From: Flavobacteriales bacterium
GTDB taxonomy: Bacteria > Bacteroidota > Bacteroidia > CAIKAF01
Direction: 5' to 3'
DNA length: 64,000 nt
NCBI GenBank assembly: GCA_022402535.1
Contig: JAKRSD010000020.1
Location: forward strand, 409,341 to 473,340
Shown: positions 1-64,000 of the stretch, piece by piece
Layout: each line of letters begins with the position of its first letter
Numbering within the stretch: the stretch's first letter is position 1
Program-made: the position numbers and the translations under genes
The notes under the pieces: model-generated
Told to the model about the DNA's origin: nothing
The model's input: only the letters and a program-made list of their open reading frames with translations
Databases searched by the model: none

Positions 1-923
1 TGATTGTATCGCGCCGTCATGCCCTAAACCTAAATTTAGACATGAAAATCAGCGACGTAGAATACCAGGGCGATGGCACCAAAGCCACGTTTTACTACAT
101 CGCGGACAACCGCGTAGATTTTCGGGAACTGATTAAATTACTGGCGCGCGACTTAAAAGTACGTATAGAAATGAGGCAGATCGGTGCCCGCCAAGAGGCC
201 GGAAGACTGGGCGGAATCGGAGCCTGCGGAAGAGAACTCTGCTGCGCCTCGTGGCTCAAAGACTTCAGAACCGTAACCACAACAGCAGCCCGTTATCAAC
301 AGCTCAGCATTAACCCCCAAAAATTGGCAGGACAATGCGGAAAACTGAAGTGTTGTCTGAATTATGAACTCGAAAGCTATATGGACGCGCTTAAATCTTT
401 TCCATCTTCTAATCAGATGTTGCGCACCATGGAAGGCAACGGGGTTCACATTAAAACAGACATATTCAACGGGTTTATGTACTATGCCTACGAAGGATAT
501 GAAAACAAATTACACCGGCTTACTCCCGATCAGGTTCGGGAAATCATGGAACTTAACCGTGAAGGAAAACTGGCGGAAAAATTAAGCGACGGCAATCCGG
601 AGCCTACCCTTCGCGAATCGAGAAGAGCGGTTACAGAACTTGACTTTAAAGACGCCGCGGGCGAAGATAACATCAACCGTTTTGACCGAAAAAAAGGCTC
701 CAGGGGAAAAGAAGGACAAAGAAGAAACAAGCCGAAAAACGATAACCGTCCGCAGCAACAGGCCAAGAGTAGTGAAGGGCGTCCGCAAAGTCAAGCTAAC
801 CGTGCCGAATCCTCTCCCAAAAGAGAAGGTCAACCCGGGGCGGAGTCCCGAAAAAAGCCGGTTAAAAAATTTAATAAAAATCCCAACCGCGGAAAAGATT
901 CTCCGCCTAAAGACGTTAACTAG
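1..923 (+). CDS. ricT: RicT/YaaT-like PSP1-domain protein, 5' truncated by window edge
   Basis: PSP1 C-terminal domain protein of the RicT/YaaT family, Fe-S linked factors known from Bacillus RNA-processing and sporulation control; its role in Bacteroidota is not well defined. The reading frame is open from the first base with no stop before the ATG at 42, so the N-terminal part is outside the window. Family marks counted from that ATG: RVDFREL, IEMRQIG, then the cysteine-rich GACGRELCC and QCGKLKCCLNYE blocks that carry the conserved cysteines. The last ~90 residues are a low-complexity Lys/Arg/Gln/Pro tail, probably disordered and possibly RNA-binding (inference). gldH follows after 8 bp, the order ricT-gldH-PBP1A being common in Bacteroidota. 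Confidence 0.88.
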   Translation, partial: IVSRRHALNLNLDMKISDVEYQGDGTKATFYYIADNRVDFRELIKLLARDLKVRIEMRQIGARQEAGRLGGIGACGRELCCASWLKDFRTVTTTAARYQQLSINPQKLAGQCGKLKCCLNYELESYMDALKSFPSSNQMLRTMEGNGVHIKTDIFNGFMYYAYEGYENKLHRLTPDQVREIMELNREGKLAEKLSDGNPEPTLRESRRAVTELDFKDAAGEDNINRFDRKKGSRGKEGQRRNKPKNDNRPQQQAKSSEGRPQSQANRAESSPKREGQPGAESRKKPVKKFNKNPNRGKDSPPKDVN

Positions 924-931
924 GCTACTTT

Positions 932-1423
932 ATGAAACGGGAAGTTTTTAACGGGTTATTGTTGTGCGTTATGTTTCTTGTTGCAGGATGCGACAAAAAC
1001 AGGGTATATGAAGAATTTAGGGATATAAAAGAGTACACTTGGAATCAGCAGGATACCCTGGCTTTTCTGCCCGAAATTTCAGATACCGGTCAAGCTTACA
1101 ATTTGGTGTTGCACGTACGTAACGGTGAAAATTATCCGTATAGAAACTTGTACCTCTTTTTGCATACCGGTTATCCGGACGGTAGGTTTTCTGATGACAC
1201 CCTGGAGGTGAATTTTTATCAGGAAGATGGAACGCCTCTGGGAAAATGCTCTGGAGATATCTGTAACAATACCTTTTTGTTGGCCGAACAGGTTAAATTT
1301 GATCAGGCTGGAAAATATTCGTTTAATTTTACCCATATCATGCGTACCGAAAACAATACGCTTCCCTACATCATGAACCTGGGTTTTCGTATTGAAAAGG
1401 CGCAGAAGGCTCAATCCCTCTAA
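932..1423 (+). CDS. gldH: Gliding motility lipoprotein GldH
   Basis: 163-residue lipoprotein. The N-terminus is a short basic start, a hydrophobic stretch and a lipobox ending VAGC with the lipidated Cys at residue 20, followed by DKNRVYEEF, a typical GldH beginning. GldH is a membrane lipoprotein needed for gliding in Flavobacterium johnsoniae and associated with the T9SS/gliding machinery; its biochemical activity is unknown. Length matches the family (~150-170). It lies 8 bp after ricT and 5 bp before the PBP1A gene, so the three are probably co-transcribed. Assignment rests on recalled family sequence and on gene order. Confidence 0.85.
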   Translation: MKREVFNGLLLCVMFLVAGCDKNRVYEEFRDIKEYTWNQQDTLAFLPEISDTGQAYNLVLHVRNGENYPYRNLYLFLHTGYPDGRFSDDTLEVNFYQEDGTPLGKCSGDICNNTFLLAEQVKFDQAGKYSFNFTHIMRTENNTLPYIMNLGFRIEKAQKAQSL

Positions 1424-1428
1424 AACGT

Positions 1429-3681
1429 ATGGCAAAAAAATCCTCTGGAAAAACACTAAATAAATGGGCCTGGATTTTAGGGTTCAGTCCGCTTATCGGA
1501 CTTTTAGGCATGTTATTTCTTGCCGCAGTGGGGGCATTTGGCAAACTTCCTTCTTTTGAAGAACTTGAAAATCCCAGCAGCAATCAGGCGTCCATTATTT
1601 ATAGTGCAGATGGTAAGGTGTTGGGAAAATACTATATCCAAAACCGTACTAATGTAAAGTATGCAGACATCAGCCCTTCGTTAATTGATGCATTAATTGC
1701 CACAGAAGATGAACGGTTTTACTCACATTCAGGGATTGACGGAAAAGCCATATTAAGGGCTATTTTTTCCGGGGGAGGACAAGGAGGCGGAAGTACAGTA
1801 ACCCAACAATTGGCAAAAATCTTGTTTCACGGACAGGAAAGAACGGGCGGAAAAATAAGCCGTGTACTCCAAAAGTTTAAAGAATGGGTAATCAGTGCCA
1901 AGCTCGAAAGAAATTACACGAAACACGAAATTCTGACCATGTATCTCAACATGGCGGATTTTGGTCATGAAATATTTGGCGTTCAGACGGCGGCCAAAAT
2001 CTATTTCAACAAAAAACCTTCAGAGCTTGACGTACATGAGTCGGCACTGCTTGTGGGGCTTTTAAAAGCTCCAACCCGGTATAGTCCCATTAAAAATCCG
2101 GAGCGTTCTATAAACCGCCGGAATACGGTACTCAATCAAATGGTGAAGAATAAAAAAATCACCGAGGCTGAAGCAGAAGAATTTAAAAAGAAACCTCTGA
2201 TTGCCGATGAGGCTAAACTTTGGGAGCGTGTACAGCGCAATCAATTTGGAATGGGTGATTTAGCTCCTCATTTCACTACCGAACTAAAAAAAGACCTTCA
2301 AAAATGGTGTAAAAACCACACCAAACCCAATGGCGAAAATTATGATATTTATCGTGACGGGCTGCGTATATACACTACCATTGACAGTAAAATGCAGCGC
2401 TACGCTGAGCAATCGGTCATGGAATGGATGTCTACGCTGCAGGGACAGTTTTACAAGTCTAAGAAAGGCAGTAAAAACGGTCCTTTCGACTCCAGGATGA
2501 AAGAAGAAGAGGTTGAAAAGCTCATCCGAAAAGCCATGAAAGAAAGTGCCCGCTACAAGACGGCAGTCAGTGAGGGTCTGAGCACGGCCGAAATCGAAAA
2601 AGAATTTAAAACGCCGGTGAAGATGCGGGTATTTTCCTATCGTGGAGATCGCGATACCGTGATGTCTCCCTGGGACAGCATTGTGTATTACAAATACTTC
2701 CTGCAATGTGGATTAATGAGTATGGAAACCAGTACCGGGCATGTAAAAGCCTGGGTGGGTGGTGTAGATTTCAAAAACTTTAAGTTTGACCATGTAAGAG
2801 GAAGTCAAAGACAGGTGGGCTCTACGTTTAAGCCTTTTGTGTATGCCATGGCCATCAACGAAAAAAACTCCCCCTGTATGCAAGTGCCCAATACCACCGT
2901 GTGTATAGGAGACTGGTGTCCTTCGAATTCAAGCGACTATAAAGAGGGGCAAATGATGAGCCTAAAAGAAGCTCTTGCCCACTCCGTAAATAAAGTGAGC
3001 GCATACCTGATGAAACAGTACGGCCCCAGTGCGGTATTGAAATTTGCCGGAAAACTGGGCATAGAGGTAAGCGATATTGAAGCCGTTCCGGCAATCTGTC
3101 TGGGAACTCCCGATATTACGGTGTACGAAATGGTAGGTGCATTTAACACCTTTCCAAACCGTGGGGTATTCATCAAGCCTCAATACTTACTTCGGATTGA
3201 AGACAAAAATGGCAATATCCTGGAAGAGTTTTACCCGGAAAGAAACGAAGCCATGGATGAGGTTTCGGCTTGGCTGATGGTGGAACTGATGAAAGGGGTC
3301 GTATTGGAAGGAACCGCCGGAAGATTACGCAGAACTTATAAGTTTGCTCAGCCCGTTGGCGGAAAAACAGGAACCACACAAAACAATTCAGACGGATGGT
3401 TCATCGGATTTACCAGTGATTTAACTACCGGAGTATGGGCCGGCGGGGAAGATCGGCAGGTGCGCTTTAGAAGTACCGCTTTGGGACAAGGAGCCAATAT
3501 GGCGTTGCCCACATGGGCCATATTTATGAATAAAGTGTATGCGGACTCCGAACTGAATTACCAGGGCGGCGAGTTTACTAAACCCCAAAACGAAATCACG
3601 ATAGAAACCAACTGTGGTGACTATCGTGAAGACATAAAAGAATACCAGGACGACTTGTCCGGCGAAAACTTCGACCGCTAA
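1429..3681 (+). CDS. mrcA: Class A penicillin-binding protein 1A (transglycosylase/transpeptidase)
   Basis: Bifunctional peptidoglycan synthase, 750 residues, anchored by one N-terminal membrane helix (about residues 14-36). The GT51 glycosyltransferase domain shows ATEDERF (91-97, catalytic Glu) and GGSTVTQQLAK (120-130). The transpeptidase domain carries the three active-site motifs: STFK with nucleophile Ser465 and Lys468, SVN at 519-521 and KTGT at 646-649. It polymerises glycan strands and cross-links peptides in the periplasm. The start ATG lies 5 bp after gldH, which supports an operon. The C-terminal ~40 residues are acidic and polar. Nothing is missing from the catalytic set. Confidence 0.96.
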   Translation: MAKKSSGKTLNKWAWILGFSPLIGLLGMLFLAAVGAFGKLPSFEELENPSSNQASIIYSADGKVLGKYYIQNRTNVKYADISPSLIDALIATEDERFYSHSGIDGKAILRAIFSGGGQGGGSTVTQQLAKILFHGQERTGGKISRVLQKFKEWVISAKLERNYTKHEILTMYLNMADFGHEIFGVQTAAKIYFNKKPSELDVHESALLVGLLKAPTRYSPIKNPERSINRRNTVLNQMVKNKKITEAEAEEFKKKPLIADEAKLWERVQRNQFGMGDLAPHFTTELKKDLQKWCKNHTKPNGENYDIYRDGLRIYTTIDSKMQRYAEQSVMEWMSTLQGQFYKSKKGSKNGPFDSRMKEEEVEKLIRKAMKESARYKTAVSEGLSTAEIEKEFKTPVKMRVFSYRGDRDTVMSPWDSIVYYKYFLQCGLMSMETSTGHVKAWVGGVDFKNFKFDHVRGSQRQVGSTFKPFVYAMAINEKNSPCMQVPNTTVCIGDWCPSNSSDYKEGQMMSLKEALAHSVNKVSAYLMKQYGPSAVLKFAGKLGIEVSDIEAVPAICLGTPDITVYEMVGAFNTFPNRGVFIKPQYLLRIEDKNGNILEEFYPERNEAMDEVSAWLMVELMKGVVLEGTAGRLRRTYKFAQPVGGKTGTTQNNSDGWFIGFTSDLTTGVWAGGEDRQVRFRSTALGQGANMALPTWAIFMNKVYADSELNYQGGEFTKPQNEITIETNCGDYREDIKEYQDDLSGENFDR

Positions 3682-3687
3682 ACACAA

Positions 3688-3873
3688 TTAACCGTGTTTA
3701 TGGTCATTTTCCTTGGAAAGGAAAACCGTAGTAAATAAGATTACTCCAAGCGGGATCGGAATCCAGAATAGAGATTTGTAGTCTGCAATCGCGGGTACAG
3801 ATGCCCCGGAATTGTACAGAATCGCGCCCGAAATAATGAACGCAAAGCCGAGAATTAACATTACTATTTTCAT
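3688..3873 (-). CDS. Small two-helix membrane protein, unknown function
   Basis: 61-residue protein read from the internal ATG at 3873 (MKIVMLILGF...). Two hydrophobic segments, roughly residues 3-20 and 36-52, are separated by a short polar loop, and the tail ends in Lys/His-rich residues. A longer frame exists up to 3939 but its N-terminal extension is basic and unlike a membrane leader, so the internal start is preferred. It converges on the PBP1A gene with 6 bp between stops. I do not recognise a named family; small YtpI/DUF-like membrane proteins of this layout are common in Bacteroidota. Confidence 0.55.
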   Translation of the reverse strand: MKIVMLILGFAFIISGAILYNSGASVPAIADYKSLFWIPIPLGVILFTTVFLSKENDHKHG

Positions 3874-4032
3874 GATAAGAGGGATTTGAGCACCAAAGGT
3901 ACGACGTTGATTTTTAACCCACAAGAAAAATCGTAACAATTTTTAACAAAACAGGAAAAACCCTGTGTGTCGAATATCAAATATTTTATTATTGAAGTAA
4001 TGGTTTGCCCCTCTTGGGTAACGGTTTTGTAA

Positions 4033-4800
4033 TTAATACCCAGAATTCGCGGTCGAATGGCCACCGAGTAGAATATCTGCCAACTTACTGGCTCCCAATC
4101 GGGTAAACTGAGGATTTATACATTCTGGTCCTGTGCCGCGGGTAATGTAAGTCAAAAATTTTTCGGCATCTTCCGGGGTAGAAATTCCTCCCGCCGGTTT
4201 GATTCCCTTTTTTATTCCTGTTTTCAGAAAATGTTCTTTAACCGCCTCGCATAACATTTCTACCGATTTTCCTGTGGCGTTTTCTGCCGCCTTGCCCGTA
4301 GACGTTTTCACAAAATCGGCACCGCCTTTAATTGCCACCGAAGCGGCACGTTTCATTATGTCGGGTTTTCCGAGTTCGCCCGTTTCTAAAATCACCTTCA
4401 GTGTAATTTGTTTACCGCATATTTCGCGGATATGGCTCACTTCTTCCAACAGATATTCGCTGCCATCCATCAAAAACCGGCCGCGGTTAATCACGTAATC
4501 AACTTCATCGGCCCCAGAGTCCAGCGCAAATTTTACTTCCGCCGATTTCATGTGCAACGGAAGTTGTCCGTGAGGAAAGGCGCCGGCAACACAGGCGGTT
4601 TTTATGCCGGTTCCCTTTAACAGATCTTTTACCTGAACCCCAAAAACGGGAAAAACACACAAAGCCGCCGGTTTATGTCCGCTTTCATCAAACGCTTTTA
4701 CTATTCGTTCGGCAAATGTTTTAATGCTTAATTTGTTGTCCGTTCCCCCTAAAGAAGTAACATCCAACAAGGAGTAAATACGCGCATACCGATCATTCAT
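4033..4800 (-). CDS. deoC: Deoxyribose-phosphate aldolase
   Basis: Class I aldolase splitting 2-deoxyribose-5-phosphate into glyceraldehyde-3-phosphate and acetaldehyde in deoxynucleoside salvage; cytosolic TIM barrel. From the ATG at 4800 (255 residues) the Schiff-base lysine is Lys165 in FVKTSTG, the second active-site lysine is Lys201 in GIKPAGG, and the proton-relay Asp101 sits in DEVDYVIN, matching Asp102/Lys167/Lys201 of E. coli DeoC. A longer frame to 4893 would start with GTG directly against the divergent photolyase gene. The 4800 start is preferred because a TATCTTTG -7 element lies 4 bp upstream and the family begins there. Confidence 0.93.
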   Translation of the reverse strand: MNDRYARIYSLLDVTSLGGTDNKLSIKTFAERIVKAFDESGHKPAALCVFPVFGVQVKDLLKGTGIKTACVAGAFPHGQLPLHMKSAEVKFALDSGADEVDYVINRGRFLMDGSEYLLEEVSHIREICGKQITLKVILETGELGKPDIMKRAASVAIKGGADFVKTSTGKAAENATGKSVEMLCEAVKEHFLKTGIKKGIKPAGGISTPEDAEKFLTYITRGTGPECINPQFTRLGASKLADILLGGHSTANSGY

Positions 4801-4804
4801 GCGG

Positions 4805-4812
4805 CAAAGATA
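4805..4812 (-). promoter_or_regulatory. Bacteroidota -7 promoter element of deoC
   Basis: TATCTTTG on the minus strand, an exact match to TAnnTTTG, ending 4 bp before the deoC ATG at 4800. Such close spacing implies a leaderless or nearly leaderless transcript. No TTG -33 element is seen at about 19 bp upstream, so the call rests on the -7 box alone. Confidence 0.55.
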
Positions 4813-4893
4813 CTCTGGTAAAAACAGAATAGTATCGTTCAGGGAAATAAAAAACACAGCGAAACAATCCCCGGATTCAGGCGTTTTAGCCAC

Positions 4894-6210
4894 ATGACAA
4901 ATACTAACCCCATATCGGTTTGTTGGCTGCGAAGAGACTTAAGATTGTTCGACAACCATGCGCTGCATCAAGCCTTGCAAAGCGGAAACCCCGTGCTTTG
5001 TGTTTTCATATTTGATAAACACATTTTATCTAAACTGGAAGAAAAGGCAGACCGTAGGGTGTTTTTTATTCATGAAACTTTAAAGCAGATAAAATCTGCC
5101 TTAAATGCACTGGGTTCTGACCTGTGGGTAGAATATGACACCCCCGAAAAGGCCTGGGAAACACTTACCAATCATTTTGTCATAAAAAACGTATACACAA
5201 ACCGGGATTATGAACCTTATGCCCGGCAAAGAGATGAAGGGATTTCAGCGTTTTTGGCTTCCCAAAATATTCCCTTTCAAACGTTTAAAGATCAGGTGGT
5301 TTTTGAACCCGGAGAAGTGCTAAAGGATGATGGAAAACCTTACACGATTTACACACCCTTTTCAAAAAAGTGGCTGGAAAAAAAACGGGACAACTCCTTT
5401 TATTCTTTTGAAACCCCGCTTACTTCAGACCGTCTGTTGTCGGTTTCGGGGCTCAATTTTCCCTTGTTGGAAGCCATGGGATTTGCGCCGGCAGGTTTTT
5501 CGGTTCCCGCCCTTACGCCCGAAGACAGTATTTTAGCACACTACGAACAGACCCGTAATTTTCCTGCATTAGAGAAAGGCACTTCGCATCTGGGGTTACA
5601 CCTTCGTTTTGGCACGGTAAGTATACGGCAATTGGCAGGGCGTGCCGAAAGCCTGAGCCCCGTTTTTTTAAAAGAATTGATCTGGCGGGAGTTTTTCATG
5701 CATATTCTGTATCATTTTCCGCAGGTAGAAAAACAGGCTTTCCGAAAAGAATATGATGCCGTAGCATGGAGAAATGACCCCGAAGAGTTCCAAAAATGGT
5801 GTGAAGGCAAAACCGGATATCCCATGGTGGATGCCGGAATGAGAGAGTTAAACGCCACCGGATTTATGCATAACCGGGTTCGCATGGTGGTGGCTTCGTT
5901 TTTAACCAAACACCTGCTGATAGACTGGCGATGGGGCGAACGTTATTTTGCGCAGAAGTTATTGGATTTTGATTTATCGGCTAACAACGGAAACTGGCAA
6001 TGGGCGGCTGGTTGCGGCTGCGATGCGGCTCCATATTTCAGGGTATTTAACCCACAAACCCAAGCCGAAAAGTTTGACCCACGGGGTGAATATATCCGCA
6101 AATGGGTGCCCGAGGTGCAAAGTTTCGACTATCCTAAACCCATGGTAGAGCATAAAACAGCCAGAGAGCGTGTACTGGCTGCTTATAAAAAGGCGCTTAA
6201 CGGTGTGTAA
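4894..6210 (+). CDS. phrB: Deoxyribodipyrimidine photolyase (cryptochrome/photolyase family)
   Basis: 438-residue FAD-dependent photolyase that repairs UV-induced cyclobutane pyrimidine dimers with light energy. The N-terminal alpha/beta antenna domain starts VCWLRRDLRLFDNHAL; the C-terminal FAD domain contains LIWREFFMHILYHFP, TGYPMVDAGMRELNATGFMHNRVRM and NNGNWQWAAGCGCDAAPYFR, all family signatures. The full length matches class I CPD photolyases (~440-470), though the subclass (CPD versus cryptochrome-like) cannot be settled from sequence reading. It is divergent from deoC with 93 bp between starts, and its stop abuts the stop of the M1 peptidase gene with no gap. Confidence 0.93.
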   Translation: MTNTNPISVCWLRRDLRLFDNHALHQALQSGNPVLCVFIFDKHILSKLEEKADRRVFFIHETLKQIKSALNALGSDLWVEYDTPEKAWETLTNHFVIKNVYTNRDYEPYARQRDEGISAFLASQNIPFQTFKDQVVFEPGEVLKDDGKPYTIYTPFSKKWLEKKRDNSFYSFETPLTSDRLLSVSGLNFPLLEAMGFAPAGFSVPALTPEDSILAHYEQTRNFPALEKGTSHLGLHLRFGTVSIRQLAGRAESLSPVFLKELIWREFFMHILYHFPQVEKQAFRKEYDAVAWRNDPEEFQKWCEGKTGYPMVDAGMRELNATGFMHNRVRMVVASFLTKHLLIDWRWGERYFAQKLLDFDLSANNGNWQWAAGCGCDAAPYFRVFNPQTQAEKFDPRGEYIRKWVPEVQSFDYPKPMVEHKTARERVLAAYKKALNGV

Positions 6211-8529
6211 TTAACGCCTGCCCGAACTCTTGGATTTGAATATTTCAAACTTACTGGGCGAGAGCACTTTGGGCCAGCTGTTATTGCTTTCGTCGATGTC
6301 GGCTGTTTCGCGATAGGGGTCAACCTGTATATTCACCACCTCTTTGTTTTTCACAAAGGTTTTCACTACATTCTTTTCGTTTTTGCGCCAGATGTAAGCA
6401 TTTATACGCTCTATTTCTTCTGTTCCGTCAGCAAATGTCCATTTAATAATGATGGGCATCACCAAGCCGCCCTTATTGGTAAAGCTTAATTCGTAATAAA
6501 ACTTGCCTTCGTAATTTTTAAAACTTTCGGCATCCAGATTTTCGAGAAAATCCGCCTGGCTTCTACCCACTTTTTGGGGCTTGGGACCGGCTTCTTTTAC
6601 GGTATAATAATGATAGTCTCTGAGGGTTGTGTCTATATCCACGAGAAACTTCATCCCCGATTCGCGGTTTCGAATTTTACTGATGAACTCAAAGGAATCT
6701 TCCTTGGGCACGCGGCTCATCACCGAATCCACTTTGGTGTCCACCACGCCCCTTTCATTTACGACAAACGCTTTTACGCTGTCTAAAGAAATGTCCACAG
6801 GCTGAATATCAAAAAACCAACCTCTCCAAAACCAATCTAAATCTACCCCTGAAGCATCTTCCATGGTGCGGAAAAAATCAGCGGGAGACGGATGTTTAAA
6901 AGCCCAGCGGCGGGCATACTCTTTAAAAGCATGGTCGAACAATTCGCGGCCCATGATGGTTTCGCGGAGCACATTAAGCGCCGTGGCGGGTTTTCCATAA
7001 GCATTTGCGCCAAAATTGTTTATGTTTTCGGAATTGGTCATAATCGGCTCCAACTGATCGGGCGGAAGCGACATATACGAAGCAATTTTATGCGCCGGAC
7101 CGCGCGATGAGGGATAGTTGTTATCAAATTCCTGTTCGGCCAAAAATTGCACAAAGGTGTTTAAGCCCTCATCCATCCAGCTCCAGTTCCGCTCATCACT
7201 GTTGATAATCATCGGGAAAAAGTTGTGTCCCACTTCGTGGATAATCACCGAAATCATTCCGTATTTAATGCGCTCACTATAGGTTCCGTCTTCGTTGGTT
7301 CTCCCATAATTAAAGCAAATCATAGGATATTCCATGCCGTTGCTGGCCTCAACGCTTATGGCCACGGGATACGGATACGGAATGGTGAATTTAGAATACA
7401 CGTTTATGGTGTGCGAAACCACTTTGGTAGAGTAACGACGGTAAAGCGTATAGGCCTCTTTGGGATAATAGCTCATACACATGGTTTTTTTACCCAGTGC
7501 CTCATTTTTCATAGCATCCCAGATAAATTTACGAGAGCTTCCCCAAGCAAAATCGCGGACATTTTCCGCATTATATTTCCAGATTTTGCGCTTTTCTTTT
7601 TCGGGGTTTTTTTCGCGTTGTTTAGCCTCTTCCAGCGTTACCACCTCAACAGGTTCTAGAGAATTTTGCGCCTGGGTCCAACGGGTAAGCTGTGCCGGAG
7701 TAAGTACCTCTGAAGCGTTTTGAAGGGTTCCCGTGGCACAGACTACATGATCGGCGGGTACATTCATCGTTACGGAATAGTTTCCGAAAGGAAGCGAAAA
7801 CTCTCCCCTACCCGTAAACTGTTTGTGATTCCAGCCCTGATAATCGCTGTACACACACATTCTAGGAAACCACTGTGTGATGGTAAACAGGCTGTTGCCA
7901 TCCTCGGGGAAAAACTCGTATCCTCCTCGGCCGCCAATTTTCATCCGTTCAGGAATTTTATAGTTCCATTCTACCTTAAAACTGTATTTGGTGCCCGGCT
8001 TCATGGGAACGGGCAAATCTACCCGCATCATGGTCTGGTTAATGGTGTAAGGCAGTTTTTTGCCGTATAGGTCGGTAACCGATAAAATATTTACCCCATA
8101 ACCATCCAACATACGCTTATAATCGAGCCGGTCTAAATCGGAAGAGGTAATCGGTTTTGACACCTTACTCCCGTCAAAGTTATTGCTTTCGGCATTGGGA
8201 CTGTGCTGGTTTTCATCTAATTGAAGCCACAAATACGTGAGCACATCCGGTGAATTGTTGGTATAGGTGATGGTTTCTTTTCCCTCGAGACGCAAATCTT
8301 TTTCGTTCAGGGTGGCCTCTATCACATAGTCGGCGCGTTGCTGCCAGTATTGATGTCCCGGTGCACCCGAAGCCGTGCGGTAAGTATTGGCATCGGGCAA
8401 AATGGTGCCCAGCTGCTCAAATTTGTTTCCATGATTAGATGTCGGATTGTTCTGAATGTTTTGCCCCCAAACTCCCACTTGAGAAAAAACAACAAGGGTC
8501 AGTGCCCCACGAAGCCATTTTTTTGTCAT
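6211..8529 (-). CDS. M1 family zinc metallopeptidase, exported
   Basis: Gluzincin with the HEVGH zinc motif and the third ligand Glu 18 residues later in WMDEG, i.e. HExxH-x18-E of family M1. The exopeptidase GxMEN motif is degenerate (NGMEYP), as often in the large Bacteroidota M1 proteins, so strict aminopeptidase activity is uncertain. The start is the ATG at 8529, giving a signal peptide (basic start, hydrophobic stretch, VWGQ); an extension to 8538 would need TTG. About 772 residues, probably periplasmic or surface. It follows the HupE/UreJ-like gene by 5 bp, an association with HupE and DUF6702 genes that recurs in Bacteroidota. Confidence 0.9.
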   Translation of the reverse strand: MTKKWLRGALTLVVFSQVGVWGQNIQNNPTSNHGNKFEQLGTILPDANTYRTASGAPGHQYWQQRADYVIEATLNEKDLRLEGKETITYTNNSPDVLTYLWLQLDENQHSPNAESNNFDGSKVSKPITSSDLDRLDYKRMLDGYGVNILSVTDLYGKKLPYTINQTMMRVDLPVPMKPGTKYSFKVEWNYKIPERMKIGGRGGYEFFPEDGNSLFTITQWFPRMCVYSDYQGWNHKQFTGRGEFSLPFGNYSVTMNVPADHVVCATGTLQNASEVLTPAQLTRWTQAQNSLEPVEVVTLEEAKQREKNPEKEKRKIWKYNAENVRDFAWGSSRKFIWDAMKNEALGKKTMCMSYYPKEAYTLYRRYSTKVVSHTINVYSKFTIPYPYPVAISVEASNGMEYPMICFNYGRTNEDGTYSERIKYGMISVIIHEVGHNFFPMIINSDERNWSWMDEGLNTFVQFLAEQEFDNNYPSSRGPAHKIASYMSLPPDQLEPIMTNSENINNFGANAYGKPATALNVLRETIMGRELFDHAFKEYARRWAFKHPSPADFFRTMEDASGVDLDWFWRGWFFDIQPVDISLDSVKAFVVNERGVVDTKVDSVMSRVPKEDSFEFISKIRNRESGMKFLVDIDTTLRDYHYYTVKEAGPKPQKVGRSQADFLENLDAESFKNYEGKFYYELSFTNKGGLVMPIIIKWTFADGTEEIERINAYIWRKNEKNVVKTFVKNKEVVNIQVDPYRETADIDESNNSWPKVLSPSKFEIFKSKSSGRR

Positions 8530-8534
8530 ATGTA

Positions 8535-9125
8535 TCAATTCAATAATTCACCCAACCGTTCCAGCGCCATCACAAAAGCAACGCCAAATCCGGCGGAAGA
8601 AATAAAAAAGTTCCATTTAAACCGGCTTACCCGGAAAAAAGAGGTTAAAAGTAATGAAATCAAAAACACAAACACGACAATCAAAATCTGACCGGCTTCT
8701 ATTCCCAGATTGAAATACAGAAGAGGCAACACCAACGACTCTTCGGAACCGAGCATAGATTTGAGTAAAAACGAAAACCCCATGCCGTGAATGATACCAA
8801 AAATCAATGCCCCCGCATAGTGTAGGGCAAAAGACGGGCTTGATTCTTTTTCGGTGTTTATCAGATTGCCGGCGGCTGTTATCAGAATGGTAACAGGAAT
8901 TAAAAACTCGATGAAGGCCGTGCCCGGGCTGATTATTTCCAGCGTACTCAGCGCCAGTGTAATGCTGTGCCCTATCGTGAACGAAGTAATGAGAATGAGT
9001 ATGTTTTTCCATTGTCCGGGTTCATACACTCCGCACAAAACCAGCAAAAAGAGAATGTGGTCGTAACCGTTTAAGTCGGCGATATGCTCAAGACCCGTAA
9101 AAAACCAAAGTGAAAAGTCGTTCAA
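8535..9125 (-). CDS. HupE/UreJ family membrane protein, TTG start
   Basis: 196-residue polytopic protein with about six hydrophobic helices. The N-terminal block GLEHIADLNGYDHILFLLVL and the later IFGIIHGMGFSF are characteristic of HupE/UreJ_2 proteins, a family linked to nickel/cobalt or other metal transport, although the Bacteroidota branch is uncharacterised. No ATG exists upstream in frame before a run of sense codons, so TTG at 9125 is the apparent start. The gene is immediately upstream of the M1 peptidase (5 bp) and divergent from the DUF6702 gene with 21 bp between starts, suggesting one functional group, perhaps metal handling for the metallopeptidase (inference). Confidence 0.82.
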   Translation of the reverse strand: MNDFSLWFFTGLEHIADLNGYDHILFLLVLCGVYEPGQWKNILILITSFTIGHSITLALSTLEIISPGTAFIEFLIPVTILITAAGNLINTEKESSPSFALHYAGALIFGIIHGMGFSFLLKSMLGSEESLVLPLLYFNLGIEAGQILIVVFVFLISLLLTSFFRVSRFKWNFFISSAGFGVAFVMALERLGELLN

Positions 9126-9133
9126 CGTTGTTG

Positions 9134-9141
9134 TATATTTG
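9134..9141 (+). promoter_or_regulatory. Bacteroidota -7 element before the DUF6702 gene
   Basis: TATATTTG, exact match to TAnnTTTG, 5 bp before the ATG at 9147. Initiation here would give a leaderless mRNA and rules out the GTG at 9141 as translation start. No -33 TTG at the usual distance. Confidence 0.45.
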
Positions 9142-9146
9142 TGTTT

Positions 9147-9659
9147 ATGATACGGGGCAATATTACTCTTTTTGGCGCTTTTCTGGTGATGGGTTTGTTT
9201 TTTTCGGGGCGGTTATTGGCGCATCCGTTTTATGTGAGCGTAACCGAGGTGCATGCCGATACGCAAAAAAACACGTTGACGGTAAGCTGCCGCATGTTTA
9301 CCGATGATTTGGAAAATGCGCTTAAGCAGGTATTTAACCGCCCTTTCGATTTACTGAATGCCTCTTCCGATAAAGAAATTAACAGCCTGCTGGATGCCTA
9401 TATTCAGCAGCGTTTTTCGATTGGTGTTGCCGGCGTTTTACAAAAACTACAATTTGTGGGTTTTGAACACGAAGAAGAGGCCACCTGGTGTTATCTGGAG
9501 TCGGTAAATTTTTCGGGATTAGGTTCCGTTACGGTTACCAACACCCTTTTATATGATTTTATTCCTGATCAGGTAAATATCATCCACTTTTATGCTATGG
9601 GTTCCCGCCAAAGTTCTCGCCTTGTAAATCCCGAAAAATCAGTGGGTTTTCAGTTTTAA
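9147..9659 (+). CDS. DUF6702 family exported protein
   Basis: 170-residue protein with a signal peptide (hydrophobic stretch ending RLLA) followed directly by HPFYVSVTEV, the hallmark beginning of DUF6702 proteins. A second family trait is the internal HEEEATWCYLE block followed by the short beta-rich end. Function unknown; the family is regularly adjacent to HupE/UreJ-like and M1 peptidase genes in Bacteroidota, as here. A GTG at 9141 would add two residues, but the ATG at 9147 is preferred because the promoter box overlaps the GTG. The gene converges with the SRAP gene, stops 2 bp apart. Confidence 0.78.
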   Translation: MIRGNITLFGAFLVMGLFFSGRLLAHPFYVSVTEVHADTQKNTLTVSCRMFTDDLENALKQVFNRPFDLLNASSDKEINSLLDAYIQQRFSIGVAGVLQKLQFVGFEHEEEATWCYLESVNFSGLGSVTVTNTLLYDFIPDQVNIIHFYAMGSRQSSRLVNPEKSVGFQF

Positions 9660-9661
9660 CA

Positions 9662-10264
9662 TCAAATAACTGTTGCCACAAGGCGGCTGTTCAGCATCAC
9701 CAGTTCTCCCGTATTGAGCCATGCGTTTTCTTTATCTGCCGATATAAGTATGGGCATCCGTTTTTGTGTATTGTGCACCCGGCTCATCAACTCGTTGGCC
9801 TTTGTGGTGAGAAGCGTATATGATTGTATCTGTTCGCCGGTATTTCTGTCAGTCCAAACACTCCAGATTCCGGCAAAGCCAAAGGCTTCTTCGCCGGGCA
9901 AAGTAAGCAGATAGGGCTGTTTGGCTTTTCCTTTGGCATCGAGCCACTGCCATTCAAAAAAACCGTCGGCCAACACCAGGCAACGGTTGTTGATTACATC
10001 CCGAAATGCCGGTTTTTCGTGCAGGGTTTCTATGCGGGCGTTTAGGGTGTGTTTCTTTATGCTGTCGTCTGCCGCCCATGAAGGAATGAGACCCCACTGA
10101 ATCATTTGAATGGTATTGGGGTGATTGTGGGTAATCACCGGCGTTTGCGGATGCTGAAAGCCGTTATACCGACCCGGAATATATCTGTACGGGTCTGCAA
10201 ATCGGGCCTTAAACCGGTTTTCCAGCTCCTGGGCCGACTTAGATTGTTTGGAATGGAAACACAT
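9662..10264 (-). CDS. yedK: SOS response-associated peptidase (SRAP/HMCES/YedK)
   Basis: 200-residue SRAP domain protein that forms a covalent thiazolidine cross-link with abasic sites in single-stranded DNA through its N-terminal cysteine. Catalytic set visible: Cys2 directly after the initiator Met, Asn75 in NARIET, Glu104 in GFFEW and His164 in RVHNTQKRMP. Length matches bacterial YedK (~220). The start codon overlaps the umuC stop by one base (TAATG), so translation is probably coupled and the gene forms the third cistron of a umuD-umuC-SRAP damage-tolerance operon. Confidence 0.93.
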   Translation of the reverse strand: MCFHSKQSKSAQELENRFKARFADPYRYIPGRYNGFQHPQTPVITHNHPNTIQMIQWGLIPSWAADDSIKKHTLNARIETLHEKPAFRDVINNRCLVLADGFFEWQWLDAKGKAKQPYLLTLPGEEAFGFAGIWSVWTDRNTGEQIQSYTLLTTKANELMSRVHNTQKRMPILISADKENAWLNTGELVMLNSRLVATVI

Positions 10265-11523
10265 TATACATGCACGGTAATAATATCAGACAGTTTGGTG
10301 GTGTAGCAGGGCGAAAGTTTTTCCTGTTTCATTTTCCACACGCGCTTCGGATCCTGCACGGCCAGGCGGATTTTCTGCTGCCCGAAAAGGGCGTTCATTT
10401 TGTCCATGGCCTGCATCAGGGCCGGATGTTTCTCGTTACTGTTTTCAAAAAGACTGCGCTGAATCGTCTCTTCCGGGGTAAAATCCTGCACAATAACACC
10501 TGCCTTTTTGTAGGCATAACCGGGTTTAAAAATATGTTTTAACGCCTGGGTGGCAAATTTAGCCAACTCTATCCCCGAATTCGTAGGATAAGGAAGTTTT
10601 ACCAGGATATTCCGGCTGTATTGGGGTAACTCTTTCCGGTGACCGTTTGTGTGTATGAATACCATAAGCGAATTGCAGCATGAGCGCTGCCTGCGCAATT
10701 TTTCGGCACAGGATGTGGCAAATGTGGAAATGCGCTCCCGCAACTGTTCTTCTTCCGTATAATTTTTCTCGAAAGAACGGGTGGTGGCAATGTTTTTTTT
10801 GGGCTCGGGGTGTTCCAAATCCAGCGTAGGAATTCCCTGTAAGTCGTGTTTTAGGCGCAGGCCCACAATAGACATGTGGTTTTGTACGAACCGGTCGCCC
10901 AGGCGGATGAAATCATACGCCGTTTTCACCCCGGTGCCCTGTAATCTTTTGGCATGCTGCCGGCCAATGCCCCAAACGTCCTCTATTTTTAGCCACTTCA
11001 GCGCTTTTATGCGCTTTTCTTCGGTGTCTATGATATATACACCTCCGGTTTGTTCGGTATATTTTTTGGCAATCCGGTTGGCAACCTTTGAGAGGGCTTT
11101 GGTGGGTGCAACTCCCACGCTGATGGGAATTCCCGTCCATTTTAAAACTCTTTGCCGCATTTCTTTTCCATAATCGGACAGGTTATACCGCTCAAAGCCG
11201 CGAAGCTTCAAAAAGGATTCATCAATGCTGTAAATTTCTATTTCGGGTGAATACTCTCCCAATATATTCATCACGCGATGGCTCATATCGCCGTATAAAG
11301 CAAAGTTGGCCGAAAAAACCCAAATATCTTTTTCTTTAAATAATGTTTCATACTGGTATGCCGGAGCGCCCATAGGTACGCCCGCGGCTTTGGCCTCGTT
11401 GCTCCGGGCTATCACACAGCCGTCGTTGTTGGACAGAACCACGATGGGCTTCCCGATTAAATCGGGCCGGAAAACGCGCTCGCAGGACGCGTAAAAATTA
11501 TTGCAATCAATAAGCGCAAACAT
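10264..11523 (-). CDS. umuC: Y-family DNA polymerase V catalytic subunit UmuC
   Basis: 419-residue translesion polymerase. Palm-domain metal ligands: Asp6 in [13 protein letters not shown] and Asp101/Glu102 in [25 protein letters not shown] and the helix-hairpin region [11 protein letters not shown] follow, then the little-finger domain and a C-terminal DUF4113-like tail typical of UmuC rather than DinB. It copies past DNA lesions together with processed UmuD. The ATG at 11523 directly abuts the umuD stop at 11524, and its own stop overlaps the SRAP start, so the three genes form a tight operon. Confidence 0.95.
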
Positions 11524-11973
11524 TTATACCGATTTTATCACGTGTGTCACAATTCCCCAAATAATAAGCGTGTTTCCTTCTTCAATTTTAATCGGTTGAA
11601 ACGCTTCATTTTCGGGCATCAGCCACAATTCATTTGCGGTTTTTTTTATCCGTTTGGCGGTGAATTCTCCATCAATAAAACAAACGGCTATTTTTCCGTT
11701 TTTCGGCTCCAGACTTCTGTCTATCACCAGCAAATCGCCATCATCAATTCCCGCGTTTTTAAGGGAAAGGCCCTTTACGCGCCCATAAAAAGTTGCCGAT
11801 GGATGTTTGATGAGATGACGGTTTAGGTCTATTGAAATATCGACAAAATCGAGCGCCGGAGAAGGAAACCCTGCACTTATTCCTTCGGAAACATAGGGCA
11901 ACTCCAATTCGGTTTCTGTCAATGCCGAATAAATATCGAGCGTTTTGCTTGTATGTAATTTTAATGGCTGCAT
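11524..11973 (-). CDS. umuD: UmuD-like LexA/S24 family self-cleaving protein
   Basis: 149-residue S24 protein. Alignment by eye to E. coli UmuD gives cleavage at Ala34-Gly35 before FPSPA (Cys24-Gly25 in E. coli), nucleophile Ser70 and general base Lys107 in DGEFTAKR. The residue before Ser70 is Leu and the following is Leu (GLSL) where most relatives have GDSM; the catalytic Ser and Lys are intact. RecA-stimulated self-cleavage would activate the polymerase. It is the first gene of the operon. A TAGATTTG -7-like box lies at 12029-12036 on the minus strand, 56 bp upstream; no LexA operator could be recognised. Confidence 0.9.
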   Translation of the reverse strand: MQPLKLHTSKTLDIYSALTETELELPYVSEGISAGFPSPALDFVDISIDLNRHLIKHPSATFYGRVKGLSLKNAGIDDGDLLVIDRSLEPKNGKIAVCFIDGEFTAKRIKKTANELWLMPENEAFQPIKIEEGNTLIIWGIVTHVIKSV

Positions 11974-12272
11974 GTGTTAAACCCGGTTTGTTGTTTGAAC
12001 TACAAAAATCCTGTCAGTGCCTCTGTTCCAAATCTAACAAAAATTGGCCTGTCGGGTTTCTTGTCCTGCGAATTAAACCGTTTGTATAGGCCAATAAGCC
12101 CCGATTTGTTTATCGGCAGCCTTGTCGGTCCGTGGGTTTGTTGCAGATGGTTAGAAAATCCTTGCGTGTTAAAAAATCATGCCCTAAATTTGGTCGGCAC
12201 ATGGTGCTGGTCTGAAATTATTTTTGGAACCATACCTAAATTTAACCGGCTTTTTACCCCAACTATACTCTT
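11974..12272. other. Divergent intergenic region between umuD and comF-like gene
   Basis: 299 bp holding the outward-facing promoters of the two operons: TAGATTTG on the minus strand at 12029-12036 (umuD side) and TATTTTTG on the plus strand at 12219-12226 (comF side). A plus-strand open frame starting at 11974 runs through it but overlaps comF out of frame and resembles no protein, so it is not called. No LexA-type or other palindromic operator was recognised. Confidence 0.4.
12219..12226 (+). promoter_or_regulatory. -7 promoter element of comF-like gene
   Basis: TATTTTTG, exact TAnnTTTG match, 46 bp before the ATG at 12273. The nearest TTG upstream is 26 bp away (12190-12192), longer than the usual 19-21 bp, so the -33 element is doubtful. 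Confidence 0.4.
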
Positions 12273-12959
12273 ATGTTTTGGCGCGATTTATTTTATCTGG
12301 CTTTTCCGAACCTTTGCCCCGCCTGTGAAAAGCCACTTCCCCAAAAGGCCTCCTTTATTTGTTCGTATTGTTTTGAAACGCTCCCCAAAACAGCGTTTCA
12401 TGGGCAAAAAGAAAATGCCGCCACAAATTTGTTTCGGGGGCGCTATCCTTTTGATCGGGTAACTTCTGCCCTTTATTTTTCAAAGGACGGTTCGGTTCAG
12501 AAAATTCTTCACTCAATTAAATACAAGGGGAATACAAGCCTCGCCGAAAGTTTAGGCGAATGGTACGGAAAAGTCTTATTTTCAGAAAACACGCTGGCGA
12601 ATGCACCCTGTTTTGTTCCCGTTCCGTTACATGAAAAAAAGCAGTATCAAAGGGGATATAATCAGGCTTTATATTGGGCCAAAGGATTATCTAAAGGATA
12701 TGAAGGGTCTTTTGTATATCCTGCCCTGCAGCGAAACCTTCCCACAGAAACCCAAACCAAAAAGGGGCGATACGACCGTTGGAAAAATGTGGAACATGTT
12801 TTTGAGGTCTTACCGGATTTTCAGCCTGAAAACAAACACATTGTGTTGGTAGACGATGTGCTTACCACAGGGGCCACCCTGGAGTCTTGCGCGCGGGCGC
12901 TACAAAGGGCGGGGGCAAATCAGATTTCGGTGGTTACTTTGGCTTATGCCGGCGGCTGA
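12273..12959 (+). CDS. comF: ComF family phosphoribosyltransferase-like protein
   Basis: 228 residues. The N-terminus has a zinc-ribbon-like pair CPAC (15-18) and CSYC (30-33); the C-terminal half is a type I phosphoribosyltransferase fold with the PRPP-binding loop VLVDDVLTTGAT and the upstream PVPLHEKKQYQRGYNQA block typical of ComF/GntX. In naturally competent bacteria ComF takes part in DNA uptake; in Bacteroidota the role is not established, so the symbol is by family only. An upstream TATTTTTG box supports the start chosen. The MsrC-like gene follows 68 bp downstream with its own promoter element. Confidence 0.88.
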   Translation: MFWRDLFYLAFPNLCPACEKPLPQKASFICSYCFETLPKTAFHGQKENAATNLFRGRYPFDRVTSALYFSKDGSVQKILHSIKYKGNTSLAESLGEWYGKVLFSENTLANAPCFVPVPLHEKKQYQRGYNQALYWAKGLSKGYEGSFVYPALQRNLPTETQTKKGRYDRWKNVEHVFEVLPDFQPENKHIVLVDDVLTTGATLESCARALQRAGANQISVVTLAYAGG

Positions 12960-13012
12960 TCCGTTTATGGCAGAAACAAAGACAGTGATGAGGGCCAAAA
13001 GAGGAATCGGAT

Positions 13013-13020
13013 TACCTTTG
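13013..13020 (+). promoter_or_regulatory. -7 promoter element of the fRMsr gene
   Basis: TACCTTTG, exact TAnnTTTG match, 7 bp before the ATG at 13028; no -33 TTG seen. A near-leaderless mRNA is implied. Confidence 0.5.
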
Positions 13021-13027
13021 TGCCCGA

Positions 13028-13486
13028 ATGAAAGTAGAATTATATCAAAAACTAAATAACGAAGTTAGGGCGGTAATCACCGGAGAAGAAGATTTAATTG
13101 CCAATCTGGCCAATGTGGCCGCTTTAATTAAACACACATTTAATCCGTGGTGGGTCGGATTTTATTTGGTAAAGGGCGAAGATTTGGTGTTGGGTCCGTT
13201 TCAGGGTCCGGTGGCATGCACCCGCATACCCAAAGGAAAAGGCGTTTGCGGACACGCCAGGGCAATTAAGACAACCGTGATTGTGCCCGATGTGCATAAA
13301 TTTGAGGGGCACATTGCCTGCAGCTCGGAGTCTAATTCTGAAATCGTAGTGCCGCTTATACATAAGGGCGAAGTGTGGGCCGTGTTAGATATTGACAGCG
13401 CCGACTTTAATGCATTTGACGAAGAAGACAAAAAGGGGCTGGAAGAACTTGTGCAATTCATTTTGCCAAATGCCGTTAATCCCTGA
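13028..13486 (+). CDS. msrC: Free methionine-(R)-sulfoxide reductase (GAF domain)
   Basis: 152-residue single GAF-domain enzyme that reduces free Met-R-sulfoxide, part of oxidative damage repair in the cytosol. The three redox cysteines Cys64 (ACTRI), Cys74 (GVCGHA) and Cys98 (HIACSS) have the spacing 10 and 24 found in the yeast enzyme (Cys91, Cys101, Cys125). Surrounding GPFQGPVACTRIPKGKG and SNSEIVVPL are family signatures. It is followed after 3 bp by the Ig-like lipoprotein gene, so both are probably co-transcribed from the TACCTTTG promoter at 13013. Confidence 0.95.
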   Translation: MKVELYQKLNNEVRAVITGEEDLIANLANVAALIKHTFNPWWVGFYLVKGEDLVLGPFQGPVACTRIPKGKGVCGHARAIKTTVIVPDVHKFEGHIACSSESNSEIVVPLIHKGEVWAVLDIDSADFNAFDEEDKKGLEELVQFILPNAVNP

Positions 13487-13489
13487 ATT

Positions 13490-15163
13490 ATGGAAAAAGG
13501 GGCCTTTATTCGGTTTTTTTTCTTGGCGGCAGGTGTTTTTCTCTTGGGCGCCTGTGCCAAAGTTATGCCCCTATCCGGCGGAGATCAGGATTCTGAGCCG
13601 CCCCAATACAGAAGTTCAAAACCCGACACCTTTGCCACCGGCTTTGCAGGAAACACCATAAGCATCCGCTTTTCGGAATACATCACGCTGAAAGACCCCA
13701 CACGCGAAATTTTTATTTCTCCGCCGCCCGCGAGCGAGCCCGAGTATGTTTTGAGTGGGCAGGGTGTTAAAATCAAGTTTAAAGATTCGCTTCGGAAAGA
13801 CTTTACCTACATCATTAATTTTGGAAAAGCGCTGGCCGATATAACCGAAGGAAACGTGAATACGGGTTACCGGTTCGTTTTTTCAACAGGAAACGCGATT
13901 GATTCCGGAAGTGTTACCGGGTTTGTTTCAGATGCTTTCTCATCCAAACCGGCCGAAGGGTTTAAGGTAATGTTGTATGAGGCTTCCGTTACAGACTCCT
14001 TTCCTTACAAAGAAAAGCCGCTATACCTGACCTACACGGGAGCGGATGGTCTGTTTCGGTTCGAAAACCTTCGCAAGGGAAGTTATCGGCTTTTTGCGCT
14101 AAAAGAAGAAAACAACACATTTACTTACGATCGCCCGGGCGAAGAAATATCCTTCAAATCAGACCGGATAAACACCGAAGACTCCACCATGCACAATCTG
14201 GTCAGTTTTACAGAAAGTTCGGGCTTGTTTTCTGTGCAAAAAGCAAAGGCGGTTAGCCCCATAAAAATCGAAGTTCTTTTTTCGGGAAAGGCAGAAAAAA
14301 TAGAAGCTTCACCTCTGTTTGGCTTTGAGGAAAACACCTTTTTTGCCTCAGAATTAAATCTATCGGGCGATTCATTAATCATCTGGCATAACCCCGTAAA
14401 GTCTGACTCCTTGGGTATCATCTTGCAGGGCCTAAATCAATCAGACACTTTGGTCATTAAAACCGTAAAAACAGAACCGGCCACAAAGCCCGGTATCGGC
14501 AGAAAAGGAGGGGGACCGACGGCGGCAGTACCGTTTGTGCGTTTTTCAGCTGCAGGCAATGAAAAAGCCGATCGTTTTTCCATTCCTCATTTTCTCTTCA
14601 ACGAACCTCCACTACAAATCGACACCTCAAAAATCTTACTGCTGGCCGACAGTGTTCCCTTTCCCTACACTTGGGAGTATAACAGCCAGACATTTCCCCG
14701 AAAAATTAATCTGATTTTTACCAATCCCGTCAAAACAAAAAAGTGGATTTTAATTTGTGATTCGACAGCATTTACAGGCATTTCTGGTAAAATCTCCGAA
14801 AAACAGGTTTTTTCTTTTGCCTTCCGTCCCGAATCTGAGTATGCCGACATCAAAGTTACTTTGGAGGATTCCCTTACCCAGATGCCACGGATTTGGCAAT
14901 TACTCAAACAGGAAACGGTTATAAGAGAATTGTTTACAAGCCCCGAAAAGAGATCTGTGACATTTGAAAAAATGGAGCCCGGCTCTTACCGTTTACGCAT
15001 GATAGAAGACGTAAACGAAAATAAAAAATGGGATACGGGGTCTTACCCAGAAAAGCGCCAGCCCGAAAAAGTATTCTACCTGATTCAACCCCTTGAACTA
15101 AAGCCCGGGTGGGATTCAGAGGTGGTTTGGAAAATGAATGCCGGCAGAAAATTGAAAAAATAG
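13490..15163 (+). CDS. Ig-like domain lipoprotein (Big_5/SbsA-type N-terminus)
   Basis: 557-residue surface or periplasmic lipoprotein: hydrophobic leader with lipobox LLGAC (Cys22), then a proline-rich PLSGGDQDSEPPQ linker. The N-terminal domain (about 45-150) resembles the Ig-like Big_5 domain common in Bacteroidota lipoproteins (ISIRFSEYITLKDP, then IFISPPP). Residues ~155-220 look like a small carboxypeptidase-regulatory/Cna-B type beta domain (GLFRFENLRKGSYRLFALKE), and a similar GSYRLRMIEDVNENKKWDTG block recurs near the C-terminus. No enzymatic motif; function unknown. It lies 3 bp after the MsrC gene. Confidence 0.75.
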   Translation: MEKGAFIRFFFLAAGVFLLGACAKVMPLSGGDQDSEPPQYRSSKPDTFATGFAGNTISIRFSEYITLKDPTREIFISPPPASEPEYVLSGQGVKIKFKDSLRKDFTYIINFGKALADITEGNVNTGYRFVFSTGNAIDSGSVTGFVSDAFSSKPAEGFKVMLYEASVTDSFPYKEKPLYLTYTGADGLFRFENLRKGSYRLFALKEENNTFTYDRPGEEISFKSDRINTEDSTMHNLVSFTESSGLFSVQKAKAVSPIKIEVLFSGKAEKIEASPLFGFEENTFFASELNLSGDSLIIWHNPVKSDSLGIILQGLNQSDTLVIKTVKTEPATKPGIGRKGGGPTAAVPFVRFSAAGNEKADRFSIPHFLFNEPPLQIDTSKILLLADSVPFPYTWEYNSQTFPRKINLIFTNPVKTKKWILICDSTAFTGISGKISEKQVFSFAFRPESEYADIKVTLEDSLTQMPRIWQLLKQETVIRELFTSPEKRSVTFEKMEPGSYRLRMIEDVNENKKWDTGSYPEKRQPEKVFYLIQPLELKPGWDSEVVWKMNAGRKLKK

Positions 15164-15186
15164 TTCACCATTTTTATGAATTTTGA

Positions 15187-15194
15187 TACATTTG
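15187..15194 (+). promoter_or_regulatory. -7 promoter element of the TetR gene
   Basis: TACATTTG, exact TAnnTTTG match, 33 bp before the ATG at 15228. No -33 TTG at the standard distance. Confidence 0.45.
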
Positions 15195-15227
15195 TCTGTA
15201 CAATAAACCCGATTACACCCTAGATTC

Positions 15228-15881
15228 ATGGGACGCAGACCGTTAAATAAAATCCGGAGCGAAAATCCGGAACGCAGAAAAAAGTGGATTTTACAGCTGA
15301 TTCCTGTTTTTTCACAACAGGGGTTTTCCAAATTCACCATGGATGAAATGGCTCAGTTAATCGGGGTCAGCAAAGCTACTTTTTACAAATATTTCTCCTC
15401 TAAAGAGCAGTTGATTGAAGAAATCATATCGCACAAACTGAACGATATTTCTCAGTTTAAAGGCCCCTTAACGGACAATACTATTCCCTTTGAAGACAGG
15501 CTGTTAACTGCGATTGAAGCGTCTGCGAGTTCGCTGAGAGATCTTTCCACCATCTTTCTGCATGACTTGAAAGAAGAGTTTCCCGGGAAATGGAAAATGA
15601 TTGACGACTTCAAAAACATCTCGCTTATGTTTTTGCGCGAGTTTTATACTCAGGCAAAACAAGAAGGACTCCTCGGCGAATCGGTGTCGCCGGATGCGGT
15701 CGTGGTAATGGACCGGCTAATCTTTTCCGGCATCAGCGATCCGGAACTGTTGAAAAAACACAACATGAACCTGAGAGAGTTTTATATCCAGTATTTTACC
15801 ATTAAATTCGGAGGAATCATGTCGCCGGACAAATACTGCGATTTTAAATTACGGCTGGAAGCGCTTGCAAAATCTCTTTAG
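15228..15881 (+). CDS. TetR/AcrR family transcriptional regulator
   Basis: 217 residues. The N-terminal helix-turn-helix is clear: FSQQGFSKFTMDEMAQLIGVSKATFYKYFSSKEQLIEEII (about 28-67) in pieces typical of TetR_N. The C-terminal ligand-binding region is not assignable. It probably acts as a repressor of nearby or its own expression; the immediate downstream genes encode a LytS/LytTR two-component pair starting 74 bp later. No efflux or lipid gene is adjacent that would suggest the ligand. Confidence 0.9.
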   Translation: MGRRPLNKIRSENPERRKKWILQLIPVFSQQGFSKFTMDEMAQLIGVSKATFYKYFSSKEQLIEEIISHKLNDISQFKGPLTDNTIPFEDRLLTAIEASASSLRDLSTIFLHDLKEEFPGKWKMIDDFKNISLMFLREFYTQAKQEGLLGESVSPDAVVVMDRLIFSGISDPELLKKHNMNLREFYIQYFTIKFGGIMSPDKYCDFKLRLEALAKSL

Positions 15882-15955
15882 TTTTCGGCAATATCTATTC
15901 GTTGGTCTAATTTTATTCCCCCGTTAAGCTCCCCGGGGTTTATATTCGTATTCTT

Positions 15956-17026
15956 ATGAAACAAAACCTCTGGAAAGTGTTTTTCGGGCGGGTGGCCAGA
16001 AATGTATATTTCTGGCTGATTTACAATTTGTTTCAGACTGCAAACCTGTTTACCACGGAGGGCTTGTCGGGGGCAGAAATTTCAGACTCTATTCTCTTTA
16101 ATCTTTTACAGACCGGGTTATTGAGCATTGTGGTGTATGTAAATATTCTTTTTCTGCTTCCCCGTTTTTTCGAAAAAAAACAATACACGCTCTATTTTTT
16201 GCTCATTTCCGGCTGGTTGTTGGTATCGGCCAAGATAACCGAGCTTTTCTTTGATTATTTCTTGTCCAACCACCCCCGGTTTTTAGGCGATACGCAACAA
16301 AACATAACCGATATGCCCTTTGCGGCCGCCTTGTTTTTGGTGGCATTATTCTTATTTGGTTTTACCATGGCCAAGTTTGCCAACGATTATTTTTTGCGAG
16401 AGGATACCGTAAAACAGATGGAAAAAAAGCAGGTAGAAAGCGAACTGAACTTTTTGAAATCGCAGATTAACCCCCACTTTTTATTCAACACGCTAAACAG
16501 CATTTATTCTTTGGCGCTGAAAAAATCTGACGAAACCGCCGAGGTGGTTTTAAAGCTGTCTGACCTGCTCCGCTATATTTTGTATGAATGCAATACGGAC
16601 AGAATTCTGCTCTCTAAAGAAATAGAAACCCTGAAAAACTACATTGAACTGGAGCGGCTACGGACCCGAAGCACCGATCGTATCCGGTTTTCGGTAAACG
16701 GAAATCCGGGACAAATCCGGGTGGCTCCACTCATCTGGATATCATTTGTTGAAAATGCGTTCAAACACGGAATGGGCTCCCGCGGAAACGACGGGTTTGT
16801 AAACATCGAAATGGATATTATGGTGGACAGGGTGGCTTTTAAGGCCATGAATAATTTTTCAGAAAGCCATTCTCCGCAATTGCACGGAGACCAAAAACAA
16901 GGCGGTATAGGCATGGAAAATCTCAAAAAGCGCCTTGCTTTGATTTATCCCGAGAAGCACCGGCTGAAAATTGAAAAAAAAGACGGAATTTTTTTTGTTG
17001 AACTTATAATTGAAACGGAATCATGA
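15956..17026 (+). CDS. LytS/YehU-type sensor histidine kinase
   Basis: 356 residues. The N-terminal half has four hydrophobic helices (about 18-36, 49-69, 78-98, 122-141) without a periplasmic sensor domain. The His_kinase (PF06580-type) domain starts ELNFLKSQINPHFLFNTLNSIY with the phospho-acceptor His174, and the ATPase part shows PLIWISFVENAFKHG (N box) and GGIGMENLKKRL (G box). It signals to the LytTR regulator encoded next, whose start overlaps its stop by 4 bp (ATGA). The stimulus cannot be read from sequence. Confidence 0.93.
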   Translation: MKQNLWKVFFGRVARNVYFWLIYNLFQTANLFTTEGLSGAEISDSILFNLLQTGLLSIVVYVNILFLLPRFFEKKQYTLYFLLISGWLLVSAKITELFFDYFLSNHPRFLGDTQQNITDMPFAAALFLVALFLFGFTMAKFANDYFLREDTVKQMEKKQVESELNFLKSQINPHFLFNTLNSIYSLALKKSDETAEVVLKLSDLLRYILYECNTDRILLSKEIETLKNYIELERLRTRSTDRIRFSVNGNPGQIRVAPLIWISFVENAFKHGMGSRGNDGFVNIEMDIMVDRVAFKAMNNFSESHSPQLHGDQKQGGIGMENLKKRLALIYPEKHRLKIEKKDGIFFVELIIETES

Positions 17027-17733
17027 TGCTAAGTTGTTTAATTGTTGACGACGAACCCCTGGCGGCAGATGTAATCGAATCTTTTGTGGCTAAAATGCCT
17101 CATTTACACCTTACAGGAAAAGTAAACTCGGCCACAGAAGCCCTTTCGGTACTTAAATCCGAAAAGGTGGACATTATGTTTTTAGATATTCAGATGCCCG
17201 AAATGACCGGACTGGAGCTTCTAAAAACGCTACGAAATCCGCCCATTGTTATTTTCACGACGGCGTACCCCAACTATGCTCTAGAAAGTTACGAGATTGA
17301 TGCGGCAGATTATCTGCTCAAGCCTATTGCCTTCGATCGTTTTGTAAAGGCACTCAACAAAGCCGAAGAGAGGCTAAAAAGCATGAATCATGTGGAAAAC
17401 GGAGACACGCCGGATTACATTTTTGTGAAAGCAGATGGCAAGCTTGTAAAAATCAATATACCGGATATCTGTTATGTGGAAGGACTCAAAGATTATGTGA
17501 TTATTCATACGCCACAATCTAAAGTGGTAACCCACAACACCATGAAAAATATTGAGGCACTGTTGTTGACTGACGAAAATTTTATCCGTATTCATCGTTC
17601 ATATATCATCAACCTTCGGTTTGTAAAAGAAATTGAGGGCAACAGCTTTCGGGTTAAAGATCAGTTGCTGACTATTGGCACCACTTTCAAAGAAGACGTG
17701 CAGGCCAAACTTGAAAAATTTCGGTTTAGTTAA
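17023..17733 (+). CDS. LytTR-family response regulator
   Basis: 236 residues: receiver domain (1-~120) with acidic pair Asp9/Asp10, phospho-acceptor Asp55 in FLDIQMPEMTG and Lys in LLKPI, followed by a C-terminal LytTR DNA-binding domain (about 135-235; FVKADGKLVKINIPDICYVEG, IRIHRSYIIN). Translation is coupled to the kinase gene by an ATGA overlap. Such pairs control cell-envelope or metabolite-responsive genes in Bacteroidota; the regulon here is unknown. A second ATG at 17026 is an equally possible start. Confidence 0.94.
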   Translation: MMLSCLIVDDEPLAADVIESFVAKMPHLHLTGKVNSATEALSVLKSEKVDIMFLDIQMPEMTGLELLKTLRNPPIVIFTTAYPNYALESYEIDAADYLLKPIAFDRFVKALNKAEERLKSMNHVENGDTPDYIFVKADGKLVKINIPDICYVEGLKDYVIIHTPQSKVVTHNTMKNIEALLLTDENFIRIHRSYIINLRFVKEIEGNSFRVKDQLLTIGTTFKEDVQAKLEKFRFS

Positions 17734-17787
17734 ACGCTGAACAAAGCTTTCGCTCTTGCGTTGATTTCTTAATTTTTCGCTCATACC

Positions 17788-18705
17788 ATGAAGCATACCA
17801 TACTGATAACCGGAGGCTCAGGCCTGATCGGCAAAAAACTTACCGCCCTTTTTACGGCCAAAGGACATGATGTCCGTCACTTGGGAAGAGGTTTTAAAAA
17901 CCGGGAAGCAGAAGGTTTATATTACTGGAATCCGTTGCTTGGAGAAATTGATGAAAAATCATTAAAAGGCGCCACTATACTCATTCACTTGGCCGGCGAA
18001 TCGGTGGCCGGTAAATCTTGGAGCGAAGAGCGCAAAAAAAACATAATAGACAGCCGGGTTAAGTCCACGGAACTGCTGGTAGAAACGATTAATAAAACAG
18101 GATACAAACCCCAAAAGGTGATAGCCGCCTCGGCCACCGGATATTATGGCGCAGTAACCGGGCCACACATTTTTATTGAAAACGACGCACCGGGAAAAGA
18201 TTTTTTGGCGCAGGTCTGTGTACAGTGGGAAGAAGCTTCTTCACGCTTTGAAAAAGAGCTTCATATATCTCTTGCCATTATGCGCATCGGAGTGGTACTG
18301 GCACGGGAGGGCGGTGCTTTGCAGGAAATTGTGAAACCCATGCGCTTTGCCATGGGTGCCGTATTGGGAACGGGAAAACAGTGGGTGCCATGGATACATA
18401 TTGATGATTTGGCGGCCATTATGGGGCATTTGGTAAATAACCAAGAATTAACCGGTGTTTATAATGCCGTTTCTCCCGGACATGCAAATTTTGAGGTCCT
18501 GACAAAAGCATCAGCAAAAAGTCTGAACCGGTTTGTCAGTCCGTTTAACATTCCCGGTGCGGCACTCCGAATGGCTCTTGGCGAACAGTCTGTAATTGTA
18601 TTGGAAGGAAGCCGGGTTTCGTCCAAAAAAATCAGTGAAACCGGTTACACATTTTTATATCCTGAAATACAACGGGCATGCGATTCTCTTTTAAAATCTG
18701 ATTAG
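17788..18705 (+). CDS. TIGR01777-type NAD(P)-dependent epimerase (SDR39U1-like)
   Basis: 305-residue extended short-chain dehydrogenase/reductase. The Rossmann glycine motif GGSGLIG occupies residues 8-14; the family block LIHLAGESVAGKSWSEERKK, the SATGYYG stretch, the WEEASSRFE region and the C-terminal DUF1731-like end are hallmarks of the SDR39U1/YfcH group. Substrate is unknown. It stands alone, 54 bp after the response regulator. Confidence 0.9.
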   Translation: MKHTILITGGSGLIGKKLTALFTAKGHDVRHLGRGFKNREAEGLYYWNPLLGEIDEKSLKGATILIHLAGESVAGKSWSEERKKNIIDSRVKSTELLVETINKTGYKPQKVIAASATGYYGAVTGPHIFIENDAPGKDFLAQVCVQWEEASSRFEKELHISLAIMRIGVVLAREGGALQEIVKPMRFAMGAVLGTGKQWVPWIHIDDLAAIMGHLVNNQELTGVYNAVSPGHANFEVLTKASAKSLNRFVSPFNIPGAALRMALGEQSVIVLEGSRVSSKKISETGYTFLYPEIQRACDSLLKSD

Positions 18706-18757
18706 CGGGGCTTTTTTTGTTACTTTGACTCCCATAAACTAAACCGCTGTTTTTAAT

Positions 18758-19102
18758 ATGAGTCAGTTGCCCGCTTGCCCTAAATGCCAATGCGAATACA
18801 CTTACGAAAGCGACAACCTGATTGTTTGCCCCGAATGTTTTTATGAATGGGATCCGGCAACACTGTCGAACGAAGCCGAAGAGACTTCTGTCATGGTTTT
18901 AGACTCCAACGGAAATGCGCTTCAAAACGGGGATTCAGTAATCGTTATAAAAGACTTACCCGTAAAGGGGGCGCCAAAACCTTTAAAAGCCGGCACCAAA
19001 GTGAAGAATATTCGTCTAACAGACGGTGACCATAACATCAGCTGTAAAATTGACGGATTGGGGGCTATGGCCCTTAAGTCAGAATTTGTGAAAAAAGCCT
19101 AG
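18758..19102 (+). CDS. yjdM: YjdM/PhnA-family zinc-ribbon protein
   Basis: 114 residues. Zinc-ribbon N-terminus with Cys7-x2-Cys10 and Cys24-x2-Cys27 (CPKC, CPEC), followed by the PhnA domain [23 protein letters not shown], very characteristic of YjdM. Despite the old name phnA, the family is not a phosphonoacetate hydrolase; its function is unknown. It converges with the DEAD-box helicase gene, stops 2 bp apart. Confidence 0.93.
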
Positions 19103-19104
19103 TC

Positions 19105-20451
19105 TCAGCGTTTTTTCTTCTTTTTTCCTTTGTCTCCGCGGGTTTTGGGTTTTCCGTATTTGAGTTTCATCAAATCGGCACGACGCAGTTTCTGGTTTAC
19201 TTTTTTGTTTTTATCCTTTTTCTCATGAAAAGCCTCGCCCACATTATCCCGTTTGGGTATCCTTACCGAAATGTTTTTCATCCGGTATTGCGGCAGTTCT
19301 TCTTCTATGAGCACATCCGATATGGTTAACTCTTCTGGAAGCATTTGCTCCGGAATTTTCATATCCATCAAGTGTTCAATGGCTATTCTTTCTTCTTCAT
19401 CACGGGGCGTAAATAGGGTAATTGAAACGCCTTGCTTATCCGCCCTGCCCGTCCTTCCTATTCTGTGAATATACTGCTCTGGAATGTCTGGAATGTCAAA
19501 ATTTATTACGTGCGACACGCCCTGTATATCTAATCCACGGGCTATCAAATCGGTGGCAATCAGCACCCTGAAGGTTCCGTTCTGAAAATTCTTTACGGCA
19601 TTAAAACGGTAGTTTTGGTCTTTGTTGGAGTGAATAACACCCGTTTCTCCCGGAAATTTTTCTTCCAGCCTTTGGTGAACACGGTCAGCAAACTGTTTGG
19701 TGCTTACAAAAACCAATACTTTTTGCATTTCTTCCCGGTCTTTAAGCAGTAGTTCCAAGAGGTTCAGCTTGGTGTTGTGATTGGGAACCGTATAAGCGTT
19801 TTGGCTTATGTTTTCCAACGGCGTACCCGATGGCGCTGCTTCAATCCGTTCCGGTGACTCAAAAAATTCTTCCAGAAACGTTTCCACCTCTTCTCCCAAC
19901 GTGGCCGAAAACAACAGGTTTTGCCTTTTGGCGGGCATCAGGTCAAATATCCGGACTAATTGTGACCGAAATCCGAGGCTCAGCATTTCGTCCACCTCAT
20001 CCACAACCAGTTTTTTTACGTTTTTCAAACGCAGCGAGCCATTCAGTACAATATCCAACAGGCGGCCAGGGGTGGCCACCACAATATCACATCCATCTAA
20101 AACGGCTTCTATCTGGGTTTTTATGTTTGTTCCTCCGTAAAGCCCCACAGAGACCGCACTCATATAGGTGGTGAGTTTTTCAATTTCTTTTTGCACCTGC
20201 ACCACAAGTTCCCGGGTAGGAACCAAAATAAGCAGTTGGGGATTACGGTCTTTGGAATATTTGTAAAGTCTGAGGCTGGGCAATAAATACGCAAAGGTTT
20301 TTCCGGTTCCGGTTTGGGCAATTCCCAGTACATCTTTCCCGGACATAATAACCGAATATGCTTTTTCCTGAATCGGTGTCGAGGTTTCATAACCCAAGTC
20401 ATTCAGGGCATTCTGTAGCGGTGTATTTAAATTAAGGTCGGAAAACTTCAT
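19105..20451 (-). CDS. DEAD-box RNA helicase with DEVD motif II
   Basis: ATP-dependent RNA helicase, 448 residues from the ATG at 20451. Motifs: Q motif TPIQEKA (25-31), motif I AQTGTGKT (45-52), Ia PTREL, Ib TPGR, motif II DEVD (151-154, Val in place of Ala), SAT, ARGLDIQGV and HRIGRTGRA. A basic Lys-rich tail probably contacts RNA. A frame extension to 20475 begins with GTG that overlaps the TACCTTTG promoter box, so it is excluded. Likely role is ribosome assembly or RNA turnover (family knowledge); cold-shock type paralogues are common in Bacteroidota. Confidence 0.94.
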   Translation of the reverse strand: MKFSDLNLNTPLQNALNDLGYETSTPIQEKAYSVIMSGKDVLGIAQTGTGKTFAYLLPSLRLYKYSKDRNPQLLILVPTRELVVQVQKEIEKLTTYMSAVSVGLYGGTNIKTQIEAVLDGCDIVVATPGRLLDIVLNGSLRLKNVKKLVVDEVDEMLSLGFRSQLVRIFDLMPAKRQNLLFSATLGEEVETFLEEFFESPERIEAAPSGTPLENISQNAYTVPNHNTKLNLLELLLKDREEMQKVLVFVSTKQFADRVHQRLEEKFPGETGVIHSNKDQNYRFNAVKNFQNGTFRVLIATDLIARGLDIQGVSHVINFDIPDIPEQYIHRIGRTGRADKQGVSITLFTPRDEEERIAIEHLMDMKIPEQMLPEELTISDVLIEEELPQYRMKNISVRIPKRDNVGEAFHEKKDKNKKVNQKLRRADLMKLKYGKPKTRGDKGKKKKKR

Positions 20452-20474
20452 GATATACTTCGTATCGAACGGCA

Positions 20475-20482
20475 CAAAGGTA
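20475..20482 (-). promoter_or_regulatory. -7 promoter element of the DEAD-box helicase gene
   Basis: TACCTTTG on the minus strand, exact TAnnTTTG match, 23 bp before the ATG at 20451. It helps to fix the start, since the longer frame would begin inside this box. Confidence 0.5.
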
Positions 20483-20597
20483 GGCTTATAAGTTTAAGCA
20501 CTTGGGGTTTATTTTTCTTTAGGAAAACAAAAAGTTAACCTATAAACCTCTAGAGGACTGCAAAAACTTACGTTATGGGGCGGCGTTCGCGGATTTT

Positions 20598-22250
20598 CTA
20601 ATTATTTAATCGGGGCCGTTCTTCTCTGTTTGCCAACTCCCATGCCGTATAAAAAATGTGACGGGCTATTTTCTGCATTTTTTCGTAATGCAGTTTGTCG
20701 GGCGTATCGGTAATTCTGTGGTAATCTTCGTGAACACCGGTGAAATAAAAAATAACCGGAACGTTCATTTTGGCAAAGTTGTAATGATCGCTGCGGTAAT
20801 AAAACTGGTTGGGATCTTTGGGGTCGTTGAAGGTATAATCGAGTTCCAGTCCCGAGTACTTTTTATTGGTTTCTTCATTTATATCGTGCAGATCCTGACT
20901 CAGCCTGTCTGAACCGATGATATAGACATAATTGAAATTTCCTTCGTGATTCTTATCCACACGGCCAATCATGTCAATGTTTAGGTTTGTAATCGTGTTT
21001 TTTATGGGAAACACGGGGTTTTCAGAATAATATTGGGAGCCTAATAGTCCTTTTTCTTCTCCGCTCACCGGCATAATTAATATGCTCCTTCTTGGTCCGA
21101 ACCCGTTGTTTTTGGCATATACAAACGCTTCGGCAAGCTCCATCAGAGTTACGGTTCCCGATCCGTCATCATCTGCTCCGTAATATATGCCTTCGTCTGT
21201 TTTTCCCAGATGGTCGTAATGGGCTGTAATCACGATGATTTCATGCTTCAGATCCGTTCCTTCAATAAAACCGAGGATGTTTTCTCCGGTAATTTTTCGT
21301 TTTTCTGTTTTTATTTCAGCCTTAAAGGGAATATCCATTACAAAACCTCGGCCCGGATTGCCGTTTCGGTACTCATCCCGTAAAAATTGTGTTGAATATT
21401 TTTTGTTTTCTGTAGCCAACATTTCATCCGCCATTTTTTCTGAGATAAAAAACTTCGGGAAAGCGGCTTTTCCCGGTTTTCCTTCCTGATAGGTTTTAGG
21501 CTTTTCAATAAAATGCCTGTACACCTCCATATCGTGTTCGGCATGTTTTTGAATACTGATTACCGCTATTGCTCCCGCTTCCCGGGCGGCTTCTGTTTTC
21601 AGTTTCAGGTCGGTGGTCCATTCTGAAAGCTTGGTGGTTCCCGTTACCAAAGAATTGCCTTTTCTGTCCATGGGCTCGTCTTCAAAAAATGCCACCACTT
21701 TACCTGTCACATTTAATCCTTTGTATTCATTGATTCCCCGTTTTTTATCGTTGATTCCAAAACCCACAAAAACGATTTTATCTGATTCGTACACATTATC
21801 CGGAATTCCCTGAAAAGCAAAATAATCTTCCAAAAAGGTGTAGTTTTTTCCGTTTATCGCCAGTTTGTGTACAGACACTTTTTCTTCGCGCATAGGAAAA
21901 GCTTGCATATAACCGCTTAATCCTTCCGGGGCTTTCCATCCACTCAATGATTTTATCAGGCTGTCTTTGGGTTGATTGGTTGAATTAATTACTGGCAGAA
22001 GGCCCAACTTTTTAAAGTGTTCGGCCAAATAAATCCCGCATTTTTTTTGACCCGGCTCACCGGTTTCCCGGCCTTCAAACTCATCCCCCGCGATAATCAG
22101 TATTTTATCCTTCATTTCAGAGGCGGTAATGGTTTCTGCAAAATCTTGAGGCGTAAAGTTTTTTGAGTTCACACCCGATTGGGCCACGGCAGATGTAAAA
22201 ACGGGCGCGTAAGCGCCCAAAATTATGAGGGATTTTATAATGTACTTCAT
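20598..22250 (-). CDS. M28 family zinc peptidase, exported
   Basis: About 550 residues from the ATG at 22250, chosen because it begins a signal peptide (MKYIIKSLIILG... ending SAVAQ). The C-terminal M28 domain has the dinuclear zinc ligands in ITAHYDHLG, YYGADDDGSGT, SGEEKGLLGS and the NIDMIGRV block; a later SDHYNFAKMNVPVIFYFTG contributes the last His. The middle looks like a PA (protease-associated) insert (VTGKVVAFFEDEP... AREAGAIAVI). Likely a periplasmic or outer-surface aminopeptidase. rpiB lies upstream on the same strand, 54 bp away. Confidence 0.92.
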   Translation of the reverse strand: MKYIIKSLIILGAYAPVFTSAVAQSGVNSKNFTPQDFAETITASEMKDKILIIAGDEFEGRETGEPGQKKCGIYLAEHFKKLGLLPVINSTNQPKDSLIKSLSGWKAPEGLSGYMQAFPMREEKVSVHKLAINGKNYTFLEDYFAFQGIPDNVYESDKIVFVGFGINDKKRGINEYKGLNVTGKVVAFFEDEPMDRKGNSLVTGTTKLSEWTTDLKLKTEAAREAGAIAVISIQKHAEHDMEVYRHFIEKPKTYQEGKPGKAAFPKFFISEKMADEMLATENKKYSTQFLRDEYRNGNPGRGFVMDIPFKAEIKTEKRKITGENILGFIEGTDLKHEIIVITAHYDHLGKTDEGIYYGADDDGSGTVTLMELAEAFVYAKNNGFGPRRSILIMPVSGEEKGLLGSQYYSENPVFPIKNTITNLNIDMIGRVDKNHEGNFNYVYIIGSDRLSQDLHDINEETNKKYSGLELDYTFNDPKDPNQFYYRSDHYNFAKMNVPVIFYFTGVHEDYHRITDTPDKLHYEKMQKIARHIFYTAWELANREERPRLNN

Positions 22251-22304
22251 GTGCATGCTTTTTGTTTTTCGGCAATTAAACAATTCGCCAAATAGATAAC
22301 GGTG

Positions 22305-22751
22305 CTATCGTGATTCTATTTTTTCTATTCTGCGCTCGTGTCTTCCCCCGTCAAATTCAGAAGTAATAAAGGCAAACACGATTTCTTTGGCGAGCTCTTC
22401 AGAAATATACCGGGCCGGAATGGCACAAACATTTGCATTATTATGTGCTCTGGCCATTTCGGCGATTTCTCTTTGCCAACATAAGGCGGAGCGGATTCCT
22501 TTGTGTTTGTTTGCTGTAATGTTTACTCCATTTCCACTCCCACAAAAAACCAAACCAAAATCATACGTATGATCACTCACCGCATCGGCTAACGGGTGAA
22601 CAAAATCCGGGTAATCCACAGATTCTTCCGACAGGGTTCCAAAATCTTTAACGATAGTGTATCCCTGCTCCAAAAGAAATTTCTTAATAACCTCTTTGGT
22701 GGCAAAACCCGCATGATCAGCAGCCAGAGCAATTTTTCTTTCCTTTTCCAT
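22305..22751 (-). CDS. rpiB: Ribose-5-phosphate isomerase B
   Basis: 148 residues from the ATG at 22751. RpiB/LacAB fold: IALAADHAGFATKE at the N-terminus, VDYPDFVHP, and the GLVFCGSGNGVNITANK loop with the catalytic Cys and the active-site CGSG motif; HNNANVCAIPARY and GGRHERRI complete the family pattern. It interconverts ribulose-5-P and ribose-5-P in the pentose-phosphate pathway. The frame extends to 22829, but the extra residues are unlike the family and a TACCTTTA promoter-like box (22770-22777, minus) sits between. It is divergent from the large AT-rich region. Confidence 0.94.
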   Translation of the reverse strand: MEKERKIALAADHAGFATKEVIKKFLLEQGYTIVKDFGTLSEESVDYPDFVHPLADAVSDHTYDFGLVFCGSGNGVNITANKHKGIRSALCWQREIAEMARAHNNANVCAIPARYISEELAKEIVFAFITSEFDGGRHERRIEKIESR

Positions 22752-23384
22752 TTTGTTTGGTGTTTCGTGTAAAGGTAACCAAGATATTGTTTGGTGTTTC
22801 ATTTTTGAGCCATATTTCAACGTATACAAACAAGATTATTTAAATATGAATGTTTTAACGTATTAAAATTGCGCTAAATAGGTTTATTGACAATAAACTG
22901 CTTTTTCGGTTGGGAAGTTGTTCATTGTTTTCTTTTAATCTTTTTTGGTGATTTCATTTCTTTACATAAACCGGTAAAGCTTATGAACAATGCAAACGCA
23001 AATTGAAAATGTTGCCGGCATTTTTTGTCATGGTTTTCAGCTATGATTACCCTGTTAGTAAACCATAAGTTATAAGAAGGTAAAAGTATTTTCTGTGTAT
23101 GTTAATATCTGCTTAATACGCTCATTTTTATCTTTTAGGATTCTAATAACTGTGTTATTTCTTGTCAACTAATTTTCATAAACCATATTTACAACTAATC
23201 CTCCTAAAACTTATACCGCTATTAACACGCTATCTATATCATACTTTAAATTTATTTATCTTTTATTTTAATAGTAGCTACTGATAACTGCGTTTTTTCA
23301 TTTTTGAACGTTTTACATATGAATGTGTATTTGCTCAGATATGTCAAGTATATTTAGTCAGATTTCAACATACCTGTTTTGTTT
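22752..23384. other. Large AT-rich intergenic region with a 17-bp palindrome
   Basis: 633 bp with no supportable gene, strikingly AT-rich (some 60-base lines have only 11 G or C). It separates divergent rpiB and the alpha-2-macroglobulin gene. It contains a perfect palindrome GTTTATTG-A-CAATAAAC at 22882-22898, an rpiB promoter-like box TACCTTTA at 22770-22777 (minus) and several TATTTG-like sequences near 23330-23380 that could be promoter parts of the downstream gene. No DnaA box or clear terminator was recognised. Confidence 0.6.
22882..22898. repeat. 17-bp perfect palindrome in AT-rich intergenic DNA
   Basis: GTTTATTG and CAATAAAC arms of 8 bp separated by one A. The symmetry suits a dimeric regulator binding site; whether it governs rpiB or the alpha-2-macroglobulin gene is unknown. 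Confidence 0.5.
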
Positions 23385-26300
23385 ATGAACCGTTTCATTC
23401 TCCCAAAAATCCTCGTTTCAATTTCTGTAATTTCCATTTTTTCTTGGTTTTACAATACTTATCATAGAATTACGGAAGATCGTGAATTTCCTGGAAAATC
23501 GTATGATAAACCCTGGAAACAGGTAGATAGTCTGCAAGCGTTAGGTTTATACAAACAGGCTTTGTCTGTTTCGGATTCTATTTATTACTTGGCTAAAAAG
23601 GATAATAATTCCCCCCAGATTTTAAAGACACTCATTTTCAGACTTAAATTTACATCATACACTGAAGAAGAGGGTTTCTCTACGTTTTTAAACAAAATAG
23701 ATCAGGAATATGGCGAAGCAGGCCCGGCACTGAAATCCATGCTGCTTTCTGTGAAAGCGGAGCTATTGTGGTCTTATTACGAATCTAATCGCTGGATTAT
23801 CAGTGAGCGGACTCCCGCCGGCATTACCGATGAAGACTATTTAACCTGGGATGCTTCCCGTTTTATGGACACATGCCGTGTACTTTATCTAAAATCTATT
23901 CAAAATGAAGCATTTCTAAAATCGGTTGAAATTGAAAAAATAAAAGATGTACTCATTGAAAATCCCGCGGATAGAAAGTTAAGGCCCACTCTTTATGATT
24001 TTTTAGCCCATAGAGCCCTGGATTTTTTCATGAATGAAGAAACTAATCTGAATAAGCCTGTATATGCTTTTGAACTGGATGATCCTGAATATTTTGCTGA
24101 TTCGGAAAGGTTCCAAAAGAAACAAATTATTACCCGGGATTCTCTTTCACATTCGTATGAAACGATCCGTTTATTCCAACAATTGATTTCATACCATAAA
24201 AAATCAAACAATTTGCCTGCATTAATAGATGTGGATTTAAAGCGTTTAGAGTACGTTAAATCCGTTTATAAAGGTACGGACAAGAAAACCCTTCACCTTG
24301 AAGCTTTGAATGCATTAAACGAAAAATATAAAGGAAAACCTGAATCGGCTCCTATTCTTTTTGCGTTAGCTCAACATTATAAAGCGCTTGGAAATGACTT
24401 TAAAGTAGGTTATGACGACCAGATTGAGAAGCAATATTTAAAAAAAGCAGTAAACATTGCTTCAGAAATAACTGAAAATGAAAAGTATAAAAAAAAATAT
24501 AGAGACAATGCCGCTTATCTGATTAAGGAAATTACAAAACCCCAGATTGAAATCACTACTGAACAAGTTATAATACCTCAAAAACCTGCGCTGTTTCGTT
24601 TAGGTTTTAAAAATACCGATAAGGTTTTCTTTAAATTGATTAATGTCAATTTTAATGAATATCAAAAGTATCAGCTTCTTGGTGAAGAATCCTTCAAATC
24701 CTGGTTAGTTACGAACGGGCCTATTACTACTTGGAATATTGCAATTCCAAACGATGGACTGTATCATTTTCACAACACGGAATTGGAATTACCGGCATTA
24801 AATAACGGGTTTTACATTTTACTTTCTAATACTTCCAATTCATTTGAGTCTAATGATTATTTTATTTATAACACATTTTTTGTCAGTAATATAGCCTATA
24901 CAAATCGTTCACAATATGGAAAAGGATTGATTGAATTACGGGTTATGGATAGAACCACTGGCCATGCTTTACATGGGGTTACTGTTAAGTTATTCAGCGA
25001 TGAATATGATTATACAATTAGAAGAAGTAAAAAAGTGTTGGTTACCACGTTAAAAACGGATGAATGGGGTATGGTTAGTTATGCTGTACAGGGCAATAAT
25101 TATAAAAACTACAGTTATTCATTTGCTTATAAAAATGATTTTTTAACAGGGGATGAACGTATTGGGGTTTACAGGTATGACATCAAAGACAAAGAATCGG
25201 ATAAAACCCTGTTTTTTACCGATAGAGGTATTTATCGTCCCGGTCAACGGGTATATTTCAAAGCCATTAAAATAAAATCAAATTCTGAAAAAAACGCATT
25301 ACTAATAAACAGCTCTTCGCAGGTTATATTCAGAGATCCGTCATATAAAGAAATTTCTACATTAAAATTAATTACCAATGAGTATGGTTCTTTTCAGGGC
25401 TTTTTTGATATACCCTTGGGTTTAGCTACAGGTACCTATACAATTTCAGATTTATATGGACAAAAAACGATTCAGGTTGAAGAATATAAACGCCCAAAAT
25501 TTGAAGTAACTATTGAAAAACCCAATACAGTTTTCAGGGTAAATGATACTGTTAAAGTAACCGGAAATGCAAAAGCATTGGCCGGGTTTAATATTACGAA
25601 TGCTAAAGTTGGATTTAGGGTGTATAGAACATCTTCACTTCCGGTTTGGTATAGAAGATGGTATCATGATTTTAGTGATGATGAACAGGAGATAACTTAC
25701 GGCACAACCCAAACAGACGAAGCAGGAAACTTTACGGTTTCCTTTAAAGCCATTCCAAACCGTTCCATACCAGAAACAGGAGACCCTGTTTTTAATTATA
25801 GAATTTCGGTGGATGTAACTGACGAAACTGGAGAAACCCGTACAGCTGAACAAGCTATTTCTACAGGTTATAAAACAATTAACCTTTCTATTTTTCTTCC
25901 TGAGTTTATTAACAGAAAAGAACCCAAGCCGATAACCATATCTGTATTTAATCTGAATGGAATTAAACAATACACCCCCGTTCAGGTAAAAGTAGAAAAG
26001 CTGAAAAAAGATATCCCACTCTATAGAAGCAAAAGTTGGAAATATCCTGATGTGTGGGTTATTGAAGAAAAAGAGTACAAGAAAAAATTTCCGGATGATG
26101 CATACAAGCAACAAGGGATTTTATCTGATCAACAGGTAGAATCGACTATTTTCGAAGGTTATTATGTACCGAATGACACTATTCCGTTCTCAATGGAATT
26201 TTTGAAACGGGCAACATCCGGAAATTATAGAATTACCGTATCGGCAAAGGATATTTTTGATAAGACAGCGAATTCGTATGCGCTTTTTACCTTATTTGAT

Positions 26301-29300
26301 AAAGAAGAAAAGCAATCACCCATTAAAACCTTTTTAAGTGTTCAACCGCTACAAAATAAGGTAGAACCCGGTGAAATAGCGCAGTTTTATATAACATCTT
26401 CCCAATCCATTCAAATGTTATATGAAATCGAACACAAAGGCAAAATTGTAAAGAAAGAACTAATCAAACTAAATAATATTCAGCAAATAATTTCTATACC
26501 GGTTACTGAAGAGTATAGAGGAAATTTTACAGTACATTTTCACGCGGTTTTGAATAATCGGTTTTACCATTTTTCACATAATGTTACGGTTCCGTTTACC
26601 AATAAGGAATTAAAACTCACGCTTCAATCTTGGAAAGATAAAATGCTTCCCGGTAGTAATGAAACGTGGACCCTAAACATATCTTCTGTGTTGAATACAA
26701 AACAAACGGCAGAAGTTTTATTGGGAATGTATGACGCGTCATTAGATGCTTTTGTGGCCAATGACTGGTATATGAATCTTTGGACTTCGCGATATGGTAC
26801 ATTACATTGGACAAGTCCTATTTCCAATGTCAGAAACGGTACTAAAATGAATTATGTATATGAATATTACGATTATATATATCCCGTTTATGCTTATTTA
26901 AACTGGTTTGGTTATAACATTCATTCTGCAGGATATTTATACGGAGGTTTTGCCGAAACGGATTATGAAAATTATGATGGTGATGCGCAAACCATAACAA
27001 AAACGGTTTCCAGAGGTGAAGCGATTAAAGGAAATCTGAAAGGAGATAAATTAGCTGTCTCTGAAGAACAAAATAAAGCTGATGAATCAGAAAAATCAGG
27101 CGAAGCAAAAGAAAAATATAGATCAACCGATTCAAGAAACGAACAGGTTGTTCCCAGATCCAATTTTAATGAAACCGCCTTTTTTTATCCGCAATTAATC
27201 ACGGATGAAAAAGGAAATATTTCTTTTTCATTTACTATTCCTGAATCTCTAACCCGATGGAAATTTATGGGACTTGCCCATACCAAGGATCTAAAAACAG
27301 GTACAACATCAAAAGAAGTGGTAACACAGAAAGAATTGATGATAAACACGTTTGCACCCCGTTTTTTCAGAGAAGGTGATGTGTTATATTTCACGGCAAA
27401 AGTGACTAATTTAAGCTCTGCTGAACAAAATGGTTTTTCCGAATTGAATGTATATAATACACAGACGAATAAGTCGCTAACCGATAAAATTATTCAGGAT
27501 AAACCCACTAAACCATTTACGGTTAAACCCGGACAGTCTGTACAGGTGGAATGGAAAATGAAAATACCCGAAGATGCAGGATTAATTCGCTATACGGTTA
27601 AAGCACAATCGGGTGAATTTTCGGACGGAGAAGAAAATGTAATACCGGTTTTAACGAACCGTGTTTTAGTAACGGAATCGGTTCCCCTGTGGGTTAATGG
27701 ACAAGAAACAAGAAAATTCACGTTAGATAAATTAAACACGGTTTCAGCCACCCGCAAGAATGTTGCCCTAACCTTAGAATTTACATCCAACCCGGTTTGG
27801 TATGCCATTCAATCTCTACCCTATTTGATGGAATATCCTTATGAATGTGCAGAACAAACATTTAATCGTTTATTCGCTAATAGTATAGCTTCGCATATAG
27901 CCAACTCCGATCCACAAATAAAAAAGGTGTTTGAAATATGGAAAAACACCCAACCCGAAGCATTACAGAGCAAATTAAACCAGAATCAAGAACTCAAAAA
28001 CATATTGATAGAAGAAACTCCGTGGTTAAGAAATGCTCAAAACGAAGAAGAGAGAAAACACAGACTAGGTGTTTTGTTTGATTTAAATAAAATGAAGCAG
28101 GAAAAATTTACTGCGGAAAGAAAACTGTTTGCCATGCAAACACCCAACGGGGGGTTTCCCTGGTTTTCGGGAGGACCAGATGATCGATATATTACGCAAC
28201 TTATCGTGGGTGGTTTTGGAAAAATGAAGTGGTTAAAAATTCAAGAATTGTCCCCAGAACGATATTCTGATATTTCTCGAGCCATTATTTATTTAGACAA
28301 AAGAATTGAAGAAGATTTTAATCGTCTTATAAAGGAAAAGATAGACTTAACGAAAGATAATTTAGGCTATACTCAAACTCAGTATTTGTATGTGAGATCT
28401 TTTTTCAAAGAGGTTCCGGTTCACGAATCGGCTAAAACCGCCTTTGAATATTATCTGCTTCAGGCCGAAAAATTCGGCATACGGAAGGACGACTATTCAT
28501 CCGCACTACTCTCGATATCACTCCACCGTTTTTCAAAACAAGTTGCCGCAAAACAAATTGTGGCATCACTAAAAGACAGAAGCATATATAACGAAGAACT
28601 GGGCATGTATTGGAAAGGTATGCTACAGGGGGGATATTATTGGTACAATGCTCCTATAGAAATGATGGCGGTTTGTATTGAGGCGTTTGATGAGGTAGGA
28701 TATGATCAGGAGTCAGTAAGTAAAATGCAGCGTTGGTTATTAAAGAACAAACAAACCAACGACTGGAAAACCACCCGCGCTACAGCAGATGCCATTTATG
28801 CCCTTTTATTAAGAGGAAACACCTTTTTGAATATAGACAACAGCACTGATATTCGTTTTGGTTCTATCTCGGCGGATATTATTTTACCCGAGAAAACGGA
28901 AGCAGGAACGGGATATTTCAAAAAAGTCTTTTCGGGCGAACAGATTAAACCCGAAATGGGCACCGTACATGTTACCAAAAAAACAGCAGGCCCTGGCTGG
29001 GGAGCAATGTATTGGCAATATTTGGAAGACATGGACAAGGTTACAAAACCAGCGGGTGCAAACCCGTTACAACTATCCAAGAAGCTGTTTATAGAAAAGA
29101 AAACAGATAAAGGTTTGGTGTTAGAGGAGGTTAATAATCAAACCCAATTAAACATAGGTGATCGGGTTATTTCCAGAATTATATTTACCTCTGATAGGCC
29201 CATGGAGTATGTACACTTAAAAGACATGAGAGCGTCTTCCTTAGAGCCAGAAAACGTATTATCTTCCTATAAATGGCAACAAGGTTTAGGGTATTATGAG

Positions 29301-29486
29301 AGCACCCGCGATGTGGCTACCCACTTTTTTATATCGTACGTTCCACGTGGAACTTTTGTGTTTGAATATCCATCTCGAGTGACCCATAAAGGGATTTATT
29401 CCAACGGAATTTCACAAATCCAGTGTATGTATGCTCCCGAGTTTAATTATCACACAAAGGGAGAAAGTCTAAAGATTGCACAATAG
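23385..29486 (+). CDS. Giant alpha-2-macroglobulin family protein
   Basis: 2033 residues from the ATG at 23385 (a TTG at 23379 would add two). An N-terminal hydrophobic helix (about 5-22) anchors or exports it; residues ~25-380 are helical and TPR-like, then macroglobulin domains begin. MG2-type TDRGIYRPGQ lies near 612-621. The bait/linker region near 1200-1265 is Lys/Glu/Ser-rich. The thioester motif is ECAEQ with Cys1488 and Gln1491, so the protease-trapping thioester looks intact. The C-terminal alpha-helical thioester domain and receptor-like domain follow. Bacterial relatives trap proteases at the cell envelope. Base composition is clearly more AT-rich than flanking genes, and no pbpC neighbour is present. 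Confidence 0.9.
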   Translation: MNRFILPKILVSISVISIFSWFYNTYHRITEDREFPGKSYDKPWKQVDSLQALGLYKQALSVSDSIYYLAKKDNNSPQILKTLIFRLKFTSYTEEEGFSTFLNKIDQEYGEAGPALKSMLLSVKAELLWSYYESNRWIISERTPAGITDEDYLTWDASRFMDTCRVLYLKSIQNEAFLKSVEIEKIKDVLIENPADRKLRPTLYDFLAHRALDFFMNEETNLNKPVYAFELDDPEYFADSERFQKKQIITRDSLSHSYETIRLFQQLISYHKKSNNLPALIDVDLKRLEYVKSVYKGTDKKTLHLEALNALNEKYKGKPESAPILFALAQHYKALGNDFKVGYDDQIEKQYLKKAVNIASEITENEKYKKKYRDNAAYLIKEITKPQIEITTEQVIIPQKPALFRLGFKNTDKVFFKLINVNFNEYQKYQLLGEESFKSWLVTNGPITTWNIAIPNDGLYHFHNTELELPALNNGFYILLSNTSNSFESNDYFIYNTFFVSNIAYTNRSQYGKGLIELRVMDRTTGHALHGVTVKLFSDEYDYTIRRSKKVLVTTLKTDEWGMVSYAVQGNNYKNYSYSFAYKNDFLTGDERIGVYRYDIKDKESDKTLFFTDRGIYRPGQRVYFKAIKIKSNSEKNALLINSSSQVIFRDPSYKEISTLKLITNEYGSFQGFFDIPLGLATGTYTISDLYGQKTIQVEEYKRPKFEVTIEKPNTVFRVNDTVKVTGNAKALAGFNITNAKVGFRVYRTSSLPVWYRRWYHDFSDDEQEITYGTTQTDEAGNFTVSFKAIPNRSIPETGDPVFNYRISVDVTDETGETRTAEQAISTGYKTINLSIFLPEFINRKEPKPITISVFNLNGIKQYTPVQVKVEKLKKDIPLYRSKSWKYPDVWVIEEKEYKKKFPDDAYKQQGILSDQQVESTIFEGYYVPNDTIPFSMEFLKRATSGNYRITVSAKDIFDKTANSYALFTLFDKEEKQSPIKTFLSVQPLQNKVEPGEIAQFYITSSQSIQMLYEIEHKGKIVKKELIKLNNIQQIISIPVTEEYRGNFTVHFHAVLNNRFYHFSHNVTVPFTNKELKLTLQSWKDKMLPGSNETWTLNISSVLNTKQTAEVLLGMYDASLDAFVANDWYMNLWTSRYGTLHWTSPISNVRNGTKMNYVYEYYDYIYPVYAYLNWFGYNIHSAGYLYGGFAETDYENYDGDAQTITKTVSRGEAIKGNLKGDKLAVSEEQNKADESEKSGEAKEKYRSTDSRNEQVVPRSNFNETAFFYPQLITDEKGNISFSFTIPESLTRWKFMGLAHTKDLKTGTTSKEVVTQKELMINTFAPRFFREGDVLYFTAKVTNLSSAEQNGFSELNVYNTQTNKSLTDKIIQDKPTKPFTVKPGQSVQVEWKMKIPEDAGLIRYTVKAQSGEFSDGEENVIPVLTNRVLVTESVPLWVNGQETRKFTLDKLNTVSATRKNVALTLEFTSNPVWYAIQSLPYLMEYPYECAEQTFNRLFANSIASHIANSDPQIKKVFEIWKNTQPEALQSKLNQNQELKNILIEETPWLRNAQNEEERKHRLGVLFDLNKMKQEKFTAERKLFAMQTPNGGFPWFSGGPDDRYITQLIVGGFGKMKWLKIQELSPERYSDISRAIIYLDKRIEEDFNRLIKEKIDLTKDNLGYTQTQYLYVRSFFKEVPVHESAKTAFEYYLLQAEKFGIRKDDYSSALLSISLHRFSKQVAAKQIVASLKDRSIYNEELGMYWKGMLQGGYYWYNAPIEMMAVCIEAFDEVGYDQESVSKMQRWLLKNKQTNDWKTTRATADAIYALLLRGNTFLNIDNSTDIRFGSISADIILPEKTEAGTGYFKKVFSGEQIKPEMGTVHVTKKTAGPGWGAMYWQYLEDMDKVTKPAGANPLQLSKKLFIEKKTDKGLVLEEVNNQTQLNIGDRVISRIIFTSDRPMEYVHLKDMRASSLEPENVLSSYKWQQGLGYYESTRDVATHFFISYVPRGTFVFEYPSRVTHKGIYSNGISQIQCMYAPEFNYHTKGESLKIAQ
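29340..29353. other. parS-like ParB binding site 1
   Basis: Perfect 14-bp palindrome GTTCCACGTGGAAC inside the 3' end of the macroglobulin gene. It has the CACGTG core and the GTT/AAC arms of the widely conserved chromosomal parS consensus (TGTTTCACGTGAAACA) with symmetric T-to-C change. Confidence 0.6.
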
Positions 29487-29498
29487 GTAGTTTGAACT

Positions 29499-29514
29499 TG
29501 TTCCACGTGAAACA
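29499..29514. other. parS-like ParB binding site 2
   Basis: TGTTCCACGTGAAACA differs from the general parS consensus TGTTTCACGTGAAACA at one base. It fills most of the 28-bp gap between the convergent macroglobulin and mnmG genes. ParB spreading from such sites organises origin-proximal DNA for segregation. Confidence 0.7.
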
Positions 29515-31386
29515 CTATCGGCCCAAGTGAACCATTAATACGGATATATCTGAAGGGGATACGCCACTGATCCGGGAAGCCTGACCCAATGTAAGAGGTT
29601 TAATGTTTGAGAGTTTTTGACGAGCTTCCATTGAAAGGCTGCCTATACTCATATAGTCAAAAGATTCTTTCAGGGGAATATCTTCCAATCTATTCATTTT
29701 GTCCGCCATTTCTCTTTCACGGTTTATATATCCTTCATACTTAATGAATATTTCGGCCTGCTCTATGATCTCTTTTCGCTGATATCCCTGAATGTGTTTA
29801 GTAATTTGATTTACTTCTTCAAAATATAACAAATCCGAAAGAGAAACAAACGGTCGTGATAATAGGGTGTCCAGTTTTGCCTTTTGTTTCATTTCAGCGG
29901 AGCCCACAGAAACAAGATATCCATTGATCAGAGACGGTTCTACGCTTAGGTTACGAACCGCCTTAACCAACTCCTCCGAAAGCGCTTTTTTATTGAGCAT
30001 ATTCTTATACCGGTCTTCTCGGGCTAAGCCAATTTTATACGATTTTTCGGTAAGCCTTAAATCTGCATTATCTTGTCTTAACAAGATTCTATATTCTGCT
30101 CTTGAGGTAAACATTCGATACGGTTCATCCGTACCTTTATTAATCAAATCATCAATTAACACACCAATATATGCTTCGTCTCTGCCCAAAACCAATGGGT
30201 TTTGTTCATTAATTTTTAGGTGTGCATTAATTCCAGCCATTAACCCTTGGCAGGCCGCTTCTTCGTATCCGGTTGTACCATTAATTTGTCCGGCAAAGTA
30301 CAGGTTTTCTACCAGCTTTGTTTCCAACGTGTGTTTTAGTTGTACAGGTGGAAAATAATCATACTCGATAGCATAACCCGGGCGAAACATTTTACAGTTT
30401 TTAAAACCAGGTATTTCTTGCAGTGCTTTGTATTGCACATCTTCGGGCAGGCTGGAAGAAAAGCCGTTTACATAGATTTCTACCGTGTTTCGCCCTTCGG
30501 GCTCTACAAAAAGTTGATGTTCGGTTTTATCGGCAAAACGGCTGATTTTATCTTCTATACTGGGGCAATATCTTGGTCCCAATCCCTGAATTCGTCCATT
30601 AAACATGGGCGATTTTTCAAAGCCCGTTTTTAGAATATCATGAACTTTTTGGTTTGTATACGTGATGTAGCAAGATAATTGGTTTGTTAAAGGGGGTAAA
30701 TCCGTAAACGAAAAATTTTCAGGAATTTCATCTCCCTTTTGTTCAGCCATTACCGAATAATCTAATGTGCGTCCATCAATCCTTGCCGGAGTTCCCGTTT
30801 TCATTCTGCCGGATTCAAAACCAAGCTGAATAAGTTGTTCCGTTATTCCCGACGACGACTTCTCCCCCGCTCTTCCGCCGGATAATTGTTTCTCTCCGAT
30901 ATGGATAAGCCCATTTAAAAAAGTACCGTTGGTCAACACAACCGATTTCGCCTTAAATTCAATTCCAAGAGATGTAACCACCCCAAACACCCGATTGTCT
31001 TTAACAAGTAAAGACGTAACACTATCCTGCCAGAAATCTACATTGGGTGTGTTTTCGAGCATAATGCGCCACTCTTCAGCAAATCGGGTTCTGTCGTTCT
31101 GTGTTCTTGGACTCCACATGGCAGGTCCCTTAGATCGGTTAAGCATTCGGAATTGGATAGCCGTTTTATCCGATACAATTCCGCTATATCCGCCCAAAGC
31201 ATCAATTTCTCTTACAATCTGACCTTTTGCCACTCCGCCCATTGCGGGATTACAGGACATCTGTCCTATTTTGGTCATATCCATGGTGATGAGCAGCACT
31301 TTTGAACCTAAATTAGCTGCTGCCGCCGCCGCTTCGTTGCCAGCATGGCCAGCGCCCACCACAATTACATCATATTCACTTGTCAT
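29515..31386 (-). CDS. mnmG: tRNA uridine-5-carboxymethylaminomethyl modification enzyme MnmG (GidA)
   Basis: 623-residue FAD-dependent enzyme that, with MnmE, installs cmnm5 at wobble U34 of tRNAs. FAD-binding GAGHAG is at residues 11-16; CNPAMGG with the catalytic region, [22 protein letters not shown], the second Cys in [16 protein letters not shown] and the C-terminal helical domain are all present. Length is as in other bacteria (~620-630). It is the last gene of a minus-strand run after DUF456 (28 bp gap). parS-like sites flank it on both sides, in line with the frequent origin proximity of gidA in other phyla. Confidence 0.97.
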
Positions 31387-31398
31387 AGTTTTTCAAAC

Positions 31399-31414
31399 TG
31401 TTCCACACGGAACC
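31399..31414. other. Degenerate parS-like site 3
   Basis: TGTTCCACACGGAACC, in the 28-bp gap between mnmG and the DUF456 gene, keeps the GTTCCAC left arm and GGAAC right arm but the centre GT is AC, so ParB affinity would probably be reduced. Its closeness to sites 1 and 2 makes coincidence less likely. Confidence 0.4.
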
Positions 31415-31912
31415 TTACAATAAACCTTTTATTAAATAAAAAATGGCCACAAAAAGGATGATTATTCCAATCATCAGCTTCATAAAGGTTCCTCCTAAAA
31501 AACCAAGGAATGAACCCACGGCCGATTTTAGGGCATTTTCTGCTGTCTGACCATAAATTAACTCACCAATCAGGGCACCCAAGAAGGGTCCGATTAGAAT
31601 ACCCCAGGGACCAAGCCATGAGGTAAAAACACCCACCACTAACCCAATTGTACTTCCCCAGCTTCCATATTTACTTCCCCCAAAATATTTAGTACCCATG
31701 GCGGGCATTATATAATCCAAGAGGGTTATAACTAAGGAAATTACCCCCAAAACGATGAGAAAAGCAATAGATATAGCATATTCGGGTGCTGTAAAATGCA
31801 ATACCAATAATCCCGCATAAGCCACCGGTGGGCCCGGTAAAACGGGTAAAATAGCCCCGGCAATTCCCAGAAAGATTAATAAAAAGGCTAAAATCAGAAG
31901 AAATAATTCCAT
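31415..31912 (-). CDS. DUF456 family membrane protein
   Basis: 165-residue, very hydrophobic protein with about four to five membrane segments and many glycines. The GAILPVLPGPPVAYAGLL and GLVVGVFTSWLGPWGILIGPFLGALIGEL stretches match the glycine-rich DUF456 family. Function unknown; the gene sits between ybeY (4 bp) and mnmG in a probable operon. Confidence 0.87.
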   Translation of the reverse strand: MELFLLILAFLLIFLGIAGAILPVLPGPPVAYAGLLVLHFTAPEYAISIAFLIVLGVISLVITLLDYIMPAMGTKYFGGSKYGSWGSTIGLVVGVFTSWLGPWGILIGPFLGALIGELIYGQTAENALKSAVGSFLGFLGGTFMKLMIGIIILFVAIFYLIKGLL

Positions 31913-31916
31913 ATGC

Positions 31917-32333
31917 CTAAAAATTTCTTATCAACAAGGCTTCATTTTCGGCTTTTCTCATAGATTGGGCCTGTTGTTTTGTTTTGTCTTTAAACCCACA
32001 CAAATGTAAAATCCCATGAGCCATTACCCGATGAAGTTCATCATAAAAGGAAACGCCGAAAGTGCGGGCGTTTTCTTTAACCCGAGGAATACTGATGTAA
32101 ATTTCGCCGCAAAGTTCACCCTTTTTTTCGCTCAAATCAAATGTGATGATGTCGGTGTAATCGTCGTGTTGTAAAAACGAACGGTTTATTTCCAGAAGAT
32201 ATTCATCAGAACAAAAAACATAGGAAACAGATTTTAAAACAAATCCATGAGAGCAGGAAAGGTTGCACAACCAAATCCTTGTTTTAATTCTGCTTTTTAA
32301 GGAAAAGGACAAGTCGGCCGAATAATAGGCCAC
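31917..32333 (-). CDS. ybeY: Endoribonuclease YbeY (16S rRNA maturation)
   Basis: Single-strand-specific metal-dependent RNase for 16S rRNA 3' processing and ribosome quality control. Conserved blocks: FCSDEYLLEINRSFLQHDDYTDIITFDL, GEIYIS and the metal motif AHGILHLCGFKDK. The usual HGxLHLxGxDH is altered: two His are kept but the third position is Asp, a feature I also recall in other Bacteroidota YbeY proteins. The frame extends to a GTG at 32387 that would overlap the upstream gene by 44 bp; the GTG at 32333 gives the family-typical start VAYYS and a 10-bp gap, so it is preferred. Confidence 0.88.
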   Translation of the reverse strand: MAYYSADLSFSLKSRIKTRIWLCNLSCSHGFVLKSVSYVFCSDEYLLEINRSFLQHDDYTDIITFDLSEKKGELCGEIYISIPRVKENARTFGVSFYDELHRVMAHGILHLCGFKDKTKQQAQSMRKAENEALLIRNF

Positions 32334-32343
32334 GACATCTCTA

Positions 32344-32766
32344 TCAAGTGTTTTCCGGTTCAATTTTAAATCCCAATCTGACTTCACAGCCCGAATTTAA
32401 AAATTCACAGGTATCTGCAAGCCTTTGCATCAAAAAAACACCCCTTCCATTCGGTTTTTCTAGGTTTTCCGGGTCGGTGGGGTCGGGAATTTCTGAGGGA
32501 TTAAAACCACAGCCTTCGTCTTTTATATGAAAAAACACCATTCTGTTTTCCGTTTCGAAGCTTATGTGCACCTTCTTGGTTGGATCCTGAAGATTACCGT
32601 GTAAAATGGCATTATTTACGGCTTCTGTAAGGGCTATTAAAATTTTCCCAAAATTTTCTGTGCAAATACCCCCAGCGCTAACAGCTTCTGTAACCAGGGA
32701 CTCAACTTTTGATACATTACAAATTTCAGAAGGGAAAGAGATAGAGTTCATTTGTTCTGTTTGCAT
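32344..32766 (-). CDS. Anti-sigma-factor-like (RsbW-type) ATP-binding protein
   Basis: 140-residue stand-alone GHKL ATPase domain (HATPase_c_2). N box ALTEAVNNAILHGN, G1 box IKDEGCGFNPSEIPDP and G2 box NGRGVFLMQRLAD are seen. The RsbW/SpoIIAB group are serine kinases and anti-sigma factors acting on partner-switch antagonists; no antagonist or sigma gene is adjacent, so its partner is unknown. It is placed upstream of ybeY-DUF456-mnmG and downstream of the DUF4175 gene, a gene order seen in many Bacteroidota. Confidence 0.88.
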   Translation of the reverse strand: MQTEQMNSISFPSEICNVSKVESLVTEAVSAGGICTENFGKILIALTEAVNNAILHGNLQDPTKKVHISFETENRMVFFHIKDEGCGFNPSEIPDPTDPENLEKPNGRGVFLMQRLADTCEFLNSGCEVRLGFKIEPENT

Positions 32767-32838
32767 AGGAATCTTTATTCGACGGTATAAACTAGAGTTT
32801 AGAACACCCGCCCATAAACGAAAACAAGCCCAATAAGG

Positions 32839-35800
32839 TTACAATTTGTTAAAATATTCTGAAACCTTTTGTTTGTAATAGGGCTTAAGCGCGGGAGGAA
32901 CGGTTCTAAGCAATTCCGCCTGTTTTTCTTTTAACTTAAGATATTGAAGGTATTGTTCCGAATTTAACCCGCTTTGGTTTATCCCCTCTTTAGATTCTCT
33001 TTTTTCGTCCATTTCTTGCTCACGAAGCGCTTTTTCAGACTCAAGCATTTTTACCTCTATTTCTTTTTGTCTCAGAAGTGTTTGTTGATTAATCCGCTTA
33101 TTGTAAAGATCTGTTTCGTTCTGCTCCATTTTATTCATCAGATCCTGCATCATTTTGCGCTGATTGTTATCTCCCATTTTATCGGACATTTCCTGCATTT
33201 TTTTGCGGATCATTTCTTGTTCGGCGGCCATCTGAGCCAGTTGTTTACTCAATTCTCCCTGATTACCGTCTTGTCCACCGGGCTTCTTTTGTTCTCCCGG
33301 TTTAGGGCTTTCGCCCTGTTTTTGCATTTGTTCGGCAATTTTTTTCATCTGTTCGCTTAGTTTTTTCTGGGCCTCCTGTAGTTTTTTCATTTCTCCCGGA
33401 CTTGGTTTTCCTTCTCCGGGTTTTTTACAGGCTTTGTTGCCCTGCATTTTCATCTGTTGCTGTTGTTGGGCGTTTTCTATGGCCTCAGACAACATCAGTG
33501 CAAGGTTGTTGATCGATGTCATAGAGTATTGTTGACGAATCAGCGCTTTAGGGGTTTCGCGGTCGCTCAGACTTGATACGGCATCGTCCATGTTGCGCTT
33601 AATGTCCGAAATTTCTTTGTTGATGGTGGATTGCAACTGCGGCACCCGTTTACTGAGTGCGAAAAGACTATCCTCAATGATTTTACTGTCGTCTTTTAGC
33701 TTGCGTTGAACCTGAGCCAACTCTTTATATTTAGGCGATCCGGGGTTGGTTTTTCGCAAGGTTTCCATCAAGTCTTCCTGATCGAAAGAAAGACGAATCA
33801 GATTGTCCAGAATTCTTCGGAGCGATTCTAAATCTTCAGCCTCTTGATTATCTTCCATTTCTTGTTGCATCTGCTTTAGGTCATCGGCCATTTTTTCCAT
33901 TTTTTCGCCCGCCTGTTTTTGGCTTTCCGACGCTTTTTTATTCTGTTTTTGCTCTAATTGTTCCGAGGCCTTTTTTTGTTCCTGTTCTATATCCTGTTGC
34001 TGTTTTTCGGTATCTTTTAATTCTTCTCTTTTGTTTTCGAGCGCTTCGTTTTTCTTTTTCAAATCATCCATGTCTTTACGGACATCTTCAAAGGCCTTGT
34101 TTAATTCTTCCTGTTTTTTCTCCAGCTCTTGGGCTTTATTTTCATCTTTTAGCGACTCTTTTTCTGTTTCTTTAGCCAAATTCTTTTGTTCCTCGGCCAG
34201 CTTGTCGAGCTTTTCTATTGTTTTTTCTAGTTTTTGGTCAAATTCCATCTGTTTGAAAAGCTCCAAAGTACGCTCCAGCTGTTTTTTAAGGTCCTCACTG
34301 TTGTTTTGCATGTTTTTCAGCTGTTCCTGAAGTTTATCCTTATCTTGTTGCTGCATGAGTTTTTCGATTTCTTCCAACAGTTTTTTAAGCTCTTCGTTCA
34401 TCAGCTCTTCCAACAGCTTTTCCATATCTTTTTGTTTTTCCTGTTGAAGTTCATCTGGTTTTTGGAATTCGTTATTTTTCTCGTTTTTGCGCTGATTTTC
34501 CTTCTTTAATTCTTCGATTTGTTTTTCCAGTTCCCGCTGCTTTTTAAGCAGGTCTTCCATTTTTTTTCGGTCCTGCCAGTCTAAATTTTTCTTTTGCATC
34601 AGGCTTTTATTCAGCTCCTGGGTTTCCCGTCTGATTTTTTCGGCTTTTTGAAGGCTCTCAGAAAGGTCGTTTTTAATACTTTGCGAAGCCTTTTCATTTT
34701 CTTCGTTTAGTTCTGCTTCTGTTGGCACCCGGAAGGTTTTTTTAACCGTTCTGGCAGCTTTACTGCCGTTTACCCCATCGTTGTCGAAAACAGAAAAGAA
34801 ATAAACGATTTCATCGCCGGGGCTCAGGTTTATTTCAGAAAAATTAAAAGCATGTAAAAACGACTGGCGGTTTTGGTTGCCATTGATGTTTAATTGTTTC
34901 ACGGTATATCCGCCTTCTTTTTCGTCTTCGCCCTGAGTTGTTTTTTTGAAGTGAAAAGTAAGCCCCCTGAAGCCGTAATCATCCGCTATTTCTCCCTTAA
35001 AATAAAATAAAGAACGGTATGAACTGTCGCGGGTTTCATCTACTGATATGGATGGATATTCATCGGGTATCACCGTAATCAGGTAGCGGTTTGTATCGCT
35101 TTTTTCTATGATTTTGTTTTTTCCGGTAAGTGAATACGAAAGAGACGATTTTACTTTTTTTGAAAAAACAACCTTGTTTTCTTTGGCCTTGAAAAGCAAT
35201 ACAGAGTCTTTTAAAAGTAAAACAAGATTATCAACGTTTCGGGTATTTATTGTCCAATTCACGAGCGTTCCCTCGGGAACCGTAAAATCTCCTGTTCCCG
35301 TAATGGCCTCCTCAGCCTTGTTTAAGTATTTGGGAAAAGTCAGTCGGATTTTCATGCCGGCCAAAGAGGGCTTAGCCACGACGTTTACGGTATAATTTTC
35401 AGAATAAAAGCCATCGGCAAAAAAACGGAATGAAAAGTCTTTACTTGGCTTTTTGATGGTATAACCAAAACGGTTTTTACCTTCCGCGATCATTCGAAAA
35501 CGGGCTCCGCCGTATTCGATATACACATCTTGAGGCAATTCGTTTCCTGTTGTATTTAAAGAAACCACATAATCATCACCCTCCAAAGCCCTAAAATCTA
35601 TATTTTCAATATTGAATGAAAAGGGGGCTTCCGGTTTAAATTCACGGTTATAATTCACCACCCGTTTGGTTCCGTCCTTGATGATACTGGGGGCCGCAAA
35701 GAGAATGAACAAAAACACAGAAACAGGAACAGCTGCGTATTTAATATATTTTCGATTTTCGGCCATGTTGATGGCGTTTGCAAAAGGAACGGCATTCAGC

Positions 35801-36210
35801 CCCGCCATTTTTTGATCGATGGCGGCCTCAAGCATTTCGTTGTTTTCGTTTTCTTCAGCAAGCTTTTTTAACTGTAGCGTGTTTAGCAGCTTGTCTTTTA
35901 CTTCCGTAAAATGTGAGCCGACGATGATCGCCGCCTGTTCGTGTGAAATAATTTTCCCGAAGCTAAACAGTTTGGACAGAGGAATAACAATGAATTTACC
36001 CAGAATGAAAAGAATGGCGCCAGAAAACCCAAAAAACAAAACCGCCCGAACCGGAGTGGAAAACCGTCCGAAATATTCTAACACCACCGTACTCAAAAAC
36101 AGGGTAAAACCAAGAGCAACCGCATAAATAACCCCTTTAAGAAGTTGATTTTTATAGTATTTTCGGATAAAGCTATCTAGCTTTTGAACTAACTGATTAT
36201 ATGAAGACAT
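32839..36210 (-). CDS. DUF4175 family membrane protein with very long coiled coil
   Basis: 1123 residues. Two N-terminal membrane helices (about 24-45 and 54-77), a third near 152-170, then a beta-rich extracytoplasmic part (to ~500). From about 505 to 800 and again ~930-1090 the protein is almost entirely Lys/Glu/Gln coiled coil, with Gln-rich and Gly/Pro-rich (KPGEGKPSPGE, QKKPGGQDGNQG) interruptions. This arrangement is that of DUF4175 proteins of Bacteroidota; the function is unknown, an envelope-structural role is inference. It is the first gene of the mnmG-containing run and is preceded by a hairpin. Confidence 0.85.
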   Translation of the reverse strand: MSSYNQLVQKLDSFIRKYYKNQLLKGVIYAVALGFTLFLSTVVLEYFGRFSTPVRAVLFFGFSGAILFILGKFIVIPLSKLFSFGKIISHEQAAIIVGSHFTEVKDKLLNTLQLKKLAEENENNEMLEAAIDQKMAGLNAVPFANAINMAENRKYIKYAAVPVSVFLFILFAAPSIIKDGTKRVVNYNREFKPEAPFSFNIENIDFRALEGDDYVVSLNTTGNELPQDVYIEYGGARFRMIAEGKNRFGYTIKKPSKDFSFRFFADGFYSENYTVNVVAKPSLAGMKIRLTFPKYLNKAEEAITGTGDFTVPEGTLVNWTINTRNVDNLVLLLKDSVLLFKAKENKVVFSKKVKSSLSYSLTGKNKIIEKSDTNRYLITVIPDEYPSISVDETRDSSYRSLFYFKGEIADDYGFRGLTFHFKKTTQGEDEKEGGYTVKQLNINGNQNRQSFLHAFNFSEINLSPGDEIVYFFSVFDNDGVNGSKAARTVKKTFRVPTEAELNEENEKASQSIKNDLSESLQKAEKIRRETQELNKSLMQKKNLDWQDRKKMEDLLKKQRELEKQIEELKKENQRKNEKNNEFQKPDELQQEKQKDMEKLLEELMNEELKKLLEEIEKLMQQQDKDKLQEQLKNMQNNSEDLKKQLERTLELFKQMEFDQKLEKTIEKLDKLAEEQKNLAKETEKESLKDENKAQELEKKQEELNKAFEDVRKDMDDLKKKNEALENKREELKDTEKQQQDIEQEQKKASEQLEQKQNKKASESQKQAGEKMEKMADDLKQMQQEMEDNQEAEDLESLRRILDNLIRLSFDQEDLMETLRKTNPGSPKYKELAQVQRKLKDDSKIIEDSLFALSKRVPQLQSTINKEISDIKRNMDDAVSSLSDRETPKALIRQQYSMTSINNLALMLSEAIENAQQQQQMKMQGNKACKKPGEGKPSPGEMKKLQEAQKKLSEQMKKIAEQMQKQGESPKPGEQKKPGGQDGNQGELSKQLAQMAAEQEMIRKKMQEMSDKMGDNNQRKMMQDLMNKMEQNETDLYNKRINQQTLLRQKEIEVKMLESEKALREQEMDEKRESKEGINQSGLNSEQYLQYLKLKEKQAELLRTVPPALKPYYKQKVSEYFNKL

Positions 36211-36219
36211 AAAACAAAA

Positions 36220-36246
36220 ATGCGTACTAATTTATGTAGTACGCAT
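36220..36246 (-). terminator. Rho-independent terminator after the PfkB kinase gene
   Basis: Perfect 10-bp stem ATGCGTACTA/TAGTACGCAT with a 7-nt loop; on the minus strand it is followed by TTTTTGTTTT. It lies between the kinase stop (36302) and the DUF4175 start (36210), only 9 bp before that ATG, so it could also affect translation of DUF4175. Confidence 0.75.
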
Positions 36247-36301
36247 CAATAAACGAAAAGTTCACAAGAATAGTGTTATTTGTGCTTATGTATAAGCGGT
36301 T

Positions 36302-37231
36302 TTAATTCAACTCCATATCTACCTGCATCAGGTTAACAAAGGATTGAATACGGGTGGCGACTTCATCCTCTTTAATGTTTACAAGTCGTTCTGTACCAAA
36401 TTTTTCAACGGTAAATGAGGCCATAGCAGAGCCATAAATGATGGCCCGTCTCATGTTTTCAAATGAAATATCGTCTGTGGCCGCCATATAGCCAATAAAG
36501 CCACCGGCGAAGCTGTCTCCCGCGCCCGTGGGGTCAAATACGTCTTCCAGAGGAAGTGCCGGAGCAAAAAACACCTTATTATCTCTAAAGAGAAGAGCTC
36601 CGTTTTCTCCCTTTTTAATGATAAGATATTGCGGACCCATATTCATAATTTTTTTGGCCGCTTTCACCAGAGAATATTCACCGGATAGTAGGCGGGCTTC
36701 TTCATCGTTAATCGTAAGCACGTCAACCTGCTTGAGTACTAATTTCAAATCATCTAAAGCCGTTTCCATCCAAAAATTCATGGTGTCCATAACAACCAGC
36801 TTGGGTCTTACGGCCATTTGTTCAAGAACACGAAGCTGAAGTTTAGGCATGAGATTACCAAGTAACAGGTATTCACTGCTGCGAAGGTTTTCCGGAACAA
36901 CCGGATCAAAGTCGGCCAAAACATTGAGCTGTGTATCCAGCGTGTCGCGGGTGTTCATATCAATATGGTACTTCCCGGCCCAGAAAAAGGATTTTTCACC
37001 CTTCTTGATTTGAAGGCCCTCGGTATTGATTTTGTGTTCACGAAATGTGTTGATAAAAGATTGAGGGAAATCTTCTCCCACCACAGAAACGATGCTGGTA
37101 TATGGGGTAAAATAAGAGGCCGAAAGGCCGGCATAGGTGGCTGCACCACCAACTACCATGTCCGCTTTGCCGAACGGAGTTTCCAGATTATCAAAAGCAA
37201 CGGTGCCGATTACAAGAAGAGATGAAGACAT
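36302..37231 (-). CDS. PfkB family carbohydrate/nucleoside kinase
   Basis: 309 residues of the ribokinase fold. N-terminal GGAATYAG (28-35) substrate loop and the second PfkB signature DPTGAGDSFAGGF (233-245) with catalytic Asp239. The TINDEEARLLSG block and GPQYLIIKKGENGALLF are typical. Substrate cannot be fixed; relatives act on sugars or nucleosides. The promoter TATATTTG (37248-37255, minus) lies 16 bp upstream and overlaps the divergent tRNA-Asn promoter region. A strong hairpin terminator follows. Confidence 0.9.
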   Translation of the reverse strand: MSSSLLVIGTVAFDNLETPFGKADMVVGGAATYAGLSASYFTPYTSIVSVVGEDFPQSFINTFREHKINTEGLQIKKGEKSFFWAGKYHIDMNTRDTLDTQLNVLADFDPVVPENLRSSEYLLLGNLMPKLQLRVLEQMAVRPKLVVMDTMNFWMETALDDLKLVLKQVDVLTINDEEARLLSGEYSLVKAAKKIMNMGPQYLIIKKGENGALLFRDNKVFFAPALPLEDVFDPTGAGDSFAGGFIGYMAATDDISFENMRRAIIYGSAMASFTVEKFGTERLVNIKEDEVATRIQSFVNLMQVDMELN

Positions 37232-37247
37232 ATCAAAAAAATTTGCT

Positions 37248-37255
37248 CAAATATA
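37248..37255 (-). promoter_or_regulatory. -7 promoter element of the PfkB kinase gene
   Basis: TATATTTG on the minus strand, exact TAnnTTTG match, 16 bp before the ATG at 37231; it abuts the TTG (37256-37258) of the divergent tRNA promoter, so the two promoters may compete. Confidence 0.5.
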
Positions 37256-37285
37256 TTGTTTTATTCATCAGGGCATGTATCTTTG
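37256..37285 (+). promoter_or_regulatory. Promoter of tRNA-Asn (TTG-N19-TATCTTTG)
   Basis: -33 TTG at 37256-37258, 19-bp spacer, -7 TATCTTTG at 37278-37285: a full match to the Bacteroidota housekeeping promoter. Initiation near 37292 would leave a ~65-nt 5' leader before the tRNA. Confidence 0.75.
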
Positions 37286-37322
37286 CACTCCGAAAAGTAA
37301 ACGTAAGTTTGTTTTTCGACTC

Positions 37323-37356
37323 GATATCACCACCCAATCAGTCCTGATATCACCAC
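37323..37356. repeat. 11-bp direct repeat in the tRNA-Asn leader
   Basis: GATATCACCAC occurs at 37323-37333 and 37346-37356, period 23 bp, between the promoter and the tRNA. Origin unknown; it may be a scar of insertion events at this locus. Confidence 0.5.
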
Positions 37357-37358
37357 TT

Positions 37359-37432
37359 TCCTCCTTAGCTCAGCTGGTTAGAGCACATGACTGTTAATCA
37401 TGGGGTCCTAGGTTCAAGTCCTAGAGGGGGAG
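37359..37432 (+). tRNA. tRNA-Asn (anticodon GTT)
   Basis: 74-nt cloverleaf: acceptor TCCTCCT/AGGGGGA (one T-G wobble), D arm GCTC/GAGC, anticodon arm CATGA-CTGTTAA-TCATG with anticodon GTT, variable loop GGGTC, T arm CTAGG-TTCAAGT-CCTAG, discriminator G at 37432. CCA is not encoded. A promoter lies upstream and a strong hairpin terminator follows at 37447. Its 3' part from 37403 is duplicated at 37774. Confidence 0.97.
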
Positions 37433-37560
37433 CAGGACAAAAAGAGAACCCCGGCAACAAGCCGGGGTTTTTTTATAATATATGATTGATGGCTTCGTAC
37501 AGTGTTTATATTCTTTATTCCCGTCGTCTGGACCGCTATTACACGGGCACTACAGATAAT
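37403..37560 (+). repeat. Direct repeat, copy 1 (tRNA 3' end + terminator + GIY-YIG 5' part)
   Basis: This copy starts in the variable loop of tRNA-Asn, runs through the tRNA 3' end, the terminator hairpin and the first 24 codons of the GIY-YIG gene. Copy 2 is at 37774-37946, 371 bp downstream, with only a few substitutions apart from a replacement of GTC by an 18-bp palindrome. Confidence 0.9.
37447..37474 (+). terminator. Terminator of tRNA-Asn
   Basis: Stem CCCCGGC/GCCGGGG with AACAA loop (37449-37467), followed by seven T. It separates the tRNA from the GIY-YIG ORF that starts 14 bp later, so the ORF needs its own or read-through transcription. Confidence 0.9.
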
Positions 37561-37782
37561 GTTGCCCGTCGTCTTTCCGAACACAATGCAGGCTTATACA
37601 CGGGCAGTTACAGCGTTAAAGGCATACCCTGGGAGCTGTTTTATGAGCTTTCGTGCCCCGACGGCAGCACGGCCTATAAAATTGAGGGTCACATAAAACG
37701 GATGCGCTCAAGGGTTTATATAGAAAATCTGAAAAAACATCCAGAAATAGGGAAAGTCCTTCTTTTGCGTTACGGGTCCTAG
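37489..37782 (+). CDS. GIY-YIG nuclease family protein, tRNA-linked
   Basis: 97 residues from the ATG at 37489. Minimal GIY-YIG domain: YSVYILYSRRLDRYYTGTT covers the paired VYI/YTG strands, NVARRLSEHN has the catalytic Arg, and STAYKIEGHIKRMRSR the catalytic Glu. Such small proteins (UPF0213-like) are presumed DNA nucleases without a separate DNA-binding domain. Unusually, the last codons (Gly-Ser-stop) are supplied by the copied tRNA 3' end starting at 37774. It lies directly after the tRNA terminator and its 5' third is repeated downstream as a truncated copy, suggesting a mobile or duplicating unit. Confidence 0.88.
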   Translation: MASYSVYILYSRRLDRYYTGTTDNVARRLSEHNAGLYTGSYSVKGIPWELFYELSCPDGSTAYKIEGHIKRMRSRVYIENLKKHPEIGKVLLLRYGS

Positions 37783-37788
37783 GTTCAA

Positions 37789-37806
37789 CCCCGAAAGCTT
37801 TCGGGG
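37789..37806. repeat. 18-bp perfect palindrome in the displaced tRNA T-loop
   Basis: CCCCGAAAGCTTTCGGGG is fully self-complementary and sits where the intact tRNA has GTC, in the T-loop. It may be a recognition or insertion end of the unit, or form a hairpin in the transcript. Confidence 0.75.
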
Positions 37807-37834
37807 CTAGAGGGGGAGCAGGACAAAAAGAGAA

Positions 37835-37860
37835 CCTCGGCAACAAGCCGGGTTTTTTTT
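37835..37860 (+). terminator. Weakened copy of the tRNA terminator
   Basis: CTCGGC-AACAA-GCCGGG (one T-G wobble) followed by eight T; the duplicated and slightly decayed version of the hairpin at 37447. Confidence 0.6.
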
Positions 37861-37874
37861 ATAATATATGATTG

Positions 37875-37955
37875 ATGCCATCGTATAGTGTTTATATTCT
37901 TTATTCCCGTCGTCTGGACCGCTATTACACGGGCACTACAGACAATTGGGCATAA
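37875..37955 (+). pseudogene. Truncated GIY-YIG nuclease copy
   Basis: ATG at 37875 opens 26 codons; after Met-Pro the first 24 residues match the intact GIY-YIG protein (SYSVYILYSRRLDRYYTGTTDN), then sequence diverges and a TAA follows at 37953. All catalytic residues beyond the first strands are lost. Confidence 0.85.
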
Positions 37956-38047
37956 AGAGGGGGGCGTACACGAAAGACGGTTTAATTTTTAAGGAAGAGA
38001 AATCACACTTTTTTGGCAAACCACACTTTTTTCTAACTTAGCTGAAA

Positions 38048-40411
38048 ATGAACCCCATGAAAAAAGTGATTACCTTCATTGTTTCTTTTTTATCCTTCAG
38101 TTCTTTTAGTTTTTCCCAATCTGAATCGATGCAAGCATCTTTACTGGGAAAGGCGCAACCCGAATATTTTTTATCAAAAGCAGAGCGGTTGGGATGGGCG
38201 GAAATTGTTTCGGAGAGAAAAGAATTCTCTTCTGTTTTTCAAATAGACAATAAAAAGATTGCCTATTCAAGTACTGTTCCTGTTAATTATCGAAACTCAG
38301 AAGGGATGTTGGTTCCCGTGGATATACGACCCCATTCCTCTCCAATTGGTTGGATTGCCGCCCAGCAGCCCATTCCTGTCAAAATTACAAATCAAGGGTC
38401 TTTTTTTGTAGGAAATAACGAAGTGGAGTATTCAAAGACGGTTTCAATAAACGGCCAAAATCCAATTCAAACCCAAGGAAGACAGGAAGGGCAGTTTATT
38501 TTTTTTGATAATATCACAAATGGGGTTAGCAAACAGATTATTGCCCGGCACGGAAGTGTAAAATATAACTATATCCTTCATCATCAGCCCGCTTTAACGT
38601 CAAGTAACTGGACCGCAAAAGAAAAAATAAAACTCCCCGAGGGCTTCTCTATTCTAAGAAATAAAAACGAAGAAACAGGTGCGCCACAGTGGTTTGTTTT
38701 TAATTCAAAAGAAGAGCAGGAGGGGGCTATTTTTCCTGTGGTGTGTTATGATGCTGCCGGAAAAACACAAACAGGTAATATGGAACTGATTGTGCGGGAA
38801 GGAGTAGAGGCAATTTTTGAAATAACGGTTTCTAAAGATTGGTTGTCCGACCCGGAAAGAATATATCCTGTTATTGTAGATCCATTGGTTACCGGTCCCA
38901 CAACAACGTGGTCCGGAGGCGTTTTTCCATCCTGTTTTTTCCCTAATTATTATTCTGATGCTACCATTAATGTGTTTGTTCCCGGTGGCATAACGGTAAC
39001 CAACCTGTCTTTAACAACCAACTTTTATGCAAGCCCGTTCACCACCACGGTAATGGGAGACGGACGAATGTATTTTAGCACATCATGTGGCCAAACCAAT
39101 GTGTTTCAGGTTCAGGGAACAGACGGAAACCTCCCCGGAACAGCCTATCTGGATAACTTTAACGTTCAAAATCCACTCATGTGTTGTACCCCCCAGTCAT
39201 GTTCGGCATCCAACGTAGAAATTCGCATGCACCTTTCCAGAACAAGTAACGGCGCCGCCTGTAATTCTACCTTTTTGTATTATGATGCCGGTTCGCTATG
39301 GCCCTTCAGTGCTTACATTGAAGGCTATACTCCAGAGGCCTATGGCTCAGAAATGATTTTTCAACCCTCTACGATTTGTGCCAACGACTGTGATGTAAAT
39401 GCCCGTATTTATGCAAGATATGGTGTTCCTCCATTTTCATTTACTCATCCATGGGCCTCCGCCCCTGTGGATACAGGAAACGCAAATGGCTGTTCTGTGG
39501 GAAATACAATTGCCCAAATGCCGCTTCAGATTCCGAACTGTCCCAATTTTTGTGATCCATCTACAGTACTCCAGGTTCCTCCTCCCGTGGTAACGGACGC
39601 CTGTGGGGCAACAGTTTCTTTCTACGACGCCTTTTATACGTTGAATATAAAACCGGCAGCCACATTAACCCCCATTCAGGATACAATCATTGTTTGCTCA
39701 GACGAGCCGATAAACATAGAGTGGGTTTCTTGTCTTCCCGGCGCCGAAATAAGCTGGTATGGAAGTGGCCAAACGGGAATTGGTTTTACTCACAGCGAAA
39801 TTATTTCTAACGAAACAAATGTGCCACAGCCTTACGCATATATCGCCAGCCCGGAGCTAAACGGATGCAGCGGCCCAGAGTCAGAAGTGTATGTAATCGT
39901 TTTTCCCTTTGTTTCTTCTGCATTTTCTGCAGAACCAACCTCGGCCGTTATTAACACTCCTGTAATTTTTACGGACCAGACACTGTTAAACGGAAACACG
40001 GCAACAGGGTGGGAGTGGACTTTTGGAGATGGGCAAGTTTCATCAGAACAAAACCCACAACATGTTTATGCCCAACCGGGAACGTATCAGGTTTGTCTTA
40101 CTGTTGTAACAGAGCTGGGCTGTTCCGAAGAGATTTGTGACAGCATTACGGTGGTTCCTGCTGAATTGGAACTTCCTAACATCATAACCCCCAATGGGGA
40201 CAATGTCAACGATTTTTTAGCGATTAAATATTTAGAGTTTTATCCGGCAAACAGAATCAAGGTCTATAACCGCTGGGGAAATATAGTATTTGAAAAAAAG
40301 GATTATATCAATGATTGGAGCCCTAAAAACATTTCTGATGGCGTCTATTTTTATGTATTGACTCTCGATGGGGGAAAAGAGTATTCGCAGATATTGCACA
40401 TTAATAAGTAG
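38048..40411 (+). CDS. Secreted protein with PKD domain and T9SS type B C-terminal domain
   Basis: 787 residues. Signal peptide (hydrophobic to SFSFSQ). A beta-rich N-terminal part of unknown function (to ~270), a Cys-containing middle, then a PKD domain (about 625-705, GWEWTFGDGQVSSEQNPQHVYAQPG in pieces) and a CHU_C/type B sorting domain at the C-terminus starting LPNIITPNGDNVNDF and including IKVYNRWGNIVFE. Type B domains direct transport through the type IX secretion system to the cell surface; PKD domains are adhesion/spacer folds. Starts follow the GIY-YIG repeat region. An alternative start is the ATG at 38057. Confidence 0.9.
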   Translation: MNPMKKVITFIVSFLSFSSFSFSQSESMQASLLGKAQPEYFLSKAERLGWAEIVSERKEFSSVFQIDNKKIAYSSTVPVNYRNSEGMLVPVDIRPHSSPIGWIAAQQPIPVKITNQGSFFVGNNEVEYSKTVSINGQNPIQTQGRQEGQFIFFDNITNGVSKQIIARHGSVKYNYILHHQPALTSSNWTAKEKIKLPEGFSILRNKNEETGAPQWFVFNSKEEQEGAIFPVVCYDAAGKTQTGNMELIVREGVEAIFEITVSKDWLSDPERIYPVIVDPLVTGPTTTWSGGVFPSCFFPNYYSDATINVFVPGGITVTNLSLTTNFYASPFTTTVMGDGRMYFSTSCGQTNVFQVQGTDGNLPGTAYLDNFNVQNPLMCCTPQSCSASNVEIRMHLSRTSNGAACNSTFLYYDAGSLWPFSAYIEGYTPEAYGSEMIFQPSTICANDCDVNARIYARYGVPPFSFTHPWASAPVDTGNANGCSVGNTIAQMPLQIPNCPNFCDPSTVLQVPPPVVTDACGATVSFYDAFYTLNIKPAATLTPIQDTIIVCSDEPINIEWVSCLPGAEISWYGSGQTGIGFTHSEIISNETNVPQPYAYIASPELNGCSGPESEVYVIVFPFVSSAFSAEPTSAVINTPVIFTDQTLLNGNTATGWEWTFGDGQVSSEQNPQHVYAQPGTYQVCLTVVTELGCSEEICDSITVVPAELELPNIITPNGDNVNDFLAIKYLEFYPANRIKVYNRWGNIVFEKKDYINDWSPKNISDGVYFYVLTLDGGKEYSQILHINK

Positions 40412-40506
40412 AACAGTATGCAGGGTAAACAAAATGTTAAATACCGGCCCCAAACTTGTTGTAACAAAAATTCAAATTATTTTTAACCATTAAAACAAAA
40501 AAAGAA

Positions 40507-40917
40507 ATGAGAAAAATTTTGCTTTCAACGCTTATTGTTTTGGGCTTTGCGTTAGTTGTTTCGGCCCAAAAAGTAAATGACAAGGTTCAGGTGGAATCTT
40601 CAGGAACCTGGTACAATGCAACAATCTTAAAGGTTAACGCGGCCGAAGGAACATACTTTATAAAGTATGATGACTGGAGTGACAGTTGGAATGAGTGGGT
40701 TGGTTCAGATAGAATTAAATTTAGCACCCCGCCCCCTCCGCCTCCAGCCGCTCCGCTTACAAAGTTCAAGGTGGGCGATAGGGTAGAGGTAGAGTATGGT
40801 ATGGTACCGGAACCGGCAACTGTAATTGAAGTGGGAGAAAACAAATACCACATCAAGTATGATAAATCTGTTTTTGGTACTAAATGGGTAACCGAAAAAC
40901 AAATAAAAAAGCTGTAA
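40507..40917 (+). CDS. Exported protein with two Tudor/agenet-like repeats
   Basis: 136 residues. Signal peptide ending VVSAQ. Two related ~50-residue modules: VNDKVQVESSGTWYNATILKVN...YFIKYDDWSDSWNEWV and VGDRVEVEYGMVPEPATVIEVG...YHIKYDKSVFGTKWV, joined by a proline run of six. The pattern (charged strand, W/Y, IKYD-W) resembles Tudor-knot/agenet SH3-like barrels, which are known mainly in eukaryotic chromatin proteins but also in secreted bacterial proteins. Function unknown. A strong hairpin terminator follows. Confidence 0.72.
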   Translation: MRKILLSTLIVLGFALVVSAQKVNDKVQVESSGTWYNATILKVNAAEGTYFIKYDDWSDSWNEWVGSDRIKFSTPPPPPPAAPLTKFKVGDRVEVEYGMVPEPATVIEVGENKYHIKYDKSVFGTKWVTEKQIKKL

Positions 40918-40934
40918 ACCCATTTTTTCAAATT

Positions 40935-40961
40935 AAAACCCGCTCTCAAGGCGGGTTTTTT
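40935..40961 (+). terminator. Terminator after the Tudor-like gene
   Basis: CCCGC-TCTCAAG-GCGGG stem-loop, extended by flanking AAAA/TTTT pairs, followed by a T run; 18 bp after the stop codon. Confidence 0.85.
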
Positions 40962-41174
40962 ATTTAAATAGCGCAACAGACCCATTGTATAGTTACCACA
41001 TAAACATATTTATGATCGTATATTTTATCTTTTCACACTTTATTTTTACTTTGGCGTTTGAAATAAACCAATACGGCATATCATTAAAACCAAAACCTCT
41101 GCTATACAGAATCTGAACCCTATTTGCAGACTTATCTGCGATAGCCGACACATTAACCAAAAATTACTTTAGAA

Positions 41175-41768
41175 GTGAACTTGGCAGCATTAAAAAAACA
41201 CATTGAGGAAAATATTTTTCCTCATCTCTCTTCCGGCCTTTACTATCACGGGCCCCATCATACTTTAGACGTATATGAAAGCGCCATGCGTATAGCCGAC
41301 TTTTATCAAATAGAAGAACAAGACCGAAAGAAAATAGGCGCAGCCGCTTATTTACACGATGTGGGATATCTTATACAATATTCAGAAAACGAACCTTACG
41401 GTTGCCAGAAAGCCAGAGAAATTTTGCCGGATTTTGGTTTTACGAAACAACAGACAGAAGATGTCTGTACCTTAATTATGGCCACGCGCATCCCTCAGGC
41501 TCCTGTTTGTTTTTTATGTGAAATTCTCTGTGATGCCGATTTAGATTATTTGGGTCGCGATGACTTTTATGAAGTATCAGAAAATCTGTTCCGGGAGTTT
41601 TTGCATCAGGGAATCGTTTCATCTCATGAAGACTGGGATCAATTACAGATAAAATTTTTGTCTCAACACAGATTTTTTACCGATTTTTCGCTCAAATTTC
41701 GAGAACCGAAGAAACAGTTACATTTACAAAAATTGATACAAAAAACAGAACGCCCTCATGGAAAATAG
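41175..41768 (+). CDS. HD-domain phosphohydrolase, GTG start
   Basis: 197 residues. HD motif residues: His28/His29 in YHGPHHTLDV, His61-Asp62 in AYLHDVGYL and a later Asp in CDADLDYLG. HD proteins of this size hydrolyse phosphomonoesters or (di)nucleotides; the substrate is unknown. No ATG lies between the upstream in-frame stop (41154) and the conserved N-terminus, so GTG at 41175 is the apparent start. Its 3' end overlaps the start of the Usp gene by 11 bp, indicating an operon. Confidence 0.85.
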   Translation: MNLAALKKHIEENIFPHLSSGLYYHGPHHTLDVYESAMRIADFYQIEEQDRKKIGAAAYLHDVGYLIQYSENEPYGCQKAREILPDFGFTKQQTEDVCTLIMATRIPQAPVCFLCEILCDADLDYLGRDDFYEVSENLFREFLHQGIVSSHEDWDQLQIKFLSQHRFFTDFSLKFREPKKQLHLQKLIQKTERPHGK

Positions 41769-42621
41769 AAAAATGATTATCACGGTACCTACTGATTTTA
41801 CTAAAGAGGCCGAATGTGCAGCCGTTCATGCCGCTACAATTGCCTCTAAGGCAAACGGAATGATAACATTGGTACACGTGCTGAACCGCGAATCAAAAAA
41901 GAACTTAAAAAAGACAGAAAAAACCGAAGAAGATTTAAAGGCTATTTTAAAAAAGGATTGTGATAAAATTAGATCCGGCTTTGGTGTAGAGGCCAATTTT
42001 GTACTCCCCGAAGGAAGCATATTCTCTGCCATCGGCGATTCGTCTGAGGCACTAGGCGCCAAGTTGGTGGTTATGGGCACACACGGTGTGGTTGGACTCG
42101 AACAAAAACTTTTAGGCGCCTGGGCGCTTAGGGTAGTATCAGACTCTCCGGTGCCGGTGATAATTGTTCAGAATAAATGGCCCGATGCCGAAGGCTACAA
42201 AAAAGTAATGGTAACGGCCGATTATAACAAAGAGTCTAAACAACTGGTTACCCATGCTATCGGTATGGCAAAACTCTTTGGTGGAGAAGTGTTGATTTTT
42301 GAAGGAAAAGAGGGTGATGAGTTTCTTTCCCGTCAAACGCAAAACAACACACAGTTTTGTGTCAGACTTTGCGAAGCCAATGGCGTAAAATATCGGGTTA
42401 TTAAACAAGCGGGAAGCGACTATAACAACGAAATGCTCAAAACCGCGGTAACCGAAAATGTAGATTTGATATGCATCATGAGCCGCAAAGACATGGATTT
42501 AAAAACCGTGATATTGGGTGATGCCGAACAGCGAATCATCAATAACGAAGCCCAGATACCGGTTATGTGTGCTAACCCGGCTCAAAAGTTTGGTATAACT
42601 AACATGGTTTTAAATCCGTAA
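41758..42621 (+). CDS. Tandem universal stress protein (UspA family)
   Basis: 287 residues with two Usp domains. The first (1-~140) begins MIITVPTDFTKEAE and shows the ATP-binding type end GAKLVVMGTHGVVGLEQKLLGAWALRVVSDSPVPVIIV; the second (~148-270) begins KVMVTADYNKESK and ends VDLICIMSRKDMDLK...QIPVMC but has lost the glycine signature, so only domain 1 is likely to bind nucleotide. Overlap of 11 bp with the HD gene suggests coupled expression. Confidence 0.88.
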   Translation: MENRKMIITVPTDFTKEAECAAVHAATIASKANGMITLVHVLNRESKKNLKKTEKTEEDLKAILKKDCDKIRSGFGVEANFVLPEGSIFSAIGDSSEALGAKLVVMGTHGVVGLEQKLLGAWALRVVSDSPVPVIIVQNKWPDAEGYKKVMVTADYNKESKQLVTHAIGMAKLFGGEVLIFEGKEGDEFLSRQTQNNTQFCVRLCEANGVKYRVIKQAGSDYNNEMLKTAVTENVDLICIMSRKDMDLKTVILGDAEQRIINNEAQIPVMCANPAQKFGITNMVLNP

Positions 42622-42686
42622 GTACGGCGATTCTTTTTTTTATACCTTTCGGCCATAATCAAACACTATATTAAGAACATTTTCAG

Positions 42687-43481
42687 ATGAAAAAGATTTA
42701 CACTCTTTTATGCGCTTCGGTTTTATCCGTTGCCGGTTTTTCACAATGCACACCTAATGAGATTTTTGTGGCGATAGGACTGCCCGGTGTGTTTCCGCTT
42801 CCTACAGATCCTCTTCCAAACGGCTCCATGACCATCCCTTATCAGGGCTCCGGACTTACTGTTTCTTTCCTTACCTCAGATCAGGGGGTAGATCCATCCA
42901 CATTGCCGTTACCCCTTCCCGTTCCTGTTCCTCCGGGAAATACAATCAAAATCACAGGAATGGCGGTTACATCGGTAGATGGTTTACCAAACGGAATGAC
43001 AGCGGCTTGTAATAATGCCACCTGTTCATGGTCATTCCCCGAACAAGGCTGCTTTTTAATTTCAGGAACACCAACCGAATCCGGGGATTTCACCGTGGTG
43101 TTCAACACCTCTTTCACAGGAGAAGTGGAATCTCTTTTGGGAACATTCCCATTCAGCAATACTCCCGCAGCCCCGGTTCAATACAACCTCAGAATTAACG
43201 AGGATGCATCTATTGCCGAATTTGGCCTGGCCGGATTAGCCTTATATCCCAATCCCGCCAGCGAGGTGTTTTTCGTTTCTTATCCTTCGGCAGAAAATGA
43301 AAAAGCAAGTATTCAAATTATTGACTTTAACGGTAAAACGGTATTCTCTGAAAACATTGCTGCCCAAAACCAGGGCGGCGTGGCTTCGGTAGATGTATCT
43401 GCTCTGGCCGCAGGAATGTACCGTGTGGTGTTTTCTTCAGGCAGTGTTCAGGCAGCATCTAAGTTGGTTGTAAGAAAATAA
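42687..43481 (+). CDS. Secreted protein with T9SS type A sorting domain
   Basis: 264 residues. Signal peptide ending VAGFSQ; a compact domain with four Cys (residues ~20-150) and a Pro/Leu-rich LPLPLPVPVPPG stretch; then a C-terminal type A sorting domain beginning LALYPNPASE with the later ASIQIIDFNGKTVF and AAGMYRVVF blocks and a short basic end. The type A domain targets it to the type IX secretion system. The passenger is unrecognised. A TACCTTTC promoter-like box lies at 42653-42660 and a terminator follows. Confidence 0.87.
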   Translation: MKKIYTLLCASVLSVAGFSQCTPNEIFVAIGLPGVFPLPTDPLPNGSMTIPYQGSGLTVSFLTSDQGVDPSTLPLPLPVPVPPGNTIKITGMAVTSVDGLPNGMTAACNNATCSWSFPEQGCFLISGTPTESGDFTVVFNTSFTGEVESLLGTFPFSNTPAAPVQYNLRINEDASIAEFGLAGLALYPNPASEVFFVSYPSAENEKASIQIIDFNGKTVFSENIAAQNQGGVASVDVSALAAGMYRVVFSSGSVQAASKLVVRK

Positions 43482-43503
43482 AACCGATTCAATAATCATC
43501 TTC

Positions 43504-43533
43504 AAGCCGGACTCTTTTGGGTCCGGCTTTTTT
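43504..43533 (+). terminator. Terminator after the T9SS type A cargo gene
   Basis: AAGCCGGAC-TCTTTTGG-GTCCGGCTT stem-loop followed by T residues, 23 bp after the stop. Confidence 0.88.
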
Positions 43534-43560
43534 ATTTCGTGAGGTTGCCCCCGAAAAGCC

Positions 43561-43568
43561 TATCTTTG
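43561..43568 (+). promoter_or_regulatory. -7 promoter element of era
   Basis: TATCTTTG, exact TAnnTTTG match, 16 bp before the era ATG; a TTG at 43545-43547 is only 13 bp upstream, so the -33 element is not canonical. Confidence 0.5.
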
Positions 43569-43584
43569 CCCCCGCACAAAAGCC

Positions 43585-44472
43585 ATGACACACAAAGCCG
43601 GATTTGTAAATATTTTAGGGAAACCGAATGTGGGTAAGTCAACCCTCATGAACGCCCTGTTGGGTGAAAAGCTTTCTATTGCTACAGCCAAAGCGCAAAC
43701 CACCCGCCACAGAATCATGGGGATTGCCAATTCAGATGACTTTCAAATCGTATTCAGCGACACACCGGGCATTTTAGATCCGCAATACAAACTTCACCAA
43801 CACATGATGAACTATGTGGATGAAGCCCTAAAAGATGCCGATGTGGTGTTGTTGGTTACAGAAGCCGGAGATTCGCCCGACAAGGGGGATTCACTATACA
43901 CCCAGGTGGTGGAAAGGCTCGCAAAATTTGAAATACCGGTTATTGTAGCCATCAACAAAATAGACCGCGTTACCCCCGAAGTGGCCGAAGAGAATAAATC
44001 AGCCTGGCAAACCGCGCTCCCCAATGCGGAAGTGTTTTTGATGTCGGCCTTAAAAATGCATGGCGTAATAGAACTATATGTGCGGCTGATAGCCCTTTTA
44101 CCCCTAAGTCCACCCTATTACGACAAAGAGTCACTTTCGGACAGGCCCCTTCGGTTTTTTGCCTCGGAAATGATTCGCGAAAAAATATTTCTGAATTATA
44201 AAAAGGAAATTCCCTACAGCTGCGAAGTAGAGATAGAAGAGTACAAAGAAACGGATGAAATAGACCATATCAGGGCGCTGATTAATGTAGAGCGCGATTC
44301 ACAAAAGGGAATAATCATCGGTCATAAGGGCGAGGCGCTTAAAAAAACGGCAACGGCAGCCCGCATTGATTTGGAAGCGTTTCTGGGAAAAAAAGTGTAT
44401 TTAGAAATTTTTGTAAAAGTGAAGCCCGGTTGGCGCAGCAACGAGGGTATGTTAAAGCGATTCGGATATTAA
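43585..44472 (+). CDS. era: GTPase Era
   Basis: 295-residue ribosome-assembly GTPase binding the 16S rRNA 3' end. G1 GKPNVGKS (12-19), G3 DTPG (59-62), G4 NKID (124-127), G5 MSAL, and a C-terminal KH domain with the [13 protein letters not shown] loop. Length and order are normal. der begins 2 bp after the era stop, so the two GTPase genes share the TATCTTTG promoter, an arrangement common in Bacteroidota. Confidence 0.97.
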
Positions 44473-44474
44473 TC

Positions 44475-45782
44475 ATGAGCAATATTGTAGCGATAGTAGG
44501 CCGCCCCAATGTAGGCAAATCAACGCTGTTTAACCGTCTTACGGAATCTCAGCAGGCCATCACCAACGATACACCCGGCACCACGCGCGACCGCCATTAC
44601 GGCAAATGCGAATGGGGGGGCAGAAGTTTTACGCTTATAGACACGGGCGGATACATCAGCGGTTCGGAAGATATATTTGAAACCGAAATCAACAAACAGG
44701 TAAAAATTGCCGTGGATGAGGCCGATGTGGTCATTTTTTTGGTGGATACCCGCACCGGAATCACCGATTTGGATGAAGCCGTAGCCAAACTACTCAGAAA
44801 GTCGTCTAAAAAAATCATTCTGGCCGCAAACAAAGTGGACAACTCGAACATGAGTCTTTCCACGGCTGAGTTTTATGCCTTCGGCATGGGAGAGGTGTTT
44901 GCCCTATCTTCTATCAGCGGAAGCGGAACGGGCGAATTGCTGGATGAAATTATAGCAAAACTCCCGCCCGATGTGGAAGAAGAAATTATTGACATTCCCC
45001 GGTTTGCCGTGGTGGGCCGTCCCAATGTGGGCAAATCATCGCTGGTAAACGCCCTTTTAGGAAGAGAACAGCACATCGTTACTCCTATTGCGGGCACCAC
45101 GCGCGATACCATACACACACGCTATCAGCAGTTCGGATTTGATTTTTATCTGGTGGATACGGCAGGCTTACGTAAAAAAAGTAAAGTGTCGGAAGACATT
45201 GAATTTTACTCGGTCATGCGTACCATCAGGGCCATTGAAGCCTGCGATGTTGCCCTGTTGATGCTGGATGCCACCCAGGGAATTGAAGCACAGGATTTGA
45301 ATATTCTTCATCTGATAGAAAAGAACAACAAAGGCCTGGTAATACTCGTAAACAAATGGGATTTGGTAGAAAAAGACCATAAATCTACCGAAGAATATTC
45401 GCGGTTGATTTTAGAAAGAATAGCCCCGTTTACCGATGTGCCCATCATTTTCACGTCTGCCGTTACCAAACAACGGGTTATAAAATCACTCGAAGAGGCC
45501 CTAAAAGTTTACGAAAACCGAAAAAGAAGAATTATTACCAGCGAGCTGAACGAATTTTTGCAGGAAGCTATTGATAATTTTCCGCCCCCTGCCACCAAGG
45601 GCAAACTCATTCATATCAAATATGTAACGCAGTTGCCCAATCAGGCCTGTCCTACGTTTGTTTTTTTCAGCAATTCGCCCCAGTATATAAAAGATCCCTA
45701 TAAAAGATATCTGGAGAATCGTTTACGCGAAAAATTCAATTTCCGTGGCACGCCCATCCGCATGTTCATGCGGCAAAAATAG
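44475..45782 (+). CDS. der: GTPase Der (EngA), double G domain
   Basis: 435 residues from the ATG at 44475 ([17 protein letters not shown]); the frame extends 15 codons into era but that start is unlike the family. Two tandem GTPase domains: GRPNVGKST with DTGG and NKVD, then GRPNVGKSS with [10 protein letters not shown] and NKWD, and a C-terminal KH-like domain ending [11 protein letters not shown]. Needed for 50S subunit maturation. It converges with the small Cys-rich protein gene, 2 bp apart. Confidence 0.97.
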
Positions 45783-45784
45783 TA

Positions 45785-45985
45785 TCAGGATTTCGCTTCG
45801 TTATTCTTGCACTGTTCCTCAGGTTTGGCACCACAAAGGCTGCACGATTCACCTTCGGCATTCAAAAATGGGCTTTGACTGGCGCAGGTTCCCGCGAATT
45901 TGCCGTCCTTTTTAAACAAAAGTTTTACCGCAATCCCCGCAAAGGCAATACCCAAAAGACCTATGGTGAGCAAAAGAAGCTTCAT
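45785..45985 (-). CDS. Small Cys-rich membrane-anchored protein
   Basis: 66 residues. One N-terminal membrane helix (about 2-24), then FKKDGKFAGTCAS followed by CSLCGAKPEEQCK, giving four Cys arranged as a possible metal or disulfide site. Similar short proteins are widespread in Bacteroidota without known function. A well-formed promoter (TTG-N20-TACCTTTG) lies directly upstream. Confidence 0.75.
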   Translation of the reverse strand: MKLLLLTIGLLGIAFAGIAVKLLFKKDGKFAGTCASQSPFLNAEGESCSLCGAKPEEQCKNNEAKS

Positions 45986-46002
45986 TTCGAATTAATTTTT
46001 GG

Positions 46003-46033
46003 CAAAGGTAGGGGGTAAAGCTTGAAATAGCAA
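46003..46033 (-). promoter_or_regulatory. Promoter of the small Cys-rich protein gene
   Basis: On the minus strand TTG (46031-46033), 20-bp spacer, TACCTTTG (46003-46010); the ATG follows 17 bp downstream. Confidence 0.7.
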
Positions 46034-46140
46034 CGTAAAAATAAAGTGCCGAAGAATAGGAATTAAGAACCAAGAACCAAGATGACACGACCCAACATAA
46101 AAACAGCGAAACAAAAGAACATAAAAACAATTCCCCTAAT

Positions 46141-47067
46141 TTAAATATAGTTATCCGCCCAACTGAAGTATCGTTGTTTAATCGGTTCGCTTTCCTGCTT
46201 TATAAACGCCAGAAAAGCCTGTGCCACAGGTGAAATTCTTTTATCTTTTAGCCATACCAGATTCCATTCAGAAAGAATCGGCAAACCCTGAATGGGAATA
46301 ATTTGCAGCTGACCGTACAACAATTCGTTTTTAATTCCAATCAGCGGCATTACCGAATAGCCCAAACCGGCAATAACCGCCTGTTTCACAGCTTCGTTAG
46401 AGGTAAGCTCAATTTTTTTGTACACCGAAAGACCGTTTGCTTTTAAGTATCCTTCCATAACCTGCCGTGTGGCCGACCCCTTTTCCCGAAAAATCAGGGG
46501 AACGCTTTCCAGATAAGCCGGCTTACGTTTTTTGTTGTTCTGCTTTTCCCCGGCTCCGCCAATCAGCAGAAGCCGGTTTTGCATTAAACCCACCTTATTC
46601 AATGAAAGGTGTTCGGGCAGAATGGAAACAAGCGAAAAGTCTACTTCGTTGTTTTCCAAATCTTCTACTACTTTGGCTTTATTGGTCACATTAAGCGAAA
46701 GCTCCACGGCTGGGTGCGCCTTCAAAAAATTGGACAAATAATAGGGGATAATATATTTACCCGTGGACACCACCGATATTTTTAATTTTCCGGTTAACAG
46801 ACCTTTGAATGAAGAAGCCTTTACGTTTAATTCAGCTAAATCATGTAATACTTGTTCTGCGGTTTTAGCCATTTCTTTCCCAAAATCGGTGATAAAAATC
46901 CGCTTGTTGATGACTTCCGTAAGGGGAACATCAAACTGATTTTGAAAATTTTTTAGCTGAATAGACACCGCAGGCTGGGTTAAATGTAACTCATCTGCAG
47001 CCTTTGTAATACTCTGACATTCTGCAACCTTAAGAAAGATTCGTAGCTGATTAATGGTAAAGTTCAT
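46141..47067 (-). CDS. LysR-family regulator, CbbR/CmpR-like, divergent from SbtA-like operon
   Basis: 308 residues. Winged helix-turn-helix LysR N-terminus (NQLRIFLKVAECQSITKAADELHLTQPAVSIQLKNFQ in pieces, residues 5-45) and a periplasmic-binding-fold effector domain (about 90-300). The N-terminal sequence is closest in my recollection to CbbR/CmpR-type regulators of carbon fixation and inorganic carbon uptake. It is transcribed away from a small membrane protein gene and the SbtA-like bicarbonate transporter, with 84 bp between starts, so it very likely controls that operon (inference from divergence). Confidence 0.9.
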   Translation of the reverse strand: MNFTINQLRIFLKVAECQSITKAADELHLTQPAVSIQLKNFQNQFDVPLTEVINKRIFITDFGKEMAKTAEQVLHDLAELNVKASSFKGLLTGKLKISVVSTGKYIIPYYLSNFLKAHPAVELSLNVTNKAKVVEDLENNEVDFSLVSILPEHLSLNKVGLMQNRLLLIGGAGEKQNNKKRKPAYLESVPLIFREKGSATRQVMEGYLKANGLSVYKKIELTSNEAVKQAVIAGLGYSVMPLIGIKNELLYGQLQIIPIQGLPILSEWNLVWLKDKRISPVAQAFLAFIKQESEPIKQRYFSWADNYI

Positions 47068-47151
47068 AAATAGTTTTTATTATATGTATTACGAAGTTAA
47101 ATAAAAGATTATGAAAAAAGCGCTACATATTTGCCAAGCAATAAAGAAAAT

Positions 47152-47349
47152 ATGAAGCGATCGGGAATTATAGGAATTTGTGTCTTGTTATCCATTCAAT
47201 TATTGGCTCTTGTTTTAAGTTTTAGGTTAGAAAATGCGGCACATAGTCATCTGTGTGCCGCATTTTGCATTGTGATAGGAGCCATAATGTATTCGTATCT
47301 GATTTACCAACTAAACCATACAGAATCATGGAAAAAATACAGGAAGTAA
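47152..47349 (+). CDS. Small two-helix membrane protein at the head of the SbtA-like operon
   Basis: 65 residues from the ATG at 47152 (an extension to 47131 would need TTG). Two hydrophobic helices, about 4-21 and 29-49, and a polar basic tail. No family recognised. Its end overlaps the next ORF by 22 bp, and it is divergent from the LysR gene, so it is probably the first cistron of the transporter operon. Confidence 0.6.
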   Translation: MKRSGIIGICVLLSIQLLALVLSFRLENAAHSHLCAAFCIVIGAIMYSYLIYQLNHTESWKKYRK

Positions 47350-47639
47350 AACTTGTGGCGGGCACGTTTAGTGTGGAAGAGGCTAAAGAAATCGTGGTAC
47401 GTTTATTAAACGATAAAATAAACTTTCATAAGCTGAAAAACTACAGTTATTATGAACAAAACGGAGCCCCGCTGAAATCTTCAGCTCAAAGAATAGATAC
47501 CCTTGTAGAAGAGCGAACAAAGGTGTTCGAGTATTTAAGCACGCTTGATGAAAACGACCAGGTTGTTTTAGATGCCCACATTTTCATGAAGAAAACAACA
47601 AAACAGAATGAACCGGCCAGTGAGCCGCAATCTTTATAA
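47328..47639 (+). CDS. Conserved hypothetical small soluble protein
   Basis: 103 residues from the ATG at 47328. No membrane segment. The beginning KLVAGTFSVEEAKEIVVRLLNDKINFHKLKNYSYYEQNG in pieces (GTFS-EEAKE, KINFH-LKN) matches a small Bacteroidota family of unknown function. It is not PII-like, so it is not an SbtB homologue by sequence, although it occupies a similar place next to the transporter gene. Overlaps the upstream gene by 22 bp and precedes the transporter by 41 bp. Confidence 0.72.
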   Translation: MEKIQEVKLVAGTFSVEEAKEIVVRLLNDKINFHKLKNYSYYEQNGAPLKSSAQRIDTLVEERTKVFEYLSTLDENDQVVLDAHIFMKKTTKQNEPASEPQSL

Positions 47640-47656
47640 AACGTACAATAATATCA

Positions 47657-47674
47657 ACTCGTTTAAGAACGAGT
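47657..47674 (+). promoter_or_regulatory. Hairpin directly before the SbtA-like start codon
   Basis: ACTCGTT-TAAG-AACGAGT, perfect 7-bp stem with a 4-nt loop, ending 6 bp before the ATG at 47681. It could modulate translation or mRNA processing of the transporter; no T run, so not a terminator. Confidence 0.5.
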
Positions 47675-47680
47675 GAAAAA

Positions 47681-48643
47681 ATGAATTTATCACTGATTAC
47701 GGAAAACCTGACCAATCCGGCGCTCTTGTTTTTTGTGTTGGGATTTGTGGCGGTCTATTTAAAAAGCGACTTAGAAATTCCATCAAACTCCTCCAAATTT
47801 ATTTCCATGTATCTTCTTTTCAGCATTGGCTTTAAAGGAGGTCAGGAATTATCTCACGAAACCTTTTCGATGGAAGTCATCACGCCTATTGTGTTAGGGG
47901 TGATAATTTCCGCAGCCATTCCGGTGTATGTGTTTTTTATAGCCCGAAGAAAACTGAATGTGTTTGACTCCGGGGCCGTTGCCGCGGCATATGGCTCTAT
48001 CAGCGCGGTTACCTTTGTGACGGCGGTGAGTTTTGTTGAAGCCAAAGGGTTGTTGGTAAAAGGACACATGGTGGCGCTCATGGCTTTGATGGAAGCTCCG
48101 GCAATCATTATGGGCCTGTTGTTGATTTCATTTTTTAATCGCGAACAGGGGGCTGTTGCCGGCAAACGCGATGCCGTAAAGCACTCTTTGACCAATGGCA
48201 GTGTTCTGCTGATTATAGGAAGCCTTATCATCGGTTTCTTAGCCAATGCCAAACAGGCCGAAGGGATTAAACCGTTTACCACCGATATCTTTAAAGGTTT
48301 TTTGGCCATTTTTTTATTGGACATGGGAATAACCAGCGGCAGAAACTTTAAACACTTTCGCTCTTATGGGTATTTCCCGGTATTTTTTGCCTTGCTGATT
48401 CCTTTGTTTAACGGCATTTGGGTTTCCCTGTTCAGTGGTTTGTTTTTAACAGACAGAGTAGACCGTTTTATCCTATCTATTCTGGCGGCAAGCGCCTCAT
48501 ACATTGCTGTTCCGGCTGCCATGAAGGTGGCCGTTCCCAAGGCAAATGCCGGGTTGTTTATTCCCATGGCTCTGGCGATTACTTTTCCGGTGAATATTAC
48601 CCTGGGCATGCCCATTTACTACTATCTCACTTCAGCCTTTTAA
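47681..48643 (+). CDS. sbtA: SbtA-like sodium-dependent bicarbonate transporter
   Basis: 320-residue integral membrane protein with about ten helices in two inverted halves. Family marks include the N-terminal ALLFFVLGFVAVYLKSDLEIP, LLFSIGFKGGQEL, the AAAYGSISAVTFVTA and MVALMALMEAPAIIMGLLL stretches, and KVAVPKANAGLFIPMALAITFPVN near the C-terminus, as in cyanobacterial SbtA (DUF897), which imports bicarbonate with sodium. In a heterotroph it may supply bicarbonate for anaplerotic carboxylation (inference). The divergent LysR gene is the likely regulator; a hairpin precedes the start. Confidence 0.87.
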   Translation: MNLSLITENLTNPALLFFVLGFVAVYLKSDLEIPSNSSKFISMYLLFSIGFKGGQELSHETFSMEVITPIVLGVIISAAIPVYVFFIARRKLNVFDSGAVAAAYGSISAVTFVTAVSFVEAKGLLVKGHMVALMALMEAPAIIMGLLLISFFNREQGAVAGKRDAVKHSLTNGSVLLIIGSLIIGFLANAKQAEGIKPFTTDIFKGFLAIFLLDMGITSGRNFKHFRSYGYFPVFFALLIPLFNGIWVSLFSGLFLTDRVDRFILSILAASASYIAVPAAMKVAVPKANAGLFIPMALAITFPVNITLGMPIYYYLTSAF

Positions 48644-48703
48644 AAGTAAACGCCTCACTTATTGGCATAAAATCCCCAACTTCGTCCATGAAAACAAGAT
48701 ATT

Positions 48704-49048
48704 ATGGAAGAGTTGAACAGGCTTTCTATCGATGAGGCACAAACCCGGGTAGATGAATGGATAAAAACGGTTGGCGTGCGCTATTATTCGGAATTAACCA
48801 ATATGGCTGTATTAACCGAAGAAGTGGGCGAACTGGCCCGGATTATGGCCAGAACCTATGGCGATCAGTCGTTTAAAAAATCCGATTTAGAAAAAAACCT
48901 GGCCGACGAGATGGCCGACATTCTGTTTGTATTGATTTGTCTGGCAAACCAAACCGGCGTAAACCTGACGGAAGCCTTTCATAAAAATCTGGAAAAGAAA
49001 ACCCGACGGGATGCCGAAAGGCATAAAAACAATCCGAAGCTAAAGTAA
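48704..49048 (+). CDS. MazG-like nucleotide pyrophosphohydrolase
   Basis: 114-residue all-alpha NTP-PPase. The metal-binding EExxE...ExxD pattern is visible: TEEVGELAR (residues ~38-46) and DEMADILFVLICLAN (~68-82). It hydrolyses a nucleoside triphosphate to monophosphate plus PPi, a house-cleaning role. It converges with the catalase-like gene, 5 bp between stops. Confidence 0.88.
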   Translation: MEELNRLSIDEAQTRVDEWIKTVGVRYYSELTNMAVLTEEVGELARIMARTYGDQSFKKSDLEKNLADEMADILFVLICLANQTGVNLTEAFHKNLEKKTRRDAERHKNNPKLK

Positions 49049-49053
49049 GCGAG

Positions 49054-50154
49054 CTATTTTCCCCAGTCTGATACATTCCGGTTATCGTTATCCGGAATTT
49101 CGGGCGGAACTCCCCAAAACCAATATGACCACATTCTTGCTTTTCTGGCAATTTCAGAATGGGCCCGCAGATAGTTGAGTGAATTATAATCGAAAATAGA
49201 TTTTGCGGGAAGTACACCCAGAGTTTTGGGCATGTTGTTTACAGAAAATCCCATCCGCGTACTTTCTTTCCAATCCAACACTTCCGTAATTTCAATTACA
49301 CCCAAGTCCTGCCACGGAAAAATTTGTTCATCCCACAAAATCATGTTATTAAACACCTCCGGGTCATCATCATCCTGTGCAATTCGGGTTTGAATCTGCA
49401 GGCGGTATTTGGCGCCTTCTCTTTTCACCCGGTCTTCGTATTCGTATTTCAAAAAATTACGCCCCCGGGTTTCGTGCGGCAACACCCGCTGATTGCTCAT
49501 ATCCCAGTCGCTGGGATTGTTGTCTATTCCCGACTCCGGTTCATCATCAAACGGTTTTACCCGGTATTTTGCGTACCGTTTGATACCATCTTTTCCCACA
49601 AAAAGAAAGGGCGTTTTGGAGTAATAATGCACATTGTGAAATGATGTGGCATGGCGCCTTACTGCCTGTTGCGCTCCTTTTAGGCCTTCAGGATACAGTC
49701 GGTTATATTCTACATATTCAACGCCCCATTTTTCTTTGCGCATGGAGCCGAATTTCAAAAAGCTGGCGGCAGACCAAAACAGGCTCGTCTGCCCGGAGTT
49801 CATTTCAATATCAAATGGACTTTTAAATCGGTTGTGCGAAAGTTTAATGGAAATGCTGCGGATGCAGTTCATGGCATCATCTAAAAAAGTGGCTGATGCA
49901 TGACGCACCCTAACCGGAAACACTTTTCCTGCCGCATAAAACGGATGTTCAGGAAATTCGGGGTTGCCTACTATTTTCATTTGCCCCTGACCGGCAATGC
50001 CGTTATTGTGGCTCATGCGCGAACGGTAGGGAAAACTCAGAAAAATGGCCAGCATCCAACCGAATGCTTTGGCCGTAATCCAAAGGACAAACAAATCAAT
50101 CCATAACCGGATTCGGTTTCGGATAATTCTATACAGGGAGAGTTTTTTGGTCAT
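49054..50154 (-). CDS. Catalase-related heme protein (allene oxide synthase/hydroperoxide lyase-like), membrane-anchored
   Basis: 366 residues. An N-terminal hydrophobic helix (about 17-40) suggests membrane anchoring. The remainder resembles the catalase-fold heme domain of coral allene oxide synthase and of bacterial catalase-related proteins: distal His85 in VRVRHAS, an aromatic NVHYYSKTPFLFVGKDG stretch, and the proximal RxxxY motif Arg340-Tyr344 in ARMWSYW, the Tyr being the axial heme ligand. Such enzymes rearrange or cleave fatty-acid hydroperoxides made by lipoxygenases. The lipoxygenase gene lies 5 bp upstream, the strongest support for that role. The residue before His85 is Arg, unlike catalase (Val) or coral AOS (Thr), so the exact reaction is open. 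Confidence 0.78.
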   Translation of the reverse strand: MTKKLSLYRIIRNRIRLWIDLFVLWITAKAFGWMLAIFLSFPYRSRMSHNNGIAGQGQMKIVGNPEFPEHPFYAAGKVFPVRVRHASATFLDDAMNCIRSISIKLSHNRFKSPFDIEMNSGQTSLFWSAASFLKFGSMRKEKWGVEYVEYNRLYPEGLKGAQQAVRRHATSFHNVHYYSKTPFLFVGKDGIKRYAKYRVKPFDDEPESGIDNNPSDWDMSNQRVLPHETRGRNFLKYEYEDRVKREGAKYRLQIQTRIAQDDDDPEVFNNMILWDEQIFPWQDLGVIEITEVLDWKESTRMGFSVNNMPKTLGVLPAKSIFDYNSLNYLRAHSEIARKARMWSYWFWGVPPEIPDNDNRNVSDWGK

Positions 50155-50159
50155 GGCGA

Positions 50160-52319
50160 TTAAATATTCGTTCGGGACTCAATATTATCAATGTTCACAC
50201 CCAGATCAGAAAACGCTTTTCTGTGTACCTCAAGCCGTTTTTTAAACTCGGGGTTAATGTCATGTTCTTCATTCCGTGTGATAAAGCCATACTCCGTGCG
50301 GGAAAGGAAGTTGGTGAAGAAAAGCATCTGGGTACTTCGCGTTAAATCGGGCGCAATAGACAACTCCGATTCAGGTTGTAGTACACCTTCCGGTTTTTCG
50401 CTGAAGCGCAAGCCGCCACAGTTGTATAACACTTCGCCCATATCGTCGTATTGGTGTTCGTTTATCCAGGTGTGCATAAAGGTGGCCATCATAATCATAT
50501 AGCTGCATGCCTGTTTCAGACCGTTCCAGTCGGTTTCGTTGTATTCTTCGGAAAGCGTGAGCGGCGAAACCGCTTTCAGCTCTCCGTTGCGTACCTGGCG
50601 GTTTTTGTTTTTTTCGAAACCGTACTGTCCGCAATAGTATGTAAGCCGGTTTTGTGCCAGATGTTTTTCTTCAGGAGACAAGCTGTCAAGATTTACATCG
50701 GATAGAAAAACCGGAACCGCGTTGTTCACCAAATCTTCAGACATGCGGTAAATTTCTTTCCAGTATTTTTTAATTCCGTCTTCCTTTTCGGCAAAAAACC
50801 AGTCCACATATTCTGTAACCACATTCCAAAATAAGTTTTCGGCCCGGGCCAGGGTATGGGCTTCACTCAATACCCGCATCGGTTTCCATCCGTTCCAATC
50901 CAATACGCCCATCACATCTTTATTGCGCAGTTGAAGGCCCTCGTAGGTAAGGGCCGTGGCGCTGGGAATATATTCCTGCAAGAGCATTTTGTCCGCACTG
51001 TGGTTTATGAGAACTACTTCTTTCAGGTGGGGTAAAAGCAATTCAGAAAGCGGATTCAGCCGAAGGTTTCTGTAGGCTGCAATGGCGTATTGTTCAGTGT
51101 TGAGATGGGTGCCGCAAAAGTGTTCATCCACTTCGGTTGAAAAGCCTCCGTTAACGCGGGCAATACGTTTGGCATAAAGCCATTTGTCTCCACTTTCGGG
51201 CGTAAATAGGTGTTTTTGCCAAGGGTTTTTATCAATTGCGTTGAGCGGTCCGGTCAGATGAATTTCAACAGGTGTGGGTAGTCCGTTTTCTTTGATACGG
51301 AATTTAATTTCTGCTGTGGGTAGCGCGTATTCATTGTTGTGCGGATAATTACACACACCAAAATATTTTATCCAATACATACCCGGCTCTGTTGGGTCGG
51401 GTTCAAAATACCCCCTGTTCATGCCATTCATCATGCGCAAACCAAACCACTCGTCGCTGCGGGTATATCCGGGCAGTTTTTTTTCGATGCAAACGGTAAG
51501 GCTTTCCGGATAATCGTTCTGAATATCCTGTAACGAAATGGTTTCGGGTGCCAGTTTAATCTGTTCCAGATGTTTGATCTTGGTAAGTTCTATAGGAAGA
51601 ATTTGCGCGATGAGCGCATCCTTTCGCCCCTGAGAATATTTTTGGGGCGCATCTTTGTCGTGGTCCTTAATAACCACCCTGGGCACCATGGTATCGGTCC
51701 GGTATTCCCACAAAAACAAACGGACGGTCCGCAAATTATACGACATACCGATTAAATCTTTTTTGCGTATAGGCAATACCTTGAAGCGCTCTTCGTGCAG
51801 TTTTAGCAACCCTCCATCGTAATAGGTGTGGGTAAACTGATATACTTCGGCCTGCACTTTTTTTATTTTCCAACTTCGGGCGGTACGTAAGTCAAATGGC
51901 AGAACAAAGTTTCCTTCATAATCAGAATAAGCTTCGCTTAGTTTGCGCCATTGAAGCCACCAGGTTCTGGCCCAAAACTCTATTTTAAGGTGGTGAATAG
52001 GAACATCCAACTCGTTGCGATGCGCATACCTGAGTGTTCCCACGATGCGGGTGTTTTTGTGTTCGCCCCATATTTTGGGTCTTCTGGGAAACAGACTGTG
52101 CCAGATGCGCACAAAAAAGTCGCGCACTTTTTCATAAACCAGATATAGGAACTCCAGCGTGATGGTAATGGGGCTTGAAATAATTTTTGAACGACCCACT
52201 TCCAGGTGGTTAATGCTTCGGAGTTTAGGCCCGAAAAAGCCGTCGTTATATTGATATCCGATACGGGTTTTTTCGTGACATTCTTTACAGATTTCCTGCG
52301 GATTTTTTTCTGTACTCAT
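50160..52319 (-). CDS. Lipoxygenase (bacterial, full-length iron centre)
   Basis: 719-residue dioxygenase that would insert O2 into polyunsaturated fatty acids to give hydroperoxides. All five iron ligands are present: His400 and His405 (HFCGTH, H-x4-H), His616 and Asn620 (HTWIN, H-x3-N) and the C-terminal Ile719; the NPLSELLLPHLKEVVLIN block after the first pair is also typical. The N-terminal ~200 residues lack a clear PLAT domain; 89-185 look like a beta-sandwich (transthyretin-like). A CKECH motif at 11-15 is probably not a c-type heme site as no export signal exists. The start overlaps the sensor stop (TGATG), and the catalase-like gene follows after 5 bp. Confidence 0.9.
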   Translation of the reverse strand: MSTEKNPQEICKECHEKTRIGYQYNDGFFGPKLRSINHLEVGRSKIISSPITITLEFLYLVYEKVRDFFVRIWHSLFPRRPKIWGEHKNTRIVGTLRYAHRNELDVPIHHLKIEFWARTWWLQWRKLSEAYSDYEGNFVLPFDLRTARSWKIKKVQAEVYQFTHTYYDGGLLKLHEERFKVLPIRKKDLIGMSYNLRTVRLFLWEYRTDTMVPRVVIKDHDKDAPQKYSQGRKDALIAQILPIELTKIKHLEQIKLAPETISLQDIQNDYPESLTVCIEKKLPGYTRSDEWFGLRMMNGMNRGYFEPDPTEPGMYWIKYFGVCNYPHNNEYALPTAEIKFRIKENGLPTPVEIHLTGPLNAIDKNPWQKHLFTPESGDKWLYAKRIARVNGGFSTEVDEHFCGTHLNTEQYAIAAYRNLRLNPLSELLLPHLKEVVLINHSADKMLLQEYIPSATALTYEGLQLRNKDVMGVLDWNGWKPMRVLSEAHTLARAENLFWNVVTEYVDWFFAEKEDGIKKYWKEIYRMSEDLVNNAVPVFLSDVNLDSLSPEEKHLAQNRLTYYCGQYGFEKNKNRQVRNGELKAVSPLTLSEEYNETDWNGLKQACSYMIMMATFMHTWINEHQYDDMGEVLYNCGGLRFSEKPEGVLQPESELSIAPDLTRSTQMLFFTNFLSRTEYGFITRNEEHDINPEFKKRLEVHRKAFSDLGVNIDNIESRTNI

Positions 52320-55300
52320 CAGCTGCCGGTGTTTTTGGGTCCGTGAATAAAATACATACCTATTTTGCCTTTTCCTTTTGCATCAATTTCGCCACGGAAC
52401 TCCGTTTCAAAATCGGAGGAGATTAATGCGTGCGTGGAGGAAGAGATATTAATTTTTCCGATTTCGCAGGAACTTTCCATACGAGAAGCCGTGTTTACCG
52501 TGTCGCCCCAGATATCGTAGGCAAACTTTTTGCTGCCCACCACTCCCGCTACTACCGGGCCGCTGTGTATGCCAATACGGATATCGAAATAGCTTTTACC
52601 CTGGGCCATTCGTTCAGCCTTGTGGTTTTCCATGTAATCTCTTATTTCCAGAGCCGCCAACACCAACGAGTGGGCGTGATTTTCAGATGGCACGGGAAGC
52701 CCGCCCACACACATGTAAGAATCTCCTATGGTTTTTATTTTTTCAATTCCGTATTTTCCTATGATGCCGTCAAAAGCCCTGAAAACAGTATCAATCTGCT
52801 GAACCAGCTCTTCAGGGCTCATGCTTTCGGCAATATTGGTAAACCCCTTAAAATCGGTAAACAATACACTTACGCTTTCAAACCGTTTAGGAGAAGCAAA
52901 CCCTTTCGTTTTCAGCTCCTGTGCGGTTTCTTCAGGAAGAATGTTTAACAGCAGATTGTCGGACTTTTGTTTTTCTTCTGCCAGTTCTGCGGTTCTTTCG
53001 GCCACTTTTTGTTCCAGGTTTTCGTAGAGCAGGGCGTTATCAATCGACACGGCAATCTGCCCGGAAAGTAGCGAAAGCAGGTCTATCCGCTCTTGGGTAA
53101 ATGCGCCCGTGGTGAGGTTGTTTTCTAAATATAACACGCCGACACTCTTGCCCTGATTGATAATCGGCAGGCAAAGCACCGATTTTATTTTATTTTTGAG
53201 GATATAGGGGTCTTTTGCATAACGGATATCCGTTTCCGCATTATTTACCACCACACTTTCGCCGGTGCGGTTTACATAGGTTACAATGGTTCCTGAAATA
53301 CTTTTACACTCTTCCATCGGAATGTGCTGCAATACATCGGCTTCGCTGCTGTTGGCCGAGAGTTCGGCTTCCACGAAAAGCCCGCCTTCGGCCTGCAAAA
53401 GCAAAATGCCTTTTTCGGCACCGGCGTTTTCAATTACTATGGCCATCAGCTTGTTGAGAAGCCTGGAAAGAACAATTTCGCCCGAAATGGATGTAGAAGA
53501 TTTAAGTACTGTATTCATGTCCAGCACACTTCCGTGAAGCATGGAAGAATCTTCGTCTACCGAAGCGCTTTCGCTCAGCGAGGTGGCGCGATTTACGCCG
53601 GATACATATTTGGGTAAATTTTGTTCCAGATTGCGAAGTTTGGCGGTTGCCCCCCATTCTCGATAGGTGTTATAAGCTGATTTCAGATAAAACTCTGCCA
53701 GATCATGTGCTTCCTGTTCCAGATAAAAACGTCCGGTAAGCTCGTAGGCTAATGCTGTTTCGTGTGTAAACTCCTGTTTGGCTGATTCCGCTATAGCGCG
53801 ATCATAAAGCGTGCGTGCATCGTTGAAATTTCCTTTCACCCGTTTCCATTCTGCCTCCATCAGCCATTGTTTGTGAAGAAAATTTTCGGGAGCCGTTTCA
53901 GACCATTTTTTCATGGCCCTGATGTTCTTTTTTATCCGCGAAGCACTCCGGTGTTTTTCTTTTCCGTTTAACCCGGGATATAGCGAAGCCAGACACAGCG
54001 CTTCGTAAAAGTGATGATTCGGAATTTCGAACTTTGCCAAAACGGCGTCCAGCAGTTTGCGGGCTTCTTCGGCATGTTTTTTTGCCATTTCCATTTCACG
54101 GAAATGCACACCCAGCACCAATTTGTTGAAGTGTATGAAAAAGGCGCCGGTCTGGTCGTTCCGTTTGGCATTCTGTACCGTCATTTTTTCTTCGTTATAG
54201 GCATCGCCCGTAAGTACAACCGGGTTTGAGGACTTACCCATAAAATTGAGCATGGCCTGCCTGTACACTTCGTTATAGTTGTAATTGGTCTCCTGCTTAA
54301 ACCGCAGATAACTTTCAGAATAGGCTTTGGTTTCCTCCTCTAAACGCGAAAGCGGTTTGCCGCACAAAAAGGCATGTATGCAATAGATATTCGTGTTCAC
54401 GCACGAAAACTCAATCAACCCGGTTTCCAGCCCGATATGAAAGGAGTCCTGAAGCGGACCCAGTGTGTTTTTTACATGTTCGTTCCAATGAATGGTAAGC
54501 GCAAAGGGGGATACATAAATCTGGGCTTTCCATTCTTTGGCGTCTAATTTTTCTAATAGATCCAGCGAGAGTTTACCGAAGCTGTAACCTTTGCGCATCA
54601 TGCCCAACACGCCACATAAAATCACTCCGTATGAACCATAAGCAAAGCACGAAACGGCATTGTTTCCATATTTGAGCGAGAGCTTCATCATACGAAAAAC
54701 AATAAGGGGCAGCAGACTCGGCATGGCCCAGTACACCGAAGAGGTGATGTGGGCAATTACCCGCATGGCCGAAATTTTATACGGGTCGGTCATGATGGGT
54801 AAAGAAAGCAGGTATTCGTTGTTTTTTCCCCGAAGTCGCCAAAAGGTTAAGGCCAACTCTTTGGCCACGTGCAGCATGTTGGGTTTTTTTGGGAAACTTT
54901 CGCCCAATTGTTCCAGCAGTTCCAGCCCGGTGTGAATGGCGTCCAACAGCCTGTTTTGGGCCTTGTAGGCCAATATGCGGATTTCGTAGGGTTTTACTTT
55001 TTCGAGCAGTTCTTTGGCGTTTTTAAGTACGGCATCTATGAGCACGTCCATTTTATCAAAATATCCGCTCAGATAGGCGCTTTCTGCGGCATCAATATGC
55101 AGGTCGCGGGCCAGTTCGTATTGCGATTGCCAGGCGTTGTTTTTTAAAAGCCGGATTCCCGTTTCCAGATAGTTAAACGCCGGCTGGAATGCCGAAGATT
55201 GTTTTGCCTTGCGCCCCGCATCCAGGTTGAGTTTGGCCAACAGTTCTTTTTCTTCTTCTGTTGTAATAATCTCTATTCCCCGGTTCCACTGATTGGTAAT

Positions 55301-57403
55301 ATCAAACAGGGCTTCATCGCGCTTATCGGGCGCAATGTTTTCCAACATTTTTTTACCGATACTCAGGTGAACCGTGTTTTTTTCTTCTTCGGGAATCAGC
55401 GTGTAAACGGCCTGTTGAATCCGGTCGTGGGCAAATTTATACGAGCCGCTGCCCATCGGAATAACCAACCCTTCGCTCAGGGCTTCGTATAGCAGCTCTG
55501 CAGGATTTCCGTCCGTATATATGGCAGAAAGGGTTTCTTCATCGAAAGAGTTGCCGATACAGGCTGCCAACTTTAAGATGCGTATCGTTTCGGCGGGTAA
55601 TTTTTGCACCTTGTTGGCCATCAGCTCCACCACATTGTCCGTGATGTTCTGCTTCTGAATTTTTTGAAGATTCCAGTTCCAGGCTTTTTCTTCAAAACGA
55701 AACGAAAGCAGTCCATCGTTTGCCAAAGACTTTAAAAACTGGATAAGGAAAAAGGCGTTTCCCCGGGTTTTTTCATACACCAGCCGGGTCAATTCTTTGG
55801 TTTTTTCTGGCTGTGTAAGTAAAGAGTCTGCAATCAGTTCGTTAACATGGTTTTCACTCAGGTTTTCCAACAAGATTTTCTCGGCAAAAATTCCTGATTT
55901 TTTCAGCTCGTCCAGCGTAATGATGAGCGGATGGGTAATATCGGTTTCATTATCGCGGTATGCGCCGATGAATAAAAAATGGCGGATGGCCGGGTCGGTC
56001 ATCAACACTTTAAAAAGGCTTAAAGACGAAGAATCTGCCCATTGCAGGTCGTCAATAAAAAGCACCAGCGGATTTTCTTCTGCGGCAAGTGCTGCCGTGA
56101 ATTTGCTGAACACATAATTAAACCGGTTTTGCGCTTCGCTTCCGCCCACTTCAGGCACTTCGGGCTGTGTTCCAATGATGAGTTCGAGATTTGGCAGCAC
56201 ATCGGTAAGTACTTTACCTTCGCTGCCCACTGCGGCTAATATTTTTTGGCGCATGCTGTTCAGCCGGTCTTCATTTTCAGACAACAGCAGATTGATAAAC
56301 TCCCGGAAGGCTTTTAAAATGGCGTAATAGGGAATTCCGCGCTGAAATTGATCAAATTTTCCTTCCAGAAACCAGCCTCTGTTTTTGGTAATGGCCCTGT
56401 GTGTTTCGTGGACCAATGCGGATTTACCGGTTCCCGAGTAACCAAAAACCGTTAATAATTTTTTGCCGCCTTTTGCCGCCTGATTATAACAATCTAACAG
56501 GGCATCAATCTGTTTTTCGCGGCCATATAATTTTTGGGGAATGGAATATCGGCCCGAAAAATCATTCTGTCCCAACGGAAATGCAGAAATGGCCCCTTTT
56601 TCTAACCATTCTTTTTGGCACTCTTCCAAATCCATCCGTAGTCCATAAGCAGACTGGTAGCGGTCTTCTGCATTCTTGGACAAAAGCTTCAGTACGATGT
56701 CTGATAAGATTTCGGGAACAGCAGAATTAAATACCGTAACGGGTTCGGGCTGCACGGCAATATGGCAATGCACCAGCTCCATCGGGTCTGAAGAAACAAA
56801 AGGAACCCTTCCGGTGAGAATTTCATAAAAAAGTACTCCCGTGGAATATAAATCGGTACGGTAATCTACAATGCGGTTTACGCGCCCCGTTTGCTCGGGA
56901 GAATTGTATGTTAATGTGCCCTCCAGCAGCTCGGGATTTCCCAGATACTGCATGCGTAAATCCAGCTTGGTGGAGATTCCGAAATCGATGATTTTTACTT
57001 CGCCGGTTCCGGCCTGAATAAGCACATTGTTGGAATTGATGTCTTTGTGAATAATCCGGTTTTGATGTACATCCTCGAGGGCTTTCGCCATTCCTGTGGC
57101 GATTTTAAGAAACCGTTCGATTTCCGCAGGTTTTTGCATCAGCTCCTGACGGATGGTTTTTCCTTCAATCCACTCTAAGAACAGAGCGTGCCGGTTGTTG
57201 ATTTTTGTCCGTTTCAACGAACGCCGGATACCGGGCAGGTTTAATCCTTCAATAATGTCAGATTCGTTATAAAATTGGGCAATATCTAACGGGGTGGGAA
57301 ATTCAAAGTTTAAAATTTTCATCACCACCGGAAAATCCCATTCCGGGTCTATAGCTCTATAGACTTTGGATTTTCTGCTCTCATAAATAAGAGTTTCCGA
57401 CAT
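52319..57403 (-). CDS. Giant sensor: protein kinase + AAA-ATPase + helical repeats + GAF + adenylate cyclase
   Basis: 1694 residues. Ser/Thr kinase-like domain (1-~275) with Lys29, HKDIN (119-123) and DFG (140-142). A predicted STAND/AAA ATPase (~291-600) with Walker A GYSGTGKS (321-328) and Walker B LVLFIDDLQWAD (Asp451/452). A long TPR-like helical region (~600-1270), a GAF domain (~1290-1450), a coiled coil, and a class III cyclase (1512-1690) with metal ligands Asp1517 and Asp1561, adenine-selecting Lys1557 and Asp1630, and transition-state Asn1637/Arg1641, so the product should be cAMP. It is the first gene of the lipoxygenase operon and its stop overlaps the lipoxygenase start, suggesting it senses and signals in that pathway (inference). 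Confidence 0.93.
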   Translation of the reverse strand: MSETLIYESRKSKVYRAIDPEWDFPVVMKILNFEFPTPLDIAQFYNESDIIEGLNLPGIRRSLKRTKINNRHALFLEWIEGKTIRQELMQKPAEIERFLKIATGMAKALEDVHQNRIIHKDINSNNVLIQAGTGEVKIIDFGISTKLDLRMQYLGNPELLEGTLTYNSPEQTGRVNRIVDYRTDLYSTGVLFYEILTGRVPFVSSDPMELVHCHIAVQPEPVTVFNSAVPEILSDIVLKLLSKNAEDRYQSAYGLRMDLEECQKEWLEKGAISAFPLGQNDFSGRYSIPQKLYGREKQIDALLDCYNQAAKGGKKLLTVFGYSGTGKSALVHETHRAITKNRGWFLEGKFDQFQRGIPYYAILKAFREFINLLLSENEDRLNSMRQKILAAVGSEGKVLTDVLPNLELIIGTQPEVPEVGGSEAQNRFNYVFSKFTAALAAEENPLVLFIDDLQWADSSSLSLFKVLMTDPAIRHFLFIGAYRDNETDITHPLIITLDELKKSGIFAEKILLENLSENHVNELIADSLLTQPEKTKELTRLVYEKTRGNAFFLIQFLKSLANDGLLSFRFEEKAWNWNLQKIQKQNITDNVVELMANKVQKLPAETIRILKLAACIGNSFDEETLSAIYTDGNPAELLYEALSEGLVIPMGSGSYKFAHDRIQQAVYTLIPEEEKNTVHLSIGKKMLENIAPDKRDEALFDITNQWNRGIEIITTEEEKELLAKLNLDAGRKAKQSSAFQPAFNYLETGIRLLKNNAWQSQYELARDLHIDAAESAYLSGYFDKMDVLIDAVLKNAKELLEKVKPYEIRILAYKAQNRLLDAIHTGLELLEQLGESFPKKPNMLHVAKELALTFWRLRGKNNEYLLSLPIMTDPYKISAMRVIAHITSSVYWAMPSLLPLIVFRMMKLSLKYGNNAVSCFAYGSYGVILCGVLGMMRKGYSFGKLSLDLLEKLDAKEWKAQIYVSPFALTIHWNEHVKNTLGPLQDSFHIGLETGLIEFSCVNTNIYCIHAFLCGKPLSRLEEETKAYSESYLRFKQETNYNYNEVYRQAMLNFMGKSSNPVVLTGDAYNEEKMTVQNAKRNDQTGAFFIHFNKLVLGVHFREMEMAKKHAEEARKLLDAVLAKFEIPNHHFYEALCLASLYPGLNGKEKHRSASRIKKNIRAMKKWSETAPENFLHKQWLMEAEWKRVKGNFNDARTLYDRAIAESAKQEFTHETALAYELTGRFYLEQEAHDLAEFYLKSAYNTYREWGATAKLRNLEQNLPKYVSGVNRATSLSESASVDEDSSMLHGSVLDMNTVLKSSTSISGEIVLSRLLNKLMAIVIENAGAEKGILLLQAEGGLFVEAELSANSSEADVLQHIPMEECKSISGTIVTYVNRTGESVVVNNAETDIRYAKDPYILKNKIKSVLCLPIINQGKSVGVLYLENNLTTGAFTQERIDLLSLLSGQIAVSIDNALLYENLEQKVAERTAELAEEKQKSDNLLLNILPEETAQELKTKGFASPKRFESVSVLFTDFKGFTNIAESMSPEELVQQIDTVFRAFDGIIGKYGIEKIKTIGDSYMCVGGLPVPSENHAHSLVLAALEIRDYMENHKAERMAQGKSYFDIRIGIHSGPVVAGVVGSKKFAYDIWGDTVNTASRMESSCEIGKINISSSTHALISSDFETEFRGEIDAKGKGKIGMYFIHGPKNTGS

Positions 57404-57425
57404 TTTACAGGGCTCGTTTGTCGTG

Positions 57426-57455
57426 TAAAGTTAGAAGGATGGTTTAATATACCAA
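57426..57455 (-). promoter_or_regulatory. Promoter of the sensor-lipoxygenase operon
   Basis: Minus strand: TTG (57453-57455), 19-bp spacer, TAACTTTA (57426-57433), i.e. the consensus with G to A in the last position. The ATG at 57403 is 22 bp downstream. It separates this operon from the UbiB-like gene. Confidence 0.6.
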
Positions 57456-57482
57456 GTGGCCAGAGCGAGAAAACTGATTTTT

Positions 57483-57504
57483 AAAAGAGGAGAAACCCTC
57501 TTTT
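57483..57504 (-). terminator. Terminator hairpin after the UbiB/ABC1 gene
   Basis: AAAAGAGG-AGAAAC-CCTCTTTT stem-loop adjoining the UbiB stop codon at 57506. The T run is inside the stem, so it is a moderate terminator; it could limit read-through into the lipoxygenase operon. Confidence 0.5.
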
Positions 57505-57505
57505 A

Positions 57506-59161
57506 TTACTTCCGCAGAAGCCTGTAGCCTACAATGGAAGAAATAAAATATCCCAATATGCCCAGAACGCTTACGTTCCCGTAAAGCGGTGGAAATTTGG
57601 CAGCAATAAGAATGGTGCTGCATATAAGCCAGATGCCCAAAACGATAGCCAGTTCTATTTTGGCAGAGGTTTTTTTCATCTCCTTGCTGAACCGCATCAT
57701 TTCCTTTTCAACTCCTTCGTATTTTCCCGTTATTTCTTTTACGTTCTGAACAATGTCCCGGGTGTCAGATGGCATGCTTTCTAATATGGACATAATATCT
57801 CCGGCATTCATCACAATTCGCTCCCACACTTTACCCGGGCTGTACCGGTCGCGGAAAACCCCTCTCAGGTGGGGCTCCAGCTCGCCCAATATATTCATGT
57901 CTGGGTATAACACACGTCCTACCCCTTCAATGGTTACCATGGCTTTGGTGAGTACAAAAAAATCTGCTGGCATCTGCACCCGCTGTTCTTTCAAAATATC
58001 GCGGATCCGGCTGAAGTAAAACTCCAGATTTATTTCTTCGGGTTTGTCGCGGTTAAAGGCATAAATCAGGTCGTCGATTTCTATCAGAAGTTTACGTTCG
58101 TTGGGTATCCGTTTTCCCACCATCAGGTGTTTGATGCCGTTAACTACTTTTTGGGGATTTCCGGTTCGGATTCCGAGCAAAATGTCGGCGAACGAGTACA
58201 AATCACTTCTTAAAACAGAGCCCATCATACCGAAATCAATAAAACAGATGCGGTTGTCGTGTAATACAAAAATGTTTCCGGGGTGCGGGTCGCCATGAAA
58301 AAAACCGAACTCAAAAATCTGCCTGAACAGCGAAGCCATTCCGATTCGGGCTACCATTTCGGGCTGACTGTTTACGGATTCGTATTTCTCCAGATCGGTA
58401 ACTTTTATACCCTTCACAAAATCCATTACCAGCACGGTTTCGGTGCAAAGCGGACGGTGAATTTCGGGCACATAAATGGCAGGGTCGTCTTTTACCGTGA
58501 TAGCAAAACGGTTTTGGTTGGCCGCCTCGTTCAAAAAACTCAGTTCACGTAAAAATCCGGTTTCAAAATTATTGACCACCTCAAGCACATCTACGGCTGA
58601 TTTATCTCCGTACATGTCCATGTATCTTGATGCACCAAAGCGGAGAATTTCTAAATCCAGATGTATGAAGTTGGTAATTTCCGGCCGTTGAATTTTAATG
58701 ATTACTTCGCGGCCGTTTTTTAATTTGGCCCTATGCACCTGAGCGATGGAGGCTGCTGCCAGCGGAACGGGGTCAAACTCGTCAATAAATTTTTCAGGGG
58801 GGCCGCCCCATTGTGTTTTTAGAATAGCAACAGCCTTTTCAACAGGAAAAGGTGGCACGTTGCTCTGCAGTTTTTCAAATTCTATAATCAGTTCCTTGGG
58901 AAGCAAATCGGGTCTGGTGCTGAGAATCTGGGCAAATTTGATTGCAGTGGTACCCATTTCTTCTACGGCAAACCGCATGCGCTCCCAGCGGGTAAAGTTT
59001 TTTAACTCGGCGTTCTGTTTTTTAGGAAAAAATCGCTGAAAAATGCGAACAGATCTTCCCAATCCGAAAGAAGCCAACTCATCCGCCAGGCCAAATTTGG
59101 CCAGAATAACAAAGAGGCGATAAATTCGGCGGATATGTTTTATTTTCAGCCCGGCAGACAC
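57506..59161 (-). CDS. UbiB/ABC1 (ADCK-type) atypical kinase, GTG start
   Basis: 551 residues. Hallmarks: the K-x-G-Q-like segment IKFAQILSTRPDLLP (Ala in place of the usual Gly), the Ala-rich loop PLAAASIAQVHRA instead of a P-loop, the catalytic GFFHGDPHPGN and DFGMMG, and two C-terminal membrane helices (about 505-523 and 530-548). UbiB proteins support quinone/isoprenoid lipid biosynthesis at the membrane. No ATG lies between an in-frame stop (59171) and the conserved N-terminus, so GTG at 59161 is the likely start. It is upstream of the lipoxygenase operon on the same strand but separated by a hairpin and promoter. Confidence 0.9.
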   Translation of the reverse strand: MSAGLKIKHIRRIYRLFVILAKFGLADELASFGLGRSVRIFQRFFPKKQNAELKNFTRWERMRFAVEEMGTTAIKFAQILSTRPDLLPKELIIEFEKLQSNVPPFPVEKAVAILKTQWGGPPEKFIDEFDPVPLAAASIAQVHRAKLKNGREVIIKIQRPEITNFIHLDLEILRFGASRYMDMYGDKSAVDVLEVVNNFETGFLRELSFLNEAANQNRFAITVKDDPAIYVPEIHRPLCTETVLVMDFVKGIKVTDLEKYESVNSQPEMVARIGMASLFRQIFEFGFFHGDPHPGNIFVLHDNRICFIDFGMMGSVLRSDLYSFADILLGIRTGNPQKVVNGIKHLMVGKRIPNERKLLIEIDDLIYAFNRDKPEEINLEFYFSRIRDILKEQRVQMPADFFVLTKAMVTIEGVGRVLYPDMNILGELEPHLRGVFRDRYSPGKVWERIVMNAGDIMSILESMPSDTRDIVQNVKEITGKYEGVEKEMMRFSKEMKKTSAKIELAIVLGIWLICSTILIAAKFPPLYGNVSVLGILGYFISSIVGYRLLRK

Positions 59162-59229
59162 AGCATAATATTATAAGTGCGAATGTAGTTAATTCCATCA
59201 GATATTTTATGTATAAGCCATGAGCGTTT

Positions 59230-60012
59230 ATGGGCAGAAAGAAGAAAAAGAAAACAGGTTTGGCGGTATTTATTTTATCTACGCTTTTGGTTTTGGCAGG
59301 TCTTATGACCCTGTTTACACTATCGGATTTGCGCCGGTTTTATACCCGCTGGAAAGGCCTTCCGCCTCCCGTGCACAAAGAATTTGGCGTAAGGGTGCCT
59401 ACGGGATATCCGATTACGGGCATTGATGTTTCCCGTTATCAGCGTGAAATAGATTGGAAAAAAGTGAAAGAAATGAATTCAGAAGGGTATAAAGTAAATT
59501 TTGTTTTTGCAAAAGCTGGAGAAGGATATAACCTGAAAGACCCTCAATTTGAAAATAACCGAAAAGGCTGTAAAAAAGAAGGAATTACCTTTGGTGCATA
59601 CCATTATTTTCATCCTGACAAGGACCCGGTGCGTCAGGCCGACTTTTTTGTTTCATTGTTCACACCGCAAAAAGGCGATCTGCCCCCTGTGTGTGATATC
59701 GAAGAAACGAAGTTTATGAAACCCGAAGCCATCAGGGCTTCGTTGAAACAGTTTTTGAAGCGGGTAGAAGCCCTAACGGGAATGAAACCGGTTCTGTATT
59801 CGTATCATTCATTCTATCAAAAGAACCTTAAAGGACATTTTGATGACTATCCTTTGTGGATTGCTCATTATGGCTCTTTAAAACCCGGAACCGGCGGTTG
59901 GGCATTTTGGCAATTTACCGAGCGGGCGAATATCAGCGGTATATACGGAAAGGTGGATTTGAATGTATTTAGCGGTTCGCGAGAAGAATTTTTCAAGCTC
60001 CGAAAACGGTGA
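59230..60012 (+). CDS. GH25 lysozyme, membrane-anchored
   Basis: 260 residues. Basic start (MGRKKKKKTG) plus one hydrophobic helix (about 11-30), then a GH25 muramidase: GIDVSRYQ with Asp66, FVFAKAGEGY, and the catalytic DxE pair Asp156-Ile-Glu158 in CDIEE; the Asp/Tyr/Trp-rich WIAHYGSLKPGTGGWAFWQFTE follows. It cleaves the glycan strands of peptidoglycan from the periplasmic face. It stands alone between the divergent UbiB gene and convergent queD. Confidence 0.94.
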   Translation: MGRKKKKKTGLAVFILSTLLVLAGLMTLFTLSDLRRFYTRWKGLPPPVHKEFGVRVPTGYPITGIDVSRYQREIDWKKVKEMNSEGYKVNFVFAKAGEGYNLKDPQFENNRKGCKKEGITFGAYHYFHPDKDPVRQADFFVSLFTPQKGDLPPVCDIEETKFMKPEAIRASLKQFLKRVEALTGMKPVLYSYHSFYQKNLKGHFDDYPLWIAHYGSLKPGTGGWAFWQFTERANISGIYGKVDLNVFSGSREEFFKLRKR

Positions 60013-60022
60013 AGCCTATTTC

Positions 60023-60430
60023 CTAAGCCGGAAATTCCACAAAATTGCGGTCGGTTTCGTATAGCCTGATTTGTAAATCCAGAGCGGGCTTAAGTTTGGG
60101 TCTGAGAATATTATAGATTACTACGGCAATGTTTTCGGCGGTGGGGTTCAGGTTTTTAAATTCGGCCGTGTCCAGGTTCAGGTTTTTGTGGTCAAAACGG
60201 TTTTCTACCTCTTCTTTTATCAGGTCGGCCAATTCTTTAATATCTATCACATATCCGGTTTCCGGGTTGATTTCTCCTGTTACTTTTACTTCCAGGTTAT
60301 AGTTGTGTCCGTGGAAATTGGCATTGTTACATTTGCCGAAAACGGCACTGTTTTTTTCATCTGTCCACGCGGGATTATACAGGCGATGCGCCGCATTAAA
60401 ATGAGCTTTTCTGAAAACGGATACTTTCAT
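60023..60430 (-). CDS. queD: 6-pyruvoyl-tetrahydropterin synthase / 6-carboxytetrahydropterin synthase QueD
   Basis: 135 residues of the PTPS family. Zinc ligands His15 (AAHRL), His40 and His42 (HGHNY); catalytic Cys34 in GKCNNANFHGH; FDHKNLN with the catalytic His; PTAEN and Glu125 in YETDRN binding the pterin ring. It converts 7,8-dihydroneopterin triphosphate in queuosine (QueD) or pterin biosynthesis. No other que gene is in the window, so QueD versus PTPS rests on family knowledge. Confidence 0.9.
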   Translation of the reverse strand: MKVSVFRKAHFNAAHRLYNPAWTDEKNSAVFGKCNNANFHGHNYNLEVKVTGEINPETGYVIDIKELADLIKEEVENRFDHKNLNLDTAEFKNLNPTAENIAVVIYNILRPKLKPALDLQIRLYETDRNFVEFPA

Positions 60431-60482
60431 GGCATAAAATTAATCAAACAGAGAAGCGGAAGATAAGTTTTTCTACAAAACA

Positions 60483-60511
60483 AAATGCCCCAACCAGAGG
60501 CCGGGGCATTT
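60483..60511 (-). terminator. Terminator after ompH/skp-like gene
   Basis: AAATGCCCC/GGGGCATTT 9-bp stem with an 11-nt loop, followed on the minus strand by TTGTTTTG; 23 bp after the stop at 60535. Confidence 0.8.
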
Positions 60512-60534
60512 GAACGTATATTTTCAAAAAGATA

Positions 60535-61089
60535 TTATTTTTCTTTTGGTGCAGCAGGTGCCGTGGTAGGAAGTCCTAACTTCTTCTTCACATCAATGTC
60601 TAATGCATCGGCATCGTCCCAAACCAGCATAGTTCCCTGACTACGGTCGAATACGTAGGCATATCCTTTTTCTTTAGCCACATCTTTTGCGGCCTTCTCG
60701 GCTTTTTCTAAGATGGGCAGTGTAAGTTTATATTGTTTTTCCTGCAATTCCTGTTGAATGGTAACTTGGGCAAACTGCTGCATTTCTTGCTGTTTGGCCG
60801 CAATTTTTTCGTTTTTAAGTTTGTTCATACCTTCAGAGCGACTTGCTTTGTTGGCTTCATAATCGGCCATCATATCGCGAAGTTCTTTTTCCATGGCAAA
60901 ATACTCGTTTTCAAGTTCCTGGGAATACTTGGAAATTGCAGTATCTGCCTGTGCTTTTTCGGGCATCAGGGCTATAATTTCAGAAAGATCCACATGACCG
61001 ATTTTTTTGTTTTGGGCAAAAGCCCCAAAGCTTCCGGCGCTAAATAGAATTGCCACTAAGGCCGAAAACAGGATTGATTTTTTCATCAT
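60535..61089 (-). CDS. OmpH/Skp-like periplasmic chaperone
   Basis: 184 residues. Signal peptide (KKSILFSALVAILFSAGSFGAFAQ region), then NKKIGHVDLSEIIALMPE, the usual OmpH beginning (IG-VD--EI---MPE), a long coiled-coil arm (~60-130) and C-terminal AYVFDRSQGTMLVWDDADALDID, all as in Bacteroidota OmpH proteins. Skp-type chaperones hold outer-membrane proteins in the periplasm. A canonical promoter (TTG-N19-TACTTTTG) lies upstream and a terminator downstream, so it is monocistronic. A second in-frame ATG at 61086 is an equally good start. Confidence 0.92.
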   Translation of the reverse strand: MMKKSILFSALVAILFSAGSFGAFAQNKKIGHVDLSEIIALMPEKAQADTAISKYSQELENEYFAMEKELRDMMADYEANKASRSEGMNKLKNEKIAAKQQEMQQFAQVTIQQELQEKQYKLTLPILEKAEKAAKDVAKEKGYAYVFDRSQGTMLVWDDADALDIDVKKKLGLPTTAPAAPKEK

Positions 61090-61110
61090 TTTTATTTATT
61101 AAACAGGTTG

Positions 61111-61140
61111 CAAAAGTACATTTCTCTTTTAATCAGCCAA
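61111..61140 (-). promoter_or_regulatory. Promoter of ompH/skp-like gene
   Basis: Minus strand: TTG (61138-61140), 19-bp spacer, TACTTTTG (61111-61118), exact consensus; ATG 21 bp downstream. The -33 part overlaps the end of the upstream RluA gene. Confidence 0.72.
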
Positions 61141-61845
61141 AAGGGCTTTTAATGATTGCGTTTTATCGGCAAAAATTTGCCAAAATTTATGAGCGTGAAG
61201 CGGCGCAAAAAGTCGCGTTTTTTCACCGGTTATCGGGTGGTCAAAAGTAATGCCAAAGGCGTGCAGACAAATGGACCGGTCTTCGTTGGCGCGCCGGTCT
61301 CCATATTTAACGTCGCCCGTAATGGGGCAGCCCATAGACGCCATTTGTACACGAATTTGATGGTGCCGACCTGTGTGCGGCAGCACTTTAATCAACGAAA
61401 AGCTGTCGCTGCGGCTTACCAGTTCATAATAAAGTTCCGACTTGGAAGCGTTTTCCCGGGGCTGATTGTGTGCTATGGTTTTGTTTTTTTGCGCATTGCG
61501 CTCCAGGTAATGGACTAAATCACCCGCTGGCTTTTCGGGTGTTCCCCGGCTTATGACCAGGTAGGTTTTCTGAATTTTCTTTTCCTGAAACATTTTATTG
61601 AGCCGGGCAAGTGCTTTGGATGTTTTCGCGAACAGAACCACCCCGCTAACCGGACGGTCTATACGGTGAGCCACGCCCAAGAAAACGTTACCCGGCTTAT
61701 TATATTTGGTCTTTAGGAAAAGTTTAACGCTTTCCTCCATGGAGTCATCGCCGGTTTTATCGGGCTGCACAATCATGCCGGGTTTTTTATTTACGGCAAT
61801 CAGGTGGTTGTCTTCAAAAAGGATATCTTTCTGTGTAATCTTCAA
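61129..61845 (-). CDS. RluA-family pseudouridine synthase, TTG start
   Basis: 238 residues. Catalytic Asp63 in HRIDRPVSG; YLVISRGTPEKPAG, PHTGRHHQIRVQMASMGCPITGD and the C-terminal FAPLHAH are family motifs. No S4 domain. It isomerises specific uridines in rRNA or tRNA; the target cannot be told. No ATG precedes the conserved start KITQKDILFEDNHL, so TTG at 61845 is the apparent start, 4 bp after panB, indicating an operon. Confidence 0.9.
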   Translation of the reverse strand: MKITQKDILFEDNHLIAVNKKPGMIVQPDKTGDDSMEESVKLFLKTKYNKPGNVFLGVAHRIDRPVSGVVLFAKTSKALARLNKMFQEKKIQKTYLVISRGTPEKPAGDLVHYLERNAQKNKTIAHNQPRENASKSELYYELVSRSDSFSLIKVLPHTGRHHQIRVQMASMGCPITGDVKYGDRRANEDRSICLHAFGITFDHPITGEKTRLFAPLHAHKFWQIFADKTQSLKALLAD

Positions 61846-61849
61846 GGAA

Positions 61850-62668
61850 TCAGTATTGTTCTCCTGCGTTGGGGAAGTCTCCAGACTTCACATCGGCTAC
61901 ATATTGTTTTACGGCACGGTCTATTTCCGCCCCCAGTTCCAGATAACGGCGCAAAAATCGGGGTTTAAATTCGGTGGTGATTCCCAACATATCGTGTAAT
62001 ACCAATACCTGTCCGTCCACTCCGTCGCCCGCTCCGATTCCGATTACCGGAATTTCAAGCGATTGCGAAACTTCGCGGGCAAGATGGGCAGGAATTTTTT
62101 CCAGTACAATGCTGAAACAGCCGGCTTCTTCCAGAATTTTTGCGTCTTCTTTAAGTTTTTGGGCTTCTGCTTCTTCTTTTGCTCTTACGGTATATGTTCC
62201 AAATTTATAGATAGATTGCGGAGTAAGGCCCAAATGGCCCATTACAGGGATACCTGCCTTTAGAATACGCTCGATGCTTTCGGCAATTTCGCTTCCGCCT
62301 TCCATTTTCACGGCGTGGGCTCCTGTTTCTTTCATTACCCGAATGGCAGAATTCAAGGCTTCTTTAGAGTTGCCTTGGTATGAACCGAATGGCAAATCTA
62401 CCACAACGAGGGCTCTGTCTACGGCACGGATTACGCTTCCGGCATGATAAATCATTTGATCAAGCGTAATGGGAAGCGTGGTTTCATGGCCAGCCATCAC
62501 ATTCGAAGCTGAATCACCAACCAGAATCACATCAATCCCGGCCCTGTCCACCAGCTTGGCCATGCTGAAGTCGTAAGCTGTCAACATCGAGATTTTCTCG
62601 CCGTTTTGCTTCATTTCACGCAGTTTGTGCGTGGTTACTTTTTTAATTTCTCCCGTTGATGCTGACAT
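61850..62668 (-). CDS. panB: 3-methyl-2-oxobutanoate hydroxymethyltransferase
   Basis: 272 residues from the ATG at 62668 ([16 protein letters not shown]); the frame extends to 62752 but the TACCTTTG promoter at 62698-62705 lies inside that extension. PanB motifs: [39 protein letters not shown] (Mg2+ ligands), [22 protein letters not shown] and the catalytic Glu in IVLEKIP. It makes ketopantoate in the pantothenate/CoA pathway. A RluA-type gene follows at 4 bp. Confidence 0.96.
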
Positions 62669-62697
62669 TGCACGTATTATAAAGAATGTTAAGCCGA

Positions 62698-62705
62698 CAA
62701 AGGTA
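62698..62705 (-). promoter_or_regulatory. -7 promoter element of panB
   Basis: TACCTTTG on the minus strand, exact TAnnTTTG match, 29 bp before the ATG at 62668. It helps to place the start. Confidence 0.5.
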
Positions 62706-62740
62706 TGAATTTGTTTTTCCGCGCTTTGAATAGATGTGTC

Positions 62741-62748
62741 TATATTTG
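62741..62748 (+). promoter_or_regulatory. -7 promoter element of the lipoprotein gene
   Basis: TATATTTG, exact TAnnTTTG match, 30 bp before the ATG at 62779, divergent from the panB promoter 36 bp away. It excludes the earlier in-frame ATG at 62734. Confidence 0.5.
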
Positions 62749-62778
62749 TCAAATTATTCGAAAGAAGAACAGATTTTT

Positions 62779-63795
62779 ATGAAAAGAAAGAGTTGGATTT
62801 TTTTATTGGCCCTGATAACCGGATTCTCAGCCTGTAATAATGAGGTGGATCTGATTGGCGAATACAAAGACACCCCCGTTATATTTTGCTTATTAAACCC
62901 GGGAGACACCACCCACTATATACGCATTCAAAAGGCGTTTCTCATCAACGGGAATGTGTTACAGACGGCTCAGATTCCCGATTCTTTGCGCTATGAACCA
63001 TCAGATTTGGATGTAAAAGTGATTGAATTTAATCCGAACACGGGAGCCACCACCAAAACCATCACTTTTCAGCACGTACCCGGAGCGGTGAAGGATACGG
63101 GTATATTTTCATCCGAAGGCTTCATGCTTTATAAATCCAATGAAAGCCTGAATGACCTTCGTCGTTACAGACTTCAAGTTACCAATACTAAACTGAACAA
63201 AGTGATGACTTCTGAAACAGGACTGGTATATACAACCTCTGCAAGTGGTTTGTTTAAAACGCCGGGTCTGGCCGGAACTGTAATATTCAATAACCTGGCC
63301 GGAACCGGATATACCCTTCGGTGGAATACCGCCGTGAATGGACGTGTTTATCAGCCCGAAATTGTTTTCCGCTGGACCGAAGTGGATTTGGCCACCGATA
63401 TCGGCACCCCTGATTCTGCGGTTTGGAAACTTCTTCCCAAGGTTTCAGCCAATGATGATGTGGGTGCGGAAATGGATTTCAACCTGCCCCAAAATTCATT
63501 TTATCGTTTCCTGAGCGAAACGGTACCCGTAAAACCGGGTATTAAAAGGGTTATCGGGAGCCTAAACTTTAAAATGTATGTAGGTACCGAAGAATTAAAT
63601 ACATACATCAATGTAAATAAACCGTCTATCGGGCTTATACAGGATAAACCGGTATATACCAATATTGAGAACGGATTAGGTCTGTTTGCGGGACGTACCA
63701 CGTTTTACCGCTCAAACGTGAATCTTCACCCTTCGTCTCAAGACACGCTGATTTTCAGCAAACTTACTGAAGACCTAAGCTTTAGAAAAAACTAA
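62779..63795 (+). CDS. DUF4249-like lipoprotein
   Basis: 338 residues from the ATG at 62779. Signal sequence with lipobox FSAC (Cys19), then NNEVDLIGEYKDTPVIFCLLNPGDTTHYIRIQKAF, whose pattern (short linker, beta strands, VIFCLLN, IRIQKAF) suggests the DUF4249 group of Bacteroidota outer-membrane-associated lipoproteins; the match is from memory and moderate. All-beta sequence, no enzyme motif. Its usual partners (TonB-dependent transporters) are not adjacent; dnaK follows after 182 bp. Confidence 0.6.
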   Translation: MKRKSWIFLLALITGFSACNNEVDLIGEYKDTPVIFCLLNPGDTTHYIRIQKAFLINGNVLQTAQIPDSLRYEPSDLDVKVIEFNPNTGATTKTITFQHVPGAVKDTGIFSSEGFMLYKSNESLNDLRRYRLQVTNTKLNKVMTSETGLVYTTSASGLFKTPGLAGTVIFNNLAGTGYTLRWNTAVNGRVYQPEIVFRWTEVDLATDIGTPDSAVWKLLPKVSANDDVGAEMDFNLPQNSFYRFLSETVPVKPGIKRVIGSLNFKMYVGTEELNTYINVNKPSIGLIQDKPVYTNIENGLGLFAGRTTFYRSNVNLHPSSQDTLIFSKLTEDLSFRKN

Positions 63796-63830
63796 GCCCC
63801 TCTTTTTGTGCCATTTTGTCACACGGGTTG

Positions 63831-63853
63831 TCACATTTTATACCCGAATGTGA
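63831..63853. promoter_or_regulatory. Inverted repeat upstream of dnaK
   Basis: TCACATT-N9-AATGTGA, perfect 7-bp arms, 125 bp before the dnaK start and 36 bp after the lipoprotein stop. Could be an operator or a weak hairpin; it does not resemble a CIRCE element. Confidence 0.4.
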
Positions 63854-63977
63854 GGTTTATTGCGACACCCGGTCATTGTTTTAAATCAAAATCTGCCGTA
63901 TTAACACGTTGCGGGTTATAATCTTTGACCGGCACAGCGATTGAAGATTCCCATCAAAATTTATAAAGCATTTCAAC

Positions 63978-64000
63978 ATGGGAAAAGTAATCGGAATTGA
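63978..64000 (+). CDS. dnaK: DnaK chaperone, first codons only
   Basis: ATG at 63978 opens MGKVIGI, the near-invariant start of bacterial DnaK, and runs off the window end. Upstream 63796-63977 holds an inverted repeat and a loose promoter-like TATAATCTTTG near 63918; no CIRCE operator was seen. The assignment rests on seven residues and so is tentative, although the start sequence is distinctive. Confidence 0.7.

Follow-up and report, generated by a model that had tools for sequence, protein, structure and literature searches.

Behind tRNA genes of the Bacteroidota lies a recurring arrangement in which a short GIY-YIG nuclease gene is matched both to a type of tRNA and to a type of palindrome, a pattern suggestive of selfish DNA of an undescribed kind that lives in tRNA genes. 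An intact tRNA gene adjoins the unit on one side, a partial copy of that gene broken by a palindrome stands on the opposite side, units form tandem amplifications, and in close relatives the site is empty. On balance, we regard it as probable that these are homing-like selfish nuclease units that insert into tRNA genes, restore the tRNA and carry a cognate palindrome, and that they constitute a Bacteroidota family. The sequences suggest that the nuclease is responsible for movement and cutting and that the neighbouring tRNA gene is its target.

The locus was found in the window, i.e. the entire stretch of 64,000 nucleotides that was analysed (contig JAKRSD010000020.1 of a Flavobacteriales bacterium), and comprises the following features:

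37359 to 37433, + strand: intact tRNA-Asn (GTT), the home gene of the unit (ARAGORN; Rfam RF00005; the orthologous tRNA-Asn in L227 is empty)
37403 to 37773, + strand: unit 1, 371 bp, comprising the tRNA 3′ part, terminator and GIY-YIG gene (direct repeat spacing 371)
37447 to 37474, + strand: tRNA terminator (hairpin and T run), directly before the gene (inverted repeat I3; sequence)
37489 to 37782, + strand: GIY-YIG nuclease gene, 97 aa (PF01541, E 3e-12; lineage L, 119.6 bits with A2)
37774 to 37819, + strand: broken copy of the tRNA 3′ part, tRNA positions 45-59 and 63-75 (repeat comparison)
37789 to 37806, no strand: perfect 18-bp palindrome CCCCGAAAGCTTTCGGGG within the T-loop of the copied tRNA part (genome-wide pattern search)
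37836 to 37860, + strand: second copy of the terminator
37875 to 37955, + strand: truncated second GIY-YIG gene (homology up to 37946; stop codon at 37953-37955)

The segment GGGTCCTAGGTTCAA at 37403 is found again at 37774, a spacing of 371, and the 140 nt from 37421 to 37560 are repeated at 37807-37946 with 96% identity, far above chance. The repeats, open reading frames and Pfam match bear out the original observation of a 371-bp unit made of a tRNA 3′ end, its terminator and a GIY-YIG gene, followed by a truncated second unit. That description named the tRNA, terminator and gene correctly but overlooked the palindrome, which is lineage-specific and central to the unit's anatomy. In the tRNA copy, the GTC of the T-loop is swapped for the palindrome, which is why the repeat spacing shifts from 371 to 386. 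The gene begins about 15 nt past the T run of the terminator and its stop codon, TAG, falls within the tRNA copy; the second copy of the reading frame retains about 24 homologous residues before it breaks off and comprises 26 codons. Downstream of the unit, the gene at 38048-40411 carries a T9SS sorting domain, which places the host in Bacteroidota. A known RNA family within the repeat was considered and rejected, as the only Rfam match is the tRNA itself.

When the same GTDB family was searched with PF01541, two kinds of short GIY-YIG gene emerged. One is YhbQ-like and has no tRNA nearby (e.g. L001, L005 and L007); L001 (G000:C29) lies in the window's own genome. Genes of the other kind come after a tRNA for Asn, Asp, Met or Leu, and a 3′ end of that tRNA follows them, often exact over 24 nt; in one genome (G006), four 404-bp units are lined up behind tRNA-Asp. 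A profile built from twelve tRNA-linked proteins then detected relatives in 149 of 296 Bacteroidia genomes (E<=1e-15) and, phylum-wide with other classes included, in 149 of 392 genomes (E<=1e-20). Among 106 distinct Bacteroidia loci scoring at least 80 bits, in 78 the same strand carries a tRNA no more than 250 bp upstream (median distance 48 bp; 14 kinds of tRNA), against a chance expectation of about 0.2 linked loci in 106 if 45 tRNA genes per 3.5 Mb are assumed; this locus set is biased towards the subfamily because its profile was made from tRNA-linked proteins, although the association had already emerged with the neutral Pfam model. At a further nine loci the tRNA is directly downstream, and 28 of the 106 are arrays of 2-10 units. 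A tRNA copy reaching the tRNA 3′ end is present at 62 of the 78 linked loci, and in a second locus set 24 of 33 are tRNA-linked, 21 of them with a tRNA copy. GIY-YIG genes behind tRNAs with remnants downstream, for which a search of related genomes had been suggested, are therefore common, and the duplication is neither unique nor devoid of a link between these genes and tRNA ends: the link is phylum-wide and comes with tRNA copies, arrays and empty sites. A contig scan with the window protein returned only two relatives, from Cytophaga and Gelidibacter, and both belong to the same type.

The window protein belongs to the GIY-YIG superfamily by its PF01541 match. The core residues are present, and Y7, Y18, G20, R28, H32, E66 and K70 are invariant among the 12 members compared. 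Its nearest solved structures are UPF0213 (1zg2, E 1e-16) and the structure-specific nuclease SLX1 (E 1e-8), and the YhbQ-like genes of the same genomes, which belong with UPF0213, are not beside tRNAs. Proteins of tRNA-linked units consist of a single domain of 80-100 aa, and no DNA-binding domain beyond the catalytic one was found in the protein that could account for isotype specificity. SegB, by comparison, carries further sequence beyond its nuclease domain; what these proteins share with SegB-like ones is the GIY-YIG domain only, and there is no PHROG family match at E 0.01. The genes are under purifying selection: dN/dS is mostly 0.05-0.3, whether species or the copies of a single array are compared, and the few higher values each rest on few changes. 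On a protein tree of 140 proteins and 83 columns, in which many forks are unresolved, isotype labels require 31 changes versus 58.7 when shuffled, and host family requires 59 versus 66. Protein lineages thus track tRNA isotype far more than host family.

Across loci, the order of parts is intact tRNA, terminator, gene and then a partial tRNA copy interrupted by a palindrome, with unit sizes of 300-460 bp and the GIY-YIG gene as the only gene inside. Mirror-image units also exist (L112 and L164), in which a broken 5′ copy is followed by the gene and the intact tRNA, and at L088, L126 and L111 broken 5′ copies with the same palindrome precede the intact tRNA. The location of the palindrome is largely fixed per lineage: it follows tRNA position 38 where the type is Asp or Met, lies between 25 and 36 in one Asn type and between 28 and 46 in Val. 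Where a remnant starts and where it breaks vary among loci. The T-arm region, originally proposed as the special target, does not hold that position, given that break positions differ by lineage and that copies of the 5′ end exist. In the L100 array, a before/after pair can be read directly (GAGTC[CAGTCCCCG]CTAC to GAGTC[TCCGCCCGAGGCGGA]CTAC), in which the palindrome replaces a short stretch of 9 nt.

Some loci depart from this plan. At L011 in G011 (minus strand, 465-1300), an array of ~136-bp units behind tRNA-Asp contains broken tRNA copies and palindromes but lacks any nuclease gene, which is how a non-autonomous derivative is expected to look; farther on, past this array, lies a GIY-YIG gene. 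At L101 (minus strand, after 1314 and 1830), two copies differ in that one has cleanly lost the stretch between two identical palindromes, which suggests recombination at palindromes.

Each nuclease lineage has its own palindrome. Over 63 loci, comparing pairs that differ in both tRNA and host family, palindrome distance tracks protein distance (rho 0.31, a value reached in none of 1000 shuffles, p<0.001), and the correlation persists when shuffling is confined within isotypes (p 0.004). Loci at tRNA-Met illustrate the point: lineage-M proteins come with a TCCGCC..GGCGGA palindrome, and lineage-L proteins (L132 and L161) with the CCCGATA..TATCGGG type. In the second locus set, all five lineage-L members with a detected palindrome have an L-like one, be it at Asn, Leu or Met tRNAs. 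The loop length of the palindrome is variable, while its stems stay paired.

The same palindromes are also dispersed through genomes. In a search that scored a limited number of candidates per genome, the L palindrome occurred in 83 of 296 genomes with up to 63 copies, and a reversed control occurred almost nowhere. Without control for genome kinship, here as in the counts that follow, 26 of the 28 genomes with lineage L have dispersed copies, of which usually one per genome is linked to a tRNA. The L palindrome is present in 69 of 149 genomes with these GIY-YIG genes versus 14 of 147 without, and at three or more copies in 16 of 25 L-only versus 5 of 27 M-only genomes (p 0.0016). The M palindrome, likewise uncorrected for kinship, occurs in 21 of 30 M genomes versus 23 of 147 GIY-negative ones; its contrast between M and L-only genomes is non-significant (p 0.09). 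A dispersed palindrome matched to the nuclease lineage is therefore clear for lineage L and weaker for lineage M. That the palindromes are mere background repeats was rejected: the window's only L-type site is the one in the tRNA copy, most L-palindrome loci have it in or near a tRNA unit, and a palindrome is found in 63 remnants across loci, compared with at most 63 scattered copies per genome. Elsewhere in the window's genome, a second L copy, CCCCGATAGCTATCGGGG, is intergenic and away from any tRNA (L178 position 989-1006, G000:C19). Lineage-L palindromes recur every 403 bp at G177:C44:277432-278253, that is, as an array, and those at L190 and L194 (G136) fall within long open reading frames of 341 and 418 aa and may be located in coding sequence.

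These observations raise the question as to whether the palindrome, rather than the tRNA gene, is the real partner of the nuclease. It would then be moved or processed as a hairpin, as in REP/RAYT systems, with the tRNA gene merely a safe home and the arrays a product of breaks at palindromes. Palindrome type indeed goes with nuclease lineage and not with tRNA, scattered copies track the lineage, and variable loops on paired stems suit a folded single strand; the L101 deletion between identical palindromes and the replacement of 9 nt in L100 fit as well. As SLX1 is among the closest structures, there is also room for a palindrome-hairpin substrate. Yet, this alternative leaves unexplained both the clustering of proteins by tRNA isotype and the constant carriage of a tRNA piece. 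Many genomes with scattered palindromes, moreover, have no detected matching lineage, and the preference of scattered sites for flanking hairpins is weak (p 0.035), for which reason we do not claim that they target the loops of other hairpins. We consider it rather unlikely overall.

Whether units insert at all can be judged from relatives that lack them. At the window's orthologous site in G011 (L227; PfkB 79% identical), tRNA-Asn is followed by a plain terminator with no unit, and homology between the two loci stops exactly at the tRNA 3′ end. The comparison with a unit-free relative that had been suggested at the outset thus yields a clean empty site and a defined boundary. The 12 species of genus g24 have a single full elongator tRNA-Met apiece; in three the unit is present, eight are clean, and in the remaining one the unit lies ~39 kb from tRNA-Met (L243/L079, G209:C27:145-39618). 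At this last locus, the remnant is followed by sequence resembling the native terminator of the empty relatives.

A history without mobility would instead posit an old pair of tRNA and GIY-YIG gene that descends vertically, forms tandem copies by unequal crossing-over and has its decayed copies hit by unrelated palindromic repeats. Three species of genus g9 do have the same orthologous insertion, with synonymous divergence of up to 0.45, so units also descend vertically and for long times. A comparison of L040 with L042 for concerted evolution was set aside, as the flanks are rearranged and the orthology is unsure. Likewise, at 28 of 46 loci, the window among them, the 40 nt downstream of the intact tRNA resemble those downstream of its copy. 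In the remaining 18 the two stretches are unrelated, and terminators differ among units of the single L123 array, indicating that serial insertion or replacement occurs. Repeated insertion, as first proposed for the window, is thus partly supported: it fits the loci whose 3′ flanks differ, a pattern not expected of plain tandem duplication; in the window itself, the terminator is common to both copies, so the second unit may have arisen by local duplication. Mirror-image units, the poor fit of the protein tree to host family, lineage-specific palindrome positions, the match between palindromes and nuclease lineage, and clean empty sites within the same genus all speak against immobility, which we regard as quite improbable.

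To our knowledge, no RNase activity has been established for the GIY-YIG family of these units, their tandem tRNA copies are broken and non-functional and the match to a defence model is weak (E 0.002), which makes it highly improbable that they serve the host or act against phages, with the nuclease as a tRNA toxin or the unit amplifying tRNA genes depleted by a tRNA-cutting defence, even though lineages are isotype-specific and phage T6 SegB provides a precedent. The latter amplifies tRNA-Tyr and thereby escapes Septu (PMC13096335).

SegB is also the closest parallel to the homing-like reading that we favour. As with free-standing homing endonucleases of this type, the gene adjoins its presumed target gene, presence is patchy and relatives have empty sites. 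SegB of T4 and T6 is a free-standing GIY-YIG gene beside tRNA genes of many isotypes and cuts inside them at the motif RAWTSGAAC, the reverse complement of a T-loop sequence (PMC13096335, PMC2988022). It drives tandem repeats of tRNA and segB, with a truncated segB at a junction (PMC13096335). In contrast, SegB is phage-borne, whereas the Bacteroidota units are chromosomal, have a separate lineage for each tRNA type and contain broken tRNA copies as well as a cognate palindrome. A phage or plasmid origin was rejected, with no match in 50,697 phage records (E 1e-5) and no copies in the plasmids or viral contigs searched. On the homing-like reading, the Bacteroidota unit would work like phage SegB, yet it is no member of its family.

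Mechanistically, the nuclease might cut an uninterrupted tRNA gene of its own isotype, or a palindrome-bearing copy, upon which recombination repair would copy the unit into the matching tRNA gene, with the carried tRNA piece preserving a functional tRNA. Arrays could arise by unequal recombination or by re-insertion. The palindrome would mark the recognition site of the nuclease and may spread elsewhere as a small non-autonomous repeat. Several points count against such homing: the intact tRNA beside the gene should itself be a target; an insertion can, as in g9, be inherited vertically for long; the 28 loci with the same 3′ flank at both copies match what plain duplication predicts; the phages, plasmids and viral contigs searched hold no copies; and the protein has no extra DNA-binding domain behind its isotype specificity.

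Other known systems resemble the units in part. In REP/RAYT (TnpA-REP) systems, scattered short palindromes likewise match the lineage of an associated nuclease gene, but RAYTs belong to the HuH/Y1 tyrosine transposases and are not linked to tRNAs (PMC2817692, PMC8266576), whereas the Bacteroidota units have a GIY-YIG gene tied to a tRNA and a lower palindrome copy number (up to 63). Integrative elements at tRNA 3′ ends also restore the gene with a tRNA 3′ copy and leave a remnant at the far side; unlike them, the units have no integrase and no fixed crossover point, measure only 300-460 bp and include 5′-end versions. The distal 178-bp repeats of E. coli tyrT (rtT) are arranged in tandem downstream of the tRNA gene, each with a tRNA 3′ end, but contain no nuclease gene and are unrelated in sequence. 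Among the open PMC papers searched, none dealt with GIY-YIG genes and tRNA genes in Bacteroidetes or with the palindrome sequence. We regard the units as tRNA-associated free-standing GIY-YIG nuclease systems with REP/RAYT features, possibly a class of their own. More tentatively, and with the odds somewhat against it, they could represent minimal mobile DNA of a categorically new class: ~350 bp in which a single-domain nuclease is combined with a fragment that restores the tRNA and with a cognate palindrome. Each lineage would be tuned to one tRNA gene and would also spread its palindrome through the genome as a non-autonomous repeat.

If the homing-like reading is correct, many of the scattered GIY-YIG genes of Bacteroidota would be selfish units in tRNA genes instead of stray repair genes, and would be some of the smallest known mobile units. 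Such units would constitute a bacterial chromosomal counterpart to SegB and would explain families of short palindromic repeats in Bacteroidota that have no known mover. Matched sets of nuclease, palindrome and tRNA would then be available for direct biochemical tests.
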